Source: a virus
Direction: 5' to 3' (one strand)
Virus record (IMG/VR): IMGVR_UViG_3300050821_007009
Location: 1 to 49,313 of that record
DNA length: 49,313 nucleotides
The notes beneath the pieces are model-generated. The model was not told the origin of the DNA. It saw nothing but the letters and a program-made list of their open reading frames with translations, and did no database searches. Of this stretch, positions 1-49,313 are shown one piece after another; within the stretch, counting starts at the first letter, position 1, and each line of letters starts with the position of its first letter. The translations under genes and the position numbers were made by a program.

Positions 1-1
1 A

Positions 2-598
2 AACCCCGACGAAGTGCATGATGACGGCACTGGATATGGTATTTATGGAGCACGGCTTGATCGCATGACTGCGATGCTTGCATGGCTGGCCGCGCACGGA
101 TATGCAAAGAACTCGCTTGAAGGGCAGGCGCGCTATATGGGCCATGAGGCCATGACCGATAGTGCATACGCTGCGACGAGGCGAGAATTAATGCGAGCGA
201 CCGAGGGGAATATTGGATCTGCCACTCGCATAATAACACCTAATTTCGAGGGGCCTACTATAGATAACAGCGAGGCCAGAATCCCAAATGTTAGAGCGGT
301 CATCGATGTTGGAAAAACAACAACGGATCAGAGCGTAATCCCAGGTCAAAGCGATCCGCATAAACCTGGATTTGATCCTAAATCTGTCAAGTTTCATGAT
401 TTTCATCCAGATATGCTGCAGGTCAATCCGCTCGGCAGTGACAAACACTCAATGAATGAGATACATGATCATCGCAGTGTGGACAATGACGTTAATATCC
501 ATGTCGCAGGTAATTTTCCGGTAGAAAAAACCGAGCGCCCCTTGAGCCGACCGAGGAATGCTGATTTGATTAGGAACACGGCGAATTATGCCGCCTAG
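2..598 (+). CDS. Tail-associated lysozyme-like protein, 5' partial
   Basis: The reading frame is open to the left edge of the window, so the annotated piece is only the C-terminal part; a GTG at 14 is an internal codon rather than a convincing start. The first 60 residues read like the second half of a phage tail-tip lysozyme domain (DGTGYGIYGARLDRM, then a Trp-Leu helix and a Gln...Glu helix ending near MGHEAM), the segment that in this family follows the catalytic glutamate. The remainder is polar and low in hydrophobics. Position directly upstream of the baseplate hub fits a peptidoglycan-degrading tail component. Its stop overlaps tail-to-tail with the stop of the leftward moron gene. Catalytic residues lie outside the window, so the enzymatic call is inferred. 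Confidence 0.6.
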   Translation, partial: NPDEVHDDGTGYGIYGARLDRMTAMLAWLAAHGYAKNSLEGQARYMGHEAMTDSAYAATRRELMRATEGNIGSATRIITPNFEGPTIDNSEARIPNVRAVIDVGKTTTDQSVIPGQSDPHKPGFDPKSVKFHDFHPDMLQVNPLGSDKHSMNEIHDHRSVDNDVNIHVAGNFPVEKTERPLSRPRNADLIRNTANYAA

Positions 599-993
599 TG
601 TGTGGGGCATTGCCATCGGTCATTTATAATAGAGCATCCATAGTCCTGCATTATTGAAATAATATATCCTAAATGTTTGCAGTCCATTTCCCCGCGCGCT
701 ACTGTATGGATATTGCCGCCATTTCCATAATCGTTACAGCTTGTCTTTGCCCGCCGATACATCATTATAAGATCGCCGCCCGTCGGATTGCCTGGCGGTG
801 CAGGAACCTTATCTTGATAAGCTGCCACACATTCCCGCGGGATTTTGGTTATAGGCCCGCTACAATCTATTGGCGCCGCATGCACCTCACCGAGAATCAT
901 AATCCCGCCGAGGAACATCAAAAATAATAGGAATTTTAGCGCCTTTGGAAAAAGGAGCGCAAAGAGAATTAGAAAGAGGAGGGCGACGATCAT
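595..993 (-). CDS. Exported or membrane-anchored moron protein
   Basis: Start chosen at the ATG at 993 because AAAGGA lies 8 nt upstream and the codon overlaps the TGA of the preceding regulator gene (ATGA). The 132-residue product begins with about 35 almost uninterrupted hydrophobic residues containing a short helix break (FPKALK), then a possible signal-peptidase site at VHA/AP. A roughly 90-residue extracytoplasmic part follows with five cysteines (for example IDCSG, TSCND, MDCKH, YGCSI, WQCPT), suggesting disulphides. It is transcribed against the tail operon together with a ribbon-helix-helix regulator, a classical moron arrangement. No family recognised; superinfection exclusion or envelope modification is possible but unproven. 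Confidence 0.75.
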   Translation of the reverse strand: MIVALLFLILFALLFPKALKFLLFLMFLGGIMILGEVHAAPIDCSGPITKIPRECVAAYQDKVPAPPGNPTGGDLIMMYRRAKTSCNDYGNGGNIHTVARGEMDCKHLGYIISIMQDYGCSIINDRWQCPTH

Positions 994-1169
994 AGCGATT
1001 TTCCTTTCTTGTTTTCGGCATATTGTGCAAGCCATGGGGCAGAAACACCAAGCATCCGATGCTGATCAAGAATTCGTCGAATCAGCTCGGAGACGGTTAT
1101 GCCAATGCGATCTGCCTCGTTTTCAAGGAAATCGTTTTGCTTGGCATTGAGAACAATTGATCGTTTCAT
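990..1169 (-). CDS. Ribbon-helix-helix (CopG/Arc-like) regulator of the moron
   Basis: The 59-residue protein starts at the ATG at 1169. The N-terminal MKRSIVLNAKQNDFL can form the DNA-contacting beta strand, and the following ENEADRIGITVSELIRRIL has the helix-turn-helix spacing of a ribbon-helix-helix dimer, with the usual G-(I/V)-x-x-S-E turn. A longer reading frame upstream overlaps the promoter and has no ribosome-binding site, so it was rejected. The gene is the first of a two-gene leftward unit and probably autoregulates, since the promoter lies immediately before the start codon. The predicted transcription start falls on or within a couple of bases of the ATG, implying a leaderless message. 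Confidence 0.8.
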   Translation of the reverse strand: MKRSIVLNAKQNDFLENEADRIGITVSELIRRILDQHRMLGVSAPWLAQYAENKKGKSL

Positions 1170-1176
1170 GGGGTTC

Positions 1177-1205
1177 TCTATAGCACCCGTTATAACATTT
1201 GTCAA
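1177..1205 (-). promoter_or_regulatory. Consensus sigma-70 promoter of the moron
   Basis: On the minus strand TTGACA (1205-1200) is followed by a 17-bp spacer and TATAGA (1182-1177). Six to seven bases further on is the regulator's ATG. The match to the housekeeping consensus (6/6 and 5/6 with ideal spacing) is the best in the window and is directed against the late operon, so the moron can be expressed from a silent prophage. Confidence 0.85.
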
Positions 1206-1224
1206 GCCGAAATCGGATTTATAG

Positions 1225-2154
1225 ATGGGGCAGCAATGGCTGAGAGCTTGGCAATTGTCGGCCGGCGGCGTGATGGCGAGCGGCGATCTTCGTGTTGTTT
1301 TTGATATTAAATCAGCGATTAATGGCAACCCAGGAAACGCGATTATCGCAGTCTACAATCTTTCGCCAAATACCGCGCAATCAATTTTTAAAGCAAAAAC
1401 CGTAACCTTTGCCGCAGGCTATCAAGGCGGTATCGGAATGATATTCTCCGGCGATGTCGTCCAGGTGAACCTCGGCAAAGACAACGCTACGGATACGACG
1501 ACGACCGTCTTCGCTAAGGCGAGCGATGTCGCGCACAACACAGGAGTCGTCAACAAGACTTTAAAGGCCGGCTCGACCGGAATGGATGTCTACAAGACTG
1601 TGTTGCAAGCGATGCCGGGAATGAGCCAAGGACGCATTCCCACTGATGCCCTGCAACAGCTGAAATATCCGAGATCAGTGACCATGTTCGGTCCCGCGCG
1701 AAACTTTATGCGGACGTTAGCGCAATCCATTAACGGCATCTTTCATTATGATGCACTCGCCCCGCAAGTTCATATAACGCAAAATAACGATATGGGTAAA
1801 GGGAGCCCAATTATTTTAAATAGCGACACCGGTATGATTGGATTGCCGATACAAAACTTAAATGGGATTAACGTGCGCTGCCTGCTAAACCCGCAGATAC
1901 AGATTAATTCCGTTATTCATATTGACCAGAAATCTATCCAGAGAATCTCGCCTGATTTGACTGTTCAGGGGGAGCCGACATTAGGAGATACAGCTGGAAT
2001 ATTCCGTGGCGGCATAGATTCAGATGGACTTTACCGCGTCGTCTATCTGGAGCAAGTCGGAGACTCGCGCGGCGAAAGCTGGTTCTGCGAATGCAACTGC
2101 ATAGCATTGTCTGGTGCCGGAACGCAGAGCCAAACACGATCTTTCCTGGGATAA
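1225..2154 (+). CDS. Baseplate hub protein
   Basis: This 309-residue protein has the layout of the small hub proteins found upstream of Dit-like and spike genes in Mu- or phi-type contractile phages. An N-terminal strand (DLRVVFDI) leads to a NPGNAIIAVYNLSPNTAQSI segment typical of the hub barrel, a middle domain resembles the T4 gp27 family, and the C-terminal part (DGLYRVVYLEQVGDSRGESWFCEC) is common in these hubs. A TAG directly precedes the ATG, so this is the earliest possible start; the ribosome-binding site is weak. The hub joins the tail tube to the spike. The moron lies between it and the preceding tail gene. Confidence 0.75.
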   Translation: MGQQWLRAWQLSAGGVMASGDLRVVFDIKSAINGNPGNAIIAVYNLSPNTAQSIFKAKTVTFAAGYQGGIGMIFSGDVVQVNLGKDNATDTTTTVFAKASDVAHNTGVVNKTLKAGSTGMDVYKTVLQAMPGMSQGRIPTDALQQLKYPRSVTMFGPARNFMRTLAQSINGIFHYDALAPQVHITQNNDMGKGSPIILNSDTGMIGLPIQNLNGINVRCLLNPQIQINSVIHIDQKSIQRISPDLTVQGEPTLGDTAGIFRGGIDSDGLYRVVYLEQVGDSRGESWFCECNCIALSGAGTQSQTRSFLG

Positions 2155-2157
2155 TCA

Positions 2158-2691
2158 ATGGCTCTTTTAGATGCGTCATTTGCGCTAATCACGCATCCGA
2201 ATCCGCGCCAGATTGGAACTATCATTCCCGACATTGTGATCGAAGAAATACAGCACGATCAGCTACAAATATCCGAGTTTCCGGTCGAGAGTGGTGCCCC
2301 GATCGCCGATCATGCATATAAGCGCCCCCCTGAAATCATCATGCGTTGCGGCTTTTCTAACAGCACGGCGCAGTCCGAGGGATATGTGCAGCAGGTCTAT
2401 TTGCTCTTCCTCGAATTGCAGGCGCAATTGCAGCCGTTTAATGTAACGACCGGGAAGCGGCAATATCAAAATATGCTGATCTCGTCGCTGCTTGTGACGA
2501 CCGATCAGGAAAGCGAATATACGCTTAGGGTTGTCGTTGGTCTGAAAATGGTGATCATCACGTCGACTTCCGGTGGTGGACTGTCTTCCGATCCTGCTAC
2601 CCAGGCGGACCCTTCGCAAACATCTGGGACGACAAACTCTGGACAGGCATCGCCGGTTGGGCAAGGAACCGGCACCGGCAGCATTCCATAA
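2158..2691 (+). CDS. Dit-like tail/baseplate protein
   Basis: The 177-residue product contains the segment FPVESGAPIADHAYKRPPE near residues 41-59, which matches the N-terminal region of Dit-like phage tail proteins (PVE-x-G-x-x-I-x-D-H). The last 40 residues are a Gly/Ser/Thr-rich low-complexity tail (GGGLSSDPATQADPSQTS onward). It lies 3 nt after the hub gene and overlaps the next gene by one base (TAATG). In related phages this protein forms a ring around the tube at the baseplate. Confidence 0.75.
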   Translation: MALLDASFALITHPNPRQIGTIIPDIVIEEIQHDQLQISEFPVESGAPIADHAYKRPPEIIMRCGFSNSTAQSEGYVQQVYLLFLELQAQLQPFNVTTGKRQYQNMLISSLLVTTDQESEYTLRVVVGLKMVIITSTSGGGLSSDPATQADPSQTSGTTNSGQASPVGQGTGTGSIP

Positions 2692-3011
2692 TGGCAGCGC
2701 AGTTTGAAATTCCCCTTTCCAGCGCGAATCAGACGCTATCGATAGCGCTAAACGGTGTTTCATATGTGCTCCGGTTCATATTTTGCCAGACAACAGATGC
2801 TGCGGCATGCTGGCTACTCGACATTAATGATCAAAACGACAATCCGATTGTGTGCGGCATTCCTCTTGTGACAGGCGCGGATCTGCTAGGGCAATATCAA
2901 TATCTCGGATTTGGGTTCATTCTTTATTGCTTTTCCGATTCTGTTAGTTCAGACATCCCGACCTTTGCGAATCTCGGTACGACATCACATCTTTATTTTC
3001 AGGTGCCGTGA
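2691..3011 (+). CDS. Baseplate plug family protein (DUF6983-like)
   Basis: A 106-residue beta-rich protein with the order typical of the short baseplate plug family: N-terminal FEIPLSSANQTLSIALNGVSY, central WLLDINDQNDNPIVCGIPLVTG, and a short LG-x-Y-x-x-L segment. It is translationally coupled on both sides, starting within the stop of the Dit-like gene. The family always sits between the Dit-like and spike genes, as here. Function is structural; no catalytic motif is visible. Confidence 0.65.
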   Translation: MAAQFEIPLSSANQTLSIALNGVSYVLRFIFCQTTDAAACWLLDINDQNDNPIVCGIPLVTGADLLGQYQYLGFGFILYCFSDSVSSDIPTFANLGTTSHLYFQVP

Positions 3012-3937
3012 TGGTTAGTCCATACATTGAGGAGATTCCAAACACTGCAGACGAAGATGCGATCAGTACAGCAATCCTCGGGCATCTTGCGCAAGCATGG
3101 TTCGCGATGCCGGCTATCGCGGCTCAAGATACCCAGGATGGTCATATAGGCCAATTGCAGCTGGCAATTAATGGAACCGTTATCGACGGCGACGGCAAGA
3201 AAACTAACCCGCCATACCCCATGCTGAACGAGGTTCCGATCCACCATCATGGCGGTGGCAAGAACGTTCATACAATGCCCTTTGTCAAGGGCGATGAAAT
3301 CTTAGCTATATTCACCTCACGCCCGCATGACACCTGGCACCAAAACGGCGGGACGAGCAATAACCCGATCGACTCCCGCATCCATCATATGAGCGATGCG
3401 TTCACGCTTCGTGGTTTCCGGAGCGATCCGCGCAAGATCAAAAATGTTTCTAATGTGTCTGCTCAGGGCCGCAGTGAGGACGGTAAGCATACCCATGATA
3501 TTCACCCGGTAAATGGGATAACCACGAAATCGGTTGATAAAGATGACAAGGCCGATAACCCATGGGCCGATGCAAAGAAGTATTTCCAATCGTTTGTGCT
3601 CGCTGCGACAGGCGTATATCATCAGGCAGTCGACGGGAATACAACGCACCAATCGACGGTCGACCACAACCAAATCACACATTCATTAAACGGCGGGCAG
3701 CATTCAATAATATTGGATTTCATTAAAAATACCATAGTTCATAGCCTGTTTAACGGTCAACATTCTATTAACCTTACTAGCGGCGGGATAGACACAATCT
3801 CGCAAACGCTTATATCTCACATTGCACCGAACGTCAACGTTAGCGGAGGGAATCATAACATTGAATCTATTACTAATATTTCTAAATTGCTGAAAACATC
3901 CAGCATTGCGCAACTGACAAATTATATAAAGTTCTAG
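3011..3937 (+). CDS. Baseplate spike / puncturing protein (Gp138 N-terminal type)
   Basis: Residues 1-140 show the OB-fold pattern of Gp138-type spikes: a GQLQLAINGTVID strand, PYPMLNEVPIHHHGGG, FVKGDEILAIFTSRPHDTW, then IDSRIHHMSDAFTLRGFRSDP. The C-terminal half holds repeated His-Ser/His-Asn strands (QHSIILDF, QHSINLTS, NHNIESIT) consistent with the beta-helical needle of a spike. ATG at 3011 overlaps the preceding TGA; a GTG three bases earlier is an equally coupled alternative. The protein is expected to cap the tail tube and pierce the outer membrane. Confidence 0.8.
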   Translation: MVSPYIEEIPNTADEDAISTAILGHLAQAWFAMPAIAAQDTQDGHIGQLQLAINGTVIDGDGKKTNPPYPMLNEVPIHHHGGGKNVHTMPFVKGDEILAIFTSRPHDTWHQNGGTSNNPIDSRIHHMSDAFTLRGFRSDPRKIKNVSNVSAQGRSEDGKHTHDIHPVNGITTKSVDKDDKADNPWADAKKYFQSFVLAATGVYHQAVDGNTTHQSTVDHNQITHSLNGGQHSIILDFIKNTIVHSLFNGQHSINLTSGGIDTISQTLISHIAPNVNVSGGNHNIESITNISKLLKTSSIAQLTNYIKF

Positions 3938-4188
3938 TGTTCCAGCTTACAACGGCGCATAATTTACTCGACGGTACGGCTTCCACGCTAACCCTTTTGA
4001 TGCCTACCGCGGACACGGATGGCAATCCTCTGTCCGACGGCATTACATGCGGCATAACATTTGGGGGCAGTATCACAACACTGACATTCGTTGGCACAAT
4101 GAAATTTACACCGCCGACAAGCGCGAGCGCAGGGCAAGTGCTCAATTTCCGCTACAGCATCAACACAAGCTCTTGGTGGAATGCATAA
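3937..4188 (+). CDS. Small spike-associated protein, unknown function
   Basis: An 83-residue beta-rich protein starting at a GTG that overlaps the spike stop codon (TAGTG), and ending in a TAATG overlap with the wedge gene. It has a Gly/Thr-rich core (GITCGITFGGSITTLTFVG) but no recognised domain. Its invariable coupling between spike and gp25-like genes suggests a baseplate or spike-maturation role, which is inference from context only. Confidence 0.65.
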   Translation: MFQLTTAHNLLDGTASTLTLLMPTADTDGNPLSDGITCGITFGGSITTLTFVGTMKFTPPTSASAGQVLNFRYSINTSSWWNA

Positions 4189-4571
4189 TGCGATACCGCA
4201 AGCTCGCGCAGCCACCTAACGTTAATGTTTTCAATTATCAAGGGGGCGATTATTCGTTCGGCCGCGGTTCCGCAGATTTCTGGATCGACGTCCCTGATGC
4301 GCCATCACAAGCAGCTTTGACCCGCATGTACCTATTCCTCGGCGACTGGTTTCTCGCTACTGATGACGGAACCCCATGGAATACCCAGGTTTTAGGTCAT
4401 TATACGCGCAACACTAGAGACCCAGCACTCCAAGCGCGCATTCTCGGCACGCAAGGGGTTAAGGCGATTCTCTCATATTCATCGAATACCGTCCGGGACA
4501 CGCGCGCGTTTACTGTGAACGCAGAGCTTGATACGATTTATGGGGCGGCTGCCATTCCGAGACCGCTATAA
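4188..4571 (+). CDS. Baseplate wedge protein (gp25/gpW lysozyme-like family)
   Basis: The ATG at 4188 is used because it overlaps the preceding stop and because homology-like sequence starts there; a longer frame beginning at 4047 runs antiparallel to sense in the upstream gene. The 127 residues contain GDYSFGRGSADFWIDVPDAP, an EWF-type helix here reading GDWFLATDDGTPW, ARILGTQGVKAILSYSS and NAELDTIYG, the hallmarks of the small gp25-like wedge subunit. It bridges hub and J-like protein in the baseplate. Confidence 0.8.
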   Translation: MRYRKLAQPPNVNVFNYQGGDYSFGRGSADFWIDVPDAPSQAALTRMYLFLGDWFLATDDGTPWNTQVLGHYTRNTRDPALQARILGTQGVKAILSYSSNTVRDTRAFTVNAELDTIYGAAAIPRPL

Positions 4572-5746
4572 TGGGCGCGACCCCGATTGCATTTATTGAT
4601 GCTTTTGGCATTCATAAACCAGATTTCCCAACCGAACTAGCATATTTTACAACGCAATTCCAATCGATTTTTGGCGCGGATATATATCTTGGTAATGACT
4701 CACAGGACGGTCAGTTCGTCGGCCTTTTAGCGCTCGCCCTTGATGACGTCAACAATGCCGCGATCGAGGCCTATAACAGTTTCAGCCCCGCGACCGCGCA
4801 GGGCACGGGCCTCTCGTCTGTCGTAAAGATCAATGGCCTCGAGCGCAAGGTTCCGTCCTTTGGTACGGTTCCAGTCCTGTTAGGAGGGCAATCCGGCGTT
4901 CCGATCACCAATGGTGCAGTTCAAGATATCAATAATGTTCAATGGAACCTTCCTTCCCTGGTGACGATCCCCCCTACCGGGCAAATCACAGTCACCGCGA
5001 CATGCGCGGTTCTAGGGGCGATTGCGACGGCTGCGGGGCCTGCCACGATAGTCAACCCGACTTTTGGCTGGCAGAGTGCCTCATTCTTCGCGCCGGCCAC
5101 TCCTGGGGCTCCTGTGGAGAGCGATGCGGCAGTGCGCGGGCGGCAGGCGCTTTCGACAGCGAACCCGTCCATCTCTGTCATCGAGGGGATAATCGGCGAG
5201 CTTCTTGAGCTTCCTGGGGTTAATCGGATCGTTGGCTATGAGAACGATACCTCGCTGCCTGATGTCAACGGGCTACCGGCCCATACGATTTCACTCGTCA
5301 TCGATGGCGGCGATGTTACAACCATCGCCACGACGATCGCGACTAAGAAAACTCCAGGCTGCGGCACCTATGGCTCAATCATCACGCCGATCACGGACGC
5401 ATACGGAATTGTCCATAACATCGCATATTTCCCGCCCGAAATTATCAATATCTCAATCAATGTGACCGTCAAAGCGCTGGCCGGGTTTACGCTTGATGTT
5501 CAGGCAGGGATCCAGGCATCATTGGTTGCGTGGGTTAATGCACTCTCAATCGGTGCGGCAATCCTTCTTCCGCGCATGTACATGCCGGCACAGCTCAGCG
5601 GGGGACTTGGAAGCGGAACATTCGAGCTGGTTTCAATAGCTATTGGGCGCGACGGGCTCATGCCGGTTCCTCAAGACATTTTGCTTGCGTTCGACGAAGC
5701 GCCGTTTACACAAACGTCGTTTGTCAATATCACTGTGACTATGTAA
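4571..5746 (+). CDS. Baseplate J-like protein
   Basis: At 391 residues this matches the usual length of the J-like wedge component. Diagnostic features are DIYLGNDSQDGQFVGLLALAL near residue 40, the GLSSVVKINGLERK segment, the PGAPVESDAAVRGRQALS motif near residue 180, PGVNRIVGYEND, and the SLVIDGGD segment. Start overlaps the stop of the gp25-like gene by one base. With the gp25-like and DUF2612 proteins it forms the wedge that triggers sheath contraction. Confidence 0.88.
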   Translation: MGATPIAFIDAFGIHKPDFPTELAYFTTQFQSIFGADIYLGNDSQDGQFVGLLALALDDVNNAAIEAYNSFSPATAQGTGLSSVVKINGLERKVPSFGTVPVLLGGQSGVPITNGAVQDINNVQWNLPSLVTIPPTGQITVTATCAVLGAIATAAGPATIVNPTFGWQSASFFAPATPGAPVESDAAVRGRQALSTANPSISVIEGIIGELLELPGVNRIVGYENDTSLPDVNGLPAHTISLVIDGGDVTTIATTIATKKTPGCGTYGSIITPITDAYGIVHNIAYFPPEIINISINVTVKALAGFTLDVQAGIQASLVAWVNALSIGAAILLPRMYMPAQLSGGLGSGTFELVSIAIGRDGLMPVPQDILLAFDEAPFTQTSFVNITVTM

Positions 5747-5750
5747 AATC

Positions 5751-6554
5751 ATGCGGCAGGTTACTGACTACCTGAAACTCGTCACTCGCCTTCATGCCGG
5801 CCAGCCAAATTACAACGCGATGCTCTCGGCTGTCCTCCAGCCGTTTTCTGACCTTCAAGCATTCCTCAATTCACTCCCCGTACAGTTTGATATCGACCAG
5901 GCCATCGGTGCCCAACTGGATATCGTGGGCCAGTGGGTAGGTCAATCTCGCAATATCTCCATTCCGCTCCCGAATATTTTCTTTAGCTGGGATAGTCCTA
6001 ACCTCGCCAAGGGCTGGGATCGCGGGATATGGAAGGGTCCGTATTCTACAGTCAATGGCCTAACCGCGCTCGACGACGATACGTATCGGTTGCTCCTAAA
6101 AACCATTGTGCTGGCAAATTCATGGGATGGCACGATACCGTCCGCTCAGATTATTTTGAATAATTTCTTTGGCGCATATCCGTCGACGTTCGTATTTATA
6201 GAGGATCGTGCCGGTATATCCCAGCCATCTAATTTCTTCATATGGGATTCTCCAAATCCGTTGAATGGATGGGATGAGGGAGTCTGGTTCCAGCCATCAT
6301 TGGCAATCCAGAACCAGCCCGCAAATGACCCAGCGATGACAATAGTCGTATCCGGGAAAATACCGTCTATTGTGCTGCTATCAATTCTGGATCAGGGGTT
6401 GATAGAAATTAAACCGGAGGGTGTCCGATCTGATGTTGCTGTGACGTCGGTGGATGGTGAGCCGGTGTTCGGGTTCGACGTGAATAATCGATTTATTGGT
6501 GGATGGGATACCGGCGCGTGGGGAGTTTCTCCATCGGTCCTCGAAAATCTATAG
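5751..6554 (+). CDS. DUF2612 tail protein (gpI-like wedge component)
   Basis: The 267-residue protein has an N-terminal helix pair (DYLKLVTRLHAGQPNYNAML), a DIDQAIGAQLDIVGQWVGQSR motif at about residues 48-68 and DDDTYRLLLKTIVLANSWDGT near residue 110, which define DUF2612. Two internal repeats, IFFSWDSPNLAKGWDRGIW and FFIWDSPNPLNGWDEGVW, are separated by about 75 residues, with a third diverged copy (GFDVNNRFIGGWDTGAWG) at the C-terminus. It follows the J-like gene by 4 nt, the usual order. Confidence 0.82.
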   Translation: MRQVTDYLKLVTRLHAGQPNYNAMLSAVLQPFSDLQAFLNSLPVQFDIDQAIGAQLDIVGQWVGQSRNISIPLPNIFFSWDSPNLAKGWDRGIWKGPYSTVNGLTALDDDTYRLLLKTIVLANSWDGTIPSAQIILNNFFGAYPSTFVFIEDRAGISQPSNFFIWDSPNPLNGWDEGVWFQPSLAIQNQPANDPAMTIVVSGKIPSIVLLSILDQGLIEIKPEGVRSDVAVTSVDGEPVFGFDVNNRFIGGWDTGAWGVSPSVLENL

Positions 6555-6563
6555 GACTAATAA

Positions 6564-8252
6564 ATGGCCGTCACTAATGATTTTGTGCCTTTTGGAACCG
6601 GCGCGGGTGCGAATGTTATCTCCCCGTCGACATGGGCTACACTGCCTGCGCGGTTTACCGGAGTGCAGGCCGGGCAAGCGTCATCTGCACAAGCGAATAC
6701 CGCCTGGCGGCAAACTAGTTCTATTACCTCCGCTATCGCGCAATTCATTTCTGATACGCTAGCTCAATCGGTAGCTGACAATGGCAACATTGCAACCCTA
6801 GAAGCGCAATTTATAGCCGCAATTCAGACCTCTGTTGGTTCTCCATCACAGGCATCGCTTTGGCATTTCGGCCACGACAACGGCCCCGTGAACGTGCTAC
6901 AAGTCGCGGCCTCGCCGGTCATCACGGCGTATCAAGACGGCATGACCCTATCGACATTTCCGCAATTTAGCAACACGGTATCGAATCCAACGCTTAGCGC
7001 CAATGGACTGGCCGCTACAGTAATCGTCCATGCTGACGGAACAGCGCTTAATCCAGGCGATATATCCAGTAACACTGCGATAGTTTTTGAGTTTGACGCG
7101 ACGGCTGCGAAGTGGCGTATTATCAGTGCTTCGGCTGTCCCGCAAGCGGCGCTTGATCATTATGGTGCCGATGTGGGGACCGCGAATGCCATGCTGGTTT
7201 CGACGGTATTCCCAGGGATTGCCGCTGTTACTACCGGCATGCAATTTGTCATCAAGAAAGGCGCTTCGCCTAACACTGGCGCCGTCACATTAAATATTGT
7301 CGGCACGAATGCAGCAGTGACATGGGGAGATGGAACGCCGTTATCCGGAATTGGCCCGGAATGGCCGGCTGGCGCGGATGGCGAGGTCGTCTATGATGGC
7401 AATTATAGGCTGCTTAGTGTAATCAACCCAGCATCATTTGTGGTTCCTGGAACTCCAGTGCCATTGCTGGCGCCGAGAACATATTACGTCGACGCCAGTG
7501 CTGGTAATGACTCGAATAATGGATTGGCTGCTGGAGCGGGCCATGCCTTTGCGACCCCCGCTAAGGCGGTCGCAACAATTCTTTCGCTGAACATGAACGG
7601 ATTCGCCGTTACGGTGAACGTGGCGAATGGCACGTATGCCCCGTTTGCGTGCTCGCCACTCAATGGATCCGGATCGGTAGCATTTATTGGCAATACTACA
7701 ACGCCGGCAAGTGTCATCATCGCTGCCACAACCGGCGAGGCCATACTGGTACAAGGAAGCGGTTATTCATTTTCTGGATTTACTGTTACTAGCGCGGCTA
7801 ACGGATCTGCGCCGCATCTTGGTTGTGGGGTGCGATGCGATGGCGGAGTTACATGCACAATATCAAATATGGCGTTTGGTGCTTGTGCATTCGCCCATAT
7901 AGAGTGTGGATTTGGCGCATCAATTCAGATGCTTGGAGTCGCGTCCGGCAACTCATCGGCGTTTATTAATATTGTTGGATCGGCGCCGTCATTCATGTAC
8001 GTGGATTCCGGAGGAACTATTTCAACCGGACAGACCGCATTGACATTGACGGGTACGCCCACGTTTACGGCATTCGCATTCGCCATAAGCAACGGTTCTA
8101 TTTCGTTGCCATTTAATTCGATTACTGGCCTGGCAACCGGTTCACGATATTCCGTGAGCTTAAATGGAGTTATTAGCACCAACGGATCCGGGGCAACCTA
8201 TTATCCAGGTAGCACTTCCGGAACGGCAACGACAGGGGGGCAATATCTCTAA
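6564..8252 (+). CDS. Tail fibre / tailspike with parallel beta-helix
   Basis: A 562-residue fibre. Residues 1-30 (TNDFVPFGTGAGANVISPSTW) are a typical baseplate-attachment start. Residues about 100-270 carry a domain common in phage fibres (ADGTALNPGDI, FEFDATAAKWRIIS, AVTLNIVGTNAAVTWGDG). From about residue 307 YYVDASAGNDSNNG opens a right-handed parallel beta-helix that continues to the C-terminus, the fold of receptor-binding tailspikes that often degrade polysaccharide. Catalytic residues cannot be assigned by eye. The coupled downstream genes are probably fibre accessories. Confidence 0.82.
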   Translation: MAVTNDFVPFGTGAGANVISPSTWATLPARFTGVQAGQASSAQANTAWRQTSSITSAIAQFISDTLAQSVADNGNIATLEAQFIAAIQTSVGSPSQASLWHFGHDNGPVNVLQVAASPVITAYQDGMTLSTFPQFSNTVSNPTLSANGLAATVIVHADGTALNPGDISSNTAIVFEFDATAAKWRIISASAVPQAALDHYGADVGTANAMLVSTVFPGIAAVTTGMQFVIKKGASPNTGAVTLNIVGTNAAVTWGDGTPLSGIGPEWPAGADGEVVYDGNYRLLSVINPASFVVPGTPVPLLAPRTYYVDASAGNDSNNGLAAGAGHAFATPAKAVATILSLNMNGFAVTVNVANGTYAPFACSPLNGSGSVAFIGNTTTPASVIIAATTGEAILVQGSGYSFSGFTVTSAANGSAPHLGCGVRCDGGVTCTISNMAFGACAFAHIECGFGASIQMLGVASGNSSAFINIVGSAPSFMYVDSGGTISTGQTALTLTGTPTFTAFAFAISNGSISLPFNSITGLATGSRYSVSLNGVISTNGSGATYYPGSTSGTATTGGQYL

Positions 8253-8437
8253 TGTTCCCATTTGACTGGTATTGGATGGTTGGCGGTGACGGATCGCAGG
8301 TCTACTCAAGCAAGAGACAGGCATATTTTCCCATTAGCGATATGGCGTATTTGCATTGGAAAACCACATTTGGAAATCCAAGCTATATTGCAACGGAAGC
8401 AGAGATGCTGGAAATATTAGCGATGTTTGGAATATGA
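8252..8437 (+). CDS. Small fibre-associated protein
   Basis: A 61-residue product beginning FPFDWYWMVGGDGSQVYSS, overlapping the fibre stop by one base (TAATG). Small Trp/Tyr-rich proteins of this form commonly follow tail fibre genes in proteobacterial phages. No fold assigned; chaperone or minor structural role is inferred from position only. Confidence 0.65.
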   Translation: MFPFDWYWMVGGDGSQVYSSKRQAYFPISDMAYLHWKTTFGNPSYIATEAEMLEILAMFGI

Positions 8438-8438
8438 T

Positions 8439-8789
8439 GTGGATCTCTCGTTCCAGAATAACCAGACATTTGCCCTTTCCTTGGATGTGAATGCGTGGAA
8501 GCCGATCTATCCTCTATCGGCGTGTGTGTTCCATATGCAGGTAAGAACGGCCCCGACGGTTGTTCCAATTATCTATGCATGGTCGTCTAATCCGACCGAC
8601 CTGTGGGGCAACGGGACTATCACCTACACTGATTCGACCGGCCTGTTATTTTTCGGGGCGCCATATAGCGATATGATTAGATTGATTCCAGGCAGCTATT
8701 TTTGGGATCTTGAATTAATTTTTGGAACAAACATCAAAGTGTTGACTGGCGGTGCATTCGTAATAACCGCCGGGATTACATTGCAATGA
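8439..8789 (+). CDS. Hypothetical virion-associated protein
   Basis: The likely start is GTG at 8439, placed directly behind the upstream stop; an in-frame TTG at 8427 would overlap that gene by 11 nt. The protein (about 116 residues) begins DLSFQNNQTFALSLDV and has alternating strands (CVFHMQVRTAP, GSYFWDLELIF, GGAFVITAGITL), a pattern seen in small beta-sandwich proteins of phage fibre clusters. Function unknown. Confidence 0.6.
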   Translation: MDLSFQNNQTFALSLDVNAWKPIYPLSACVFHMQVRTAPTVVPIIYAWSSNPTDLWGNGTITYTDSTGLLFFGAPYSDMIRLIPGSYFWDLELIFGTNIKVLTGGAFVITAGITLQ

Positions 8790-8802
8790 CAGGGCTGTCC
8801 TG

Positions 8803-9213
8803 ATGGTCGATACGGTCGTCGTAACCAACCCTGATAGCGCGATCGCAGTACTGCAGCCCACATTGTCTGATGCTATCGCTGCGGCGCAATTGTACGCCGG
8901 CCAGGCTGGGGCAGCGCAAGCGATTGTTATGGCTGCGCAAGCTAGCATTAATGCTGCCGAAATTGCTGCTTTGTCCGCAGCGGCATCTGCTCAGGCTGCA
9001 GCGTCGGCAGCTGCCGCGGCTGCTGGCGGCGGCGGAATATCCACGACTGTCGCCGCACTTTATTTATTGCCTGGATTGACGGAAGGCCTGCCTGCCTGGG
9101 CGACAAATGGCCGGAAGGTCAGCGAAGGCCCGATGAATGGGACGGGAATCGCCGTGAGATACTCATTGGGATTTTGGCGATGCGTATCAACCGATGCTCC
9201 CGTACAAACATGA
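8803..9213 (+). CDS. Ala-rich coiled-coil fibre accessory protein
   Basis: 136 residues: a segment from about 20 to 75 consisting almost entirely of alanine with isolated Gln/Ser, predicted as a helix bundle or coiled coil, then Gly4 and a C-terminal domain. That domain has the phage fibre signature ATNGRKVSEGPMNGTGIAV followed by GFWRCVSTDAPVQT, seen at the ends of many fibre or whisker proteins. The stop overlaps the next start (ATGA). Confidence 0.65.
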   Translation: MVDTVVVTNPDSAIAVLQPTLSDAIAAAQLYAGQAGAAQAIVMAAQASINAAEIAALSAAASAQAAASAAAAAAGGGGISTTVAALYLLPGLTEGLPAWATNGRKVSEGPMNGTGIAVRYSLGFWRCVSTDAPVQT

Positions 9214-10541
9214 GATATTATCTGATAGCGCTCGCGCTGTTTTTTATCACGCCAGCATATGCACAAGTGACTCCGCAGCCGGCCGGGCAGTTCCTGGCAA
9301 CGCCATGCAGCGGAGCTGGGTTTCTAGCCCCAAGGACTCTATGCTCGACTGACCTTACATCGATTGGAACTACCGGAACTGGGAGCATCGTTCTTAGCGC
9401 TTCTCCGACGGTGACAGGACAACTGCGAATCACTGGTGGCGGCACCAACGCGAATATATACGCTTCGGATACAGGTACGGCCACGTCGTTCACGACAGCG
9501 CCATATAACTTCTTTGCAACGGATCCGTATGGAAGCTTCGCATCGGCGTCGACTCATTTCGAATTTGTTGTGCAGGCCACAAAGGCAGCCCCGACTTCTA
9601 ATACAACCGGATCCCGCATCGCTGGAACGTTCCAGCAATTGGGCTCCGGAGGAACGGGAACGGACTATTTTACGGGAGGCTACGAACTGGTATCGCCGAC
9701 GGCAGGATCATTTGCCAACGCTGGCAACTTCACAGGTAATAGTGCATACTGCAATATACCAACTGGTATGAACCCGACAAGTTGTGTCGGGCAAGAAACC
9801 AATGTCAGCTCACTATCTAATGTAACCAATATCAGGGAGGGAGATAGAATCGTTGACATTGGCAGCACAGGCAGCCCAGGAGCCGGGATTGATGCTGCTT
9901 TTGGCGGCTCGAATGCGGGCGGCATCGGATTCCAGCATTTTCTATTCGCCGGAGATGCGGGCAACACGGGGTTCCCGGTACCAGCTGGCGGTGATCTATT
10001 CAACAGTGTCACTTCTTCTGTCGTTCTAAACACATACATGAATTTTGCCAATATTTCTGGTGTTCCAGCATTAGAAGGTGTTCTCCTGCCTGCCGGAATT
10101 GCCGGAATCGGATGGGGTACGCATACTACATGCTGCGGCGGTGGTGAAATTATTAGCGGTACGTCAACGAGTGGCGGCAAACTTGTTTTCGCAAACGGGC
10201 TAACGGTATTTCAGACTAATGCTGCCGCAAATGTCCTTAATATCGGGGTTAATTCATTCTATGGCTCGACGACTGCCCCGGTAGTAACCGCATGTGGAAC
10301 AACGCCGGCGACGTCGTCAGGCGCGAGTAATTCAAATGGAACAATAACCGAAGGAACGACATCGACCGGATGCACTCTTACTTTTTCCGGCGCGGCGCAC
10401 TCGAATAATTGGGACTGTGTGATTTCCTACCAGACGGCGGTTCCGGCGACGTTGACCTATTCGACAACGACAACCGCCCTCGTAATTGCCCACGGATCAG
10501 TAAGCAGTCCAAAATTTACATATCATTGCATGGGGGGCTAA
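9210..10541 (+). CDS. Exported beta-rich protein in fibre operon
   Basis: ATG at 9210 overlaps the preceding stop, and translation from it gives a clear Sec signal peptide (MRYYLIALALFFITPAYA, cleavage before QVTPQP); a longer in-frame start at 9174 would bury this signal. The mature 425 residues are Gly/Ser/Thr-rich strands with a C-terminal piece (NNWDCVISYQTAVPATLTYS) like the fold that ends many phage fibre-like proteins. A signal peptide on a protein encoded inside a tail fibre operon is unexpected, because tails assemble in the cytoplasm. No enzymatic motif recognised. Confidence 0.7.
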   Translation: MRYYLIALALFFITPAYAQVTPQPAGQFLATPCSGAGFLAPRTLCSTDLTSIGTTGTGSIVLSASPTVTGQLRITGGGTNANIYASDTGTATSFTTAPYNFFATDPYGSFASASTHFEFVVQATKAAPTSNTTGSRIAGTFQQLGSGGTGTDYFTGGYELVSPTAGSFANAGNFTGNSAYCNIPTGMNPTSCVGQETNVSSLSNVTNIREGDRIVDIGSTGSPGAGIDAAFGGSNAGGIGFQHFLFAGDAGNTGFPVPAGGDLFNSVTSSVVLNTYMNFANISGVPALEGVLLPAGIAGIGWGTHTTCCGGGEIISGTSTSGGKLVFANGLTVFQTNAAANVLNIGVNSFYGSTTAPVVTACGTTPATSSGASNSNGTITEGTTSTGCTLTFSGAAHSNNWDCVISYQTAVPATLTYSTTTTALVIAHGSVSSPKFTYHCMGG

Positions 10542-10547
10542 GAATCG

Positions 10548-11501
10548 ATGGCTGGCACGCTCCCTCCAGTCCGAGGCTTGTCTTTTGGACAGAAGGTTGT
10601 CGTGGCTCCTATTATCAATACCAACTTAAGTCTTTTATCCCCGCTAACTCTTGATACAAATTCTTTTGTTGTTGGCTCTCCGCAAGGCACTGTTATCGGA
10701 ACCGTGCAGGGCACGACGCCGGGCTCAATGCTGCTTCTGACCAATTCTGATTCGGGAGCAGTTCAGCTGGTTTCTGGAGTAATCCAGGTAGGCCCAAATC
10801 CGGCCAGTAGCGTCAGCGCATTTACCATCGAACTTACAGAAATCCTCGCTGGCGCGCCTCCCAACGCAACAACGATGTTAATCGGCGCCATTTCCTCTCC
10901 AGTCCCCCTCATCATCACACTTCCGGTAATCTCTGGAAGCCCGCAAGTTGGACAAACTCTCGCCGCATCAACTGGAACATGGGCAAATTCCCCATTGAGT
11001 TTCGCGTATCAATGGAATGATACCGGAACGCCGATCGCTGGCGCGATATCATCTTCATATTCAATTCTGTCAGCTGACATCAGCGATCTCATCACAGTCT
11101 CGGTAACAGCATTCAATGGCGTCGGGGCGAGCATTCCGGCGACGAGTGCGGCAACGAGCGCGATCATTGATATTATCCCGACGATTCGTGTGCCGCCTTC
11201 AATCCCCGGTACGCCGAATGTCGGCTTTCCAATTACCGCGATTGACGCCATCTGGAATAATAGCGTTACCAGCCTTGTATATCAATGGAAATCGGCCGGG
11301 GTCAACGCGACTGGGGCGGGCGCCAATACACTCTCCTACACTCCAGTTACGGGCGATCTCGGGAACACCCTGACAATCACCGTGACGGCGACGAACTCTG
11401 GCGGGACTGGCACGCCATCAACCAGCGCGGCATCTGCGGTGGTCGGCAATGCCGGCACTGCTGCGAACTCCACCACATATATCATTCTTATGGCTGCTTA
11501 A
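10548..11501 (+). CDS. Ig-like repeat protein of the fibre operon
   Basis: 317 residues. The first 115 form a beta-rich head (GQKVVVAPIINTN, GSMLLLTNSDSG, FTIELTEILAG). Two bacterial Ig-like repeats follow at about 120-205 and 206-300, each with the signature VGQTL...GTW...YQW...TY...GDLGNTLTITVTATN. No signal peptide, unlike the related 13462-19020 protein. Ig domains in phage virions usually bind cell-surface glycans, so this may be the virion counterpart of the exported Ig protein. Confidence 0.7.
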   Translation: MAGTLPPVRGLSFGQKVVVAPIINTNLSLLSPLTLDTNSFVVGSPQGTVIGTVQGTTPGSMLLLTNSDSGAVQLVSGVIQVGPNPASSVSAFTIELTEILAGAPPNATTMLIGAISSPVPLIITLPVISGSPQVGQTLAASTGTWANSPLSFAYQWNDTGTPIAGAISSSYSILSADISDLITVSVTAFNGVGASIPATSAATSAIIDIIPTIRVPPSIPGTPNVGFPITAIDAIWNNSVTSLVYQWKSAGVNATGAGANTLSYTPVTGDLGNTLTITVTATNSGGTGTPSTSAASAVVGNAGTAANSTTYIILMAA

Positions 11502-11513
11502 AAAGGTCATCCA

Positions 11514-12587
11514 ATGGCTCTTACTATCTCTAGTCAAGGCGTCGCGACAGGATCATTCGGTAGCTTCACAGCGGTTATGGTGAAGACCGCTGGCGGAAAT
11601 TATTTTGGTGCAACCGCTGTTATAAAGAATGACGAAAGCGGGATTTTCGATTTCACGACTCTTATGCCGAGTAGTGGTGGCACTGTTGGACTCTCCGGAA
11701 CCCTGCCCGCATTCACAGCGACGCCTACCGTTAATATTGGCACGATCAGTACAATCGCGACGGCGGCGAATCAGGCCAGCCAACTTACCCAGCAAACAGC
11801 GGTCGCAACCGGGGTTGGCACCCCGGCGGATACTGCGTGGGTGTCAGGGTCCGGCACTCAGATTGCGATTCTGAAAAATCTTTCCACGACTCTCATGCCG
11901 AGCAGTGGCGGGTCTGTCGCGCTCGCCGGGACGCTACCAGCATTTGCGGCCATTCCAACCGTCAACCTTGGAACCATCGGAGGAGGAGCCACGGCGGTAA
12001 ATCAGGCCAGCCAGCTCACGCAAGAAACAATTAGTGCAGCGGCTCTTGGTACCCCGGCTGATACAGCGTGGGTGTCCGGGTCCGGGTCGGTCGTTGCCGT
12101 TTTGAAAAAGATAGCTACGGCTGGCGCAGGCGCAGTTACGATTGCTGACGGCTCCGATGCAACGCTTGGGAGTCAGGCTGACGCTGCATGGTCTGGATCA
12201 GGCAGCGGATCCGAGATGGCTGTTCTTAAGGCGATCTACGCAGAACTTGCAGCTATGCCGGACTCAATCCCGGTGGCTGCAATACGCTCAACCGCGCTCG
12301 AGGCAAGCCATGTATTTAAAGCCAGTGCGGGTAGTCTCATAGACACCTACTGCCTAGCAACGGTTTCCGGATTTTATATGCTTTTTGATGCAACATCGGT
12401 GCCTGCCGATGGTGTTGTGACACCATTAGGAGTCATCCCGGTCGGGGCTTATGAGGCCAGTTCATTCGATCTTCAATCAAATTGCCCGCTGACCTTTACG
12501 ACCGGGTTAATTGGCGTGTTTTCGACGACTGGCCCATTCATCAAAAGTGCGTCTGCAATGGCGTTTATGTCAGCGAGGATCCAGTAA
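11514..12587 (+). CDS. Repeat-containing fibre-operon protein
   Basis: 357 residues containing two copies of a 77-codon repeat whose units begin at about 11655 and 11886 (231 bp apart). The units share LMPSSGG...L(S/A)GTLPAF, NQASQLTQ(Q/E)T and GTPADTAWVSGSG; a partial third copy follows (ATLGSQADAAWSGSGSGS). The C-terminal 100 residues form a distinct domain (VAAIRSTALEASHVFKASAG). No export signal; RBS-like AAAGG lies 8-12 nt before the ATG. Likely a structural spacer or fibre subunit, by context. Confidence 0.7.
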   Translation: MALTISSQGVATGSFGSFTAVMVKTAGGNYFGATAVIKNDESGIFDFTTLMPSSGGTVGLSGTLPAFTATPTVNIGTISTIATAANQASQLTQQTAVATGVGTPADTAWVSGSGTQIAILKNLSTTLMPSSGGSVALAGTLPAFAAIPTVNLGTIGGGATAVNQASQLTQETISAAALGTPADTAWVSGSGSVVAVLKKIATAGAGAVTIADGSDATLGSQADAAWSGSGSGSEMAVLKAIYAELAAMPDSIPVAAIRSTALEASHVFKASAGSLIDTYCLATVSGFYMLFDATSVPADGVVTPLGVIPVGAYEASSFDLQSNCPLTFTTGLIGVFSTTGPFIKSASAMAFMSARIQ

Positions 12588-13465
12588 TGATTAATAGATT
12601 TCTCGCCGCTCTTGCCATTATTATGTTCCCTATTAGTGCGATGGCTGGTGCTATTGGGCAGGCTGGTGAGCCGGCGGCTCAGGCTGATACGATTGGGTCT
12701 GTTGTGGCATTAAATGCCCTCAATGTAGCGGCTTCCGTGGCTATGAATGGGCAAGGCGGATCTGGAATGCTACTGGCCGCCGGAACTCTGGTAGGTACGC
12801 TAACCCCAGAACTTTCTTTTGATGGCGGGTCAACTTATCCGAAAACGACATTCTTTTATGATCCGTCGACCTTAGCGACTTCCTCAACGATCGTATTTGG
12901 GGCCGCCAACCCGGCCACAGCGCTTTCAATTATCGTCTCAGGCGGCGCGACAAATGTTCGCGTCCGCATCTCGACGTTTGTATCCGGCACTGCAAACGCC
13001 TCTCTTCGGGCGACGGCCGCATCGGCCCCGCAAAATGCTCTGGGGATTGTGGGGACGTCCCCAGGAACGGCGGCTCTTGTCGGGAGTACTGTGCAAGTGC
13101 AACCGGCGTCTCTTGATCCATGCGCGACGCAGACGCATGTCTATACGCCAATCAATATTCCAACGAGCGCAACGGCAATCAAGGTTCCTGGCACAGCTGG
13201 AAAGAAAACTTACGTCTGTGCGCTCTTCGCGATATCGTCAGCGGCGACTACATTCTTCGTTGCCGAGGGAACCGGCTTGAACTGCGGGACGAATAACCAC
13301 GGCGTGATAGGCGGTTCGCAGATGTTGGGTGCCAACGCTCCAATTAGCGTTGGCGGTGGAAACAGTGCCATCGCCGCAACCGATACGGTAGGTGAGGACC
13401 TCTGTTTTGCCGAATCCACGGGAACAGTAGTTATTGGTGGCGTAGCGGTGACTGCCCAGCAATGA
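12587..13465 (+). CDS. Exported protein in fibre operon
   Basis: The ATG at 12587 overlaps the stop of the repeat protein (TAATG) and gives a Sec signal peptide (MINRFLAALAIIMFPISAMA, then GAIGQAGEP). The mature part, about 270 residues, is a beta-rich protein with four cysteines in the C-terminal 100 residues (LDPCATQTH, TYVCALFAI, GLNCGTNNH, EDLCFAES), pointing to an oxidising compartment. No domain recognised. Its 3' end overlaps the giant Ig protein gene by 4 nt (ATGA), so the two are probably made together. Confidence 0.7.
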   Translation: MINRFLAALAIIMFPISAMAGAIGQAGEPAAQADTIGSVVALNALNVAASVAMNGQGGSGMLLAAGTLVGTLTPELSFDGGSTYPKTTFFYDPSTLATSSTIVFGAANPATALSIIVSGGATNVRVRISTFVSGTANASLRATAASAPQNALGIVGTSPGTAALVGSTVQVQPASLDPCATQTHVYTPINIPTSATAIKVPGTAGKKTYVCALFAISSAATTFFVAEGTGLNCGTNNHGVIGGSQMLGANAPISVGGGNSAIAATDTVGEDLCFAESTGTVVIGGVAVTAQQ

Positions 13466-16400
13466 TGAAGCGCGCAGTTGTACTAATCGCCGCTCTGATT
13501 CTCTCGTCTGCGGCAGGTGCGAATCTTTTCCTTACGATGCGCGCGATTCCGGTCGGAGCAGGCGGCGCTCCTGTAAACGTGGTGCTTCCAGCCATTTCCG
13601 GACCAGCGCAGGTAGGCCAGACTTTGAGCGCGACCACTGGAACATGGTCTAACGCACCAACTAGTTATACCTATCAATGGAGAGGCAATGGAACCCCGAT
13701 AGGGGGCGCTGTCGCGTCAACCTATATCCCGGTAGCAGGAGACATAGGAAACGTCATCACCGTTGCGGTTACGGCGTCAAACTCCGATGGGCCTGGTAGC
13801 GCGGCTATTAGTGCGGCAACGGTCGCGGTGGTCGCGGCTGGCGCCGTGCCGGTGAACACCGGTCTACCAGTGATCTCAGGAGCCGCGCAAGTCGGCGTGG
13901 TCCTAAGCACAACGAATGGAACGTGGACCAATACCCCGACGAGCTATGCCTATCAATGGAAGAGTGCTGGCGTCAATGTCGGCACATCGGTATCGACCTA
14001 TACGCCGGTAGTAGGGGATATAGGAAACGTCATCACAGTTGCGGTTACGGCCACCAACGGGACCGGCGCAAGTGCCCCAGCAACAAGTCTTCCCACGGTT
14101 GCCGTGGTGGCTGCTGGCGCGGTTCCTGTGAATACCGCTATTCCCGTCATCTCGGGTGCGGCGCAAGTTGGGCAGACACTCACCACCACCAATGGAACGT
14201 GGAGCAACACTCCCACAAGCTATGCCTATCAATGGAAGTCGGCAGGAAGCAACGTCGGCACATCGATTGCTACCTACGTCCCTGTGGTTGGTGACATCGG
14301 AAATACAATAACCTGTTCAGTGACCGCAACGAATGGCACGGGCTCAAGCGCTCCTGCGATGAGCGCCGCGACTGTCGCGGTGGTGGCTGCGCCGGTCCCT
14401 GTAAACACCATGGTTCCTGGAATCTCCGGATCCCCGGCCGTCGGCCAGACACTCACGGCATCTAATGGAACATGGACGAATAGCCCGACGAGATTCACCT
14501 ACCAGTGGAATGGGACAAGCGCAGCGCCATCGACGGTCTTTTCGGCCGCCCTTGTAGCGAACAACACAGGCAACCAAGGATATCAATTCAGGGAGGTCAT
14601 ACCGGCATCAAGCCTTACAGCGAGCGGTATAGTCTCCGGTTCCATACGTGTTGGGTTCGGCTTCATGACCGGCACAACAGTAGGAACGATGGTCGCCTAT
14701 ATTGGGGAGGCGGCGGCATCCGGGAATCCATCGGACTTCGACGGAACACAGGTTCAATTGACGTTTGGCGGATCGACGACTCTTGCCGGCCTAAATGGCG
14801 CTAGTACGGTCTTTTCAGATTATGTGCCATTCACTCTTGATGCATCGAAAAATCTAGTCATCTCGATGTTTTATGGTGGAACCACAGTTAACGTTGGAGA
14901 AGCCACCGCCGCGCCGATCACCGTCTATTATAGCAACACTGTTGTTAATCCTGCTGCCACCGTAGCAGCTGGTTTATTGACGCAGGCAGGTTTCGCCGAT
15001 ACGGCCGGGGAAGTCGATTTTAAAGCCGGAACAACGGGGGCGATTGCAGGCGCCACAGCTAGCACCTACATCCCTGTTACCGCCAATGTCGGCGACAATC
15101 TAACAGTTTCCGTCGTTGCCTATAATAGTTCCGGTGGGGCAAGTTCTCCGGCAACGAGCGCGGCCACAGCAGCCGTCACTGCGGCTCTCCCTGTGCCTGG
15201 GAACACGGCAGTTCCCATCATCATCGGGACGGCGCAGGTTGGCCAGACGCTAAGTACCGATAATGGGTCTTGGACAAATAGTCCGACAAGCTTCACTTGG
15301 AAGTGGAACCGCGCGGGGACGCCAATAGCCGGGGCAACCGCTTCCACATATGTTCCGGTGACCGCAGATGTCGGTAGCCAGTTGACGATCACTGTTATCG
15401 CAGCGAACAGCAGCGGATCGAGCTTGCCGGCGACGAGCCTGCCGACCAGTGCTGTTGTCGCGGCGGCGTCTGGGCCACCGGTGAACACCGCGATTCCGTT
15501 GGTTTCCGGATCTACCACCGTCGGCCAGACGCTCACAGGAACTAACGGTAATTGGACGAATTGCCCATGCTCTTTCACTTATACATGGAACAGCGCGGCG
15601 GCCACTCCTGATATTACCGCCTTTAATGCAGCTGGGAATATCGTCAATGGCGGAATTTCGTATGCAGCCGAGAATGCGCTGCAATCATGGTCGCTTACCG
15701 AGTCAGATACGCAGACCCTAGCGTTCCAGGTTCGCCCAGGCGATGTATGGTCCGGTGATGTCGGGAGGGCAGGCCCGCCAAATCGTTCTGAAATCGACGG
15801 CGCCGCAAATATGTTCCCCCCAGGAACAGAGGTTAATATTAGCTACAATTTCGATATGACTTCGGCAACCGTGCGAACGGATGCAAACGGCATAACTATT
15901 GGACAGACCCATAATGATGACGGATCGCTAGGCGGCGCAACTTCATCGCCATTTGAAATGGATCTGCAGCCGCTAGATAATATGAGTATCTATGTTGCTA
16001 ATTTAGCATCCAGCCCAGCTCCCACAAATAGCACATTCTACGGTAATTCGGTTGTCAACGGCAAGAGCCTGAATTATTACCAGGTCTACGCCGATCCAAG
16101 CCCCATCGTGCGAAATCATAATTACACGATGAAGATTCAAATGAAGTATACGGTCGGCGGCGACAACTCCGGTTTTTTGAATGTTTGGAGAGATGGAGTT
16201 CAAATTGTAAACTCGACCGGGCAATTAGGATTCGGATACAATATCTATTGGAAAGAGGGAATTTACGGAACGGTTACGAATGCAACGCAGATAGCGCAAT
16301 ACCAGAATCTTAAAGTGGCGCGACGGCCACTAGTGCTAGGGACTGCGTTGACATATATTCCCATAACGGCGGACGCTGGAAATGCTGTCACGCTGACCGT

Positions 16401-19020
16401 CACTGCCACCAATTCATCTGGATCTGCATCTGCGACAAGCATGGCTACGGCGGCCGTAGTGACCGGAAGCGGCAGCCCACCGGCAAACACAATCATTCCC
16501 AAGGTAATTGGCACGGCGCAGGTCGGGCAGGTACTCAGCACCGATAATGGATCATGGACCAACAGCCCAACCAGCTACGCTTGGCAGTGGAACAGCAGCG
16601 GCACAGGGGCGATAAAAGGATTTTCCATCTCTGGCGGTAAAATTATTGGTCCGAATGGACAGCCATGGATAGGACGAGGAATAAAGATTTCTGGTGATTC
16701 TCTTCCATCGACTCTCACGGCTCTTCCGGCCGTTACGCCGCTCTCTACTCTCTTTCCCGGCATTAACGTGGTTATGCTGTATTTTACAGATAATCAATTT
16801 GCTGGATTGCAGCCTTATATAAACGCACTGACGGCGGCAGGTATTGTCGTTGTTCTTCAAAATGACGTAGAATCGCAATTTGGCCTGGCACAGCCAATCG
16901 CACCATTGACGGATGGGAACTTAACCACATCCGTTAATTTTCTCGCGAACTATGCCACGTTTTATAAGAACAATCCATATGTCTGGTTCATCTCAGAGAA
17001 TGAGCCATGGTTATATGCACCAAACGGCACCACCTATAATCTAACTCCTATAACACAGATGCAAGCGGCCTATTACAATGGGGTTCGCGCAACCGGCAAT
17101 AATAGCATATTTGTAATAAGCACGGCAGGCAATAACTTAAATGTTATAATGACCTCGTTTGAAACTACGACGTTTGGCGCAATGTCAAATGTCATATGGG
17201 ACACTCACTTCTACAACTGCACAGTGAATTACGATACGACAGTGGCGGGGAATTTGGCTGGCATTGCCTCACTGTTTAACATATATGGTGTGGTAAATAG
17301 CACTAATGGCGCGATTCCTGTAACGCTCTTCGAGTATGGGGATTGGTGCGGGGGCGCGGGTTTAGACGCTGGCTGGACGGAAGCGGTTCAGGCAGTCAAT
17401 ACGGCACCAAACATACAAGGCTCAGCGGCTTATACTTGGTACAATGGCAATGCCTTTGACAGCCTTTTGAATGGCCAAGCGGCTAACTCCGGGTTTACCG
17501 CGTTCGGATCTCTTGTCGCCTCGTACATTACTGCAGGCCCATCGCATCCCACACCGCCAACTAAATCAGGCCCGATCACGGGCGCCACAGCCTCTACATA
17601 TCCCCCCGTCGTCGGCGATGTCGGAAGCATGCTAACGGTCTCGGTTGTTGCAAGCAATGGCAGCGGATCGAGCCCGGCCGCGACGAGCGCCGCGACCAGC
17701 GCGGTCATTCCAGCCGGAACCAGTGGCTCAGCGGCGAGGACTGCCAATCTATTGGGTATTTTGGGGGTATCAGCCCACGCGAACGATTATGCGGCATTAA
17801 ATGGGGCAACGGCGGCCAGCATCGTATCGGATGCGCAATATCTCGGAATAACGAAGTGGCGTGATGGGCTCGGTACAAATGCGATTTATAATGCTCTCTA
17901 TAACGTAGGAGTCACGTTCATTGGGCTGCCGTGGCCGGTCTCTGACTCGGTCATAGCAGACAGCATTACCTTTGCCGACCAGGTCGCGGCGATAGGGCCA
18001 GGTGCATTGTTCGCACTTGAAGGACCAAATGAGCCGGCCGGATTTGGATTTACCTACGATGGATTTGGGTTGTCTGGAGGCGGCTCGTCATGGAACGGAG
18101 TCGCCGCATGGACGAGTGCTTGGTACACGGCAGTTCACGCGGATGCTAACCTATCCGGGGTGCCGGTCTGGTCGGCGTCACTAATAGGTGCGGAAAACGG
18201 CAATTACGGCATGCAGTACATGACCGTCCCGGCCGGCCCGCCGGCTGGCGTGCTGTCGGCCGCCGGAACGAAATTCGCCGACGACTATAATATGCACCTT
18301 TATCCGATGTTCCAGGGACATGCTCAAACTATCGACCCGAGCGGCGATGCCATTGTCGGTCAGCTGACTGGAGATCTTGTCACTACGTATGCCAACAGCT
18401 ATGCCGGGCTTACGCTCACGGCGGCAAAAGCACTCACTAGGGGAATAACCGAATTTGGCTATCAGGCCACAGGAGGGACACCTAGTGGTACCACTACTGA
18501 CATTCCTACCGCAGCGAAGGATATATTAAACGGGGTGATGAATGCGTGGAATGAGGGATATGCCGCTATCTGCATATACACATTCTATGAAGATGCAGCT
18601 GATGGCGGTCCTGGTTTCGGACTCCTAAATAGTCCAGGCAATCCGAACGCACGCGGCACCTATATGCATAATTTCACGACGCCTTTGAAAGACGCCGGCG
18701 CAAATGCAAAGACGTTTACGACTGGCTCGCTGTCTTATACGCTTACCGGCCTCCCCTCGACAGGCCAGGCTCTTTTGTTCGAAAAGTCCAACGGCCACTA
18801 TGAGATTATTATTTGGAATAATGTTTCTAATTGGAACTTCTCCGCGGGCACGCCAATTGCAGTTGCCCCTACGAACGTAACGCTGACTCTAGGCACGGCA
18901 GCAACCACTCTTAATGTTTACGACCCCACCGTTCAGGCCACGCCGTGTATAATCGGCTCAGGCACAACGATAACCGCGGGCCTGGCGGACTATCCGATGA
19001 TCCTAGAAGTGATCCCATGA
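13462..19020 (+). CDS. Giant exported Ig-repeat protein with nested lyase-like and glycoside hydrolase-like domains
   Basis: 1852 residues with signal peptide (about 1-25), then seven Ig-like repeats. Repeats 1-3 (about 34-312) and 5 (578-668) are uninterrupted. Repeat 4 is split after YQWNG by about 170 residues (352-521, unassigned beta domain). Repeat 6 is split after YTWNS by about 245 residues (712-956) resembling a heparin-lyase-I-like/concanavalin fold (FQVRPGD, NRSEID at 774-779). Repeat 7 is split after WQWNS by about 320 residues (1048-1368) resembling a clan-A hydrolase, with acid/base candidate E1181 in ENEPW and nucleophile candidate E1291 in LFEYGDW. A second clan-A-like domain occupies 1425-1750 (GPNEP, E1524; TEFGY, E1664), with a beta C-terminal domain after it. 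Likely degrades host or biofilm polysaccharide; substrate unknown. Confidence 0.8.
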   Translation: MMKRAVVLIAALILSSAAGANLFLTMRAIPVGAGGAPVNVVLPAISGPAQVGQTLSATTGTWSNAPTSYTYQWRGNGTPIGGAVASTYIPVAGDIGNVITVAVTASNSDGPGSAAISAATVAVVAAGAVPVNTGLPVISGAAQVGVVLSTTNGTWTNTPTSYAYQWKSAGVNVGTSVSTYTPVVGDIGNVITVAVTATNGTGASAPATSLPTVAVVAAGAVPVNTAIPVISGAAQVGQTLTTTNGTWSNTPTSYAYQWKSAGSNVGTSIATYVPVVGDIGNTITCSVTATNGTGSSAPAMSAATVAVVAAPVPVNTMVPGISGSPAVGQTLTASNGTWTNSPTRFTYQWNGTSAAPSTVFSAALVANNTGNQGYQFREVIPASSLTASGIVSGSIRVGFGFMTGTTVGTMVAYIGEAAASGNPSDFDGTQVQLTFGGSTTLAGLNGASTVFSDYVPFTLDASKNLVISMFYGGTTVNVGEATAAPITVYYSNTVVNPAATVAAGLLTQAGFADTAGEVDFKAGTTGAIAGATASTYIPVTANVGDNLTVSVVAYNSSGGASSPATSAATAAVTAALPVPGNTAVPIIIGTAQVGQTLSTDNGSWTNSPTSFTWKWNRAGTPIAGATASTYVPVTADVGSQLTITVIAANSSGSSLPATSLPTSAVVAAASGPPVNTAIPLVSGSTTVGQTLTGTNGNWTNCPCSFTYTWNSAAATPDITAFNAAGNIVNGGISYAAENALQSWSLTESDTQTLAFQVRPGDVWSGDVGRAGPPNRSEIDGAANMFPPGTEVNISYNFDMTSATVRTDANGITIGQTHNDDGSLGGATSSPFEMDLQPLDNMSIYVANLASSPAPTNSTFYGNSVVNGKSLNYYQVYADPSPIVRNHNYTMKIQMKYTVGGDNSGFLNVWRDGVQIVNSTGQLGFGYNIYWKEGIYGTVTNATQIAQYQNLKVARRPLVLGTALTYIPITADAGNAVTLTVTATNSSGSASATSMATAAVVTGSGSPPANTIIPKVIGTAQVGQVLSTDNGSWTNSPTSYAWQWNSSGTGAIKGFSISGGKIIGPNGQPWIGRGIKISGDSLPSTLTALPAVTPLSTLFPGINVVMLYFTDNQFAGLQPYINALTAAGIVVVLQNDVESQFGLAQPIAPLTDGNLTTSVNFLANYATFYKNNPYVWFISENEPWLYAPNGTTYNLTPITQMQAAYYNGVRATGNNSIFVISTAGNNLNVIMTSFETTTFGAMSNVIWDTHFYNCTVNYDTTVAGNLAGIASLFNIYGVVNSTNGAIPVTLFEYGDWCGGAGLDAGWTEAVQAVNTAPNIQGSAAYTWYNGNAFDSLLNGQAANSGFTAFGSLVASYITAGPSHPTPPTKSGPITGATASTYPPVVGDVGSMLTVSVVASNGSGSSPAATSAATSAVIPAGTSGSAARTANLLGILGVSAHANDYAALNGATAASIVSDAQYLGITKWRDGLGTNAIYNALYNVGVTFIGLPWPVSDSVIADSITFADQVAAIGPGALFALEGPNEPAGFGFTYDGFGLSGGGSSWNGVAAWTSAWYTAVHADANLSGVPVWSASLIGAENGNYGMQYMTVPAGPPAGVLSAAGTKFADDYNMHLYPMFQGHAQTIDPSGDAIVGQLTGDLVTTYANSYAGLTLTAAKALTRGITEFGYQATGGTPSGTTTDIPTAAKDILNGVMNAWNEGYAAICIYTFYEDAADGGPGFGLLNSPGNPNARGTYMHNFTTPLKDAGANAKTFTTGSLSYTLTGLPSTGQALLFEKSNGHYEIIIWNNVSNWNFSAGTPIAVAPTNVTLTLGTAATTLNVYDPTVQATPCIIGSGTTITAGLADYPMILEVIP

Positions 19021-19940
19021 GAATATTTTTCGCCTTGATAGCAGCTCTGTTATTAGGTTCAATAATTTATGCTCGCGCATGCGCGGTGCTAGCTTTTAAT
19101 CCAGCGAACCCAGCAGCGAGCGGCTTCGCCAATATCTTCCAAGATCTGTTTCCTGGAGCTGCACTCAATAATGCAAACTGGTGCCCGAATTACCCCAACG
19201 CAACTAGCTGCCTGGCGCTTGGCGGCAGCACGAACGCCAATCAGAACGCATCTTGCGATCCGGCGCATACTACTGTTTCTGGTGGTGCGGCGCACATGCT
19301 TGTCACCAATACGGCTAGTAATGGGTATCCTAATGACGGCGCGTGTATGAATACAGATGGCGATCCGGAAACGCGTGCCGGGAATCCTTTGCATTCATTC
19401 CAGCCTCCAGCGGGGGCCACTGGAGCGATTTGGATCGAGGTCCAGATGACCCTTCCTGACAACGGATGCGGTGCCAGCACTTGCAGTGTAACTGGAGGAG
19501 TCGCTAATGAACCGTCGATATTCATGGGTGGCGTCACGCCTGGCGCTGCAATTTGCCAGACCGGATGGCCCACATGTGGCGAGATAGATATTGCGGAGTT
19601 CTATGGCAACAACAACAACCAGGACAACCATGGCGGAAATTGCACATCCTATCATCATGATCCGACCGATTACAATTTGTCCCTTTTGACGGTGGGGGCG
19701 GCGACGGCAAGAACGACTTGCACAAATGGAAATTTCACAGGAACACATTACTATGGTGTTTTATGGATGAATGCCAGCATAACGTTCTATTTTGATAGGA
19801 ATCCGATATTCACCACCACAAATGTGGTGGCATCTAGCCCCATGTATTTGATAATTTTCAATATCACTGACACGCGAGTGGTAGATGTTACGCCATCTAC
19901 AATAGACATCCATAGCGTCAACGTGTGGAGTCATACATAA
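19017..19940 (+). CDS. Exported GH16-like glycoside hydrolase
   Basis: Start at the ATG overlapping the giant gene's stop (ATGA), giving a signal peptide (MRIFFALIAALLLGSIIYARACA). The mature protein carries the GH16 catalytic signature E-I-D-I-A-E at residues 189-194, where E189 is the expected nucleophile, D191 the helper and E194 the acid/base. A typical HYYGVLWMNASITFYFD strand follows about 60 residues later. Many cysteines (for example WCPNYPNATSC, CGASTC, GWPTCGEID) suggest disulphides. GH16 enzymes cleave beta-1,3/1,4-glucans or galactans by retention. Its coupling to the giant Ig protein suggests both attack the same polymer. Confidence 0.82.
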   Translation: MRIFFALIAALLLGSIIYARACAVLAFNPANPAASGFANIFQDLFPGAALNNANWCPNYPNATSCLALGGSTNANQNASCDPAHTTVSGGAAHMLVTNTASNGYPNDGACMNTDGDPETRAGNPLHSFQPPAGATGAIWIEVQMTLPDNGCGASTCSVTGGVANEPSIFMGGVTPGAAICQTGWPTCGEIDIAEFYGNNNNQDNHGGNCTSYHHDPTDYNLSLLTVGAATARTTCTNGNFTGTHYYGVLWMNASITFYFDRNPIFTTTNVVASSPMYLIIFNITDTRVVDVTPSTIDIHSVNVWSHT

Positions 19941-19945
19941 GGCAA

Positions 19946-20086
19946 ATGGCAATGAACCCAAATGCGTGGCAGATCGGGAAATGGATTGGTGATAATTGGT
20001 TTTATATGCCAGCACTATGTATTTCTGTCTGGTACACAGCTGAGTTTATTTGGATCACCAGTTCATTCTGGCGGTCGCTGGTATGA
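19946..20086 (+). CDS. Small single-span membrane protein, candidate holin or pinholin
   Basis: A 46-residue reading frame with an AAGG ribosome-binding site 5 nt upstream and a 4-nt ATGA overlap with the endolysin start at 20083. The product (MAMNPNAWQIGKWIGDNW start) has one hydrophobic Trp-rich span (FYMPALCISVWYTAEFIWI). Location and coupling to the endolysin make a lysis role plausible; size is small even for a holin. Confidence 0.6.
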   Translation: MAMNPNAWQIGKWIGDNWFYMPALCISVWYTAEFIWITSSFWRSLV

Positions 20087-21162
20087 CGGTTCGCGTCACG
20101 CCGCCAATGCTCGCGGCTTTCGACCATTTTATGTCCATTGGATTCATAGAGAATGGCGCGGGCGCGGCGGTCGGGAACTTTTGCCAGGAAAGTGGCGAGA
20201 TGCTTATCGCCACTATGTTTCGTGAGCACCCCGATTATTCAGGAGGCGTACCAGACGCTTTAAAATCCGGCGGGATCGCGGAGTGGCTCGGCGATAGAAA
20301 AACTGCATATATCGCCTTTGCCAATCGTGCCGAAGTGCGGCTCGAACTTGCCAAAGGGTCGCTCTTGAACGATCTGGGGACACAGTGCGATTTCGTTGTT
20401 TACGAATTGCAGACCACTCCTGAATATGCTAATTTATATCAGCAATTGACGAGTGGAACAAGGTCGATTGTAAACCTTACCGCAAATTTTATGGCGGTCT
20501 ATGAGCGGCCAAAGCTCGGACCGACGGCAAATCTCGATAACCGCATAGCACATGCCGAGGCGGTGGTTGCAAGAGCAAGAGAGCTAAAGGCACAGCCGTC
20601 GCCACAGCCAGCCCCGCCCGTGCATATTCCTTCGCTTCCCGGCTCAAAGGTACTGCCCCCGATCCTTCCCGCTCCAGCGCCTTCCCCTGGCGTTCCCCAA
20701 ATATCAGCAACATCTGCTGGCCGCCGCGCCGCCGAGCAAGCCTATATCGCCGAGATGCTTAATCATCTCTTGGCGGAACGCGCTGCGCTCGAGGAAGAAA
20801 TCGCAGATTTCCAGGACATGGCGGCAAAGCTAGGAAAGCGGAATCCAACTCAGGAACTCCCGAAGCTGACGGCTATTCCGCCGCTGGTTCAGCCACAAAG
20901 GAAAACACATATGAACGTCGTTACCTCAAATCCATGGACGAGCATAGCGGGCTTTGGTTCGCTCATCAGCGCAGGCCTAGGGGTTTATCACGCGGTCTCA
21001 ATAGGTTCAGTTCCAGACCAAACTGAAGTCAGTCTGCTTTTCTCGTCAGCCATATCCGGCATTGGGCTGTTATTCGCAAAAGACTGGAACCGTACAGGCG
21101 GCACAGTATCAGCAGTTACCGGTGCGGTTGGAACCCCCGTCTCGCTCGTCGATAAACAATAA
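20083..21162 (+). CDS. Endolysin of the phage tail-lysozyme family with C-terminal hydrophobic domain
   Basis: 359 residues from the ATG that overlaps the small membrane gene; an in-frame TTG at 20050 is a weaker alternative. Residues 20-110 follow the tail-lysozyme pattern: AAVGNFCQESG with catalytic candidate E36, GGIAEWLGDRKTAYIAFA, and a LNDLGTQCDFVVYEL helix. A Pro-rich linker (about 165-205, PSPQPAPPVHIP) leads to a charged helical segment and then a C-terminal hydrophobic domain. That last domain appears to have its own internal start (next entry). Cleaves peptidoglycan glycan strands at lysis, by family. Confidence 0.75.
   Translation: MTVRVTPPMLAAFDHFMSIGFIENGAGAAVGNFCQESGEMLIATMFREHPDYSGGVPDALKSGGIAEWLGDRKTAYIAFANRAEVRLELAKGSLLNDLGTQCDFVVYELQTTPEYANLYQQLTSGTRSIVNLTANFMAVYERPKLGPTANLDNRIAHAEAVVARARELKAQPSPQPAPPVHIPSLPGSKVLPPILPAPAPSPGVPQISATSAGRRAAEQAYIAEMLNHLLAERAALEEEIADFQDMAAKLGKRNPTQELPKLTAIPPLVQPQRKTHMNVVTSNPWTSIAGFGSLISAGLGVYHAVSIGSVPDQTEVSLLFSSAISGIGLLFAKDWNRTGGTVSAVTGAVGTPVSLVDKQ
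20911..21162 (+). CDS. Internal-start, holin-like product nested in the endolysin gene
   Basis: The in-frame ATG at 20911 (endolysin codon 277) is preceded by AAAGGA with 8 nt spacing, a better ribosome-binding site than that of the full-length gene. It would give an 83-residue protein with two hydrophobic segments (WTSIAGFGSLISAGLGVYHA and SLLFSSAISGIGLLFA), a class II holin-like topology. Expression is inferred from the site and the domain boundary after a Pro/Gln-rich stretch; no experimental support. Confidence 0.5.
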   Translation: MNVVTSNPWTSIAGFGSLISAGLGVYHAVSIGSVPDQTEVSLLFSSAISGIGLLFAKDWNRTGGTVSAVTGAVGTPVSLVDKQ

Positions 21163-21169
21163 CATACTA

Positions 21170-21493
21170 ATGACGTTCGAAGAAGACTTTTACCAAATGA
21201 TGCTGGACTATTTCAGCATCGAACAGAGAAGGCATCAAGATATTATGGCACAGGCAAGCGATATCATCGCAAAAATTACGGCAATCGGCGCATCACTTGA
21301 TACAATGAAGGCCACTTTCGATAAAACAATGACCGATATGTCGGCAATCCTACCCGGCGGGCATGCAGCGGTCATGGATACACTAACAGGACCGCTCGAT
21401 GAAATGCTGACGAAGATCGCAGCTTTCGGAGTGGAGATGGAAGCGAAGATTAAGGCACTTCCGGTTCCTGGCGCAACTCCTCCGGTGTCGTGA
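21170..21493 (+). CDS. Coiled-coil protein of the lysis region
   Basis: A 107-residue, almost wholly helical protein with Met-rich heptads (DIMAQASDIIAKITAIGASL, MKATFDKTMTDM, MLTKIAAFGVEMEAKI), starting at the ATG 8 nt after the endolysin stop. No transmembrane segment or signal. Similar short coiled-coil proteins follow lysis genes in other phages; a virion or lysis-accessory role is possible but unproven. Confidence 0.65.
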   Translation: MTFEEDFYQMMLDYFSIEQRRHQDIMAQASDIIAKITAIGASLDTMKATFDKTMTDMSAILPGGHAAVMDTLTGPLDEMLTKIAAFGVEMEAKIKALPVPGATPPVS

Positions 21494-21496
21494 ACC

Positions 21497-22432
21497 ATGA
21501 GAAAACTTCTTTTTACATTTGCCGCCCTAGTTACCATCAGTCAAGCATGTGCTGCTGGAGCGCCAGGAGGCCAGCAAGCCGGATGGGTCTATGTTGCCCT
21601 GGACGGCAACGACAAGACTTGCAATCCCCAGCCGAGCAAGGATGGTTCTGTGCTCGCGCCAGAGCCGCCTCTCCCAGGCACTACGCCATGCGCAACCTTT
21701 ACCCGCGCGTGCCAGGTGCTGGAGGCTATGAAGAGTGCAGCTAACTGGACGATCCAGGTGCAGCCTAAGGTTCTCGCCGCCAACTGCAAGGCGGGAATGG
21801 ACTGCACTGCACACTACGTCGAAGCGGTCCAATGCAACGCATCTGGAGGCGGATATAGCAACAAGGTACACGTCGTTGGCCGGGCGCAGGGACAACCTGC
21901 CGTTTATCTTACAAGCCCAAACGCGTCTCCGGCATGGACCCAGACTGGCAGTGACTTCGACTTAGACAAGATCATCATTGCCAACAACAAGGGCGATGGA
22001 TTCTACACTATCGGCACTGAAGACGTCGCGATAACTTATAACACAGCTTTCATAAATAACTCCGGATATGCGTTCCACGCGAAAAACACCGTCTGGGCTC
22101 TGATCTTCACCACAGACATTGACGGAGCCGGAGCCAGCCCGGCCACCAAGGGCTGTGTTCTCTTCGAGGACTCGACGTTTGGGTTCATGAACAACACTGG
22201 TGTGCGGAACTGCAACGGTAAGTCCGGGATATATGCTCTGCGGACTACATACTTTCAGCTTTTCAACGAGACCGAGCACAATGGCGCTCCAGATTTGGTT
22301 TTGATGGATAGCATCGATGCCCAGGTCGATGGCAACGCCTCGAAGGGTACATTCACCTACAGCGTTCAGTCTTCTGTTAGTGCTGCCCAGGCTCTCGCCG
22401 AGAAGGCGACCGATCATTTCGAGGGTGACTAA
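21497..22432 (+). CDS. Exported right-handed beta-helix protein
   Basis: 311 residues with a signal peptide (MRKLLFTFAALVTISQACA, then AGAPGG). The mature N-terminus (WVYVALDGNDKTCNPQ, then PCATFTRACQVLEAM) matches the cap of a pectate-lyase-like beta-helix, and repeated Asn-rich turns (IIIANNKGDG, FINNSGYAF, GFMNNTGVRNCNGKS) are the stacked rungs. Six or more cysteines fit export. Possibly a polysaccharide lyase or decoy; no catalytic set can be assigned by eye. Confidence 0.72.
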   Translation: MRKLLFTFAALVTISQACAAGAPGGQQAGWVYVALDGNDKTCNPQPSKDGSVLAPEPPLPGTTPCATFTRACQVLEAMKSAANWTIQVQPKVLAANCKAGMDCTAHYVEAVQCNASGGGYSNKVHVVGRAQGQPAVYLTSPNASPAWTQTGSDFDLDKIIIANNKGDGFYTIGTEDVAITYNTAFINNSGYAFHAKNTVWALIFTTDIDGAGASPATKGCVLFEDSTFGFMNNTGVRNCNGKSGIYALRTTYFQLFNETEHNGAPDLVLMDSIDAQVDGNASKGTFTYSVQSSVSAAQALAEKATDHFEGD

Positions 22433-22436
22433 ATAG

Positions 22437-22688
22437 ATGGTTCACGAAGACGTTGATCGAATGGAGGCGATTATGATCGATCTCCTGAAAGTTGGTGCGA
22501 CGTTCTATCCGCCGCTTGCCTTGGCGACGCCAATTCTGACTGCAATTATCAAAGACTACGGAATGCAATTGCGGACTGGCCTCAACGCCGGAACAATAGT
22601 CAGTGATGGCATGGGTGGATTTGTCACTAAGACTTGGGCGAACGATCCCCGTCATCAGCTTAACCAAGATGGGACATTTAAGGAGTAA
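22437..22688 (+). CDS. Hypothetical protein with hydrophobic segment
   Basis: 83 residues, 4 nt after the beta-helix gene. An amphipathic start (EDVDRMEAIMIDLLKVGA) is followed by a moderately hydrophobic stretch (FYPPLALATPILTAIIKDYG) and a polar, Gly-rich tail ending QDGTFKE. The hydrophobic stretch is short for a membrane span. Function unknown. Confidence 0.55.
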   Translation: MVHEDVDRMEAIMIDLLKVGATFYPPLALATPILTAIIKDYGMQLRTGLNAGTIVSDGMGGFVTKTWANDPRHQLNQDGTFKE

Positions 22689-22693
22689 TTTCT

Positions 22694-22906
22694 GTGAGCG
22701 AAGTTTGGATTTGGCTAGTCGGATTGGTGTTCGCGGTGGGATTCTTTTTCATCGTCGAAACGTACGCTATCAGATATCCTGAGCGGCAGGATACACTGTC
22801 CTATTGCATAGCATGGATCGGAACAAAGTGCCCGTTCTCGATTTGGGTATGCGGAATTTTTAGCGGCGCGCTAGCCTTTCATTTCTGGGGACATATTTGC
22901 ATGTGA
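22694..22906 (+). CDS. Two-span membrane protein
   Basis: GTG start at 22694 with AAGGAG 12-17 nt upstream. The 70-residue product has two membrane spans (VWIWLVGLVFAVGFFFIVET and FSIWVCGIFSGALAFHFWG) joined by a charged loop. No family recognised; it belongs to the series of small membrane proteins that continues to 26.2 kb. Confidence 0.65.
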   Translation: MSEVWIWLVGLVFAVGFFFIVETYAIRYPERQDTLSYCIAWIGTKCPFSIWVCGIFSGALAFHFWGHICM

Positions 22907-22928
22907 GTTCTGGATAAGGAGAAAGTGA

Positions 22929-23183
22929 ATGTCCTGTGAATATTGCGGAGATAAAAAGCCGCATAATGGAGTGTGCTGGAAAATAAAGTCCATCGAATAT
23001 CACGCGAACGGCAAGGTCAAGCGCGTCGAATTTTTCACTGCTAGCGACTACATGGTGCCCGCCCCGATAATTCCTATCTATCCAGTTCCGATTTATCCAC
23101 GGCCGCCGAACCCATGGCCATATTCCACAGTATGGATTAGCTCGTCGACCAGTTCTGCTTGCAGTGACGTTATGGTCACATGA
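22929..23183 (+). CDS. Small zinc-finger-like phage protein
   Basis: 84 residues opening with MSCEYCGDKKPHNGVCWKIK (CxxC plus a third Cys, short knuckle), then the segment IEYHANGKVKRVEF, a combination frequently seen in small alphaproteobacterial phage proteins. A Pro/Tyr-rich middle (IIPIYPVPIYPRPPNPWPY) follows. AAGGAGAAAGTGA before the ATG is a good ribosome-binding site. Role unknown. Confidence 0.65.
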   Translation: MSCEYCGDKKPHNGVCWKIKSIEYHANGKVKRVEFFTASDYMVPAPIIPIYPVPIYPRPPNPWPYSTVWISSSTSSACSDVMVT

Positions 23184-23187
23184 CACC

Positions 23188-23934
23188 ATGATTAGAAAGC
23201 CGCTTAGCTATCTGCAATTAACCATGACTATTGGTCTCTGTTTGGTGCTATCGGCATGTCCTAAGCCGATCGTCCTTAAAACCGTTGTGTTGCAGCCGGA
23301 TAGCGTCACAAGCGGGTATCAAACTAATTTCGCGCAATCTTGGGAGTGTAGCGTTCCCCTTCCTGGGCAAGGCGGTTTTTTGAATGGCCTCGGACCCGAG
23401 CCTAGCAATCCAGGGGAGGCGCCATCCGGATTTACTGATATCTTCAACCAAGGCGCCCAGCCGTTTCCTTGTAACGAACAGGAGCAGATTCTTTATCGTG
23501 GGCATATTCATTTCGATCTGTCGGCATTCGACGATCCTGTAGATGCAACGCTGACCATCAACCAAGTCCGCTCGATTCAAAATGGACAAAACCAAATGCA
23601 GTGTGTTGCTACTGTCTTAGGGATGTCAACCGGAACGCGAGAGGACGGTCAGGGTCCTTATTATTGGGACTACGATAACGACGTGTCTATGACGCCAATG
23701 AATACGTGTGAGACCATTATCGCCCCGCTTATCTCGATTGACGTCAGCAATCAGGTCCGCCAGTGGACAATGCAAACTCATTTCAATTGGGGTTTTATCA
23801 TTGCTGGACCGAACCTAGGGCCGCCGACTGTGCCTTCAGATAACAACGAGAACGTTACGTTTTATGGCGGCGGAGGAAGCACTCAGCTTGTGGTACTCTA
23901 CAACCCAGATCTTAATCCGCGGGCGCCGCAATAA
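23188..23934 (+). CDS. Lipoprotein with jelly-roll-like domain
   Basis: The ATG at 23188 gives a type II signal peptide with lipobox LSAC (lipidated Cys about residue 24); an in-frame start at 23164 would mask it. The mature part is a beta-sandwich reminiscent of DNRLRE/CBM-type stalk domains (RGHIHFDLSAF, ATLTINQVRS, ISIDVSNQVRQW, WGFIIAGP). As a late-expressed phage lipoprotein it may sit in the outer membrane and block receptors or bind glycans; this is inference. Confidence 0.7.
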   Translation: MIRKPLSYLQLTMTIGLCLVLSACPKPIVLKTVVLQPDSVTSGYQTNFAQSWECSVPLPGQGGFLNGLGPEPSNPGEAPSGFTDIFNQGAQPFPCNEQEQILYRGHIHFDLSAFDDPVDATLTINQVRSIQNGQNQMQCVATVLGMSTGTREDGQGPYYWDYDNDVSMTPMNTCETIIAPLISIDVSNQVRQWTMQTHFNWGFIIAGPNLGPPTVPSDNNENVTFYGGGGSTQLVVLYNPDLNPRAPQ

Positions 23935-23971
23935 TCTGTAGCCGACGAACTCCACGGAGAATTCATGCGCC

Positions 23972-24490
23972 ATGAATAGAACGCCGCTTTCGCAGGGGGG
24001 GCTCGATGGCCTATGCGGATGTTATAGTGTGGTTAATGCTCTGACGTTGCTATTCCCTTCGACTATGGTTCTCGATATGCAAGAGCGCGTCTTCAAGGCG
24101 ATCGCCAAATCATTGCATAAATGGCCTGACATCTTATTTGACGGAACGACTACCCACGACGTGCGAGAAATGTTGTCCGCCGCCGAGGACATCCTCTCTA
24201 GCACATTTTCCTGGGAACAACCATTCCGATCTCACAAATTCGCCACATTTGAGCAATTCCGACAAGAGTTGAAATGGCGCATTGAGGGGGATGATTGCTT
24301 TGCGGTTGTGGGAATCTCGAAGCCGTGGGAACACTGGACGTGTGCTCATCGCTTAACCGAGCATGAAATGATAATGACTGATTCTTGTCATGTGAAACAG
24401 ATCGCGCTCGCTAAATGCGGGCTTACCGGCGATGGGACAGATTATGAGTTCGATTATAAGCAGACCTTCACGCTAATGAGCGCGCCATGA
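23972..24490 (+). CDS. Putative papain-like (C39-like) cysteine protease
   Basis: 172 residues with a complete-looking papain-type layout: Q8 (possible oxyanion Gln) then GGLDGLCGCYSVVNAL, where C15 is the likely nucleophile at the head of a helix. About 105 residues later EHWTCAH supplies a candidate His, and MIMTDS a candidate Asp/Asn position. No signal peptide, so it acts inside the cell or in the virion. GGAG 14 nt upstream of the ATG. It could be a host-targeted toxin, a processing protease or an antidefence factor. Confidence 0.55.
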   Translation: MNRTPLSQGGLDGLCGCYSVVNALTLLFPSTMVLDMQERVFKAIAKSLHKWPDILFDGTTTHDVREMLSAAEDILSSTFSWEQPFRSHKFATFEQFRQELKWRIEGDDCFAVVGISKPWEHWTCAHRLTEHEMIMTDSCHVKQIALAKCGLTGDGTDYEFDYKQTFTLMSAP

Positions 24491-24687
24491 ATCTAGAATC
24501 TTTCATTGCTGGCTACCGGCAAGGCCGTGACGGGCTGCCGCCAACGGTTCCTGATGCTATGGCTGAAAATGAAGACCTCGAATCAACGAAGCCAAATGTG
24601 CATAGCGATCCAGATTGGGCATGGCATTTGCTTGGTTGGACGGTGGGGCAGGCGGTCGCGCGAAGCGAAACTTTCGAAATGAGTTAG
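24487..24687 (+). CDS. Hypothetical 66-residue protein
   Basis: Overlaps the protease stop by 4 nt (ATGA), so likely co-translated with it. The protein has an N-terminal ESFIAGYRQGRDGLPP segment, an acidic middle and a C-terminal WAWHLLGWTVGQAVA helix; it might be a partner or inhibitor of the protease, by coupling only. Confidence 0.6.
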   Translation: MNLESFIAGYRQGRDGLPPTVPDAMAENEDLESTKPNVHSDPDWAWHLLGWTVGQAVARSETFEMS

Positions 24688-24689
24688 CC

Positions 24690-24788
24690 ATGGAATTCTG
24701 GAGATCGGACGAGATCGCACCGCTTGTGTTTATCATTCTCTTCGAGCTTATGGTGTTGGGCTTTATAAATTATACAATGCCGATATGA
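24690..24788 (+). CDS. Single-span membrane microprotein (32 aa)
   Basis: Starts 2 nt after the preceding stop and overlaps the next start by 4 nt (ATGA). One hydrophobic span (LVFIILFELMVLGFINY) behind an acidic N-terminus (MEFWRSDEIAP). The unbroken coupling chain is the main evidence that it is translated. Confidence 0.55.
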   Translation: MEFWRSDEIAPLVFIILFELMVLGFINYTMPI

Positions 24789-24886
24789 GGGATATGGATC
24801 CGCGCTCGCTGATCGTGCTAATCGCTGGCGTTTTATTTGTTGCTGGCGCAGCAATGATGGCTGTCGCGTTTATGTTGAAGCCGTGA
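24785..24886 (+). CDS. Single-span membrane microprotein (33 aa)
   Basis: ATGA-coupled to the previous microprotein. Sequence MRDMDPRSLIVLIAGVLFV then an Ala/Met-rich continuation of the same span and a Lys-Pro end. Function unknown; part of a cluster of tiny membrane proteins. Confidence 0.55.
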   Translation: MRDMDPRSLIVLIAGVLFVAGAAMMAVAFMLKP

Positions 24887-24898
24887 AGGGTTAATGTC

Positions 24899-25066
24899 AT
24901 GTCTGAGGAATTGGGGGTTAGCGTTGCGTTCGTATTGGGCTTGATGGTCTTGGGCTCATGGCTTGAGAAAATCAACGGCAAGCATGGATTGTTCGATGAA
25001 TTCCTTACGCCGCTTCCTCTTGGCATTGCGGGAATGCTGGTAATAGCCGAAAGGGCGTTTGCGTGA
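24899..25066 (+). CDS. Two-span membrane microprotein (55 aa)
   Basis: ATG at 24899, 12 nt after the previous stop, with AAGGG 13 nt upstream. Spans LGVSVAFVLGLMVLGSWL and LPLGIAGMLVIAERAFA flank a short charged loop. The last codons overlap the GTG of the next gene (GTGA). Confidence 0.55.
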   Translation: MSEELGVSVAFVLGLMVLGSWLEKINGKHGLFDEFLTPLPLGIAGMLVIAERAFA

Positions 25067-25161
25067 GCATGAGGCTATTAATAGCCATGATCATTGGCCT
25101 TCTTGTTCTTGCGTCATTTACTGCAATCTTAATTTGTATAACATTGCAGAATGGTGGTTAA
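25063..25161 (+). CDS. Single-span membrane microprotein (32 aa)
   Basis: GTG at 25063 overlaps the preceding TGA; an ATG two codons later is an alternative. One span (LLIAMIIGLLVLASFTAILI) with a short polar tail (TLQNGG). Its 3' end overlaps the start of the next gene by 11 nt. Confidence 0.5.
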   Translation: MSMRLLIAMIIGLLVLASFTAILICITLQNGG

Positions 25162-25528
25162 GAGCGTGAAACTCATTGACGCAATCGGCATTGCTCTCAT
25201 TATTGCCGGGATTGTAATGACGGCTATTAATTTCTTCACCGTGCGCGGTCCTGACTCTGATGTCATTAGTTCCACAATCGAGGAGATCGCGCCCGCGTCG
25301 CCGCCGCCTGTTCGTCGTCTGGATCGGATATTCGGGTTTCCAATCGCACTCTTTACGACAGCACCGCCCCATCATCAAGAATCTGGCGCTTACAATCCAT
25401 GGCGAATGAAAAATTGGATCGTATGCCTGGACGGAAAACAATTTTACTCGCAGGAATCTTCGTCAGAGACGTGCTTAGAACATGGTGGCTTGCGTGCTTA
25501 TGGACCAGGCAAGCGCCTTGATGAGTAA
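25151..25528 (+). CDS. Membrane-anchored protein with DUF3761-like C-terminus
   Basis: 125 residues: N-terminal span (LIDAIGIALIIAGIVMTAI), a Pro/charged linker, then a small Cys-containing domain WIVCLDGKQFYSQESSSETC...HGGLRAYGP. The C-x-D-G...C-x-x-HGG pattern recalls the DUF3761 signature (Cys-Lys-Asp-Gly...Cys-Ser-x-His-Gly-Gly). The anchor would place this domain in the periplasm. Function of that family is unknown. Confidence 0.6.
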   Translation: MVVKSVKLIDAIGIALIIAGIVMTAINFFTVRGPDSDVISSTIEEIAPASPPPVRRLDRIFGFPIALFTTAPPHHQESGAYNPWRMKNWIVCLDGKQFYSQESSSETCLEHGGLRAYGPGKRLDE

Positions 25529-25745
25529 GCGCTCGCCTGGCCATTTCCTAGCTAGCTCCGCTATGCCCGTCTCATCAGGAACGAGCCTAGCTGCACCTCG
25601 TCAAAAGCGTGAGCGGGCCGGACGCTATCCCGGCTCTACTCGGCCCTTCTGCCTCGCACTGAAACTGCTGCGTGTCTGCTTTCCACGCCGCCACTCACTC
25701 TCAAGTGCCTACCATGTTCAGCGCTTTTGCGCAATAGGAGATTAA
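25521..25745 (+). CDS. Doubtful basic protein (74 aa)
   Basis: An open frame from the ATG at 25521, overlapping the previous stop by 8 nt and ending just before the next gene's ribosome-binding site. The product is Arg/Ser/Pro-rich (PRQKRERAGRYPGSTRPFCL) with no recognisable domain. Base composition resembles spacer DNA; this may be an untranslated gap of about 220 bp. Confidence 0.25.
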   Translation: MSKRSPGHFLASSAMPVSSGTSLAAPRQKRERAGRYPGSTRPFCLALKLLRVCFPRRHSLSSAYHVQRFCAIGD

Positions 25746-25749
25746 ACAA

Positions 25750-25989
25750 ATGGGTTGCTTCGCATTAGGGTTCTGGGAACAGATTTGTATTATGATAGTT
25801 ATCATCATCGGCATATGGTCGCTGATACAATTGTTATTGCCATATCTAACGCAATTCTTGCCCGCACTCGTTACCGCGATTATCCGGATCGTTCTCTGGG
25901 TCATTGTGGCGATCATAGTAATAAAGCTCATCTTTGATTTGCTTGGATGCCTGCTGGGCGCCGGAGGAATGCATTTCTCATTGCATTAA
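25750..25989 (+). CDS. Two-span membrane protein (79 aa)
   Basis: TAGGAG 12 nt before the ATG gives good initiation. The protein is dominated by two Ile-rich spans (ICIMIVIIIGIWSLIQLLL and ALVTAIIRIVLWVIVAIIVI) and ends in a Gly/His-rich tail. Holin-like topology, but it is 5 kb from the endolysin; role unknown. Confidence 0.65.
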   Translation: MGCFALGFWEQICIMIVIIIGIWSLIQLLLPYLTQFLPALVTAIIRIVLWVIVAIIVIKLIFDLLGCLLGAGGMHFSLH

Positions 25990-25994
25990 ATGTG

Positions 25995-26198
25995 ATGACG
26001 CAAGACAAACTCCCATCTTCTAGTCAGACCGGCGCTAGGTTTGCATGGCGCTGCGCCTACCATGACAGCATGTGGCGGGAGTCCTGGTTTCGCTGGATTG
26101 TATATCGATATATTATACGCTTTGCAACGCTTGGATTAATTCAGCGCAAGCCAGAATCTAGTATGCGCGCGGCGGCAAAATTTTCAAGGAAATCATGA
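25995..26198 (+). CDS. Basic aromatic hypothetical protein
   Basis: 67 residues from the ATG at 25995, 5 nt after the membrane protein gene. Composition is Arg/Trp/Tyr-rich (FAWRCAYHDSMWRESWFRW then IVYRYIIRFATLGLIQR), suggesting an amphipathic, membrane-associated helix. The stop lies one base before the next start. Not recognised. Confidence 0.5.
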   Translation: MTQDKLPSSSQTGARFAWRCAYHDSMWRESWFRWIVYRYIIRFATLGLIQRKPESSMRAAAKFSRKS

Positions 26199-26199
26199 T

Positions 26200-26853
26200 A
26201 TGGATGGCGAACTTAGCAGACGTCCAGACCCTGATCCTACGCTACTTACTACCGAACAGCTTTTGCGTTCGATAGCCTCTCTGCGAGAAGAATCCAAGCA
26301 ATGGGTTGACTCACTTCAACTTCTGCTCGAAGCTAAAATAGCAGGCAAAGATGTTTTCTTCGCGGAAAAGTTTGAGTCGATCCAGACGCAGTTCAAAGAA
26401 CGTGATATTCGAACGGATCAAACCGCAAGTCAAGTGAAGTTGGCCGTTGATGCTGCCTTGCAAGCGCAAAAGGAAGCGGCCGGCGAACAAGCTAAGTCTT
26501 TCTCTGCCGCGACGAGCAAATCTGAAACCGCGATGAATAAACAGATAGAAGGCCTTGACGGAAAAATAACCGACGTTAAGGATCGGTTGAATCGCATTGA
26601 AGCCTTGGGGGTAGGAGCATCCTCCAGTCGTTATGAGTCACAGCAAGAAACCGCATTGCGCCAACATGGAGCGCAGAACATTATTTCTATTGTAGCCGCA
26701 GTTACCAGTGTTATGGCAGTGATTATCTCGCTAAGCGTAGCCATTTATACTGCGTCGCGGCCAGCTTCCGATGTTCGTATTGTCGGAAGTGTTCCACAGC
26801 CACAGCCACAGCCACAGCCACAGCCACAGCATATGATATCGCCAAGGGTTTGA
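26200..26853 (+). CDS. Coiled-coil membrane protein with Pro-Gln repeat tail
   Basis: 217 residues: long coiled coil (about 20-150, including TDQTASQVKLAVDAALQAQK and GKITDVKDRLNRIEA), then a C-terminal membrane span (IISIVAAVTSVMAVIISLSV) and a tail with six consecutive Pro-Gln pairs encoded by a CCACAG hexamer repeat near 26794-26829. Proteins with this coiled-coil pattern are widespread, unnamed phage products. The short hexamer repeat keeps frame when it slips, so length variation would only change the tail. Confidence 0.7.
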   Translation: MDGELSRRPDPDPTLLTTEQLLRSIASLREESKQWVDSLQLLLEAKIAGKDVFFAEKFESIQTQFKERDIRTDQTASQVKLAVDAALQAQKEAAGEQAKSFSAATSKSETAMNKQIEGLDGKITDVKDRLNRIEALGVGASSSRYESQQETALRQHGAQNIISIVAAVTSVMAVIISLSVAIYTASRPASDVRIVGSVPQPQPQPQPQPQHMISPRV

Positions 26854-26856
26854 TCA

Positions 26857-27180
26857 ATGGCTAAGCCCTCCCCACATATTATGATCAGCACCAGCGATCT
26901 GAAGGACATTGTCCGCGACGAGCTGCATGGAATGCAGCTACACAACAGTGAGCTTATATTTATTCCTAGCCATCGTGTTAATGATATCGCAAAGACACAA
27001 TCGCGAATCGCGCGCTGCTGTCACCGAGGCCGTCAGAATGAGCTGCCTCCAACAATAGGCATATTGCGAATCTTTTTCCAGGCCGCCTTATGCCGGCGCC
27101 GCCATGCTTTTCGCGTTTCAAGTCTGGCGCGTATTTCCACTTCATCGGTTAAATCTAGCGCGGTCATGATTTCGTTATAG
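26857..27180 (+). CDS. Doubtful protein, 3' half antisense to a leftward gene
   Basis: The first 55 codons look protein-like (MAKPSPHIMISTSDLKDIVR, then an acidic helix), 3 nt after the coiled-coil gene. The second half, from about 27033, is antisense to a better-supported leftward gene and is Arg/Ser/Cys-rich. The reading frame may be a gene truncated by arrival of the leftward gene. Confidence 0.3.
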   Translation: MAKPSPHIMISTSDLKDIVRDELHGMQLHNSELIFIPSHRVNDIAKTQSRIARCCHRGRQNELPPTIGILRIFFQAALCRRRHAFRVSSLARISTSSVKSSAVMISL

Positions 27181-27353
27181 ACAGTGTTACGGAGTGAAAC
27201 CAGCATATTTGGCGATGTTGCAAGCACGGCGTCCGGGTACTGAATTTCAATATGCGCCGCCGCGGCATTCCCTATATCCATCGCGATCTCCTTGATGACA
27301 TCGGTAGGTATTGGCTTTGGCGGCAGTGCTGGAAGATTTTTAGACATGGCCAT
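27033..27353 (-). CDS. Hypothetical phage protein (last gene of the leftward operon)
   Basis: About 106 residues from the ATG at 27353 (or 104 from 27347). The sequence has a Pro-rich start (LPALPPKPIPTDVIKEI), a helix with HIEIQYPDAVLATSPN, then SLRNTVYNEIMTALDLTDE and a basic end RARLETRKAWRRRHKAAWKK. The well-ordered helix pattern favours this strand over the antisense frame. Its start codon region overlaps head-to-head with the rightward gene at 27346. Function unknown; the basic tail suggests nucleic-acid contact. Confidence 0.65.
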   Translation of the reverse strand: MAMSKNLPALPPKPIPTDVIKEIAMDIGNAAAAHIEIQYPDAVLATSPNMLVSLRNTVYNEIMTALDLTDEVEIRARLETRKAWRRRHKAAWKKIRNMPIVGGSSF

Positions 27354-27606
27354 TCTACTTTGCGCCGTCATTATAATTCTGTCAATTGAATGCTACATGC
27401 TAACGCAAGAGCTCGCGAAGGTCCGGCGGGAATCGGCGGACTTCGACCGGCTCTGGCGCGAAACATGGCGTGATTGGCTGAAGAAAAATGATCAGTTTCT
27501 GATGATGCGCGAGGACCGCAATCTGTGGCGCGGTAAATGGAAGCATGGCGCGTTCGAGATGGACGCAGCAACTATGGAAAGGCTGGCGGAGCAAGAGGAT
27601 GCTTAG
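27346..27606 (+). CDS. Membrane-anchored coiled-coil protein
   Basis: 86 residues from the ATG at 27346 with GGAAGA upstream: an N-terminal span (MAILLCAVIIILSIECYML) followed by a charged coiled coil (ELAKVRRESADFDRLWRE, MREDRNLWRGKW). Spanin-like or Rz-like proteins have this layout, but there is no lysis-gene context. It is head-to-head with the leftward gene at 27353 and ends 10 nt from the convergent gene at 27617. Confidence 0.5.
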   Translation: MAILLCAVIIILSIECYMLTQELAKVRRESADFDRLWRETWRDWLKKNDQFLMMREDRNLWRGKWKHGAFEMDAATMERLAEQEDA

Positions 27607-27616
27607 AGGCATCACT

Positions 27617-27796
27617 TCATCGCCTCAAGGCAGCCCACAGTTCTGCAAGTGAAGTCTCCATCCGGACAAGCTGAGCCGCTAATTCAACAATCCGCCTTTC
27701 ATCTTGTTGTGTGCTTTTTAGCAGGACGGCTATTTGATTCTCAAGCACTTCGATGCGCGCTAATTGATATTCCATTTCACCCTGGAGGACACTCAT
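27617..27796 (-). CDS. Small coiled-coil protein (59 aa)
   Basis: Starts 4 nt after the stop of the ASCH gene. The product is a near-perfect amphipathic helix (MSVLQGEMEYQLARIEVLEN, then AVLLKSTQQDERRIVELAAQ) with Leu/Ile heptads and no Pro or Gly beyond the start. Likely an oligomerising adaptor; function unknown. Confidence 0.6.
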   Translation of the reverse strand: MSVLQGEMEYQLARIEVLENQIAVLLKSTQQDERRIVELAAQLVRMETSLAELWAALRR

Positions 27797-27800
27797 TCCG

Positions 27801-28511
27801 TCACATTCCTGAAAGAGTCGCTGGATTCTTTAGGCCATCGTCAATATTCGCCTTAATTGTTATAAATTCAAGGCAATATACCCATGGATTTGCTTTCCAT
27901 GCGTCGGGGCCGTGAATTGAGTCCCAGAGCGAGCGGAAAGAAGCGCTGCGAATCTTATCTTGATTGACATACATGCCTGGTTCCGTGTAGCAGTCGTCGC
28001 TGCCCCACATGCAAAACCAGCCATCCTCTTTTTCATAATTTCGATATGCGACGGCTTGGTCCCAAAGATCGCCATCGATTCCTTCGGCATCGCAATCTTC
28101 CTCGCTGATATCATGCAATCGCTCGACCTTCACGCCAGTCACCTCGAGCGTGATGCGCGACGCTGAGCGCGGCATATATCTAGGCGAGCACCATTTGACG
28201 GTAAACGGATCAACCACACTTGCGCGATAAGCTATCGACAAATCTGGCCGGGTAGTCCATGTCTCACGGACCCAAAGGAAATCTCCTTTAGAGATGCCAA
28301 TCTGGTCCATCGGCAGCGCGTCGGTTATTGGAATATACGGCGGCCCATCCCATGAGCAAAACCGGCGCCCTTTCCCACTTGGCTCCCAATTCCATATTTT
28401 CGACATTGAAAGCCACGGCTGCGGCTTAAGTACGCGCCGAGTCTGGGATTTTCGGCCATCGAGCAATGCTCGAACCATGGGTGCCGAAAAGATGATTGGG
28501 CGGTTGATCAA
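27801..28511 (-). CDS. ASCH-domain phage protein
   Basis: TTG start at 28511 preceded by GGAGAGAG; homology-like sequence begins immediately (NRPIIFSAPMVRALLDGRKS, TRR), so the later ATG is internal. The motifs FLWVRETW, RITLEVTGVKVERLHDISEE and the C-terminal WVYCLEF are those of the phage ASCH family, a PUA-related RNA-binding-like beta barrel. Family members may bind modified nucleosides or act in translation control; biochemical role here is unknown. Confidence 0.75.
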   Translation of the reverse strand: MINRPIIFSAPMVRALLDGRKSQTRRVLKPQPWLSMSKIWNWEPSGKGRRFCSWDGPPYIPITDALPMDQIGISKGDFLWVRETWTTRPDLSIAYRASVVDPFTVKWCSPRYMPRSASRITLEVTGVKVERLHDISEEDCDAEGIDGDLWDQAVAYRNYEKEDGWFCMWGSDDCYTEPGMYVNQDKIRSASFRSLWDSIHGPDAWKANPWVYCLEFITIKANIDDGLKNPATLSGM

Positions 28512-28548
28512 CTTGCTCTCTCTCCAATAAGTATGCGGGTTGCAAGCT

Positions 28549-28653
28549 TCATTTCCTGTTGTCCTTTATAATGTCGGATATTAGGAGGCCGGCATATAGA
28601 GAGAAGGCGCCCAATAGGAAGCCGAAGAAATAGGAGGACGAGCACGGATCCAT
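28549..28653 (-). CDS. Single-span membrane microprotein (34 aa)
   Basis: The ATG follows the preceding stop codon with no gap (TAAATG). Sequence MDPCSSSYFFGFLLGAFSL continues as one membrane span and ends IKDNRK. About 35 nt between its stop and the ASCH start could encode a 14-residue peptide but shows nothing else. Confidence 0.5.
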   Translation of the reverse strand: MDPCSSSYFFGFLLGAFSLYAGLLISDIIKDNRK

Positions 28654-29247
28654 TTACGCGTCCTCCAATATTTTCACCAACTGCTCAGCTCTCGGAATAT
28701 AAACCGGGTCTTCTTGTCCGCGCGGCCCCAGTTCGATTGCTTCGACAAGGATTTCACGCGTGATATCCCACCACGCCGACTCCGCATCCGCCGCAGCCTC
28801 CGCCGCCGCCTCCGCAGCCTCCGCCGCCGCCTCCGCTGCCGCGCTTATTGTCCGCGCCGCCGATGTCACTGCCCTCGCCGCCGTTTCGATTTCCACCATA
28901 GTTTTCGCGTTGAGCAACGCGTTCCGATGCTCGCCAACAAAAAGAGGGGCGACAAGGCGATGCGTAACTGCTCTGACTAAATACTCGGCGCGCGCTTGTT
29001 CCGAAGAGGCATCGGCGCTGCCTATCAACCTCCATGTCAACGGCCATAGTTCATCTCGTTTACTCTGCGACGGGGCGAGGTCGTTCACATAGATTGCAAA
29101 TTTACTGAGCACTGGAGATGCACATTTAGGGCAGTCCGTCACGTGATCCGAGCCAGAGAACCAATCCACCATCTGCATTAGGCAGAGGCCATCTTCTGGA
29201 GCGCCGCTGCCGCTTCCTTTTCTAAGCTTTGCCGGTTGTACGATCAT
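28654..29247 (-). CDS. Phage protein with Ala-rich repeat segment
   Basis: Start at 29247 chosen for GGAGA 6-10 nt upstream; an upstream in-frame start lacks a site. 197 residues: an N-terminal domain (GLCLMQMVDWFSGSDHVTDC then PKCASPVLSKFAIYVND) resembling a small family present in proteobacterial and actinobacterial phages, then about 30 residues of Ala with regular Glu (encoded by GCC/TCC-type repeats at about 28790-28850), and a helical C-terminus. Function unknown; the Ala/Glu segment is probably a rigid helix. Confidence 0.65.
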   Translation of the reverse strand: MIVQPAKLRKGSGSGAPEDGLCLMQMVDWFSGSDHVTDCPKCASPVLSKFAIYVNDLAPSQSKRDELWPLTWRLIGSADASSEQARAEYLVRAVTHRLVAPLFVGEHRNALLNAKTMVEIETAARAVTSAARTISAAAEAAAEAAEAAAEAAADAESAWWDITREILVEAIELGPRGQEDPVYIPRAEQLVKILEDA

Positions 29248-29267
29248 GTTTTGTCTCCAAGTTGCGT

Positions 29268-29468
29268 TTAATTGCGTACTGTGAGAGCGAGTATCGCCCG
29301 AATGGAACTGATAAATAGAGCACAACATTCTGGGCATAGTTCTTTATCGAATCTTGGTGCTGGCATCTTGTCGGGATTGTGCGGAGCACTAACTGAGAAG
29401 CTCAACACAACACGCCCAGCCTCCGCCATTTCCTTCCCGCAACGGTCACAGATATATTTAGAAGCCAT
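29268..29468 (-). CDS. Small zinc-ribbon protein
   Basis: Start at 29468 with AGGAAAAG upstream. 66 residues with ICDRCGKEM near the N-terminus and ELCPECC about 40 residues later, forming a CxxC...CxxC zinc ribbon around a beta hairpin (RVVLSFSVSAP). First gene after the 240-bp regulatory stretch. Confidence 0.7.
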   Translation of the reverse strand: MASKYICDRCGKEMAEAGRVVLSFSVSAPHNPDKMPAPRFDKELCPECCALFISSIRAILALTVRN

Positions 29469-29706
29469 TTTTAACTTTTCCTCTGGTGGCGTCAAAGCGC
29501 CGATTCGTTACCCATTGTTTACCCTATCTCTTTGATTTTGCATTTTAGCCCTTGCTTGTCTTGATCGACGGTCAAATACTTTAGACTTACAAAGCAGTCT
29601 ATATAAAGACAAATAACCTAATGTCCTCTAAGGTTTAACGCTTATGTTCCTAGAATGTCCTTATTTGTCCGGACACTGAATTTAGTGCGTAGACAAGTGG
29701 TTTTCC
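29469..29706 (-). promoter_or_regulatory. AT-rich intergenic region with repeated GGACATT/TGTC motifs
   Basis: No gene is visible in these 238 bp. On the minus strand GGACATT occurs twice about 40 bp apart, next to a GTCCGGAC palindrome (about 29667-29674) and a GTCT-TTATAT-AGAC near-palindrome. TTGTCT, 17 bp, TAAGTC is a weak leftward promoter match. It lies directly downstream of an AlpA-like HTH gene, so these may be its operator sites; inference. Confidence 0.35.
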
Positions 29707-29895
29707 TCACCCACGTGTTACCCGTTGTTCTTTCCATTCCTCTATTTCGTTCCGCTGGAAATAAAGGCGCTTGTTAAGAACTCTAGGCCGCGGGAATCCC
29801 GAATCCGGATTGTTTGTCCATCGTGAGAGCGTCTTACTGGTAACGCCAAGCTCACGAGCTAATGCTGGTCCAGGAATCCACGAAGTGTCGGTCAT
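29707..29895 (-). CDS. AlpA/excisionase-like helix-turn-helix protein
   Basis: 62 residues from the ATG at 29895. WIPGPALARELGVTSKTLSR contains a MerR/AlpA-type helix-turn-helix, followed by the wing FPRPRVLNKRLYFQRNEIEEW that characterises AlpA and phage excisionase proteins. Translationally independent of the upstream gene only by a 4-nt overlap (ATGA). Without an integrase in the window, a recombination directionality role cannot be separated from transcription control. Confidence 0.75.
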   Translation of the reverse strand: MTDTSWIPGPALARELGVTSKTLSRWTNNPDSGFPRPRVLNKRLYFQRNEIEEWKEQRVTRG

Positions 29896-30104
29896 GGCTT
29901 CGCCTTCCATGATCCCCACCATCGTTCGCCCCAAAGTTCTTTCCCGATGATCATATAAAAATCGTTCCTTACTATGCTTTCAGCTGTTTCCCATGCACGG
30001 CCAAACGGTGCGGACAAAAATGGTTCCTGCATCATAAGGCATTGTATTGCGCGGTAATATCGTGGATCTCGACGGCCCAGGGCAATCCAATCGTCGGTTG
30101 TCAC
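29892..30104 (-). CDS. Hypothetical protein (70 aa)
   Basis: GTG at 30104 is preferred: GGAGAGG lies upstream and the codon overlaps the stop of the preceding microprotein (GTGA). Helical sequence TDDWIALGRRDPRYYRAIQC, with a Trp-rich end (GKELWGERWWGSWKAKP). Not recognised. Confidence 0.55.
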   Translation of the reverse strand: MTTDDWIALGRRDPRYYRAIQCLMMQEPFLSAPFGRAWETAESIVRNDFYMIIGKELWGERWWGSWKAKP

Positions 30105-30205
30105 GGCTTCCTCTCCGGCGGCCATATCCCGGTCAGACGACACAAAAGCAAAGCTGCGAACCAACCAGCGGCAGCAACAACAGGTATTATGACGATCCAG
30201 GTCAT
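30101..30205 (-). CDS. Single-span membrane microprotein (34 aa)
   Basis: Coupled on both sides by 4-nt overlaps. One span (TWIVIIPVVAAAGWFAALLL) and a short basic tail (PPERKP). Confidence 0.5.
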   Translation of the reverse strand: MTWIVIIPVVAAAGWFAALLLCRLTGIWPPERKP

Positions 30206-30486
30206 GACTTCCCCTCCGGTGGGTCGGTGAGGTCGCCCGTGATGGACATGGCGCGCCATAGCTCAGAAAAATAATAACCTTCGTTAGTGTCAGCGAAGCG
30301 GCCGGCTTTGACCATCTCCTCCGTCGCCTCGATCGGGTTGACGCGCGCTATGCCGTGCAGGGCGTCGAAGGCGGCGATCAAAGCCTCTCTTGGGGGAACG
30401 CGTACCGACGCTGGCCATGCACATTCCATCGCCTCAAAGCACTTCGCGCGGTGTTCGTCGCGGATGTGGCGTTCATCGTTGGTCAT
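30202..30486 (-). CDS. Duplicated early protein, copy 2
   Basis: 94 residues from the ATG at 30486 (ATGA overlap with the preceding gene). It begins MTNDERHIRDEHRAKCFEAM and has a DALHGIARV motif, both shared with the product of 30740-31024; the two C-terminal halves differ. The first 60 bp of the two genes are almost identical at the DNA level, so one arose from the other or the starts exchange by recombination. Function unknown. Confidence 0.65.
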   Translation of the reverse strand: MTNDERHIRDEHRAKCFEAMECAWPASVRVPPREALIAAFDALHGIARVNPIEATEEMVKAGRFADTNEGYYFSELWRAMSITGDLTDPPEGKS

Positions 30487-30743
30487 GGCTTTGATCTCAT
30501 CTTTTCCAAGCATTGGCGCCCATTTGGAACACGACCGGCTTCTATTTCATTGGCAAGAACGCGCAGTCCGGACGGAGTGATATGGGCGAAGCTGTCGAAG
30601 CTGTCTCTGTTCTTGGCGCAAAACTCCATTAATCCTTTCCGGACGAGAGAACGAGTAATTTTGTCCGGCACGATTAGAAATCTACCATAGCCACCATAGC
30701 ACTTTAAATACTCGAGCTGTTTTGATCCAAGAGGGCGGGTCAT
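30483..30743 (-). CDS. Small winged-helix-like protein
   Basis: 86 residues lying between the two paralogues, coupled to both by ATGA overlaps. The order KQLEYLKCYGGYGRFLIVP, then SLVRKGLMEF and ITPSGLRVLANEIEAG suggests a winged-helix fold (helix-LVxKGL-ITPxGL), as in small phage DNA-binding proteins. No direct evidence of DNA binding. Confidence 0.6.
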   Translation of the reverse strand: MTRPLGSKQLEYLKCYGGYGRFLIVPDKITRSLVRKGLMEFCAKNRDSFDSFAHITPSGLRVLANEIEAGRVPNGRQCLEKMRSKP

Positions 30744-31024
30744 TTTGGTGCCTCTGTGCTTGTTCCAAATGGGTCTGGCGGGTTGGTTAGGTCGAAATCT
30801 TCATCAACTACCATGCGCAGCTGAGCCCCTTGATAGAGGGCGCCATTAATCACATTAGAAAATATGTCCGGCGCGAGCACAAGCGCGATGCCGTGAAGGG
30901 CATCAAAGACACTCAGTGCAACTTTCGCGGAATCTACCACGCCATGCCATCCTAGCGCGGCATTAATCGCCTTGAGGCACTTCGTGCGGTGTTCGTCGCG
31001 GATGTGGCGTTCATCGTTGGTCAT
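30740..31024 (-). CDS. Duplicated early protein, copy 1
   Basis: 94 residues from the ATG at 31024, starting MTNDERHIRDEHRTKCLKAI and containing FDALHGIALV; paralogue of the 30202-30486 product. The N-terminal third and the DALHGIA helix are conserved while the C-terminal half (APDIFSNVINGALYQGAQ) has diverged. Overlaps the preceding gene by 4 nt. Confidence 0.65.
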   Translation of the reverse strand: MTNDERHIRDEHRTKCLKAINAALGWHGVVDSAKVALSVFDALHGIALVLAPDIFSNVINGALYQGAQLRMVVDEDFDLTNPPDPFGTSTEAPK

Positions 31025-31293
31025 GGCTCGCATCGGTCGTTCGCGCATGGGACGGCATCACCGCGAAGCGTCCAGCCATCATAGAATCCGCCTGAAAAAA
31101 GCGCTGCAATGCCTAGCCCGATCGGCCCCGTTAGCACGCCAAACATAACTGATTCATTCCTGTGCATACCCGCCCAACGCGGCGATTGAAGAAGTCGAGG
31201 AAATTCAGCGCGAAAATTGGCATTCATGAACCCAGATGATAGTGCTGCACACGTCATCCATACAGTTACAAAAATAATGAGTTTTCGGGTCAT
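31021..31293 (-). CDS. Membrane protein (90 aa)
   Basis: Start at 31293 with GAGGAG 12-17 nt upstream; the longer frame to 31407 runs into the repeat block. Two spans (LIIFVTVWMTCAALSSGFM and MFGVLTGPIGLGIAALF) and a C-terminal part with two cysteines (VPCANDRC). First gene after the 1-kb repeat array in the direction of transcription. Confidence 0.65.
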   Translation of the reverse strand: MTRKLIIFVTVWMTCAALSSGFMNANFRAEFPRLLQSPRWAGMHRNESVMFGVLTGPIGLGIAALFSGGFYDGWTLRGDAVPCANDRCEP

Positions 31294-31359
31294 GGCTTTC
31301 TTTGCTCCTCTTTGAAACGCGGTGCGGGCCGCTGGGTCCGCATCGCTTATTGTTAATCC

Positions 31360-32418
31360 GGCATTGCAATGCCGAGCCTGGCACTGCCCGGCTATTCCCC
31401 GCAGCATACAAGCCCTGCCAAGACTGCATTGCCACGCTGGGCGCTGCCTCGCACGGCCAGGCCACGCTCTGACAAGCTAAGCATTGCCTGCATTGCCTTG
31501 TCCGGCCTTGCTACGCACTTCCGCTACCAAACCGAGCATTGCTGGGCTCAACCCTGCCTGCATTGCTCTGCCGCGCTGTGCAACGCATTAACAATCCTGG
31601 TCATGACCCACCACGCCATGTCACGCCTTGCCTGCATTGCCTAGCTAGGCCATGCCCCGCTCAGCTGGGCCGCGCTGCACTCAGCCACGCCATACAGATA
31701 CGAGCTGTGCCTTGCCTGCATTGCCTTGCTGGGCCATGCTCCGCTGAACATTGCCCGGACCTGACGTGCTACACACCGCAAATCTTCGCCTGCATTGCTG
31801 GGCACCACACCGCTGCGCCTAGCCCCACCCGTCCGGGCATTGCCGTGCTAAGCCTTGCCTGCCTCGCTCAGCCCGGCCGAGCGACGCTACGACATACACG
31901 TCACTGCCGTTCTCGGCCGTGCCTGCATAGGCCTGACCTAAACACGACGAACAACGACATCCACCAATGCGCCAAGCCTGCATTGCCAGGCCCAGCCGTT
32001 CAGATCCGAGCGGCGCCTGGCCAGGCCTTGCCTGTTACGAGCCGCGCCAAGCCTGCATTGCCATGCTCGGCCAGGCATCGCTTCGACATGCACGTCAATG
32101 CCGAGCCTGCTAAGCCATTCCTGAACTGGCCTAACCGCTCCCCGCAATAATATTCACCAACCGGACTTGCCAAGCCTGCTGAGCCATTACACTCCAAGCC
32201 ATTATGGGCCATCCCAATCTATGCCTGCATCGCCGCGCACAACCGCGCCTCGCCATTCCAATACCCGCACGACCCTGCCCTGTATCGCCTGCATTGCCAA
32301 ACCTAGCCGTTCACGAACCAGATCGGCATGGCCACGCCAAGCCTGCATTGCCGCGCCTCGCCTAAGCCATTTAGCGCATTGCTCCGCCATGCATCTCCTG
32401 CCTCGCCTCTCCCCGCAC
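31360..32418. repeat. Degenerate pentanucleotide array, about 1.05 kb, non-coding
   Basis: The stretch between the membrane protein gene and the gene ending at 32419 is built on the plus strand from consecutive 5-bp units starting with GC; for example eleven units in phase from 31431 to 31485, ten of them GC-starting. The phase is broken periodically by a 4-bp CATT inside the core GCCTGCATTGCC. That core occurs exactly at 31486, 31630, 31714, 31976, 32051, 32287 and 32341, with a final T at 31556 and 31788, and in decayed forms (31856, 31921, 32104, 32174, 32223). The array starts within 20 nt of one stop codon and ends about 70 nt before the next start. Open frames through it are artefacts of the composition. 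Confidence 0.9.
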
Positions 32419-32925
32419 TTAAACGCTAGTGCGAGTTTCACGAGCGATCCTTGAATCAATTTTTCGGATCGCTTCATTAACATCAGAACAAATTTCTTCG
32501 AGGCTGCGATATCTACGCTTGAACGATTCGAGATCACGCTTAGCCGCTTTCATAAGAGCCGATTGTAGACTCTCGCTTTCACGAACATCTTGTAGTGAAT
32601 AATAACAAGTCTCCTTGTCCGCATGAACTGACAGAAACGCCCTAGGCGGTTCAGTATAATTATCGTCCTCGACGCGCACTAGCCGGATTAACGCGCGCGC
32701 TTGATCAAGTCGATATGCTCCTGCTGCCGCCGCATCATCCCATTCAAAATGTTTATGAAGAGGATGGCTCCGAGCCTTAGCAGAATCAACAACAGCCTTT
32801 GGTGTTAACTTGCCCCCCGACTTGTCGGCGATCTCTTGAAGGGCCTCGCCGACAATTTGCGGGTTAGTTTTTTTCGCTCCTATGACAGGAAGCGGCTCGT
32901 CTTCGTTAAAGATATATCTTACCAC
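32419..32925 (-). CDS. Conserved early phage protein of unknown function
   Basis: 168 residues. The middle section HPLHKHFEWDDAAAAGAYRL, then DQARALIRLVRV, is a signature repeated in many alphaproteobacterial phage proteins; the C-terminal half is charged and helical (SLEEICSDVNEAIRKIDSRI). It follows the putative RAMP-fold gene by 5 nt and is the last gene before the pentamer array. A link to recombination is suggested only by neighbourhood. Confidence 0.7.
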   Translation of the reverse strand: MVRYIFNEDEPLPVIGAKKTNPQIVGEALQEIADKSGGKLTPKAVVDSAKARSHPLHKHFEWDDAAAAGAYRLDQARALIRLVRVEDDNYTEPPRAFLSVHADKETCYYSLQDVRESESLQSALMKAAKRDLESFKRRYRSLEEICSDVNEAIRKIDSRIARETRTSV

Positions 32926-32930
32926 TGCAC

Positions 32931-33761
32931 TTACTCCGCTGCTTCTTTAAGATAACCGGATGGGATCGGAAGTGATCCAGTCCCGTTGGCAAATCGTTCC
33001 CAGGCTTTTTCCTCGGCCATATCTGCCATATGAAAGGCGCCAAACATACCTTTACGTTCGTTGCGCCACTCGCCAAGTCCAGATGCAAGGCCTGCCTCCG
33101 CAACTAGAAATGCAAGTGCCTCATCTGTCATTACCGCCGCATTAAAGCGTCCAGTAATCCGCATCCCCCAATACCTGAATTGCCCGCGATAGGCAAGATT
33201 TGCGGTTTTGTTTAGTCCAGCTCCGATCTTCACCATGTCTTCCCGCATCTCAGGTTCGCCACCATAGATGCGAATGAGTGGCATGTCGCAAATAGCTCCG
33301 GCAAGCGCCGGGCGCACGCGTACCATATCCGCATCGATCCATAGGGCTTGCATAACTGTGGATCTGGCGATGCCCTTGTCTTTATGAGCCGAGGAAAGAA
33401 TTGCGTTCTTGATTCCAGTTGCGGGAAACCCATAGACGCCCTCGCTCATTTCATATAGGCTCGACACAAAATCGCCTTCCGGGTCGCGCTTTTCTTTCCC
33501 TCCGCGGGTAGCCTTGACTTGCTTCTCCAGCATTTCCCGCTTGGCCTTTTCCGACCAGGCGTGAACGATCAAAGGCGTATCGCCTATGATCCACACGGTG
33601 AATTTTTTAAACGGGACTTTTCTTGATAGTGCAGAAGTCAAATTAGCCGTAGTTGTGAGATCTAGCTTAGCATCGTTTTCGTCGAAAACATAAGCTCGCT
33701 TTTGCTCTTTTGTTAAGCCTTCGGAAGTCTTTGTAACTGCCTTTCGTTTTGCAACTGGCAT
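32931..33761 (-). CDS. Conserved early protein, possible RAMP/Cas7-like fold
   Basis: 276 residues; AGGAG lies 11-15 nt before the ATG. After a Lys-rich, probably disordered start come IIGDTPLIVHAWSEKAKRE, GVYGFPATGIKNAILSSA, MPLIRIYGGEPEMREDMV, and a glycine-rich end GEWRNERKGMFGAF at about 230-243. The alternation of a PA-x-x-x-K/N-A helix after the first strand and a late G-E-x-R...G-x-x-G-x-F loop resembles RAMP/Cas7-type RNA-binding folds, but no CRISPR genes are near. In other phages such proteins lie with single-strand-binding genes, as here. Function unproven. Confidence 0.6.
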   Translation of the reverse strand: MPVAKRKAVTKTSEGLTKEQKRAYVFDENDAKLDLTTTANLTSALSRKVPFKKFTVWIIGDTPLIVHAWSEKAKREMLEKQVKATRGGKEKRDPEGDFVSSLYEMSEGVYGFPATGIKNAILSSAHKDKGIARSTVMQALWIDADMVRVRPALAGAICDMPLIRIYGGEPEMREDMVKIGAGLNKTANLAYRGQFRYWGMRITGRFNAAVMTDEALAFLVAEAGLASGLGEWRNERKGMFGAFHMADMAEEKAWERFANGTGSLPIPSGYLKEAAE

Positions 33762-33774
33762 GTGCTATTTTCTC

Positions 33775-34152
33775 CTATCGGTAAAGTGGACGACGTTCTA
33801 GTGGTTGGCGCGGCTCGCGTTTGGGCTTATCTGATTTCGGGAATCCACGTGATCTAATCCCTGGCTTTGGCCAAGGAACTCCGACATGAGTTGCTTGCCG
33901 TTGTTTGGCTTCCGCGATATATGCTACGTCTACCCATGTTTTCGCAGCATGACAGTCAAGACATAAGCAGCGGCAATTCTCTAGCGTTGCCGTTCCGCCA
34001 AGACCATCAGGATTATGATGGTCGCAATGATAGCGTCCAGGGACCAGAACCACATTGCATCGCCTTCCGGTTGGCTTGGTGCCTTCGCATCGGCCGCCGC
34101 ACTGCAAAAAGCGCGCGGCCATTGTTGACTTGCTAAAATTATGGCGAGTCAT
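33775..34152 (-). CDS. HNH endonuclease-like protein
   Basis: 125 residues. CGGRCEGTKPTGRRCNVVLV followed by GRYHCDHHNPDG, GGTATLENCRCLCLDCHAAKT gives the HNH layout: Cys pairs for structural zinc, a DHH metal/general-base element, an Asn in LENCRCL and the final His in CHAAKT. The C-terminus is a basic tail (KPKREPRQPLERRPLYR). It may nick or cleave DNA during packaging or as a free-standing homing enzyme. Confidence 0.78.
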   Translation of the reverse strand: MTRHNFSKSTMAARFLQCGGRCEGTKPTGRRCNVVLVPGRYHCDHHNPDGLGGTATLENCRCLCLDCHAAKTWVDVAYIAEAKQRQATHVGVPWPKPGIRSRGFPKSDKPKREPRQPLERRPLYR

Positions 34153-34156
34153 ATTT

Positions 34157-34315
34157 TCACGTCCAATGTGTTACTAGAAAGATAAAAATTGTAAATGCGC
34201 TGACTGCTGCGAATATTCTAGGATTAGCGGCACTTGATATAAACATTAGTAGGAGTGTCCATATGAAGCCACGATCCCATTCATTTAATTTAATCAGTAT
34301 ATGCCATCCATCCAT
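34157..34315 (-). CDS. Two-span membrane microprotein (52 aa)
   Basis: ATG overlaps the preceding stop by one base (TAATG). Two spans (FIWTLLLMFISSAANPRIF and VSAFTIFIFLVTHW). It fills what otherwise would be a 160-bp gap. Confidence 0.55.
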   Translation of the reverse strand: MDGWHILIKLNEWDRGFIWTLLLMFISSAANPRIFAAVSAFTIFIFLVTHWT

Positions 34316-34758
34316 TATCGCACTCCCTCATAATCCCTCAATAATTCGTGCCATCGCTTCTCGGCTTCCGAACCAGGCTCGATATCCGCACGCGAATTGA
34401 CGCCGCAATATTTTCTAATCGCAGCCGCGCAGTCCGGCTCTGATACAAAGCCTTTGTTCATCCAGAACTGGAATTCAGCATCCTTGCTTTTAATCGCGGC
34501 TTGTTGAACCGCTGGAAGTGTATGGAATGCGCGGCGCGCCTTCTCATACTTTATGTTCATAGTGACATCGACAGGCATTTCTAGACGCGCCACAGCAACC
34601 CAACGCTCATGATCAGAGCGCGGCAGACCTCCGAGTGCAGCAAGTGCGGCGTCAGCTTCCTCGATCGGGATCTCAATGACGATCTGAGCAAGCTTGCGCG
34701 TTCGGATTATTCGAAAATCCGAAAACGTACCTTTTGTTATCATTGGCTCGGCGGTCAT
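34315..34758 (-). CDS. Conserved early phage protein
   Basis: 147 residues. The N-terminal KGTFSDFRIIRTRKLAQIVI then EIPIEEADAALAALGGLPRS motif, ending in an ERWVAVARL strand, recurs in proteobacterial phages next to single-strand DNA-binding genes. A C-terminal helical part contains KYCGVNSRADIEPGSEA. Coupled to both neighbours (ATGA and TAATG). Biochemical role unknown. Confidence 0.65.
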   Translation of the reverse strand: MTAEPMITKGTFSDFRIIRTRKLAQIVIEIPIEEADAALAALGGLPRSDHERWVAVARLEMPVDVTMNIKYEKARRAFHTLPAVQQAAIKSKDAEFQFWMNKGFVSEPDCAAAIRKYCGVNSRADIEPGSEAEKRWHELLRDYEGVR

Positions 34759-35261
34759 GCCGAACGAATCCAGTTCTTTTCTCCGCCGATGAATTTAACC
34801 AGTCCCTTGCCGTTCCGCACCTCGACTATGATTCTACGCTTACGCGCAGGCTTTCTTTTTAAAGCTGAGGTGAGCGTTCTTGCCCTATATTCTCGATCAA
34901 TCATCAGCCGGTGATCCATGGTGAATCCAGGTGATGGGGGTAGAAGGTGATAGCCGCCCGGATCAATTTTGCCGGTTCTATCAAACTTTTCAATAGAATT
35001 GCGTGTTGGCTTCGATGGATTAAAGCGCTCGATGCGGTGGCTTCCCTTATCATCAGGTAGTTCTACATACACAACAGTGCGGAAAAACGCCACCCGTTTA
35101 GACCCGTACAATCGATAACAAGCTTTGGCAAATGCGCAGCGCGTCGGTTGTTTTCTCTCCGCGTCATCTTTGTCAGATGAAGACAGGAAAACACGCAGCT
35201 CGCGTTTTGCGTCGACAACTGGAAGGCCGCCAAAGATGCGCTTTATGAATTTGTGTTTCAT
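34755..35261 (-). CDS. Hypothetical early protein
   Basis: 168 residues, strongly basic (RELRVFLSSSDKDDAERKQ, ALKRKPARKRR), with beta strands VAFFRTVVYVEL and IIVEVRNGKGLVKFIGG and a central PGGYHLLPPSPGFTMDHR element. ATGA overlaps on both sides. Not recognised; the composition suggests nucleic-acid interaction. Confidence 0.6.
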   Translation of the reverse strand: MKHKFIKRIFGGLPVVDAKRELRVFLSSSDKDDAERKQPTRCAFAKACYRLYGSKRVAFFRTVVYVELPDDKGSHRIERFNPSKPTRNSIEKFDRTGKIDPGGYHLLPPSPGFTMDHRLMIDREYRARTLTSALKRKPARKRRIIVEVRNGKGLVKFIGGEKNWIRSA

Positions 35262-35482
35262 ACTCTCTCCTTTGTTGCTAGCGCTTTACCGCGCGTGATA
35301 AATGCGTCGTACAGTGTTTTATGTTCTGGCGAAGTCCCGACAATTACAAGCGATGCGCGCATATCTTTTTCGCGCTGGCTCCACCACCATCTCTGTAAAT
35401 CGCCAGCCGATGCCCATGGATCGGCAATATGGCTGAGTGTGGAGTGCATATAATCGGCAATTTCTTTTTTCAGCGGACCCAT
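35258..35482 (-). CDS. Hypothetical protein (74 aa)
   Basis: Short helical protein (KKEIADYMHSTLSHIADPWA, then a Trp triplet QRWWWSQRE) coupled to the downstream gene by an ATGA overlap. No family recognised. Confidence 0.55.
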   Translation of the reverse strand: MGPLKKEIADYMHSTLSHIADPWASAGDLQRWWWSQREKDMRASLVIVGTSPEHKTLYDAFITRGKALATKERV

Positions 35483-35496
35483 TGCCTTGTCCTGAG

Positions 35497-35868
35497 CTAA
35501 AAAGGGATGTCGTCTACCGGATCGTTTGGCGGAGGCGGCGGCGGGGGTGGCTTTCCATTGCCTTGCCGTTGGGCAAGCCTGACACGAATTGCCGCGACGG
35601 TATCTCCCTTGAAATCCACCATTGCCTCATAAAGAATGATTTTCCCGCCAGTCCAATTCTCGGTATCATCGCCGTACATTTCTGATATTTTTGAGGCATT
35701 GGTTTTATTTAAAACAAGTCCTCGCTCTTTTCCCTGGAAATACAAAATAGGCTTTTGATCCTTGCCAACTGTTTCTATGCTGACATGGGCCATAGTGACA
35801 GTGACAGCCTGGCCCTGGAGATCGGCGGCCTTTAAATAATCGCTTGGAAAGGCTGACGAAATTTTCAT
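35497..35868 (-). CDS. OB-fold-like protein with SSB-type C-terminal tip
   Basis: 123 residues; GGAG lies 10-13 nt upstream of the ATG. The body (FPSDYLKAADLQGQAVTVTM, ILYFQGKERGLVLNKTN, GGKIILYEAMVDFKG, VAAIRVRL) has five-strand spacing compatible with an OB fold. It ends with a Pro8 linker and the acidic tip DDIPF, the hallmark with which single-stranded DNA-binding proteins recruit partners. Probably the phage single-strand binding protein, although the core is not that of bacterial SSB. Confidence 0.7.
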   Translation of the reverse strand: MKISSAFPSDYLKAADLQGQAVTVTMAHVSIETVGKDQKPILYFQGKERGLVLNKTNASKISEMYGDDTENWTGGKIILYEAMVDFKGDTVAAIRVRLAQRQGNGKPPPPPPPPNDPVDDIPF

Positions 35869-35879
35869 TGATATTCCTC

Positions 35880-36380
35880 CTATTTGGTGCGAACTTTCAG
35901 GATCGGCACAACATTTGAAAGCGTAGCATATGGCACGAATTCATTGTTTGTAAGCAATTCTCGAATCGCAGCCTTATTCGGCTGGCGTTTGATGACGCAC
36001 ATATAATCTGGAACAAATGACTCATCTGGGATTACAACTGCTGGACGTCCTTGCGATTTAGAGATAGTCATGTCCGGCGCGTCTACGCGCGTGATATTAG
36101 CTTCCGTCAATGCCCATAAAGCAAGCGCGCGCAGTCTTTCTGCCTTTGCCTCAAATCGCTGCTTTCGAGCTTGATTGTCAGCAATGATAAGTTTCAGTGC
36201 ATCCGCCATGGCTGATATGCGCACCGCATCACGGACAAGCGCGGCGACTTGCTCATTTAGATCTGTTAGCCCGTCAATGGTATCAACGAGACATTGATCT
36301 TCCGGTAAGAGATCATATTCAAAGGCTAGCTGTTCGCGGATTGCCGTGTAAATCCGGACGGATGTTTGTATGTCAAGCAC
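35880..36380 (-). CDS. Gp157-like phage protein
   Basis: GTG at 36380 is the likely start because GGAGG lies exactly 7 nt upstream; an ATG 21 nt earlier lies before that site and was rejected. The 166 residues follow the siphovirus Gp157 layout: LLPEDQCLVDTIDGLTDLNE, a long coiled coil (KLIIADNQARKQRFEAKAER), and the C-terminal strands TISKSQGRPAVVIPDES and VPDYMCVIKRQPNKAAIREL. Family members have been associated with phage resistance and single-strand DNA proteins. Here it directly precedes the SSB-tailed gene. Confidence 0.75.
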   Translation of the reverse strand: MLDIQTSVRIYTAIREQLAFEYDLLPEDQCLVDTIDGLTDLNEQVAALVRDAVRISAMADALKLIIADNQARKQRFEAKAERLRALALWALTEANITRVDAPDMTISKSQGRPAVVIPDESFVPDYMCVIKRQPNKAAIRELLTNNEFVPYATLSNVVPILKVRTK

Positions 36381-36393
36381 TTGGATTCCTCCG

Positions 36394-36501
36394 TCAATCA
36401 TCGGCTTTTTTAGCCGCTACACAAGCCGCACAAATCATAAAGCCAAAACAGGCCCCGAAACTTGCGCTAACAAAACATGCGATTGCGATAATGGCAGTCA
36501 T
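36394..36501 (-). CDS. Cys-rich membrane microprotein (35 aa)
   Basis: ATG overlaps the stop of the exported protein gene by one base (TGATG). One span with small residues and four cysteines (IAIACFVSASFGACFGFMIC, then AACVAAKK). Translation is supported only by coupling. Confidence 0.5.
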   Translation of the reverse strand: MTAIIAIACFVSASFGACFGFMICAACVAAKKADD

Positions 36502-36890
36502 CAAAACCCATGCGTGACGACAAGCGGGGCGCCGCCCACCCCACTCATACCGGTCCATGCGCCGCTGACATAGATTCGGCTTTCAGTGCAAACATTCATT
36601 GGCGTCGCCGCGGCCTTCCATGTCGTCCCAAGATTGGGATTAGTGACAACGACGGTTACGGTGCGAAGACATGGACCGATTTCTGGAAGCGGTCCGAAGG
36701 TGCGCCACCAGCCGGGAATTCCTGGCATGTCGATAAGCTGACTGAACGGCGCAACTCCAGGCGCAGTGAATATGACCACGTTAATAAAATCCGGGTCAGT
36801 ATTCGCCGTTATGGTGATCTGCCTCCAGGCATATGCTGGTGATGCGGCAGAGATTGCGATAAGGCTTGCGGCTAATAGGGTTTTTTTCAC
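36501..36890 (-). CDS. Secreted protein of the early operon
   Basis: GTG start with AAAGGA upstream; signal peptide MKKTLLAASLIAISAASPAYA with cleavage before WRQI. The mature 108 residues are beta-rich with two cysteines (GPCLRTVTVVV and MNVCTESRIYVSG), probably disulphide-linked. An exported early protein suggests a role at the envelope soon after infection or in lysogens. Confidence 0.7.
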   Translation of the reverse strand: MKKTLLAASLIAISAASPAYAWRQITITANTDPDFINVVIFTAPGVAPFSQLIDMPGIPGWWRTFGPLPEIGPCLRTVTVVVTNPNLGTTWKAAATPMNVCTESRIYVSGAWTGMSGVGGAPLVVTHGF

Positions 36891-36950
36891 TGTGGTTCCT
36901 TTAAGTTAGTGGTGAATCGTCACGGGCGCGTATCCGTGCATTTCAGACGC

Positions 36951-37016
36951 TCCATTTCTGGCGCTTAACGATGCCGGCGGGCAGAACTGACCGCAGAGCG
37001 CCGGCATGGGGAAGTG
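36951..37016 (-). repeat. Intergenic hairpin element, copy A
   Basis: Directly behind the stop of the gene at 37017, ATGCCGGCG (36971-36979) and CGCCGGCAT (36999-37007) form a 9-bp stem with a 19-nt loop. It is followed on the minus strand by AAGCGCCAGAAATGG. The same 15 bases recur in the element at about 48860. No T-run follows, so it is a poor intrinsic terminator. The remaining 60 bp to 36890 show no gene. Confidence 0.55.
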
Positions 37017-37157
37017 TCAGTCCTTCTTTAGATTCACGAAAAGCTCATCGGCAAAATCAAGCATGATAGGGCCGTCTAAGGCGGATGCTAACTCGGTGAT
37101 TGCGTCAGCAATCCTAGTTAAGGCCTCCGCTATTATCTCGGCTTGTTCATTTGTCAT
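37017..37157 (-). CDS. Short acidic helical protein (46 aa)
   Basis: ATGA overlap with the stop of the preceding zinc-finger gene. The product is one amphipathic helix (TNEQAEIIAEALTRIADAIT, then ELASALDG) with an acidic end (LDFADELFVNLKKD). A typical early phage microprotein; function unknown. Confidence 0.6.
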   Translation of the reverse strand: MTNEQAEIIAEALTRIADAITELASALDGPIMLDFADELFVNLKKD

Positions 37158-37699
37158 GGGCCACATGTCCATTGCTCATCGGCCTTGGCGTGATGCTCAA
37201 TATGATGATGTCTACAAAGCCACCGAACAGCGAGCGGCGCGGAATAGTCGTCATGGTGTGCATCCGCTGGCGTTGCGCCACAGACTTCACATGGGCAGCG
37301 TTGAAGCTTTCCTGATTCAAGAGCGTGGCTTATCGCCCAACGAGCCTTATTGCGAAGACGGAGCGCTGGATCGCGGCGGTAGTCGCGCATCTGCGCAGCC
37401 TTCCGGGCGCGGACTCCATCGCGCTCGATATATTCCTTGTAGCGCTCTGCGCTCCACGGTAAGTTTGGTGTAACAACCGGCCGCCCTTCAGCTTTCCGAC
37501 GCGCGCGCCATGCACGTTCCCATATGCGACGACACGGCAGGCATCTTTGACCGTGCCCGGTTGCTGTATAATCCGCGCCGCAATCCTTACAGATCGCCAT
37601 GCTCGCAAGCCGCTTTTCGGCCCATGCCGCATCAAAGTCTTCATCTGGCCGTTCAGCTCCATCATCCGGCTCGGTTGTTTTCCAATGATCGTAAGTCAT
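37154..37699 (-). CDS. Zinc-finger / HNH-like protein
   Basis: 181 residues with two metal-binding parts. Residues about 37-60 hold CKDCGADYTATGHGQRC, then LPCRRIW (a four-Cys zinc ribbon). The C-terminal CEVCGATPADAHHDDYSAPL, then RWLCRHHHIEHH, has the Cys-Cys-His-His plus terminal HxxH pattern of small HNH-like phage proteins. ATGA-coupled on both sides. Nuclease activity is possible but the metal set could be purely structural. Confidence 0.68.
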   Translation of the reverse strand: MTYDHWKTTEPDDGAERPDEDFDAAWAEKRLASMAICKDCGADYTATGHGQRCLPCRRIWERAWRARRKAEGRPVVTPNLPWSAERYKEYIERDGVRARKAAQMRDYRRDPALRLRNKARWAISHALESGKLQRCPCEVCGATPADAHHDDYSAPLAVRWLCRHHHIEHHAKADEQWTCGP

Positions 37700-37899
37700 A
37701 TTTTCCTCCGCAGTGCCCGGATGCGGGCGTGTGTCTTCGCCACGGCGTGCGCGGTTGCCATGGCTTCCGCTTCAAGCGCGCGGTGCACGGCGTCTATGAC
37801 GGGTGTGATGTCGATGTAGGGTGCATTGCGCACCACCCACGACTCTGGGTCCGCAACCGGCGCGCAGTCGGCAAGGCGGGCGATTGAGGTGCGGGTCAT
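37696..37899 (-). CDS. Hypothetical early protein (67 aa)
   Basis: Start at 37899 is set by the ATGA overlap with the preceding gene. Sequence: TRTSIARLADCAPVADPESW, then an Ala-rich helix ending in a basic tail (THARIRALRRKI). The N-terminus resembles that of the next upstream gene (MTARSSIARLTAHSS), suggesting shared ancestry of the starts. Confidence 0.55.
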   Translation of the reverse strand: MTRTSIARLADCAPVADPESWVVRNAPYIDITPVIDAVHRALEAEAMATAHAVAKTHARIRALRRKI

Positions 37900-38132
37900 G
37901 ATAAGCCCTCTGCAGCCGCAATTGCGGCTCTGGCCTTTTCCGCGCTCGGATAATGCTTCGAGACGTTGATGTCCGCGCATAGCTCTTCGTTAAACCGCAG
38001 AAGTGCCTTAAGAGCGTCGAGCAATCGATTATGCGATGCGCGGATCGCCGAACATTCGCTTTCACGGTTCTGGCACACTGGCCCGATCGAGCTGTGGGCT
38101 GTCAGGCGGGCGATCGAGCTGCGGGCGGTCAT
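37896..38132 (-). CDS. Hypothetical early protein (78 aa)
   Basis: Coupled to both neighbours by 4-nt overlaps. Helical: NRLLDALKALLRFNEELCAD, then HYPSAEKARAAIAAAEG, the latter a motif often found at the C-terminus of small phage proteins. Function unknown. Confidence 0.58.
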   Translation of the reverse strand: MTARSSIARLTAHSSIGPVCQNRESECSAIRASHNRLLDALKALLRFNEELCADINVSKHYPSAEKARAAIAAAEGLS

Positions 38133-38386
38133 GGCTCAAGTTGTCTTTCGAGAGTTGTAATCTGAACATGACGGCGCAACGCTCTTATATGCGCCGCGTC
38201 AAAAACGCCGCGCGAGCCGTCTGGGAATTGGACTTGCCATTGTTCGAAATCTTCTTTTTTTGAGCATCCAATATATGAAAACGCGCGGCGAACGATCTTC
38301 GCCTTACGCAACACGCGGAATGACCGCGGGTCGCCGCGTATCTCTGCAACCTCGACGTCCTGGCCTTCGTGGAATTGCTGGGTCAT
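38129..38386 (-). CDS. First gene of the leftward early operon, SH3-like
   Basis: 85 residues with GGAGAAGG 4-11 nt before the ATG. Strands FHEGQDVEVAEIRG, SFRVLRKAKIVRRAF, WQVQFPDGSRGVFDAAHIRA form an SH3-like barrel of the KOW/translation-factor type. Being first after the early promoter it is likely among the earliest proteins made; function unknown. Confidence 0.62.
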   Translation of the reverse strand: MTQQFHEGQDVEVAEIRGDPRSFRVLRKAKIVRRAFSYIGCSKKEDFEQWQVQFPDGSRGVFDAAHIRALRRHVQITTLERQLEP

Positions 38387-38472
38387 TTCCCTTCTCCATG
38401 CTTCGCGAGGGGGCCTCGGCCGCCACTCGCCGCGCTTGTCGCCGCCAATCTGCTACGCCACGAATGGAGAGG

Positions 38473-38501
38473 TTTATACCGGATAAAAAATCCGAATGCA
38501 A
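38473..38501 (-). promoter_or_regulatory. Leftward early promoter with spacer operator
   Basis: On the minus strand TTGCAT (38501-38496), 17 bp, TATAAA (38478-38473). The spacer is almost entirely an inverted repeat CGGAT-AAAAA-ATCCG (plus-strand 38480-38494), ideally placed for a repressor dimer. The predicted transcript has an 80-nt leader before the SH3-like gene. A GA(T)8CTTG stretch just upstream of the -35 recurs in the repressor/Cro intergenic region. Confidence 0.8.
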
Positions 38502-38654
38502 GAAAAAAAATCGCAAGCATGGCAGAATTTTTTTCCTGCCTTCTCATTTATGCCTTGCGTTGGTGTGAAGAATGTCGTATTATCTCACGACTTAACTAAT
38601 CACAAAAAGTTTTGAAAAGTTGGAGATAAATGGGGAGTTCGATCCGAACGGCCG

Positions 38655-39092
38655 CTATAGCCGCTGCAAGTCGGCGGATTGCTGAGTTAAGAATTTTGCG
38701 ATGGAGCGCGCCCGTTCCAGAGGATTGGGAGATGGATCTCCGGATTCAGGTGTATCAATCACTTTTATCACGATTACGGCTAGCGCCTGAGCCTCAAGAT
38801 GAGGATACCCAAGTCCTTCATAGGCCCCCTCTATCGCTCCCCTGAGCACTTCCCGGCTGGTGTCATCTGCGCCTAAAAGTTCATTTGGGCTCCGATGGAG
38901 GACCGCCGCCAGCTGGGCAAATTTGGCGAATTGGGTCGTGCTCTTGCCTTCTTGAATTTTTTGGAGAGCGCCGGCACTTATGCCGAGTTCTGCGGCAATC
39001 TCCATGGGTGATCGAGGATCAGCCTTAACCACGGCATCAATCCGGTCGCCGATCGCCTTTTCTAAAAGTTCAATGTTATCAGTTATCGTCAT
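38655..39092 (-). CDS. CI-like repressor (XRE-type HTH)
   Basis: 145 residues. A lambda-repressor-like HTH spans about 25-75 (PMEIAAELGISAGALQKIQE, LAAVLHRSPNELLG). The C-terminal half (EVLRGAIEGAYEGLGYPHLE) is helical and short and lacks a LexA-type Ser/Lys autoprotease signature, so induction is probably not by RecA cleavage. Divergent from the Cro-like gene. TACAAT at 39131-39126 on the minus strand is a candidate -10 with a poor -35, so the gene may need activation. Confidence 0.8.
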   Translation of the reverse strand: MTITDNIELLEKAIGDRIDAVVKADPRSPMEIAAELGISAGALQKIQEGKSTTQFAKFAQLAAVLHRSPNELLGADDTSREVLRGAIEGAYEGLGYPHLEAQALAVIVIKVIDTPESGDPSPNPLERARSIAKFLTQQSADLQRL

Positions 39093-39166
39093 CTTAGGAC
39101 TCGCACGATTTTTTTTCTTGTTCGCATTGTACGCAACTCCATAATTAAAAAAAGCGATAAAAATTC

Positions 39167-39195
39167 TTGACGTTCCGGAAAAATAATCCTATGCT
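39167..39195 (+). promoter_or_regulatory. Rightward early promoter with operator-like spacer
   Basis: TTGACG (39167-39172), 17 bp, TATGCT (39190-39195), then six bases to the Cro-like ATG at 39202. Spacer bases GGAAAAATAATCC (39177-39189) match the perfect operator in the leftward promoter (GGATAAAAAATCC) at 11 of 13 positions and at the same place relative to the promoter. Predicted transcript is leaderless. Confidence 0.75.
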
Positions 39196-39201
39196 GCCGC
39201 C

Positions 39202-39447
39202 ATGTTCAGGATTTTTAATAAGCTTGGCGGGGACAATTCATCCCTCGACATCATCGCTTCCGTAGAAGGCAAGCGCCCGTCCGCGGATGTTGTTGGCAAG
39301 TGGCGAAAGCTGCGCCGCATTCCGGCTATCCGCGCTGTTGCGCTTTTGGACGAATGCGCGCGCCGCGGGATCCCGGCCAGCTACAAAGAAGATTGCGTAG
39401 CATCCGAGGACGAAACTTCGCAGTACGAACCGGAGGCCGCCGAATGA
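39202..39447 (+). CDS. Cro-like helix-turn-helix protein
   Basis: 81 residues. The segment LGGDNSSLDIIASVEGKRPS, ADVVGKWRKLRRIPAIRAVA, LLDECARRGI is the pattern of YdaS/Cro-like antirepressors common in alphaproteobacterial prophages, where the helix-turn-helix uses KRPS...VGKWRK as the recognition end. Start set by the promoter and divergence from the repressor. Expected to occupy the shared operators and shut off the repressor. Confidence 0.78.
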   Translation: MFRIFNKLGGDNSSLDIIASVEGKRPSADVVGKWRKLRRIPAIRAVALLDECARRGIPASYKEDCVASEDETSQYEPEAAE

Positions 39448-39758
39448 CTGTCACGCTTCGCCCATACTCTGACAGCTTTAAACGTATTTGCCCAGGACGT
39501 GCGGGCACGCCGCCGCAAATCGTTCCAAGCAGACGATACGACTGGACGTCGGAGAGAACATCTTTTCTTAGGACGGCATATTTGGCTGGCTCCGCGGTTG
39601 CGGTGATCGCCAATAATCTGGGGTTTCCGCAAGGCGAAATCGAAGCCCGAATTAATACCATTGGCCTTCCTTCTCCTTCCTGTGGATATCATCCGGCATC
39701 ACTTCCATTTTTCCCGGCAACGCGTGCGCGCATCGCTAAAAGGCGGAGCGCCGAATGA
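39444..39758 (+). CDS. GcrA-like DNA-binding protein
   Basis: 104 residues, ATGA-coupled to the Cro-like gene. Residues about 33-75 (YDWTSERTSFLRTAYLAGSA, VAVIANNLG...EARINTIGLP) match the N-terminal helix-turn-helix of GcrA-type regulators, which bind methylated promoters with sigma-70 RNA polymerase in alphaproteobacteria. No long C-terminal domain. With two phage methyltransferases downstream, a methylation-responsive role is possible. Confidence 0.65.
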   Translation: MTVTLRPYSDSFKRICPGRAGTPPQIVPSRRYDWTSERTSFLRTAYLAGSAVAVIANNLGFPQGEIEARINTIGLPSPSCGYHPASLPFFPATRARIAKRRSAE

Positions 39759-39937
39759 CCGCACGATTTCCTCTTGCCTCCCCGCGGCATTCCTCCCGCT
39801 GCGGGCAACTGGCCGCGTTCTTCAACAGGTCGCGCGCGGCCTTTTCTCTTCCGCGTCAAGTACCATCCTCCCCAGCAGCCGCGTCCATCAACGGGCTAGC
39901 GATCATGGCGCTACAAGGTTACGCACGGCTTACTTGA
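39755..39937 (+). CDS. Doubtful small protein coupled to the GcrA-like gene
   Basis: ATGA overlap at 39755 supports translation, but the 60-residue product (TARFPLASPRHSSRCGQLAA start) is Arg/Ser/Pro-rich with a weak hydrophobic end and no domain. An alternative frame overlaps it. The 120 bp that follow hold no gene, only short related words (GAGCCAAAT, GAGCAAAG, TAGCCCAAAT) before 40060. Confidence 0.35.
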   Translation: MTARFPLASPRHSSRCGQLAAFFNRSRAAFSLPRQVPSSPAAASINGLAIMALQGYARLT

Positions 39938-40059
39938 CGCGGTAGGTTTCATTGGCCGCGATGCGTAGCAGACCAGCAGGGATACTGGTTAAGAAGGTGG
40001 ACCATTTATGTTGGTTATGTGAGCCAAATATCTGAGCAAAGTTAGCCCAAATTAGCGAC

Positions 40060-40416
40060 ATGCTTACAGACGAGCAAATCCGGACGTGGATCAAGGCTGC
40101 TGAGAAAAGAGAAATAGCGCGGACCGGCCTTAACAAGCCTGAAGCGAGGAAGACATTAGCCCATAGTCTGAGGATTGGTTATTGGTCATTAGTGAATGTT
40201 ATTAGAGGTAGAATTAAGGGACTGCGTGGGGATCTCAGGGACAAGATCAAGGCGGGAATAATAAGGAATCTCGAAAGTGAGATCGCGAGGCTGGAGAACG
40301 AACTGCATTTGGTTAGGCAATGCAATTCTGGTTTGGATGAAGCTAATATTCTGCAGGCTGAGGATTGCCTGGAACAGGCGCGTGCGTTTTTGAAGGGTGA
40401 AAGTAATGACTGTTAG
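40060..40416 (+). CDS. HTH plus coiled-coil early protein
   Basis: 118 residues: DEQIRTWIKAAEKREIARTG, then LNKPEARKTLAHSLRIGYWS, a region resembling a helix-turn-helix, followed by a basic connector (IRGRIKGLRGDLRDKI) and a coiled coil (LESEIARLENELHLV). The same combination is recurrent in alphaproteobacterial phage early regions. Likely DNA-binding; role in replication or regulation unknown. Confidence 0.65.
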   Translation: MLTDEQIRTWIKAAEKREIARTGLNKPEARKTLAHSLRIGYWSLVNVIRGRIKGLRGDLRDKIKAGIIRNLESEIARLENELHLVRQCNSGLDEANILQAEDCLEQARAFLKGESNDC

Positions 40417-40427
40417 CATGAACTTGC

Positions 40428-40976
40428 ATGCCCGACCTCCCTATTGACTATCCCCGTCTTACCCGCAGCGGCGCCGGCAAGGTCAGCTCTCCCGACGTTA
40501 AGCACTATCGTACTGGCTCGGCGGAACTGGATAGGCTCGCGGCAGAACATGATCGGATATGGAAGGTATTTCTAGAATCACCTAATAAAGTTATCTCACC
40601 ACCGCTGTCGTCAGCGCCAATGCCGGCCATATCCGCAGTCTTAATTATACCCGAACTTACGCCTGAACAAAAAGCGCCATTCGCGCGAGCGCATAAGCTA
40701 GCTGAAATACAAAAAGTTGTTGCGCAACATTTTGATATTAGCATTCTCGGTATTATTTCTAAATCCAGACTTAAGAAATTTGTGCATGCGCGCCAGGTTG
40801 CCATGTACATATGCAGGACAATGACTGGATTACCATATCCGAGAATCGGTGAATGGTTTGGGGGCAGAGATCATACAACCGTAATGCACGGCGTGCGTAA
40901 AATAGAAGCGCTGACGAAACAAGATTATGTGCTTGCTGACGAAATCGCGGCGCTGCGCGCGGGGTTGGAGCAATGA
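40428..40976 (+). CDS. DnaA domain IV-like protein (DnaA box-binding)
   Basis: 182 residues with no AAA+ domain. Residues about 92-165 reproduce the DNA-binding domain of DnaA: VVAQHFDISILGIISKSRLK, ARQVAMYICRTMTGLPYPRI, and the signature GRDHTTVMHGVRKIE at 146-160. In DnaA these residues read the DnaA box. A free-standing domain could recruit the host replisome to the phage origin or compete with host DnaA. ATGA-coupled to the methyltransferase gene. Confidence 0.8.
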   Translation: MPDLPIDYPRLTRSGAGKVSSPDVKHYRTGSAELDRLAAEHDRIWKVFLESPNKVISPPLSSAPMPAISAVLIIPELTPEQKAPFARAHKLAEIQKVVAQHFDISILGIISKSRLKKFVHARQVAMYICRTMTGLPYPRIGEWFGGRDHTTVMHGVRKIEALTKQDYVLADEIAALRAGLEQ

Positions 40977-43123
40977 GCGAGCCATGGACATTCTTCGATG
41001 GGCGTGTGGTGCTGCATGCTGGCGATTGCCGTGATGTGCTGCGCGGGATGGCTGATAATAGCGTTGATAGTGTTGTTACTGATCCGCCGTATCATCTGAC
41101 GAGTATTGTTAAGAGATTTGGCAGTGAGAATGCGAAGCCGGTTAAATCAAATCTCGAGCAGCCGGCCAACAAAAATCTTGAAAATATAAACGCAGGTGCA
41201 TTTCGACGCCTATCCAAAGGCTTTATGGGCAAGCAATGGGATGGCGGCGACATCGCATTCCAACCGGAACTATGGGCCGAGGTGTTGCGCGTGCTTAAGC
41301 CGGGCGGTTACATCATGGCATTCTCGGGGTGTCGGACGTATCACCGCATGGCATGCGCGATCGAGGATGCTGGGTTTATTACACATCCGATGTTTTGCTA
41401 TGCGTTTGGAAGCGGATTCCCGAAAGCGCATAATTTGAGCAAGCAGATTGATAAGATGGAAGGTGTTGAACGCAAATCATCATATATTCCAAATGGATTA
41501 AATAATACACACGGAGACGGTTGGGGCGGCGGCAATGGAGGTCTCGAACCGCCAGTCACCGATGCCGCCCGCGAATGGGATGGCTGGTTCTATGGAACGC
41601 AAAGCTGCAAACCATCTTTTGAGCCGATATTATGCGGTTCTAAGCCCTTTAACGATTGTACGTCAGAGAAATTTATGGTAGAGTTCTCCATCTTAATGGA
41701 GGCTCTGTTATGGTTGATCGCACCTGCGAAATTTGTGGAATACATTTCAACGAACAGCCATGCAGACCAGGGCGGTTCTGTTCGATGGATTGCCTTAATA
41801 AATCGCGCGCTGTCGTTAGAAGAACCGTCAGACCTGATGGCTACGTTTCCCTCACCGGAGGCGGCCTCAACGTTCTTGAGCATCGTCTTATTATGGAACG
41901 CCATCTTGGACGCCAGCTCGCTAAACACGAGCACGTCCATCACAAAAACGGAAACAGGTCTGATAATAGGGTTAAAAACCTTAGAGTCATGGATATCGGC
42001 GATCATGCCAGAGAGTTTCATCGAGGCAGTGATCCGTCAAAATGGCGTGTGGTTAGTTGCGCTGGATGTAGAACTCCAATCAAACGTCTCGCATGTGTTC
42101 TCGCCAAACATCCAACAGCATTCTGCAGCCGTGAGTGCTATCGCAAATTCCGCTCGCCAGATTCTTTTCACGCTTGCGAATATTGCGGCGGAGAGTTCTT
42201 TTCTCCAGCCGTCATTGGTAGGAGATATTGTTCGCGATCCTGCGCGAATTATGCCAGAGCGCAGAAGCGTTGACCTCGAGCCAGTGTACTTCGGGCAGAA
42301 GCCGTTCGAGCGCGGACTTAATGGCGCGCAGAATGTCATGAAATGGGGCGTAGGTGCGATTAATGTAGGGGCGTGTAAGGTTGCCGGTTCCAAGCCTAAT
42401 ACAACGCGAGGTGCAGGTGGTCAGAATGGACGTTACGGGCCTCTAGGCGCGATGGGTAGGATAATCGATGATGGTCTCGGCCGCTGGCCTGCCAACCTGA
42501 TTCACGACGGCAGCGAGGAAGTCCTGGCGTGCTTTCCGGAGACTGGTGATTGGGGGCAGCCGACAAATCATAGCAAATTTAGCGGATTTGAACATAGCGA
42601 TAGCGGATCAAAAAATAATATAGGATTCGGCGACTCCGGTTCTGCCGCGCGCTTCTTTGCGAGCTTTCCGCAAGATGGTGTGCGGTGTATATTTTACACC
42701 AGCAAGGCTGGCGTGAATGATAGGCTAGGGTCATCTCATCCAACTGTAAAGCCTCTCGATCTCATTCAATATTTAGTCCGATTGATCACACCAAAAAACG
42801 GTGTATGCCTCGATTTGTTTGCCGGTTCTGGAACAACCGGGGAGGCCGCATTCCGTGAAGGCTTTCGATCAATATTAATTGAACGCGAAGCTGAGTACAT
42901 TAAGGACATTGAGCGCCGCATGAGCCTTGTCATGGAAGGCCCAGATACGCGCGCATATGCGAGCATGAAAGCGCGGAATAAGCCAAGAGATGATGGGCCA
43001 TTATTTGGCTTTGAGGAAAATATTCGTGAGCCAAATTTAAAGCCATCAGCAAGCCCGCGACGTCCGTATGCTGACGATACAGCAATTTGGGGAAATCGCA
43101 AGCTAGACGAGGCTGCTGAATGA
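40973..43123 (+). CDS. DNA N4/N6 methyltransferase (DPPY) with 219-codon in-frame insertion
   Basis: 716 residues. Motif IV DPPY at 37-40 and motif I FAGSG at 616-620 give the beta-class order of amino-methyltransferases acting on cytosine-N4 or adenine-N6; VLKPGGYIMAFSG is the following conserved segment. The core is interrupted: EPILCGSKPF (codons from 41621) and EPVYFGQKPF (from 42278) are two versions of one conserved motif 657 bp apart, and the 219 intervening codons resemble no methyltransferase. An HNH endonuclease is encoded in another frame inside. Whether the long form is active is unclear; the DPPY, FAGSG and KPFERGLNGAQNV parts look intact. Confidence 0.8.
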   Translation: MSEPWTFFDGRVVLHAGDCRDVLRGMADNSVDSVVTDPPYHLTSIVKRFGSENAKPVKSNLEQPANKNLENINAGAFRRLSKGFMGKQWDGGDIAFQPELWAEVLRVLKPGGYIMAFSGCRTYHRMACAIEDAGFITHPMFCYAFGSGFPKAHNLSKQIDKMEGVERKSSYIPNGLNNTHGDGWGGGNGGLEPPVTDAAREWDGWFYGTQSCKPSFEPILCGSKPFNDCTSEKFMVEFSILMEALLWLIAPAKFVEYISTNSHADQGGSVRWIALINRALSLEEPSDLMATFPSPEAASTFLSIVLLWNAILDASSLNTSTSITKTETGLIIGLKTLESWISAIMPESFIEAVIRQNGVWLVALDVELQSNVSHVFSPNIQQHSAAVSAIANSARQILFTLANIAAESSFLQPSLVGDIVRDPARIMPERRSVDLEPVYFGQKPFERGLNGAQNVMKWGVGAINVGACKVAGSKPNTTRGAGGQNGRYGPLGAMGRIIDDGLGRWPANLIHDGSEEVLACFPETGDWGQPTNHSKFSGFEHSDSGSKNNIGFGDSGSAARFFASFPQDGVRCIFYTSKAGVNDRLGSSHPTVKPLDLIQYLVRLITPKNGVCLDLFAGSGTTGEAAFREGFRSILIEREAEYIKDIERRMSLVMEGPDTRAYASMKARNKPRDDGPLFGFEENIREPNLKPSASPRRPYADDTAIWGNRKLDEAAE
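41710..42273 (+). CDS. HNH homing endonuclease nested in the methyltransferase gene
   Basis: 187 residues in a frame different from the host gene, starting at the ATG at 41710 with GGAG 8-11 nt upstream. Order: N-terminal zinc finger (CEICGIHFN...FCSMDC), HNH core (RPDGYVSLTGGG, EHRLIMERHLGRQLAKHEHV, HHKNGNRSDNRVKNLRVM), then two more Cys4 fingers (CAGCRTPI...FCSREC, CEYCGGEFF...YCSRSC). The stop falls one base before host-like methyltransferase codons resume. Typical of mobile HNH genes that target the gene in which they reside. Confidence 0.82.
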   Translation: MVDRTCEICGIHFNEQPCRPGRFCSMDCLNKSRAVVRRTVRPDGYVSLTGGGLNVLEHRLIMERHLGRQLAKHEHVHHKNGNRSDNRVKNLRVMDIGDHAREFHRGSDPSKWRVVSCAGCRTPIKRLACVLAKHPTAFCSRECYRKFRSPDSFHACEYCGGEFFSPAVIGRRYCSRSCANYARAQKR

Positions 43124-43335
43124 TCGCCCAATCCCGCCGCACATCGCTCCTCGAGGCAGCCACGCAGGCCAGCGTAGGCCTTCCGATAGGCCTGGTGGTA
43201 TCCTATACCGTGGCCTGGTTTCGCCTGCCTCCAGCAGTCTCCGCTGCGTTAATAACTGGCCTTATGTTTGCGCTGTCGGTAGCGCGTGGGTATTGGATTA
43301 GACGGCGATTCGAACGGGCGGGGCGCCGCGGGTAA
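43120..43335 (+). CDS. DUF7220-like membrane protein
   Basis: 71 residues, ATGA overlap with the methyltransferase. SRRTSLLEAATQASVGLPIG is the conserved start of a small two-span phage family; spans IGLVVSYTVAWFRL and AALITGLMFALSVAR, then a basic end (RRRFERAGRRG). Function unknown. Confidence 0.65.
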   Translation: MIAQSRRTSLLEAATQASVGLPIGLVVSYTVAWFRLPPAVSAALITGLMFALSVARGYWIRRRFERAGRRG

Positions 43336-43547
43336 TGAGAATGATATTTTTTGAAGGTACCGAAGATGAAATAGCTGAAGATATCGTCGCTGAGGCGAGG
43401 CTGCTTTGCAAAAAATACTGCAGTGCGGTTAACTGCGATGATGGATGCAAAGATACTTGGCCAGGCTGCGGCGGGCAACTCCGCAGTTTATTTGGCAAAG
43501 CCGCCGAGATAGTTAAACTTAGGAGCGTCAATGAGCGAATGGGATGA
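43335..43547 (+). CDS. Cys-rich small protein (70 aa)
   Basis: TAATG overlap with the membrane gene. Acidic helix (FEGTEDEIAEDIVAEARLLC) then a cysteine cluster (CKKYCSAVNCDDGCKDTW, PGCGG) that could bind zinc or an iron-sulphur site. The 3' end overlaps the next start by 17 nt. Confidence 0.58.
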   Translation: MRMIFFEGTEDEIAEDIVAEARLLCKKYCSAVNCDDGCKDTWPGCGGQLRSLFGKAAEIVKLRSVNERMG

Positions 43548-43770
43548 AATCCTCAAAAAGCTGAATGGGTTTGATTTGCCTGATGCAACATTACAGGCAG
43601 ATCATATCATAATGCAAGCACTGGATGGAGTTAGGATTGACAGACATAATCGTGAGCGTGTGCGGGAATATTTGATATTGCATCTGATTTCTGCCGAGGA
43701 GCGCGGGCGACGCGAGGGAATAACCAAGGCGCTGGTCGAGGCTAAGCGGCAGAATCTGGGTTGTGATTGA
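43531..43770 (+). CDS. Helical hypothetical protein (79 aa)
   Basis: AGGAG lies 8-12 nt before the ATG. Sequence SEWDEILKKLNGFDLPDATL, then NRERVREYLILHLISAEERG, ending ALVEAKRQNLGCD; all-helical, acidic. Its stop overlaps the second methyltransferase ATG (TGATG). Not recognised. Confidence 0.58.
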   Translation: MSEWDEILKKLNGFDLPDATLQADHIIMQALDGVRIDRHNRERVREYLILHLISAEERGRREGITKALVEAKRQNLGCD

Positions 43771-44714
43771 TGAGCGTGCGAATTATCAAAGGCGATGTGC
43801 GCGAGAAGCTGGCTAAATTGCCGGCGGATTACTTCGACTGCATTGTGACGAGCCCTCCGTATTACCAACTTAGAAATTACAATTGCGAGGGCCAGATCGG
43901 CCTCGAACCCACGCTAGACGCATATCTTGAAACAATGGTTGCGGTATGCCGCGAGCTGCGGCGCGTGCTCAAGCCTAGTGGCGTGTGCTTTATTAACATC
44001 GGGGATTCTTATAATAGCAGTTCGCAGTTCAATAGTAGTGCAAAAAACATTTATGGAGAAAACAAAGATGTAAAATGGGCAGGCCATAGAGCGGCTGTGC
44101 CCGGCCTCAAGCCAAAAGACCTGATGCTCGTCCCCGAACGCCTTGGCATCGCTCTTCAAATGGACGGCTGGTGGGTTCGGTCGCATATCATTTGGGCGAA
44201 GAAAAATTGCATGCCTGAGAGCGTTATGGATCGCCCGACGAGTGCGCATGAGACGATTTGGATGCTAACCAAGAGCGCGCGATATTATTGGGATGCGGAG
44301 GCGGTGAAGGAACCCGCGGACAGTTTTGGGCGGCAACATACATCGGCCATTCAATCGCCTAAGACTCGCGCGCTTCAAGAAGACGGGGCACACGGAACAG
44401 GTGGGGACCTCAGTATCAACTATGAACGAGAAACTCGCAATCTCCGCAATGTCTGGCACATGGCCTCGCACCCATATCCAGACGCACATTTTGCAACATT
44501 CCCGCCGGAGCTAGCCGAGCGGTGCATTAAGGCCGGATCGCCGCGCGGCGGCCAGATCCTCGATCCATTTGCTGGCGCAGGCACAACTGGTCTTGTCGCT
44601 GATCGCCTTGGCCGCGATTGCACGCTTATCGATCTCAATACCGAATATGCCGAGATGGCATTGAATCGCATTAGGAATGATTGCCCGATGTTCGCGGAGG
44701 TTGCAGCAGAATGA
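43770..44714 (+). CDS. DNA methyltransferase, SPPY type (probable N4-cytosine)
   Basis: 314 residues. Motif IV is TSPPYYQLRNY near residue 30, the form usual for N4-cytosine enzymes; RRVLKPSGVCFINIGDSYNS is the next conserved strand, and near the C-terminus GGQILDPFAGAGTTGLVADR supplies the AdoMet-binding motif I. A mid-section ESVMDRPTSAHETIWMLTKS is typical of phage stand-alone enzymes. No restriction enzyme gene is adjacent, so it likely protects phage DNA or alters gene control. Confidence 0.85.
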   Translation: MSVRIIKGDVREKLAKLPADYFDCIVTSPPYYQLRNYNCEGQIGLEPTLDAYLETMVAVCRELRRVLKPSGVCFINIGDSYNSSSQFNSSAKNIYGENKDVKWAGHRAAVPGLKPKDLMLVPERLGIALQMDGWWVRSHIIWAKKNCMPESVMDRPTSAHETIWMLTKSARYYWDAEAVKEPADSFGRQHTSAIQSPKTRALQEDGAHGTGGDLSINYERETRNLRNVWHMASHPYPDAHFATFPPELAERCIKAGSPRGGQILDPFAGAGTTGLVADRLGRDCTLIDLNTEYAEMALNRIRNDCPMFAEVAAE

Positions 44715-44911
44715 CCCATTTCATCGCTCGCTTTCCACAACACATTAGGCCTATTTCAAATCCGAATCCAGAAGATTATTTAGAGGCTTCTGAATGGCAC
44801 CGATCGCGCGGTAATTATTGGCTAGCCGATGATTTTTATTACACTTACCGAAAATTAAAATTGATACGCGAAATGACGCCTCGGCCTATCGAAGCGGAGC
44901 GTGCTGGATGA
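44711..44911 (+). CDS. Hypothetical protein (66 aa)
   Basis: ATGA-coupled to the methyltransferase. Sequence IRPISNPNPEDYLEASEWHR, then NYWLADDFYYTYRKLKLIRE; aromatic and charged, single domain of three helices at most. Not recognised. Confidence 0.55.
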   Translation: MTHFIARFPQHIRPISNPNPEDYLEASEWHRSRGNYWLADDFYYTYRKLKLIREMTPRPIEAERAG

Positions 44912-45087
44912 GCGGAATTCCCACCTCTAATGAGGTTCGTGTTTTCTTAGATATCGTTGAAAAACTTGTGCAGTTCGAGGCGCAGCAGCGATATATCAGA
45001 GGTTATGGCGCCCTTAACCCATCTAAGTTTTCGAGACCGGAATATGTAAAAGTGTTGAAATGGCTAGAATGCATTAAGGGTGCCTAA
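44908..45087 (+). CDS. Hypothetical protein (59 aa)
   Basis: ATGA overlap before it and TAATG overlap after it. Helical: NEVRVFLDIVEKLVQFEAQQ, ending SRPEYVKVLKWLECIKGA. Function unknown. Confidence 0.55.
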   Translation: MSGIPTSNEVRVFLDIVEKLVQFEAQQRYIRGYGALNPSKFSRPEYVKVLKWLECIKGA

Positions 45088-45320
45088 TGAACGGTTATGA
45101 AGATGCTTACGAATCCGCCATGGAGCCGACAAACTCATTTAATTGGGAGCCGCCGGCATTCGATCGCGCGGCGGTGCGTCGAGTGTTCGATAATTATTTA
45201 ATTGGTTTAGCGCAAAAGAGAGAAATTTACTGCTGGCACTGTAATAGAGAATTAGCGGCCGAATTTTCATATTATTGTTTTGATTGCAGAGAAGAATGCT
45301 GGGCATATTGGGGATGCTAG
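45087..45320 (+). CDS. Zinc-ribbon protein (77 aa)
   Basis: C-terminal CWHCNRELAAEFSYYCFDC, then EECWAYWGC, supplies CxxC...CxxC for one zinc ion; the N-terminal half is acidic and aromatic. The stop is followed directly by the DUF1376 start, suggesting the pair act together in replication. Confidence 0.62.
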   Translation: MNGYEDAYESAMEPTNSFNWEPPAFDRAAVRRVFDNYLIGLAQKREIYCWHCNRELAAEFSYYCFDCREECWAYWGC

Positions 45321-46142
45321 ATGAGCCGTGCGTGGATGCCCCTGTATGTTGGAGACTATCTTGGCGACACTAAACGCCTGACGACGCTCGAGCACGGCGC
45401 CTATATGCTCTTGATCATGGATTATTGGCGTAATGGCGGCCTCCCTGACGATGATCAAAGGCTTGCTAGGATCGCCGGGCTCTCCGATGATGAGTGGCGA
45501 TGCGTTCGCATTTCCATTTTTCCGCTTTTTGAGAAAAATTGGCGTCACAAGAGGATCGAAAAAGAGATAAAAAAGTCTGCTGACAAATCGCAGAAGGCTA
45601 AGGAATCTGCTGATAAGCTATGGAAAAATAAAAAGAAATCGAAAGATGCGAAGGCATATGCCAACGCAATGCTAGAGCAGCAATGCGTTGGCAATGCTAC
45701 CACAACCAGATATAAAATAAAACCTTTGGTTTTACAAAAAAATGAAATTTCGCCTCAAGGGATTTTGGAAAAATGCCTTTTGCCGGAAACTGCGGCTGAG
45801 GTTATCGCTCATCGGAAGGCGCTGAAGAAGCCGCTGACGGCAGGTGCGGCCAAAGGTCTGGCGAAAGCCTTTGCCGAGTTCGGCGACGCTGAGAAGGCGG
45901 CTAGCGAAATGATGTTGCACGGCTGGCAAGGTTTTGATCCTCAATGGGTAAAAAATTCTCATGCGGTTAATTCTGGAAAGCTTGCTAGTTCATCTCTATT
46001 TTTCGTTAAAGAGGAAACTCCGCAATGGGACGCTTGGGTATCGGTATATCGGAAATCAGGAAAAGTGCCTCCCTCTCCGATATGCCGGAAAGGGACGAAC
46101 GAACGGGGCTGGCACTTCCCGACCGAATGGCCGCCGGAATGA
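45321..46142 (+). CDS. DUF1376 (YdaU-like) replication protein
   Basis: 273 residues. The first 75 (MPLYVGDYLGDTKRLTTLEH, GAYMLLIMDYWRNGGLPDDD, RLARIAGLSDDEW) are the winged-helix DUF1376 domain found at the start of phage replication initiators. A Lys/Ala-rich helical linker (about 85-125) leads to a C-terminal region with PQWDAWVSVYRKSGKVPPSP and GWHFPTEWP, also typical. It probably acts with the DnaA-domain protein in origin recognition. Confidence 0.78.
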   Translation: MSRAWMPLYVGDYLGDTKRLTTLEHGAYMLLIMDYWRNGGLPDDDQRLARIAGLSDDEWRCVRISIFPLFEKNWRHKRIEKEIKKSADKSQKAKESADKLWKNKKKSKDAKAYANAMLEQQCVGNATTTRYKIKPLVLQKNEISPQGILEKCLLPETAAEVIAHRKALKKPLTAGAAKGLAKAFAEFGDAEKAASEMMLHGWQGFDPQWVKNSHAVNSGKLASSSLFFVKEETPQWDAWVSVYRKSGKVPPSPICRKGTNERGWHFPTEWPPE

Positions 46143-46288
46143 GGCAAGACCGCCATGCGCCACTTGCTCCGCCGCTCGCTGTTGAGCTAGCGCGGCTCGA
46201 GGCCGAATATTGCGACAAGCCATTGCCCAAACTCTCAGATGAGCTTAAGTTGAAGCTAGGCGTGGGAATTCCGGAGATTTCCAAATGA
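46139..46288 (+). CDS. Hypothetical protein (49 aa)
   Basis: ATGA overlap with DUF1376 sets the start; the longer upstream frame overlaps that gene. Sequence LAPPLAVELARLEAEYCDKP then LPKLSDELKLKLGVGIPEIS, helical. Function unknown. Confidence 0.5.
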   Translation: MRQDRHAPLAPPLAVELARLEAEYCDKPLPKLSDELKLKLGVGIPEISK

Positions 46289-46353
46289 TACTCGCTGGCG
46301 TGATCTTGGCCACACTTATGATCGGATTCTTGCTTGGACTATACTTACGGTGA
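46285..46353 (+). CDS. Membrane microprotein (22 aa)
   Basis: ATGA overlap before and GTGA overlap after. Consists of one span (ILAGVILATLMIGFLLGLYL) and an Arg. Supported only by the coupling chain. Confidence 0.4.
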   Translation: MILAGVILATLMIGFLLGLYLR

Positions 46354-46514
46354 CGGCTAAGGTTGATTTAGCCGCGACAATTGAGGAAGTCCGCATGATC
46401 GATTTAAAAGGCGTTTTCCTGCCACAGAAACGGCCCCTGAATAGGGTTGAGCGGGTTGAGGCTCGTTACGATACCAATGGGAAAAGATGGCCAGTCACGG
46501 ACCTTCCTAATTGA
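46350..46514 (+). CDS. Hypothetical protein (54 aa)
   Basis: GTG at 46350 overlaps the preceding stop. TAKVDLAATIEEVRMIDLKG, then a basic segment RPLNRVERVEARYDTNGKRW. No domain recognised. Confidence 0.48.
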   Translation: MTAKVDLAATIEEVRMIDLKGVFLPQKRPLNRVERVEARYDTNGKRWPVTDLPN

Positions 46515-46550
46515 ATTTAGAAAGGGTATAAAGAGGCGGAGCCGTAAAGT

Positions 46551-46697
46551 ATGATACTGCTCTTTTATTTGCTGCTTGTATTTGGCCCTTCAATCGGTTT
46601 GATTTTGGCCACCATTGTCAACGCTTGGCTGGGCTTCGCGCTGCTCGGTTCGTGGCTTCTGCTGGTCATATTCGTTTTTGCGGGATTCTGGCTGTGA
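46551..46697 (+). CDS. Two-span membrane microprotein (48 aa)
   Basis: GGCGGAG lies 9-15 nt upstream. Spans LLFYLLLVFGPSIGLILATI and LGFALLGSWLLLVIFVFAGF. Almost wholly hydrophobic; function unknown. Confidence 0.5.
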   Translation: MILLFYLLLVFGPSIGLILATIVNAWLGFALLGSWLLLVIFVFAGFWL

Positions 46698-46721
46698 ACT
46701 TACCAATGGCAAGGATGTGCG

Positions 46722-46970
46722 ATGGCTGAGAAACCGAATAGCGCTCAATGCGTAATTCGTGAGCAGATTATCGAAGACCGGGTATCAGGATTGACATTTC
46801 AATTTGTCGCAATGCCGACGAGTGATGCCCCCGTCCGGCTTCGAGTGTTCGGTGAAATGCCATTCGGAAACAGGGAGATTCTGTTTGACCATAATGGCAT
46901 GGAAGCGGGGGCAGGAACTGCATTGGCTAGCTCCTGTCGCCCAACTTGCCTTAGAATAGTTGAAGATTAA
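46722..46970 (+). CDS. Hypothetical protein (82 aa)
   Basis: AAGGATG upstream of the ATG. Beta-rich acidic protein (CVIREQIIEDRVSGLTFQFV, RLRVFGEMPFGNREILFDHN). Its 3' end lies just before the ribosome-binding site now separated from the DUF6362 gene by the inserted element. Confidence 0.55.
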   Translation: MAEKPNSAQCVIREQIIEDRVSGLTFQFVAMPTSDAPVRLRVFGEMPFGNREILFDHNGMEAGAGTALASSCRPTCLRIVED

Positions 46971-47034
46971 GCAGCCAGGAAAAAATGAACGGAATGGTGT
47001 CCTAATTTACGGTAGTTGGCACAAGGCGTATAAA

Positions 47035-47244
47035 ATGAAGCTTCATCCCGGCGTAGGCATTGTTTTGTCTGTTGGATTGGCGGCAATTGGTGTCGGTTTA
47101 GCCTTGTGGTTTGTTACTGACATTAATGAGCAGAGAGCCTGGGCGGTGATACTGATAGCAGTCGTCGTTACCGTTTGGATGGCAGGTGCTGGGTTTTATC
47201 TTGACCGAATGCGGGCCGCTGAGCACAAGGAATATATGGAATAG
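47035..47244 (+). CDS. Two-span membrane protein carried by the inserted element
   Basis: 69 residues from the ATG at 47035 (AAGGCG upstream); a TTG-initiated longer frame crosses the element border. Spans VGIVLSVGLAAIGVGLALWF and WAVILIAVVVTVWMAGAGFY joined by a charged loop, with a Glu/Arg end. It ends where the P63C fragment begins on the other strand. Confidence 0.55.
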   Translation: MKLHPGVGIVLSVGLAAIGVGLALWFVTDINEQRAWAVILIAVVVTVWMAGAGFYLDRMRAAEHKEYME

Positions 47245-47439
47245 ATCGCAAGCAGCGGGGAGCGCCGTGGCGTCAAACCTGCTCACGATACGGTCGCCGT
47301 CAACATATTCTAGAGCCGTCAGGGGCCCGGAGGTTAATTCATTGGAAATAAAGGGTTTTAGGTTGCCTGGCGCCAAGAAAATGGGTAGAGGGGCCCCGCT
47401 TTCTTGGTGAGCTTTTTCAGTCGTTAGGGGCGGTGCCAA
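47239..47439 (-). pseudogene. Truncated P63C-domain gene fragment inside the element
   Basis: Minus-strand reading gives SGAPLPIFLAPGNLKPFISN, then a diverged strand and RFDATALPAACDLF, matching the beginning of a P63C domain (phage antirepressor-type proteins: NLKPFI...GYDA...LP..C). A stop codon directly precedes it in the inverted repeat, and family resemblance ends at about 47239. No start codon or ribosome-binding site is visible, so it is a captured remnant. Confidence 0.45.
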
Positions 47440-47465
47440 CTACCGTAAACTAGGGCATTCCGAAA

Positions 47466-48083
47466 ATGAATTCCGATCATGAAGCCTTAAAGCTCAAAAT
47501 CAAAAATGCTTGGCTTACGCTTGCCATGCTGCCGGATCCTGATGCGCGCTATCGCCGAGCGCTTGCGAGCGGCTGGGTTATGAAAATCGTCCAGGATTAT
47601 CATGATGCCTATGGCTCGACGCCGGCCAGCTGGAAGGGCACTCCTAGCCCGAAAGAGATTTCCGAAATGGAATATATTCTCGATTGGCTGGCATGGCTGC
47701 GGCGCGTTGGGGAGCCGGGCGGGGGTGAGTATTCGATCAAACGCTTGGCTGCATGGGGCTATGGTGTGGCGGTTTGGAAAATGGCTCAGCGGGAGCACTG
47801 TACCGAGAAGACTATTTATAATCGAATTGATAGAAGTGTGGCGAAAATCCTGTTGAAATTCAGATGCATAGATGTTAAATTTGAAATCATCAACGAGCCT
47901 GAACCGCGATCGGCGAGAATTCGTGGATTCATGGATGGCGATGTCTCGACGATCGGCGGCGCTCCTGCCAGTCTTGAGCCAGGTAGGGTATATCTGGACG
48001 GCATTGGTTTCATGTTCCGGGGGGAAAAGTACCGGTCAGCTTATGACGAGGCTGTGGACAATCGTGGGAAAAGGCGGGCATGA
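47466..48083 (+). CDS. DUF6362-like HTH protein
   Basis: 205 residues. PSPKEISEMEYILDWLAWLR and SIKRLAAWGYGVAVWKMAQR, followed by EKTIYNRIDRSVAKI, match the DUF6362 layout, in which a HTH of small-terminase or late-regulator type is predicted. The ATG lies inside the right copy of the element's target duplication and no ribosome-binding site precedes it, whereas the left copy still has AGGA in the right place. A C-terminal beta part (YLDGIGFMFRGEKYRSAYDE) may be a separate domain. Confidence 0.72.
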   Translation: MNSDHEALKLKIKNAWLTLAMLPDPDARYRRALASGWVMKIVQDYHDAYGSTPASWKGTPSPKEISEMEYILDWLAWLRRVGEPGGGEYSIKRLAAWGYGVAVWKMAQREHCTEKTIYNRIDRSVAKILLKFRCIDVKFEIINEPEPRSARIRGFMDGDVSTIGGAPASLEPGRVYLDGIGFMFRGEKYRSAYDEAVDNRGKRRA

Positions 48084-48202
48084 ACATTTATTTTGTTGAC
48101 TTTACAGGAATTACACCAGAAAAGCGGAATTAATGGTCAGAGTGAAGATTTCCGTTCAACATTTCCCGGTATGAGCCTTGCGCCGTCAACGCTCGCGGCG
48201 GG

Positions 48203-48222
48203 CTGGGAAGGCCCAGAGTTTT
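48203..48222 (+). terminator. Possible rightward terminator
   Basis: CTGGG-AAGG-CCCAG followed by AGTTTT at 48203-48222, 120 bp behind the last rightward gene. The stem is only 5 bp and the T-run four bases, so it is moderate evidence. Nothing else gene-like lies between 48084 and 48202 apart from a 17-codon frame. Confidence 0.4.
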
Positions 48223-48223
48223 A

Positions 48224-48269
48224 ACTAGGCTCATGGAGCCAAGCAGCCTACATACCACTAGGCTCATGG
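48224..48269. repeat. 13-bp direct repeat pair
   Basis: ACTAGGCTCATGG occurs at 48224-48236 and 48257-48269, 33 bp (about three helical turns) apart, between the two facing transcription units. The spacing would put two bound proteins on the same DNA face. Second copy is followed by a hairpin-element-like CAACGCTTCGTTG. Confidence 0.6.
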
Positions 48270-48291
48270 CAACGCTTCGTTGGGCGCCGGG

Positions 48292-48322
48292 AAAACAGGA
48301 CGGCACTGTGAATGCCGTCCTG
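48292..48322 (-). terminator. Leftward intrinsic terminator
   Basis: A perfect 10-bp stem CAGGACGGCA / TGCCGTCCTG with a 7-nt loop lies 5 nt beyond the stop of the leftward gene at 48328; on the minus strand it is followed by TTTT (48295-48292). Confidence 0.75.
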
Positions 48323-48327
48323 TCGAG

Positions 48328-48534
48328 TTAATCCGAGCCCGTTATTTCCTGGACTCGTTCGTGATATTCCTGCCGCAGCTTATCGCGTTTCGCGATGTAA
48401 TCCTGCTGGAGCGAGAATTGCTTAGCTTGATGGTCGAAGCGGGCTTTTTCGAGGTCCGATTCGATGTCGTTCAGCTCGATAGTTTCATTGGTGGCGGCGA
48501 GCGTGCCGGCCTTTAGGCGTGTGACTTGGTTCAT
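48328..48534 (-). CDS. Charged coiled-coil protein (68 aa)
   Basis: AAAGGAAA upstream of the ATG, which also overlaps the stop of a 32-residue frame (ATGA). Sequence NQVTRLKAGTLAATNETIEL, then a Lys/Gln/Glu coiled coil (EKARFDHQAKQFSLQQDYIA). Terminated by a strong hairpin. Function unknown. Confidence 0.65.
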   Translation of the reverse strand: MNQVTRLKAGTLAATNETIELNDIESDLEKARFDHQAKQFSLQQDYIAKRDKLRQEYHERVQEITGSD

Positions 48535-48629
48535 TTCGGTTTCCTTTTAGTGCAGCCGCAGAATGGATAATTGCATGGCTGGAAGGCGCATTTCCTGGTT
48601 CTGGCCTTAAGTCTTGTGACTTGCTGCAT
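48531..48629 (-). CDS. Cys-containing microprotein with duplicated start
   Basis: 32 residues coupled by ATGA to the coiled-coil gene. Its first nine residues (MQQVTRLKA) repeat those of that gene (MNQVTRLKA) with similar DNA, after which it encodes a basic, four-Cys tail (RKCAFQPCNYPFCGCTKRKP). Either a real zinc-binding microprotein or a decayed partial duplication. Confidence 0.4.
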   Translation of the reverse strand: MQQVTRLKARTRKCAFQPCNYPFCGCTKRKPK

Positions 48630-48906
48630 TTGTGGTATCCTGTGATCTGGCTAGCTCCAACTAGCTGAGGATTCCGGGCCGCCGCGCCGCGGCTGGCAGC
48701 GCGACATGATGCTATGTCCGCATAGCGCGGCGGTCCGGGTCGGTGAGACGCCAGGCGCGAGTCCCTGACAGCCAAGGGGCCGATTGCCCCTACCTGGGCG
48801 TCTCGGTGAAGCGTCGCGGGCTTTGCAGAGCATTATCCGCGCATTCATCTACTTCGCCCCATTTCTGGCGCTTCGTGACGCCGGCCGTGACCGGCGCTTC
48901 GAAGGG
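48630..48906 (-). ncRNA. GC-rich structured intergenic RNA candidate with hairpin element copy B
   Basis: Four stable hairpins occupy 277 bp without a convincing gene. They are: GCCGG/CCGGC near 48880 framed by GAAGCGCCA and CCTTCGAAGC; GAGACGCC-AGG (48748-48758) pairing with CCT-G-GGCGTCTC and enclosing AGGGGC-CGATT-GCCCCT; a 14-bp stem CCGGGCCGCCGCGC (near 48676) with GCGCGGCGGTCCGG, one G-T pair, enclosing GCTATG-TCCG-CATAGC; and GCTAG-CTCCAA-CTAGC near 48650. Either strand could be the RNA; the neighbouring genes run leftward. Confidence 0.5.
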
Positions 48907-49101
48907 TCATTTCGTGAAGTGGTCATGCGATGTTTGCTTGATTTGACCAGCGAATGAATATTCAATGGTCGGTGCCTTCGGCCCATCTTTTCCGTCCGGA
49001 ACTATGCGGAGGAAAATGACCTCGGAACCTTGGTTGACGAAGCCGCGCTTGAAGCGAAGTTTGTCACCAGATTTTGCGGTTCTGATTTGCTGAGCGTTCA
49101 T
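48907..49101 (-). CDS. Small beta-barrel protein (64 aa)
   Basis: Start at 49101 with GGGAG 9-13 nt upstream; the longer frame upstream runs through the hairpin element. NAQQIRTAKSGDKLRFKRGF, then SEVIFLRIVPDGKDG and TIEYSFAGQIKQTSHDHF suggest a small SH3- or OB-like barrel. Its stop codon is the first three bases of hairpin element B. Confidence 0.62.
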   Translation of the reverse strand: MNAQQIRTAKSGDKLRFKRGFVNQGSEVIFLRIVPDGKDGPKAPTIEYSFAGQIKQTSHDHFTK

Positions 49102-49156
49102 TTTCGTTCTCCCTTGGTTTGGTTTACAAGCTTTGCTAGGCCGCCGGTTGAAGCGT

Positions 49157-49203
49157 GGCGCTTCGTGACTGGGCTGTGCCATAGCCCAGCTTCGAAGGGT
49201 CAG
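49157..49203 (-). repeat. Intergenic hairpin element, copy C
   Basis: CTGGGCT-GTGCCAT-AGCCCAG (7-bp stem) framed by GGCGCTTCGTGA and CTTCGAAGGGTCA, the same frames as copy B but with an unrelated stem sequence. On the minus strand it begins with the stop codon of the gene cut by the window edge. Confidence 0.65.
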
Positions 49204-49313
49204 AATATTTCCTCGATTTGGTCGGGGAAATAAGCGCGGGGGGCCGACACGAAGCAGATGTTGCCATTCTCGTCGCTTCCCACGAACGCATAAAGCGTAT
49301 AGGAACGGCAAGA
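49200..49313 (-). CDS. C-terminal end of a leftward gene, 5' cut by window edge
   Basis: The last 37 codons read SCRSYTLYAFVGSDENGNIC, then FVSAPRAYFPDQIEEIF and a stop that forms part of hairpin element C. The clean strand pattern and the PDQIEEIF end look like real protein. Family not identifiable from this fragment. Confidence 0.55.
   Translation of the reverse strand, partial: SCRSYTLYAFVGSDENGNICFVSAPRAYFPDQIEEIF

What the first reader, a model, noticed from the sequence alone, without database searches (positions are those of the whole stretch)
13462..19020. Catalytic-looking domains nested inside Ig domains at one repeated position
Three of seven Ig repeats in the exported 1852-residue protein are broken after the same strand (YQWNG, YTWNS, WQWNS) by inserts of about 170, 245 and 320 residues. 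Each then resumes with the same strand signature (GATASTY...VGDNLTVSV or close variants). The second insert resembles a heparin-lyase-I-like fold and the third a clan-A glycoside hydrolase with candidate E1181 and E1291. Uninterrupted repeats show what the intact loop looks like. A scaffold that accepts enzymes in a fixed loop, three times independently, is an unusual modular architecture and could be a general acquisition site.
Basis: partly seen in the sequence, partly recalled or inferred. Interest (0 to 1): 0.88.

Follow-up and report, generated by a model that had tools for sequence, protein, structure and literature searches.

The report
Enzymes nested in Ig-domain hairpins
A phage protein carries a sugar-binding-like module and two sugar-cutting enzymes plugged into the same loop of three of its seven immunoglobulin-like repeats, and some bacteria plug propeller domains into that same loop, so it looks like a natural socket for holding other domains.

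Summary
ORF 13462-19020 (1852 aa; the record is a phage) has seven Ig repeats, and repeats 4, 6 and 7 are broken at the same hairpin after the Trp strand by 179, 250 and 329 residues. The inserts are a CBM-like beta-sandwich (not an enzyme), a PF14099 polysaccharide lyase and a GH5 glycosidase, the last two with their catalytic residues. A model supports one Ig domain around insert 1 (moderate confidence); the repeat-7 model recovers GH5 but leaves the Ig halves unfolded; repeat 6 was not modelled. Among 526 distinct half-pairs in 308 loci, 500 have loops of 20 residues or less. Eight sites are really filled: three here and five in bacteria of one order (Solirubrobacterales by the title of one MAG), where NHL beta-propellers sit in the same hairpin between two cysteines, with empty-site paralogues about 5 kb away. 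So the hairpin is a recurrent insertion site in this Ig family. Split Ig domains carrying binding modules are known from RTX adhesins, split elsewhere in the fold; no enzyme in this loop turned up in my literature searches. Independence of the three phage insertions is unproven; the role (exported glycan-degrading array) is inferred.

The parts
13462..19020 (+). 1852-aa protein with hydrophobic N-terminus, seven Ig repeats (three split) and C-terminal GH-like domain
13462..13521 (+). signal-peptide-like N-terminus (MMKRAVVLIAALILSSAAGA)
   Evidence: read from the translation; no signal-peptide program available
13567..14385 (+). intact Ig repeats 1-3
14395..14511 (+). Ig repeat 4, N-terminal half
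   Evidence: E 4e-18
14512..15048 (+). insert 1 (179 aa gap): CBM-like beta-sandwich
   Evidence: 18 viral relatives; Z 12.8 to 9kr1, 11.9 to CspAcXE
15049..15171 (+). Ig repeat 4, C-terminal half
   Evidence: E 1e-7
15193..15456 (+). Ig repeat 5, intact, nearest relative of split repeat 7
15475..15591 (+). Ig repeat 6, N-terminal half
15592..16341 (+). insert 2 (250 aa gap): polysaccharide lyase PF14099
   Evidence: E 2.8e-11 alone; bacterial relatives, active-site columns
16342..16452 (+). Ig repeat 6, C-terminal half
16477..16593 (+). Ig repeat 7, N-terminal half
16594..17580 (+). insert 3 (329 aa gap): GH5 glycosidase, E1181 and E1291
   Evidence: E 1.8e-8 alone; L080; Z about 20 to GH5 structures
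17581..17700 (+). Ig repeat 7, C-terminal half
17704..19017 (+). C-terminal putative glycosidase, not nested; E1524 and E1664 in conserved NE / TExG motifs
   Evidence: no Pfam match
10548..11501 (+). neighbouring 317-aa protein with two intact Ig repeats of the same family

Best explanation
The protein is a phage-encoded multi-enzyme glycan-degrading array built on a stalk of Ig repeats. In this Ig family the beta-hairpin between the Trp strand (YQW) and the next strand (GATAST) tolerates insertion of a whole domain whose two ends lie close together. Here the hairpin holds a CBM-like module, a polysaccharide lyase and a GH5 enzyme, each tethered at both ends so that it should project sideways from the stalk; a fourth module, a putative glycosidase, ends the chain. 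The same hairpin in bacterial relatives holds NHL beta-propellers between two cysteines that may close the neck. Shown: the split, its common position, the identity of the inserts, and recurrence in bacteria. Inferred: sideways projection, export through the hydrophobic N-terminus, and a role in loosening host exopolysaccharide during or after infection.
For: Ordered halves with strong scores. Inserts are complete domains elsewhere: GH5 in L080 directly after a signal-like peptide, PL in bacterial genomes, insert 1 in 18 viral loci. Model of repeat 4 plus insert 1: two solved Ig/FN3-type domains align over model residues 1-266 and 1-264 with only 93 and 89 residues aligned, so both halves match one continuous domain. 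GH5 fold covers model residues 40-366, the insert. Five bacterial NHL-filled sites at the same hairpin (Pfam) and two empty-site paralogues in L392. Inserts have lower GC (53.1, 49.0, 47.7%) than the Ig parts (55.0-65.3%).
Against: The repeat-4 model has mean pLDDT 69.5, was built on rows in which intact repeats pair the halves, and the Ig matches (Z 7.0, 6.9) are in the range the tool calls common. The repeat-7 model left the Ig halves unfolded (pLDDT about 30). Repeat 6 with the lyase was not modelled. No relative of the whole protein was found in viral contigs. Most members of the family are unfilled, including all 22 pairs in 10 of 11 named phage regions. Signal peptide judged by eye. No activity is shown.
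Confidence: 0.75

Rival explanations
1. The halves are not one domain: each insert is flanked by two half-size remnants left by recombination between tandem repeats, so inserts sit between broken Ig pieces rather than inside a folded Ig.
For: Repeat-7 model leaves the Ig halves unfolded. Both flanks of inserts 1 and 3 keep loop-like residues, as an exchange between two repeats could leave.
Against: Three repeats, always exactly one N-half and one C-half, in frame and complementary; the repeat-4 halves match one continuous Ig/FN3 domain; the same arrangement in five bacterial sites keeps the cysteine pair on either side.
Confidence: 0.12
2. One ancient insertion followed by duplication of the filled repeat and swapping of its content by homologous recombination through the Ig halves, rather than three separate insertions. 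(This concerns the history and can be true together with the best explanation.)
For: A clade of the three split repeats is not rejected (p-AU 0.166); N-halves of repeats 4 and 6 are alike (66% protein, 71% DNA).
Against: Repeat 7 (split) pairs with repeat 5 (intact) at 99/94; the three inserts are unrelated folds.
Confidence: 0.35
3. The protein is an ordinary tail-fibre or virion decoration with enzymes in line, the apparent split being a chimeric assembly.
For: It lies after baseplate and tail-fibre genes.
Against: One open frame through six junctions; the same hairpin is filled in independent bacterial assemblies.
Confidence: 0.04

Closest known systems
Split Ig-like domains of RTX adhesins (FrhA, MpIBP; PMC10865825, passages read)
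   Same: An Ig-like domain discontinuous in sequence, carrying a ligand-binding domain and pointing it away from the stalk axis.
   Different: FrhA is split after a 12-residue first strand, not at the mid-domain hairpin; cargo there is binding domains; here two of three are enzymes, three repeats of one protein are filled, and the host is a phage.
Evolved Dit proteins of lactococcal phages (PMC10688798, passages read)
   Same: A phage structural protein that accepts CBM insertions, with effect on exopolysaccharide-bearing hosts.
   Different: The host domain is the distal tail protein, not an Ig repeat; the inserts are binding modules.
CBM-like domain of FjoAcXE-type acetyl xylan esterases (PMC9105624, passages read)
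   Same: Fold of insert 1 (Z 11.9 to CspAcXE, 9.8 to the FjoAcXE CBM).
   Different: There it precedes an SGNH esterase in line; here it is nested and no esterase was found with it.
Phage multi-CAZyme protein of L080 (GH5, SGNH, GH26)
   Same: Its GH5 is the nearest viral relative found of insert 3 (31% identity).
   Different: Domains in line, no Ig nesting seen.

Membership tests
GH5 (PF00150) - insert 3 | profile match over the curated cut-off | tested here: met
   34.7 bits vs 23.5, insert alone
GH5 (PF00150) - insert 3 | (beta/alpha)8 barrel like GH5 structures | tested here: met
   eight strands in order; the 50 listed rows have Z 19-21, mostly GH5-type enzymes by their titles; model pLDDT 54.5 overall
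GH5 (PF00150) - insert 3 | two catalytic glutamates | tested here: met
   E1181 in NEP and E1291 in EYG align with L080, L081 and L082; activity not tested
PF14099 polysaccharide lyase - insert 2 | profile match over the curated cut-off | tested here: met
   44.2 bits vs 29.9, insert alone
PF14099 polysaccharide lyase - insert 2 | conserved active-site-like columns (RSE, Q, K, Y); their catalytic role is recalled from related lyases | tested here: met
   R, S, E, Q, K, Y invariant in 7 of 7 rows of A3; the His of QxH is not (L187 lacks it)
PF14099 polysaccharide lyase - insert 2 | jelly-roll fold | not tested
   no relatives allowed in the prediction tool; best solved sequence match only E 0.065 to glucuronan lyase A
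Split Ig-like domain | two sequence segments that form one Ig domain around another domain | tested here: met
   repeat 4 by model and fold match, moderate confidence; repeat 7 inconclusive; repeat 6 not tested
RTX adhesin | RTX repeats / C-terminal beta-roll | tested here: not met
   no such Pfam match over 1852 aa; C-terminus is a glycosidase-like domain
AcXE-type CBM - insert 1 | fold | tested here: met
   125 residues at 2.5 A, Z 12.8 (9kr1); Z 11.9 (7toj)
AcXE-type CBM - insert 1 | ligand-binding arginines and asparagine | not tested
   coordinates not available
Evolved Dit | Dit core domain | tested here: inconclusive
   no Dit family among the PHROGs matches
Virion tail fibre | tail-fibre family match or virion proteomics | tested here: inconclusive

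The most novel reading that the evidence does not exclude
This Ig family contains a natural insertion socket: one hairpin that phages and bacteria repeatedly use to mount unrelated whole domains (CBM-like, lyase, TIM-barrel, beta-propeller) sideways on a stalk, closed by a cysteine pair in the bacterial form, so that enzymes are exchanged while the scaffold stays.
Probability: 0.45. Interest if true: 0.82.

Novelty: new variant of a known kind. Interest (0 to 1): 0.7.

Why it matters
Split Ig domains are known as holders of binding modules. Here one loop of a widespread Ig repeat holds four unrelated folds, two of them enzymes, in a phage and in bacteria. If confirmed it gives a simple rule for finding hidden cargo in Ig-repeat proteins (look for a gap over 60 residues after YxW) that a search for whole domains splits or misses, and a ready scaffold for mounting enzymes.

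Tried and rejected
No relatives of the whole protein, of insert 2 or of the C-terminal domain in viral contigs; no GH5 or insert-1 match in named phages; no GH5 match in 397 genomes of the order of G001 (Afipia MAG), where an empty answer shows little. Repeats at the insert edges were looked for; the families found are the Ig repeats themselves and one weak 25-nt family, no target-site-like pair.

My first reading was that no relative is split, because I took the 315-aa gap in L098 for a missed repeat. Reading that sequence showed an NHL propeller inside the repeat; the searches of its order (232 genomes) and of the family of G422 (50 genomes) then used nested sequences as queries, so the bacterial count is not a frequency.

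Long gaps judged false by reading: L158, L157 (two), L137, L120, L045/L204 (missed intermediate repeats, or in L120 a longer insertion within a half). Of 660 N-half hits, 595 were paired; 65 were not: 22 followed by another N-half within 75 residues, 11 cut by the end, 12 weak, 20 read by eye, which I read as having a diverged C-half right behind. The 11 cut ones could hide splits.

Structure of repeat 7 with its GH5: Ig halves not folded. The Foldseek search of viral models gave only low TM-scores and was not used.
Full report
What is there. The window is a 49,313-base virus record with a contractile-tail-type module: baseplate hub, Baseplate_J, tail fibre; the nearest named relative of the baseplate wedge protein is in Burkholderia phage Magia (47.5%). 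The ORF 13462-19020 encodes 1852 residues. Profiles of the N- and C-halves of the Ig repeat, built from 162 complete repeats of the window and 79 viral loci, find seven N-halves and seven C-halves in strict alternation, three pairs separated by 179, 250 and 329 residues and four by the normal loop. The break is always after the Trp strand (YQWN, YTWN, WQWN) and before the GATAST strand.

What the inserts are. Insert 2 alone matches PF14099 (44.2 bits, cut-off 29.9) and insert 3 alone PF00150 (34.7 bits, cut-off 23.5). Insert 2 has relatives in 5 of 397 genomes of the order of an Afipia MAG, in proteins where it is not nested in this Ig; R, S, E, Q, K and Y of the RSE, QxH and YWKxGxY motifs are invariant in 7 of 7 aligned rows, the His is not. 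Insert 3 aligns with a GH5 of another phage locus, L080 (31% over residues 9-313 of 325), which stands right after a signal-like peptide; E1181 and E1291 align with its NEP and EYG. The model of insert 3 gives eight alternating strands and matches GH5-type structures at Z 19-21 over model residues 40-366. Insert 1 has no Pfam match but 18 viral loci carry relatives, with one or two copies of the module in proteins of varied layout. Its model matches polyvinyl alcohol esterase entries (Z 12.8, 125 residues, 2.5 A) and the CBM-like domain of acetyl xylan esterases (Z 11.9, 9.8), so I call it CBM-like, not catalytic. The C-terminal domain after the last repeat is not nested; relatives occur in 15 of 397 genomes of the same order, and the six fetched ones keep NE and TExG glutamates corresponding to E1524 and E1664.

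Is it one Ig domain? For repeat 4 with insert 1 (266 residues, 15 rows, pLDDT 69.5, pTM 0.55), two solved structures align from model residue 1 to 266 or 264 with only 93 and 89 residues aligned to continuous stretches of 100 and 99 residues (8a1f_A, Z 7.0; 8iyk_F, Z 6.9). Most of the 266 residues are insert, so these alignments must use both halves. Two weak points: Z is modest, and four alignment rows were intact repeats that pair the halves. For repeat 7 with GH5 (7 rows, no row pairing the halves) the Ig halves stayed unfolded: inconclusive. Repeat 6 was not modelled.

How common is it? I first concluded that no relative is split; this was wrong. Reading the 315-residue gap of L098 (Solirubrobacteraceae MAG) showed an Ig repeat broken at the same hairpin by NHL repeats (Pfam NHL E 2.3e-36). 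In L392, around that gene, two paralogous repeats within about 5 kb have the empty loop. A second genome (G422) has two filled repeats in one 1637-residue protein next to two intact ones (Pfam), and two more genomes (L417 in G423, L418 in G424) have one each (Pfam for L417). In all five the propeller lies between a Cys after the Trp strand (WLRC, WQRC) and a Cys before the next strand. Final count: 526 distinct half-pairs in 308 loci; 500 gaps of 20 or less, 17 of 21-60, 9 over 60, of which one (L158) is false by reading and eight are real: three in the window, five bacterial. The 11 named phage regions gave 22 pairs in 10 regions, all 7-12 residues. The bacterial hits after L098 were found with nested queries, so they prove recurrence, not frequency.

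History. Among pairs with a split repeat, the N-halves of intact repeat 5 and split repeat 7 are the closest (76% protein, 73% DNA), and in a tree of 40 repeats (33 relatives taken best-scoring first, plus the seven) they are sisters at 99/94. The three split repeats do not group, but a common clade is not rejected (p-AU 0.166), with few columns. So at least one event seems separate; three are not proven. Insert GC is 53.1, 49.0 and 47.7%, the Ig parts 55.0-65.3%, which fits separate origins but is confounded by amino-acid make-up. The repeat nearest to split repeat 4 outside the window (73% identity) is in L001, in a protein that resembles the neighbouring window ORF 10548-11501.

Mechanism. 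Domain insertion at a hairpin needs cargo whose ends lie close together, which is usual for jelly-rolls, TIM barrels and propellers (general knowledge). Two tethers should hold the cargo sideways off the stalk, as proposed for split Ig-like domains of RTX adhesins (PMC10865825, passages). With lyase, GH5 and a further putative glycosidase in one chain and a GH16 in the next gene, the likely job is breaking acidic and neutral host exopolysaccharide. The hydrophobic N-terminus argues for export; whether the product joins the virion is open.

Literature. Nine searches of open papers turned up split Ig domains with binding cargo and CBM-bearing evolved Dits; I saw listings for all and passages of three papers, and none of these described enzymes or propellers in this hairpin. 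This says nothing about subscription papers.

Noticed in passing
window 18945-19940: Next gene is a GH16 with a signal-like N-terminus; several genes here (9174, 12482, 21497) also begin with signal-like stretches and 23164 has a lipobox-like LSAC, unusual for a tail region.
   Followed up: partly
window 20050-21162: Phage_lysozyme2 protein shared at 47.5% with L013, a related phage locus that carries a 728-aa protein upstream of it instead.
   Followed up: partly
L080 7203-11786: Phage ORF combining GH5, SGNH esterase and GH26, next to another long repetitive gene, with a signal-like peptide before the GH5.
   Followed up: partly
L336 3204-7919: Mesorhizobium phage Cp1R7A-A1 has a 1571-aa protein with ten intact Ig repeats and about 270 non-Ig residues between two of them, in line rather than nested.
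   Followed up: partly
L393, residues 440-918 of the 1637-aa protein: Between the two filled Ig repeats lies a stretch that looks by eye like a right-handed beta-helix.
   Followed up: no
window 40973-43123 and 43767-44714: Two DNA methyltransferase genes close together (PHROGs).
   Followed up: no

What the first reader, a model, noticed from the sequence alone, without database searches (positions are those of the whole stretch)
31360..32418. A 1-kb array of degenerate 5-bp units within an operon
The DNA is organised as GC-starting pentamers in phase over tens of units, reset by a 4-bp CATT within a recurring core GCCTGCATTGCC (seven exact copies, two with a final T, 54-260 bp apart including decayed copies). 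A 5-bp period is half a helical turn and not a multiple of three, so protein coding cannot explain it. It sits between two genes of the leftward operon, so it is probably transcribed. Possible roles: phased protein-binding scaffold, intrinsic curvature, a long repetitive RNA, or a recombination/packaging element.
Basis: seen in the sequence. Interest (0 to 1): 0.88.

Follow-up and report, generated by a model that had tools for sequence, protein, structure and literature searches.

The report
Phage VIPR guide-RNA array
This 1-kb stretch of phage DNA is almost certainly a string of about sixteen guide-RNA units read by a CRISPR-like protein encoded next to it, a recently described viral weapon (VIPR) that finds DNA targets by reading two bases and skipping one.

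Summary
On the operon's sense strand (minus strand of the window), 31330-32418 is a noncoding run of GGY-NN pentamers, with G/A/T tolerated at position 1. A 4-nt step (TGCA, GGCA or AGCA, followed by GGC) cuts it into about 16 segments of 9-16 pentamers. Lag-5 autocorrelation is 0.43 against 0.28 in shuffles (z = 11).

It is not a curvature or packaging element. Directly upstream lie vap (32419-32925) and vipr (32931-33761). The Vipr model matches Csm3/Cas7 RAMP proteins (PDB, E 7.8e-5), and its profile matches the Vipr of phage SUSP1 (hhalign E 2e-11). Of 23 viral relatives, 21 have a 5-bp array beside the gene. Four loci fetched by the core DNA motif alone and carrying such an array also encode Vipr and Vap. 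Array content turns over while flanking genes stay conserved, and NN pairs carry codon-position-1/2 statistics.

This fits the VIPR system (PMC13142463, a 2026 preprint): vrRNAs of 9-16 YNNGG repeats guide a RAMP to DNA under an NN-skip-1 rule. The window is a new member with a long uninterrupted array, a loose scaffold and a Vap unrelated to SUSP1's. No natural target was found for six of its guides.

The parts
31330..32418 (-). VIPR vrRNA array: about 206 pentamers of consensus (G>A,T)G(C>T,A)NN in about 16 segments
   Evidence: same-locus arrays in relatives
32290..32343 (-). example guide segment, 10 pentamers ending in the boundary GGCAA TGCA|GGC
31633..31716 (-). longest well-formed guide segment, 16 pentamers
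31489..31632 (-). two further guide segments (31489-31558 and 31559-31632)
31717..32289 (-). guide segments 31717-31790, 31791-31859, 31860-31923, 31924-31978, 31979-32053, 32054-32107, 32108-32176, 32177-32225, 32226-32289
31319..31346 (-). 12-pair hairpin at the 3' end of the array (3' cap or transcription end)
   Evidence: fold of 31300-31360 gives -18.7 kcal/mol. It is followed by only three T on the sense strand, so termination is an inference
32419..32925 (-). vap (vipr-accessory gene), phrog_15946; confident model, weak resemblance to winged-helix DNA-binding folds
32931..33761 (-). vipr, RAMP (Cas7/Csm3-like) protein, phrog_4652

Best explanation
The array is the guide-RNA store of a VIPR system carried by the phage. 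Inferred mechanism: the operon is transcribed leftward through vipr, vap and the array. The RNA is divided at the 4-nt steps into vrRNAs of about 9-16 pentamers (or is used as overlapping guides), and Vipr subunits polymerise on it, one per GGY. The thumb of each subunit hides the GGY and exposes the NN pair. The exposed pairs recognise double-stranded DNA as NNxNNxNNx, with the skipped base usually at the codon wobble position, and the complex silences genes of rival phages or prophages, with Vap assisting. Shown here: the array, its anatomy, its linkage to vipr and vap, the RAMP fold, homology to SUSP1 Vipr, array turnover, and codon-like NN statistics. Shown in the preprint for other members: vrRNA expression, binding to Vipr, the 1-nt skip rule, and repression. 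Not shown for this phage: transcription, processing, targets.
For: 5-nt period and 4-nt steps. Segment size of 9-16 pentamers equals the 9-16 YNNGG repeats reported for vrRNAs. Vipr model: top PDB matches are Csm3 and type VII Cas7 chains, E 7.8e-5, probability 1.00. Profile of this Vipr family against the SUSP1 Vipr candidate: probability 97.3%, E 2.1e-11. 21 of 23 viral relatives of Vipr (33-74% identity) carry a 5-bp array beside the gene, L129, L130 and L135 only weakly; Gordonia and Mycobacterium phages and four Hyphomicrobiales genomes do too. Reverse test: of 120 loci fetched by the core DNA pattern alone, L020, L076, L103 and L111 have the array and all encode Vipr and Vap. Boundary spacing is 4 modulo 5 in 122 of 166 cases. 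Arrays are not alignable between phages whose flanking genes are 78-90% identical. NN pairs of 209 segments fit codon positions 1-2 (z about 7 against independent shuffling; neighbouring-pair control z = -1) and segments differ in strand (z = 3).
Against: No natural target was found for window guides: exact 8-9 NN stretches of six guides in IMG/VR gave only matches whose flanks do not continue, and one guide in 394 Hyphomicrobiales genomes gave none. The scaffold is loose here (strict GGY in 44% of pentamers, against 83-94% in the strictest arrays; shuffle 20%), so part of the array could be decayed. Codon statistics for the window alone are weak (z = 2.2). There is no transcript evidence. The general dinucleotide model also fits NN pairs better than chance (z = 5.7). 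The preprint is not yet peer reviewed.
Confidence: 0.93

Rival explanations
1. The array is a decayed VIPR array: vipr and vap persist but many segments are no longer functional guides.
For: Strict GGY in only 44% of pentamers; irregular one-base insertions in several segments; close relatives L129, L130 and L152 are looser still (20-33%).
Against: Phase is held over about 200 pentamers, position 2 is G in 83%, and boundaries are near-identical in 12 of 16 cases. vipr and vap are intact and conserved across the same loose-scaffold subclade, which suggests a relaxed consensus rather than decay.
Confidence: 0.15
2. A DNA element: half-turn-phased protein-binding sites, intrinsic curvature, or a recombination or packaging site that acts as DNA.
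For: 5 bp is about half a helical turn; strong sequence periodicity.
Against: The 4-nt steps break helical phasing every 49-86 bp. In relatives the array lies on the same strand as vipr and vap and next to them, in very divergent phages. Its content turns over, and the variable letters look like copied coding sequence.
Confidence: 0.03
3. A repetitive, low-complexity expansion without function (slippage product).
For: Simple repeats can expand by slippage.
Against: Tandem Repeats Finder finds nothing here: two of five letters are hypervariable while three are constrained, which is not a slippage signature. Strict linkage to one gene pair across many phages.
Confidence: 0.01

Closest known systems
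VIPR (Viral Interference Programmable Repeat), Escherichia phage SUSP1 type II system (PMC13142463)
   Same: RAMP-family Vipr homologous over its length (hhalign E 2.1e-11); vap gene beside it; GGY-NN pentamer RNA units next to the genes, 9-16 repeats per unit.
   Different: One uninterrupted array of about 16 segments joined by a 4-nt step, where SUSP1 has four separate vrRNAs each with a conserved 3' tail; the Vap is unrelated to SUSP1 vap1; looser scaffold with C rather than T at position 3; Vipr is longer at the N-terminus.
VIPR types with 'staggered arrays with overlapping vrRNAs' (PMC13142463, fig. S18, main text only)
   Same: A long array without separators, in which each unit runs into the next, fits the description.
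   Different: The supplementary figure could not be read, so identity of type could not be tested.
Type III / type VII CRISPR Cas7 (Csm3) backbone subunits
   Same: Predicted fold and glycine-rich loop; by analogy, oligomerises on guide RNA with a fixed nucleotide step.
   Different: No CRISPR repeats and no cas genes found beside it, step of 5 rather than 6 nt, 9-14% sequence identity to the best PDB matches.

Membership tests
VIPR | Vipr protein of the RAMP superfamily | tested here: met
   AF2 model matches Csm3/Cas7 in PDB, E 7.8e-5; profile match to SUSP1 Vipr, E 2.1e-11
VIPR | vrRNA region of alternating GGY/NN pentamers, 9-16 repeats per unit, NN hypervariable | tested here: met
   Segments of 9-16 pentamers; position 2 G 83%, position 3 C or T 84-86%, NN near-uniform. 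The scaffold is looser than GGY at position 1.
VIPR | vap gene adjacent to vipr | tested here: met
   phrog_15946 protein directly downstream here, and near vipr in 25 of 26 loci searched
VIPR | Minimal, phage- or prophage-borne locus | tested here: met
   IMG/VR virus record; relatives in phages and in bacterial genomes
VIPR | Array is transcribed and its RNA binds Vipr | not testable with these tools
   Needs sRNA-seq and pull-down
VIPR | Targets obey the NN + 1-nt skip rule | tested here: inconclusive
   No convincing target; NN codon statistics are consistent with a wobble skip
VIPR type II (SUSP1) | vap1 homologue | tested here: not met
   hhalign probability 0.2%, E 0.31
VIPR type II (SUSP1) | Separate vrRNAs each with a conserved structured 3' tail | tested here: not met
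   Segments are contiguous; one hairpin at the array end only
CRISPR-Cas | Near-identical repeats separating unique spacers, plus cas genes | tested here: not met
   No such repeats in the array; no Pfam or PADLOC hit for vipr or vap and no Rfam hit in the region

The most novel reading that the evidence does not exclude
A loose-scaffold VIPR subclade (this window, L129, L130, L152, L020) in which the GGY letters are themselves partly variable, so that the scaffold carries extra target or self/non-self information or a different skip rule. The only hint is that scaffold position 1 depends on the preceding N2 in this window (z = 2.9, one of 25 tests).
Probability: 0.08. Interest if true: 0.75.

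Novelty: new member of a known kind. Interest (0 to 1): 0.62.

Why it matters
VIPR was reported only in April 2026 as an RNA-guided system thought to predate CRISPR. This locus independently recovers the same logic from raw sequence. It adds a long array with about sixteen segments, gives computational support for the NN/wobble code from 25 arrays, shows CRISPR-like turnover of array content between close phages, and identifies cultured Mycobacterium and Gordonia phages that carry the system and could be tested in laboratory strains.

Tried and rejected
Target search: about 200 segments from all arrays against 1.4 Mb and then 0.56 Mb of held sequence with skips 0-3, nothing above shuffled guides; the only perfect matches were skip-3 hits of arrays to themselves. 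Exact 8-9 NN stretches of six window guides in IMG/VR: chance hits whose flanks fail. One window guide in 394 Hyphomicrobiales genomes, and guides of two Hyphomicrobiales prophages in their genera (2 and 30 genomes): none. Direct DNA similarity to known phages: none. Rfam: none. Curvature was not computed, because the 4-nt steps and the strand-specific linkage to vipr made it moot. Searching Vap by fold gave only insignificant winged-helix matches (E 0.1).

Full report
Observation. The region 31360-32418 has a strong 5-bp period (lag-5 autocorrelation 0.432 against 0.276 in dinucleotide shuffles, z = 11). The recurring core GCCTGCATTGC occurs nine times, only here. Read on the minus strand, the strand of the flanking operon, the region is a run of pentamers G-G-C-N-N. 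Position 1 is G 60%, A 18%, T 18%; position 2 is G 83%; position 3 is C 73%. Positions 4 and 5 are close to uniform. Every 49-86 nt a 4-letter unit (TGCA 12 times, otherwise GGCA or AGCA) precedes GGC and shifts the phase by one. This gives about 16 segments of 9-16 pentamers. A 12-pair hairpin (31319-31346) stands at the end of the array.

Neighbourhood. Upstream on the same strand are a 168-aa protein (32419-32925, phrog_15946) and a 276-aa protein (32931-33761, phrog_4652), both of unknown function in PHROGs and without Pfam hits. Twenty-three viral relatives of the 276-aa protein were found (33-74% identity). Twenty-one of them have a 5-bp-periodic array close to the gene, L129, L130 and L135 only weakly. 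Of the two without, L150 ends just after the start of the match and L141 scored just below the threshold. The 168-aa protein family is encoded near the 276-aa protein in 25 of 26 loci searched. Conversely, of 120 loci fetched only because they contain the core DNA pattern, four with such an array (L020, L076, L103, L111) encode both proteins; L114 is a fragment that begins inside its array, and L106 has a different period.

Identity of the protein. An AlphaFold2 model from 20 aligned relatives (pLDDT 75.9, pTM 0.71) matches Csm3 and type VII Cas7 chains in the PDB (best E 7.8e-5, probability 1.00; the leading rows are nearly all RAMP subunits). The TM-scores are modest (0.34-0.39 on the query length), as expected for a small RAMP against elaborated ones. 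The family has a RAMP-like glycine-rich motif, GxGEWR..E..G.FG, near its C-terminus, with its glycines, W and R invariant.

Known system. A full-text search led to a 2026 preprint, PMC13142463. It describes VIPR systems: a phage-encoded ancestral RAMP (Vipr), a vap gene, and vrRNAs of 9-16 YNNGG repeats that recognise DNA through NN pairs with one skipped base. The SUSP1 locus was fetched; the record does not name the genes, but a 195-aa gene (28474-29061) and a 146-aa gene (28031-28471), with one GGT-NN array upstream and three downstream, lie as the preprint describes for vipr and vap1. The profile of the window family matches that SUSP1 Vipr along its length (probability 97.3%, E 2.1e-11). 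The Vap does not match SUSP1 vap1, and the array is one contiguous series rather than separate tailed units, so this is not the type II arrangement. The preprint mentions types with staggered, overlapping vrRNAs, which fits, but the figure could not be read.

Tests of guide character. (a) Spacing of the GCAGG(C/T) boundary across 25 arrays is 4 modulo 5 in 122 of 166 cases. (b) Between phages whose vipr-vap genes are 78-90% identical, the arrays often cannot be aligned (L129/L130), and in L143/L145 a later stretch aligns again; L139 shares only the last segments with L138. This is what guides under turnover would show. (c) The NN pairs of 209 segments follow the statistics of codon positions 1-2 better than of positions 2-3 or 3-1 (log-likelihood -6101 against -6170 and -6612; z 6.7-7.1 over independent shuffling). 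Pairs made of N2 and the next N1 show nothing (z = -1), and segments split into sense-like and antisense-like ones (z = 3). This agrees with the reported wobble-skipping rule, although general dinucleotide bias explains part of it, and the window alone gives only z = 2.2.

Targets. None was found for window guides. Collection scans were limited to exact 8-9 NN stretches of six guides and one guide in 394 genomes, and the host is unknown, so this is weak negative evidence.

Distribution. Relatives occur in cultured Mycobacterium and Gordonia phages (32 records; arrays in Saal, UmaThurman and Ecliptus) and in four of 397 genomes of the order of Corticibacterium at strong E-values, each with an array.

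Verdict. It is a new member of a known, very recent kind, with a loose scaffold whose meaning is open.

Noticed in passing
L106:11440-12400: A G-rich array with period about 5.2 (autocorrelation peaks at 5, 10, 16, 21, 26, 31), apparently four pentamers and one hexamer; no homologue of this Vipr family in the held stretch. Possibly another VIPR type or a different system.
   Followed up: partly
L163:901-1494: A strict GGCNN array in a bacterial genome whose units are separated by a repeated GGAAGTTTTCAAGGTTTCA-like element, next to a distant Vipr relative (E 1.8e-11).
   Followed up: partly
L132:1461-1950 and 7370-8640: Two arrays in one phage, one upstream and one downstream of vipr.
   Followed up: no
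L149:6571-6820 and 7312-7620: Arrays on both sides of vap, with T about as often as C at scaffold position 3.
   Followed up: no
window 31330-32418: Scaffold position 1 depends weakly on the preceding N2 (A is rare after A; z = 2.9 in one of 25 tests).
   Followed up: partly
window 28782-28842: GCC-rich short tandem repeat within the leftward gene 28654-29337 (alanine-rich AAEAAEAAAEAA stretch).
   Followed up: no
window 26794-26830: Six perfect CCACAG repeats encoding a PQ-repeat near the C-terminus of the gene 26200-26853.
   Followed up: no
window 33775-34152: A small HNH endonuclease gene directly upstream of vipr on the same strand (phrog_333, E 4e-9).
   Followed up: no

Follow-up and report, generated by a model that had tools for sequence, protein, structure and literature searches.

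The closest described system to the locus studied here is the ShiLan domain, which was reported from about a dozen mycobacteriophages (Gosselin 2023, PMC9957025; Arsenault 2025, PMC11855218). Both papers described an HNH endonuclease in the third frame of the host gene, a disjunct distribution of the element and no intron or intein, and the work on the ShiLan HNH was computational only (PMC11855218). The idea of a hidden HNH gene that homes by dual-frame coding is already published in these papers (PMC11855218; PMC9957025).

In our study, the window (the whole stretch of DNA that was analysed, a virus record of 49,313 bases) was found to contain the same arrangement. The window and the ShiLan domain share the N6/N4 methyltransferase (MTase) family, the conserved KP-x-x-EP site and an insert that is absent from close homologues. 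In both, the host frame contains no stop, a zinc-finger HNH lies in the third frame, the start of the insert resembles the downstream 11 residues, and no intron or intein signature is present. The HNH proteins of the window and of ShiLan are homologous (47.6% over residues 12–164, E 5e-32). The window differs from the ShiLan domain in coming from a non-mycobacterial uncultivated virus, in the number of inserted residues (219 vs. 202), in the number of zinc fingers of the HNH (three vs. two), and in the presence of a Shine-Dalgarno sequence and of a start that precedes the first finger by a few residues, with a −10 box in many relatives. As the arrangement matches the published ShiLan domain, the window adds a distant new member to a kind already known, outside the mycobacteriophage group.

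Two other systems are comparable in part. Pacc40 gp60 (PMC11855218) also contains an out-of-frame endonuclease inside a methylase ORF, whereas the methylase and the site are different from those of the window, and the methylases could not be aligned well in that study. The intron-encoded HNH homing endonucleases of the I-HmuI type share with the window the HNH nuclease class and, presumably, the homing role; unlike these, the window contains no intron and its host frame reads through.

The interrupted methyltransferase gene

The host gene, a beta-class N6/N4 DNA methyltransferase, was located at nucleotides 40973–43123 of the plus strand as a single open frame of 716 codons across the insert. 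The N-half and the C-half gave HMM matches in the same frame, and the Pfam match of the host frame to N6_N4_Mtase (E 1.9e-22) was found in two stretches. The 657-bp insert (41621–42277, plus strand) was missing from L002, L004, L005 and the empty mycobacteriophage alleles. The first motif copy, EPILCGSKPF (41621–41650, plus strand), forms the 5′ end of the insert and imitates the downstream target, whereas the second copy, EPVYFGQKPF (42278–42307, plus strand), is the native core strand of the MTase, beyond which the sequence matches the empty homologues. The spacing of the two copies was exactly 657 nucleotides; owing to the doubled flanking motif, the ends of the insert can be placed only to within a few codons. 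The initial annotation had described an MTase interrupted by 657 bp between these two motifs, with a host frame that stays open through 219 inserted codons; the coordinates, the spacing and the 716-residue frame were all reproduced. Upstream, at 40428–40976, the window encodes a phage protein with a DnaA C-terminal DNA-binding domain (E 2.9e-28), which overlaps the MTase start by 4 nucleotides. A second, uninterrupted N6/N4 MTase was found downstream of the invaded one, at 43767–44714.

The nested HNH endonuclease gene was located at 41710–42273 of the plus strand, in frame +2 relative to the host, with its ATG at 41710 and its stop at 42273 (564 bp, 187 residues). The protein in this alternative frame contained an HNH_3 core (Pfam E 2.3e-10) with intact core residues and three CxxC...CxxxC zinc-finger pairs, which bears out the earlier description of a complete HNH protein with three zinc fingers. 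A PDB sequence search with the HNH gave no informative match.

The EPxxxGxKPF motif was present in one copy in the homologues without the insert (L002, L004, L005, L006 and others) and in two copies in the window, and query residues ~226 and ~435 both aligned to the same ~33 nucleotides of these homologues. L002 showed 74% and 68% identity to the two halves of the window MTase. The mycobacteriophage empty allele reads KPxFEP[IV]VVARKPL; in the occupied alleles the insert opens with a lookalike (SYEPVCVAVKPYG) and stops right before the true strand (NTAFEPIVVARKPL), and the window insert follows the same pattern. The two motif copies of the window were alike in protein and identical at only 19 of 33 DNA positions; therefore a fresh duplication of the target at the DNA level was ruled out. 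The motif is doubled by a protein-level mimic with which the insert opens at its 5′ end. The duplicated target motif of the initial annotation was thus retained as two protein-level copies, against one in insert-free homologues, and given up as a fresh duplication. The alignment to insert-free MTases also showed the 219 residues to be an optional insert and not a conserved MTase domain.

The AlphaFold models had low mean confidence (54.6 and 55.5) and placed the insert, at low confidence, between two strands of the core. In them, the second motif copy corresponded to a modelled strand at residues 438–442 (pLDDT ~91), the counterpart of which was the strand 222–226 in the model of the insert-free L002. 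The first copy was disordered (pLDDT below 50) and formed no strand, and the host-frame insert was modelled as a low-confidence helix.

Distribution of the hidden HNH and openness of the host frame

When 50,697 phage records were searched by tblastn with the HNH, the best matches were genes labelled as DNA methylases in mycobacteriophages (Bipolar, ShiLan, Pollywog, MISSy, Mantra and others) and in the cyanophage Cr-LKS3. In the first 13 genes examined (the window, L003 and 11 annotated phages), the HNH was in host frame +2, the host frame was open and the motif was doubled without exception. The annotated phage records that were inspected lacked the nested gene and labelled the whole stretch as DNA methyltransferase. 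Profile scans of IMG/VR and GTDB genomes gave ~40 further loci, and wherever the HNH of a scanned locus lay at the window site between both MTase halves, it was in frame +2 and the MTase frame was open. Among MTase ORFs that contain both halves, 35 distinct ones showed this HNH at this site in frame +2, together with an open host frame. A distant DNA search of plasmids gave short MTase fragments only.

The openness of the host frame was compared with chance by shuffling synonymous codons within each HNH gene, in members that were picked by HNH similarity, independent of host-frame openness. The host frame was open over the HNH in 37/37 non-redundant members, vs. 7.7 expected from the shuffles, and the third frame was open in 0/37 (mean 9.3 stops). 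Two cases with a host frame closed over the HNH were left out of the 37: the second HNH of L082, downstream of which the MTase C-half is missing, and L121, where no MTase surrounds the HNH. Free-standing HNH relatives from the same scan were open in 2/30, vs. 1.4 expected. Jointly, the openness had a log10 P of ~ −21 among 21 representatives sharing less than 65% HNH identity; among the 6 most divergent representatives (less than 50% HNH identity) it was −4.6, related members not being independent. For the window alone, the open host frame was not significant (P = 0.23, synonymous-codon shuffling).

The third codon position of the HNH varied most in member pairs (share 0.43–0.56), which marks the HNH frame as the one under constraint. 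At identities below 90%, this position was ~10–25% less variable in members than in free HNH genes, and at equal DNA identity (55% to 90%) the host frame exceeded the same virtual frame of free HNH genes by ~4–8 points of similarity. We read this pattern as a selection that would keep the host frame stop-free and roughly acceptable, with no particular sequence required. Strong selection for a specific host-frame protein was rejected, since the codon-position rates favour the HNH frame and the extra conservation of the host frame is modest. One member (L054) contained a stop inside the HNH frame with an intact host frame, possibly a sequencing error in a metagenome contig. In occupied genes, both MTase halves kept third-position-biased divergence and retained the conserved motifs DPPY and FxGSG[TS].

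The inserts of six mycobacteriophages (Bipolar, ShiLan, Pollywog, MISSy, OwlsT2W and Filuzino) were 99.2–99.7% identical, whereas 150 bp of their MTase 5′ flank were just 66–79% identical, as homing predicts. More diverged inserts were found in Starcevich (~96%) and Mantra (~83%), and several uncultivated pairs showed 91–96% identity in the HNH vs. 60–76% in the MTase N-half. The disjunct distribution and horizontal movement were clear in mycobacteriophages and in some uncultivated viruses. As for the window copy, the insert was absent in its nearest MTase relatives, and no near-identical copy of it was found elsewhere, the closest HNH being ~51% identical.

Hidden HNH frames were also found at other positions. 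In the same MTase family, extra HNH frames in host frame +2 were present in L063 (2052–2447), L065 (3470–3865), L072 (3647–4015) and L009 (4002–4361); openness was unlikely by chance in L072 only (P 0.04; 0.16 in L063 and 0.79 in L009). A second hidden HNH in the MTase N-half, in frame +1, was found in L040 (1390–2019) and L082 (1393–1986), where the host frame was open with 10–15 stops expected and none of 4000 shuffles was open. HNH ORFs in frame +1 of other long ORFs were found in L090 (2504–2794), L092 (2507–2896) and L028 (2926–3177), with openness P of 0.10, 0.0003 and 0.0005, respectively. The hosts of L090 and L092 were MTase-like by PHROG (phrog_27243 and phrog_1008) and that of L028 was an unassigned ORF of 1865 residues.

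Three kinds of selfish element have been reported in one MTase gene (PMC9957025). In our study, L031 (711–3593, ShiLan gp65) and L032 (687–3731, Starcevich gp66) also contained an intein-like insert (CLT...ITGN before SGFPKS), and the MTases of L038 and L039 contained a LAGLIDADG-like in-frame insert. In L079 (1800–2560), the HNH follows an ORF resembling a C5-cytosine methyltransferase, with a TAATG overlap at the HNH start, and the N-half of the N6/N4 MTase is missing.

Putative expression signals of the nested gene

The HNH start of the window is preceded by a Shine-Dalgarno sequence, GGAGG (41698–41702, plus strand), 7 nucleotides ahead of the ATG (GGAGG-N7-ATG). A Shine-Dalgarno match of at least 4 nucleotides at the right distance from the HNH start was found in 25/37 members, and one of at least 5 nucleotides at the same place in 17/37, vs. 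1.5% of internal control starts. The start so preceded lay mostly 4–7 residues ahead of the first zinc-finger cysteine. For the ShiLan domain, no ribosome-binding site was reported and the start was taken as a GTG 26 codons further upstream (PMC11855218), whereas the conserved Shine-Dalgarno signal sits at the downstream start.

A TATAAT-like box was found exactly at −39 from the HNH start in 15/30 members and in 7/18 divergent representatives, vs. a mean of ~0.2 at other positions. A weak −35 peak was present 17 nucleotides ahead of the −10 box, and L047 contained TTGACA-N17-TATAAT upstream of the HNH. The isoleucine codon of the host that overlaps the −10 box was ATA in 16 members, with no other isoleucine codon at this place, whereas ATA made up 46/267 isoleucine codons in the same MTase halves, which points to selection at the DNA level. 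Many relatives probably also have a separate promoter for the HNH. No conserved promoter or −10 box was found at the window HNH, though it was clear in relatives.

Folding of a 60-nucleotide region of the window gave a hairpin, TCTCCAT-CTTA-ATGGAGG (41685–41702, plus strand), which pairs the Shine-Dalgarno site (−18 kcal/mol, z −2.55; computed probability of the site being unpaired 0.00). This hairpin may hold the expression of the HNH low or delayed. Ribosome-site hairpins are known for I-TevI of phage T4 and other homing genes (reviewed in PMC3014915). In expression control only, I-TevI is comparable to the window, as the ribosome site of the endonuclease is paired in a hairpin; unlike the window HNH, I-TevI is encoded within a group I intron in td and is expressed from a phage late promoter. 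Among the relatives, the accessibility of the Shine-Dalgarno site was below that of 5′-shuffled controls in 16/22 members, and in a transcript beginning at −27 the site was more open in 14/22. A family-wide hairpin released by an internal transcript was not retained, these counts being a weak tendency alone.

Probable homing without splicing and its alternatives

The insert is most likely an HNH homing element that resembles the ShiLan domain and is not spliced out, and the host gene of which would be preserved by a stop-free host frame. A homing element that keeps the host translatable by dual-frame coding had been proposed in the initial annotation, and it is the best-supported reading, given the +2 HNH and open frame in the 35 MTase ORFs. 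The HNH protein would recognise and cut insert-free MTase alleles near the KP-x-x-EP[IV] codons, and recombinational repair would copy the insert into the cut alleles, as suggested by the distribution and identity patterns, all of them in relatives. The insert length is a multiple of three and its host frame contains no stop, so that the host gene would survive the insertion. The resulting MTase would carry ~219 additional residues as a loop between two strands of its core; the insert opens with a mimic of the downstream strand, and the genuine strand comes after the insert. The HNH may be translated independently from the internal start, the Shine-Dalgarno sequence of which is present in the window.

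A small or derelict self-splicing intron, nearly all of which is filled by the HNH ORF, is very unlikely. Group I introns often house HNH genes, and the resemblance of the insert 5′ end to the downstream exon is a possible intron-like sign (PMC11855218). Against this, just 93 bp (657 − 564) lie outside the HNH ORF, which agrees with the earlier remark that under 100 bp leave too little room for a group I intron. No Rfam group I or group II intron was found in the window or in 20 relatives, whereas the T4 nrdD intron used as positive control was detected at 105 bits, and on this ground an intron was rejected; splicing also gives no reason for an open host frame in 37/37. No intein domain was found by Pfam in the 716-residue frame at E up to 1, as expected from the lack of visible intein motifs noted before. 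We consider it similarly improbable that the N-half, the HNH and the C-half are separate proteins made by reinitiation, with the open frame incidental. Such a split gene has precedent, as mobE splits nrdA in Aeromonas phage Aeh1, and a host-frame ATG lies just upstream of the window C-half (...IMPERRSVDLEP), near the HNH stop. However, in the mycobacteriophage members no such ATG lies ahead of the C-half. No host-frame stop ends the N-half in the 35 members with both halves in one ORF, and the host frame shows no interruption that would yield two products, being continuous in the window and open over the HNH gene in 37/37 members. A split design does not need the open host frame, which is nevertheless universal.

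Two further readings are more doubtful still. The host-frame insert could be a functional MTase domain, e.g., for target recognition, with the HNH frame secondary; it sits in the variable middle of the MTase, and the host-frame similarity is slightly higher than in the free-HNH control. This is extremely unlikely, as the codon-position divergence marks the HNH frame as constrained, neither Pfam nor PHROG gives a separate match for the host-frame insert, which is modelled as a low-confidence helix, and most homologues lack the insert. An invaded MTase that is dead and tolerated as dispensable, its frame open by chance, would be compatible with the window's own openness value and with the report that the mycobacteriophage MTase is not essential (PMC11855218). 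Nevertheless, it is equally hard to credit, since the family-wide openness is far beyond chance and both halves of occupied genes keep DPPY, FxGSG[TS] and a selection-like divergence.

Beyond the unspliced homing element of the window, we lean slightly towards a broader reading, in which such elements represent a widespread third way for homing genes to live inside coding genes, besides introns and inteins, without ever being removed. In this third way, selection would keep a second frame stop-free, so that the host protein carries a looped-out passenger, and the nuclease would be expressed from an embedded ribosome site of its own and, in many members, also from a promoter of its own. The same device may have evolved at several sites of MTases and in either alternative frame (e.g., L040, L082 and L092). 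Our study adds the breadth of the distribution, a quantitative argument for the open frame with its control, the Shine-Dalgarno site, the promoter box, the assignment of the native strand, and the further insertion sites and frames. With these, an element known from mycobacteriophages would be extended to a large class of homing elements in diverse phages that are dual-frame and not spliced out, and the tolerance of an unspliced insertion becomes testable in isolated phages.
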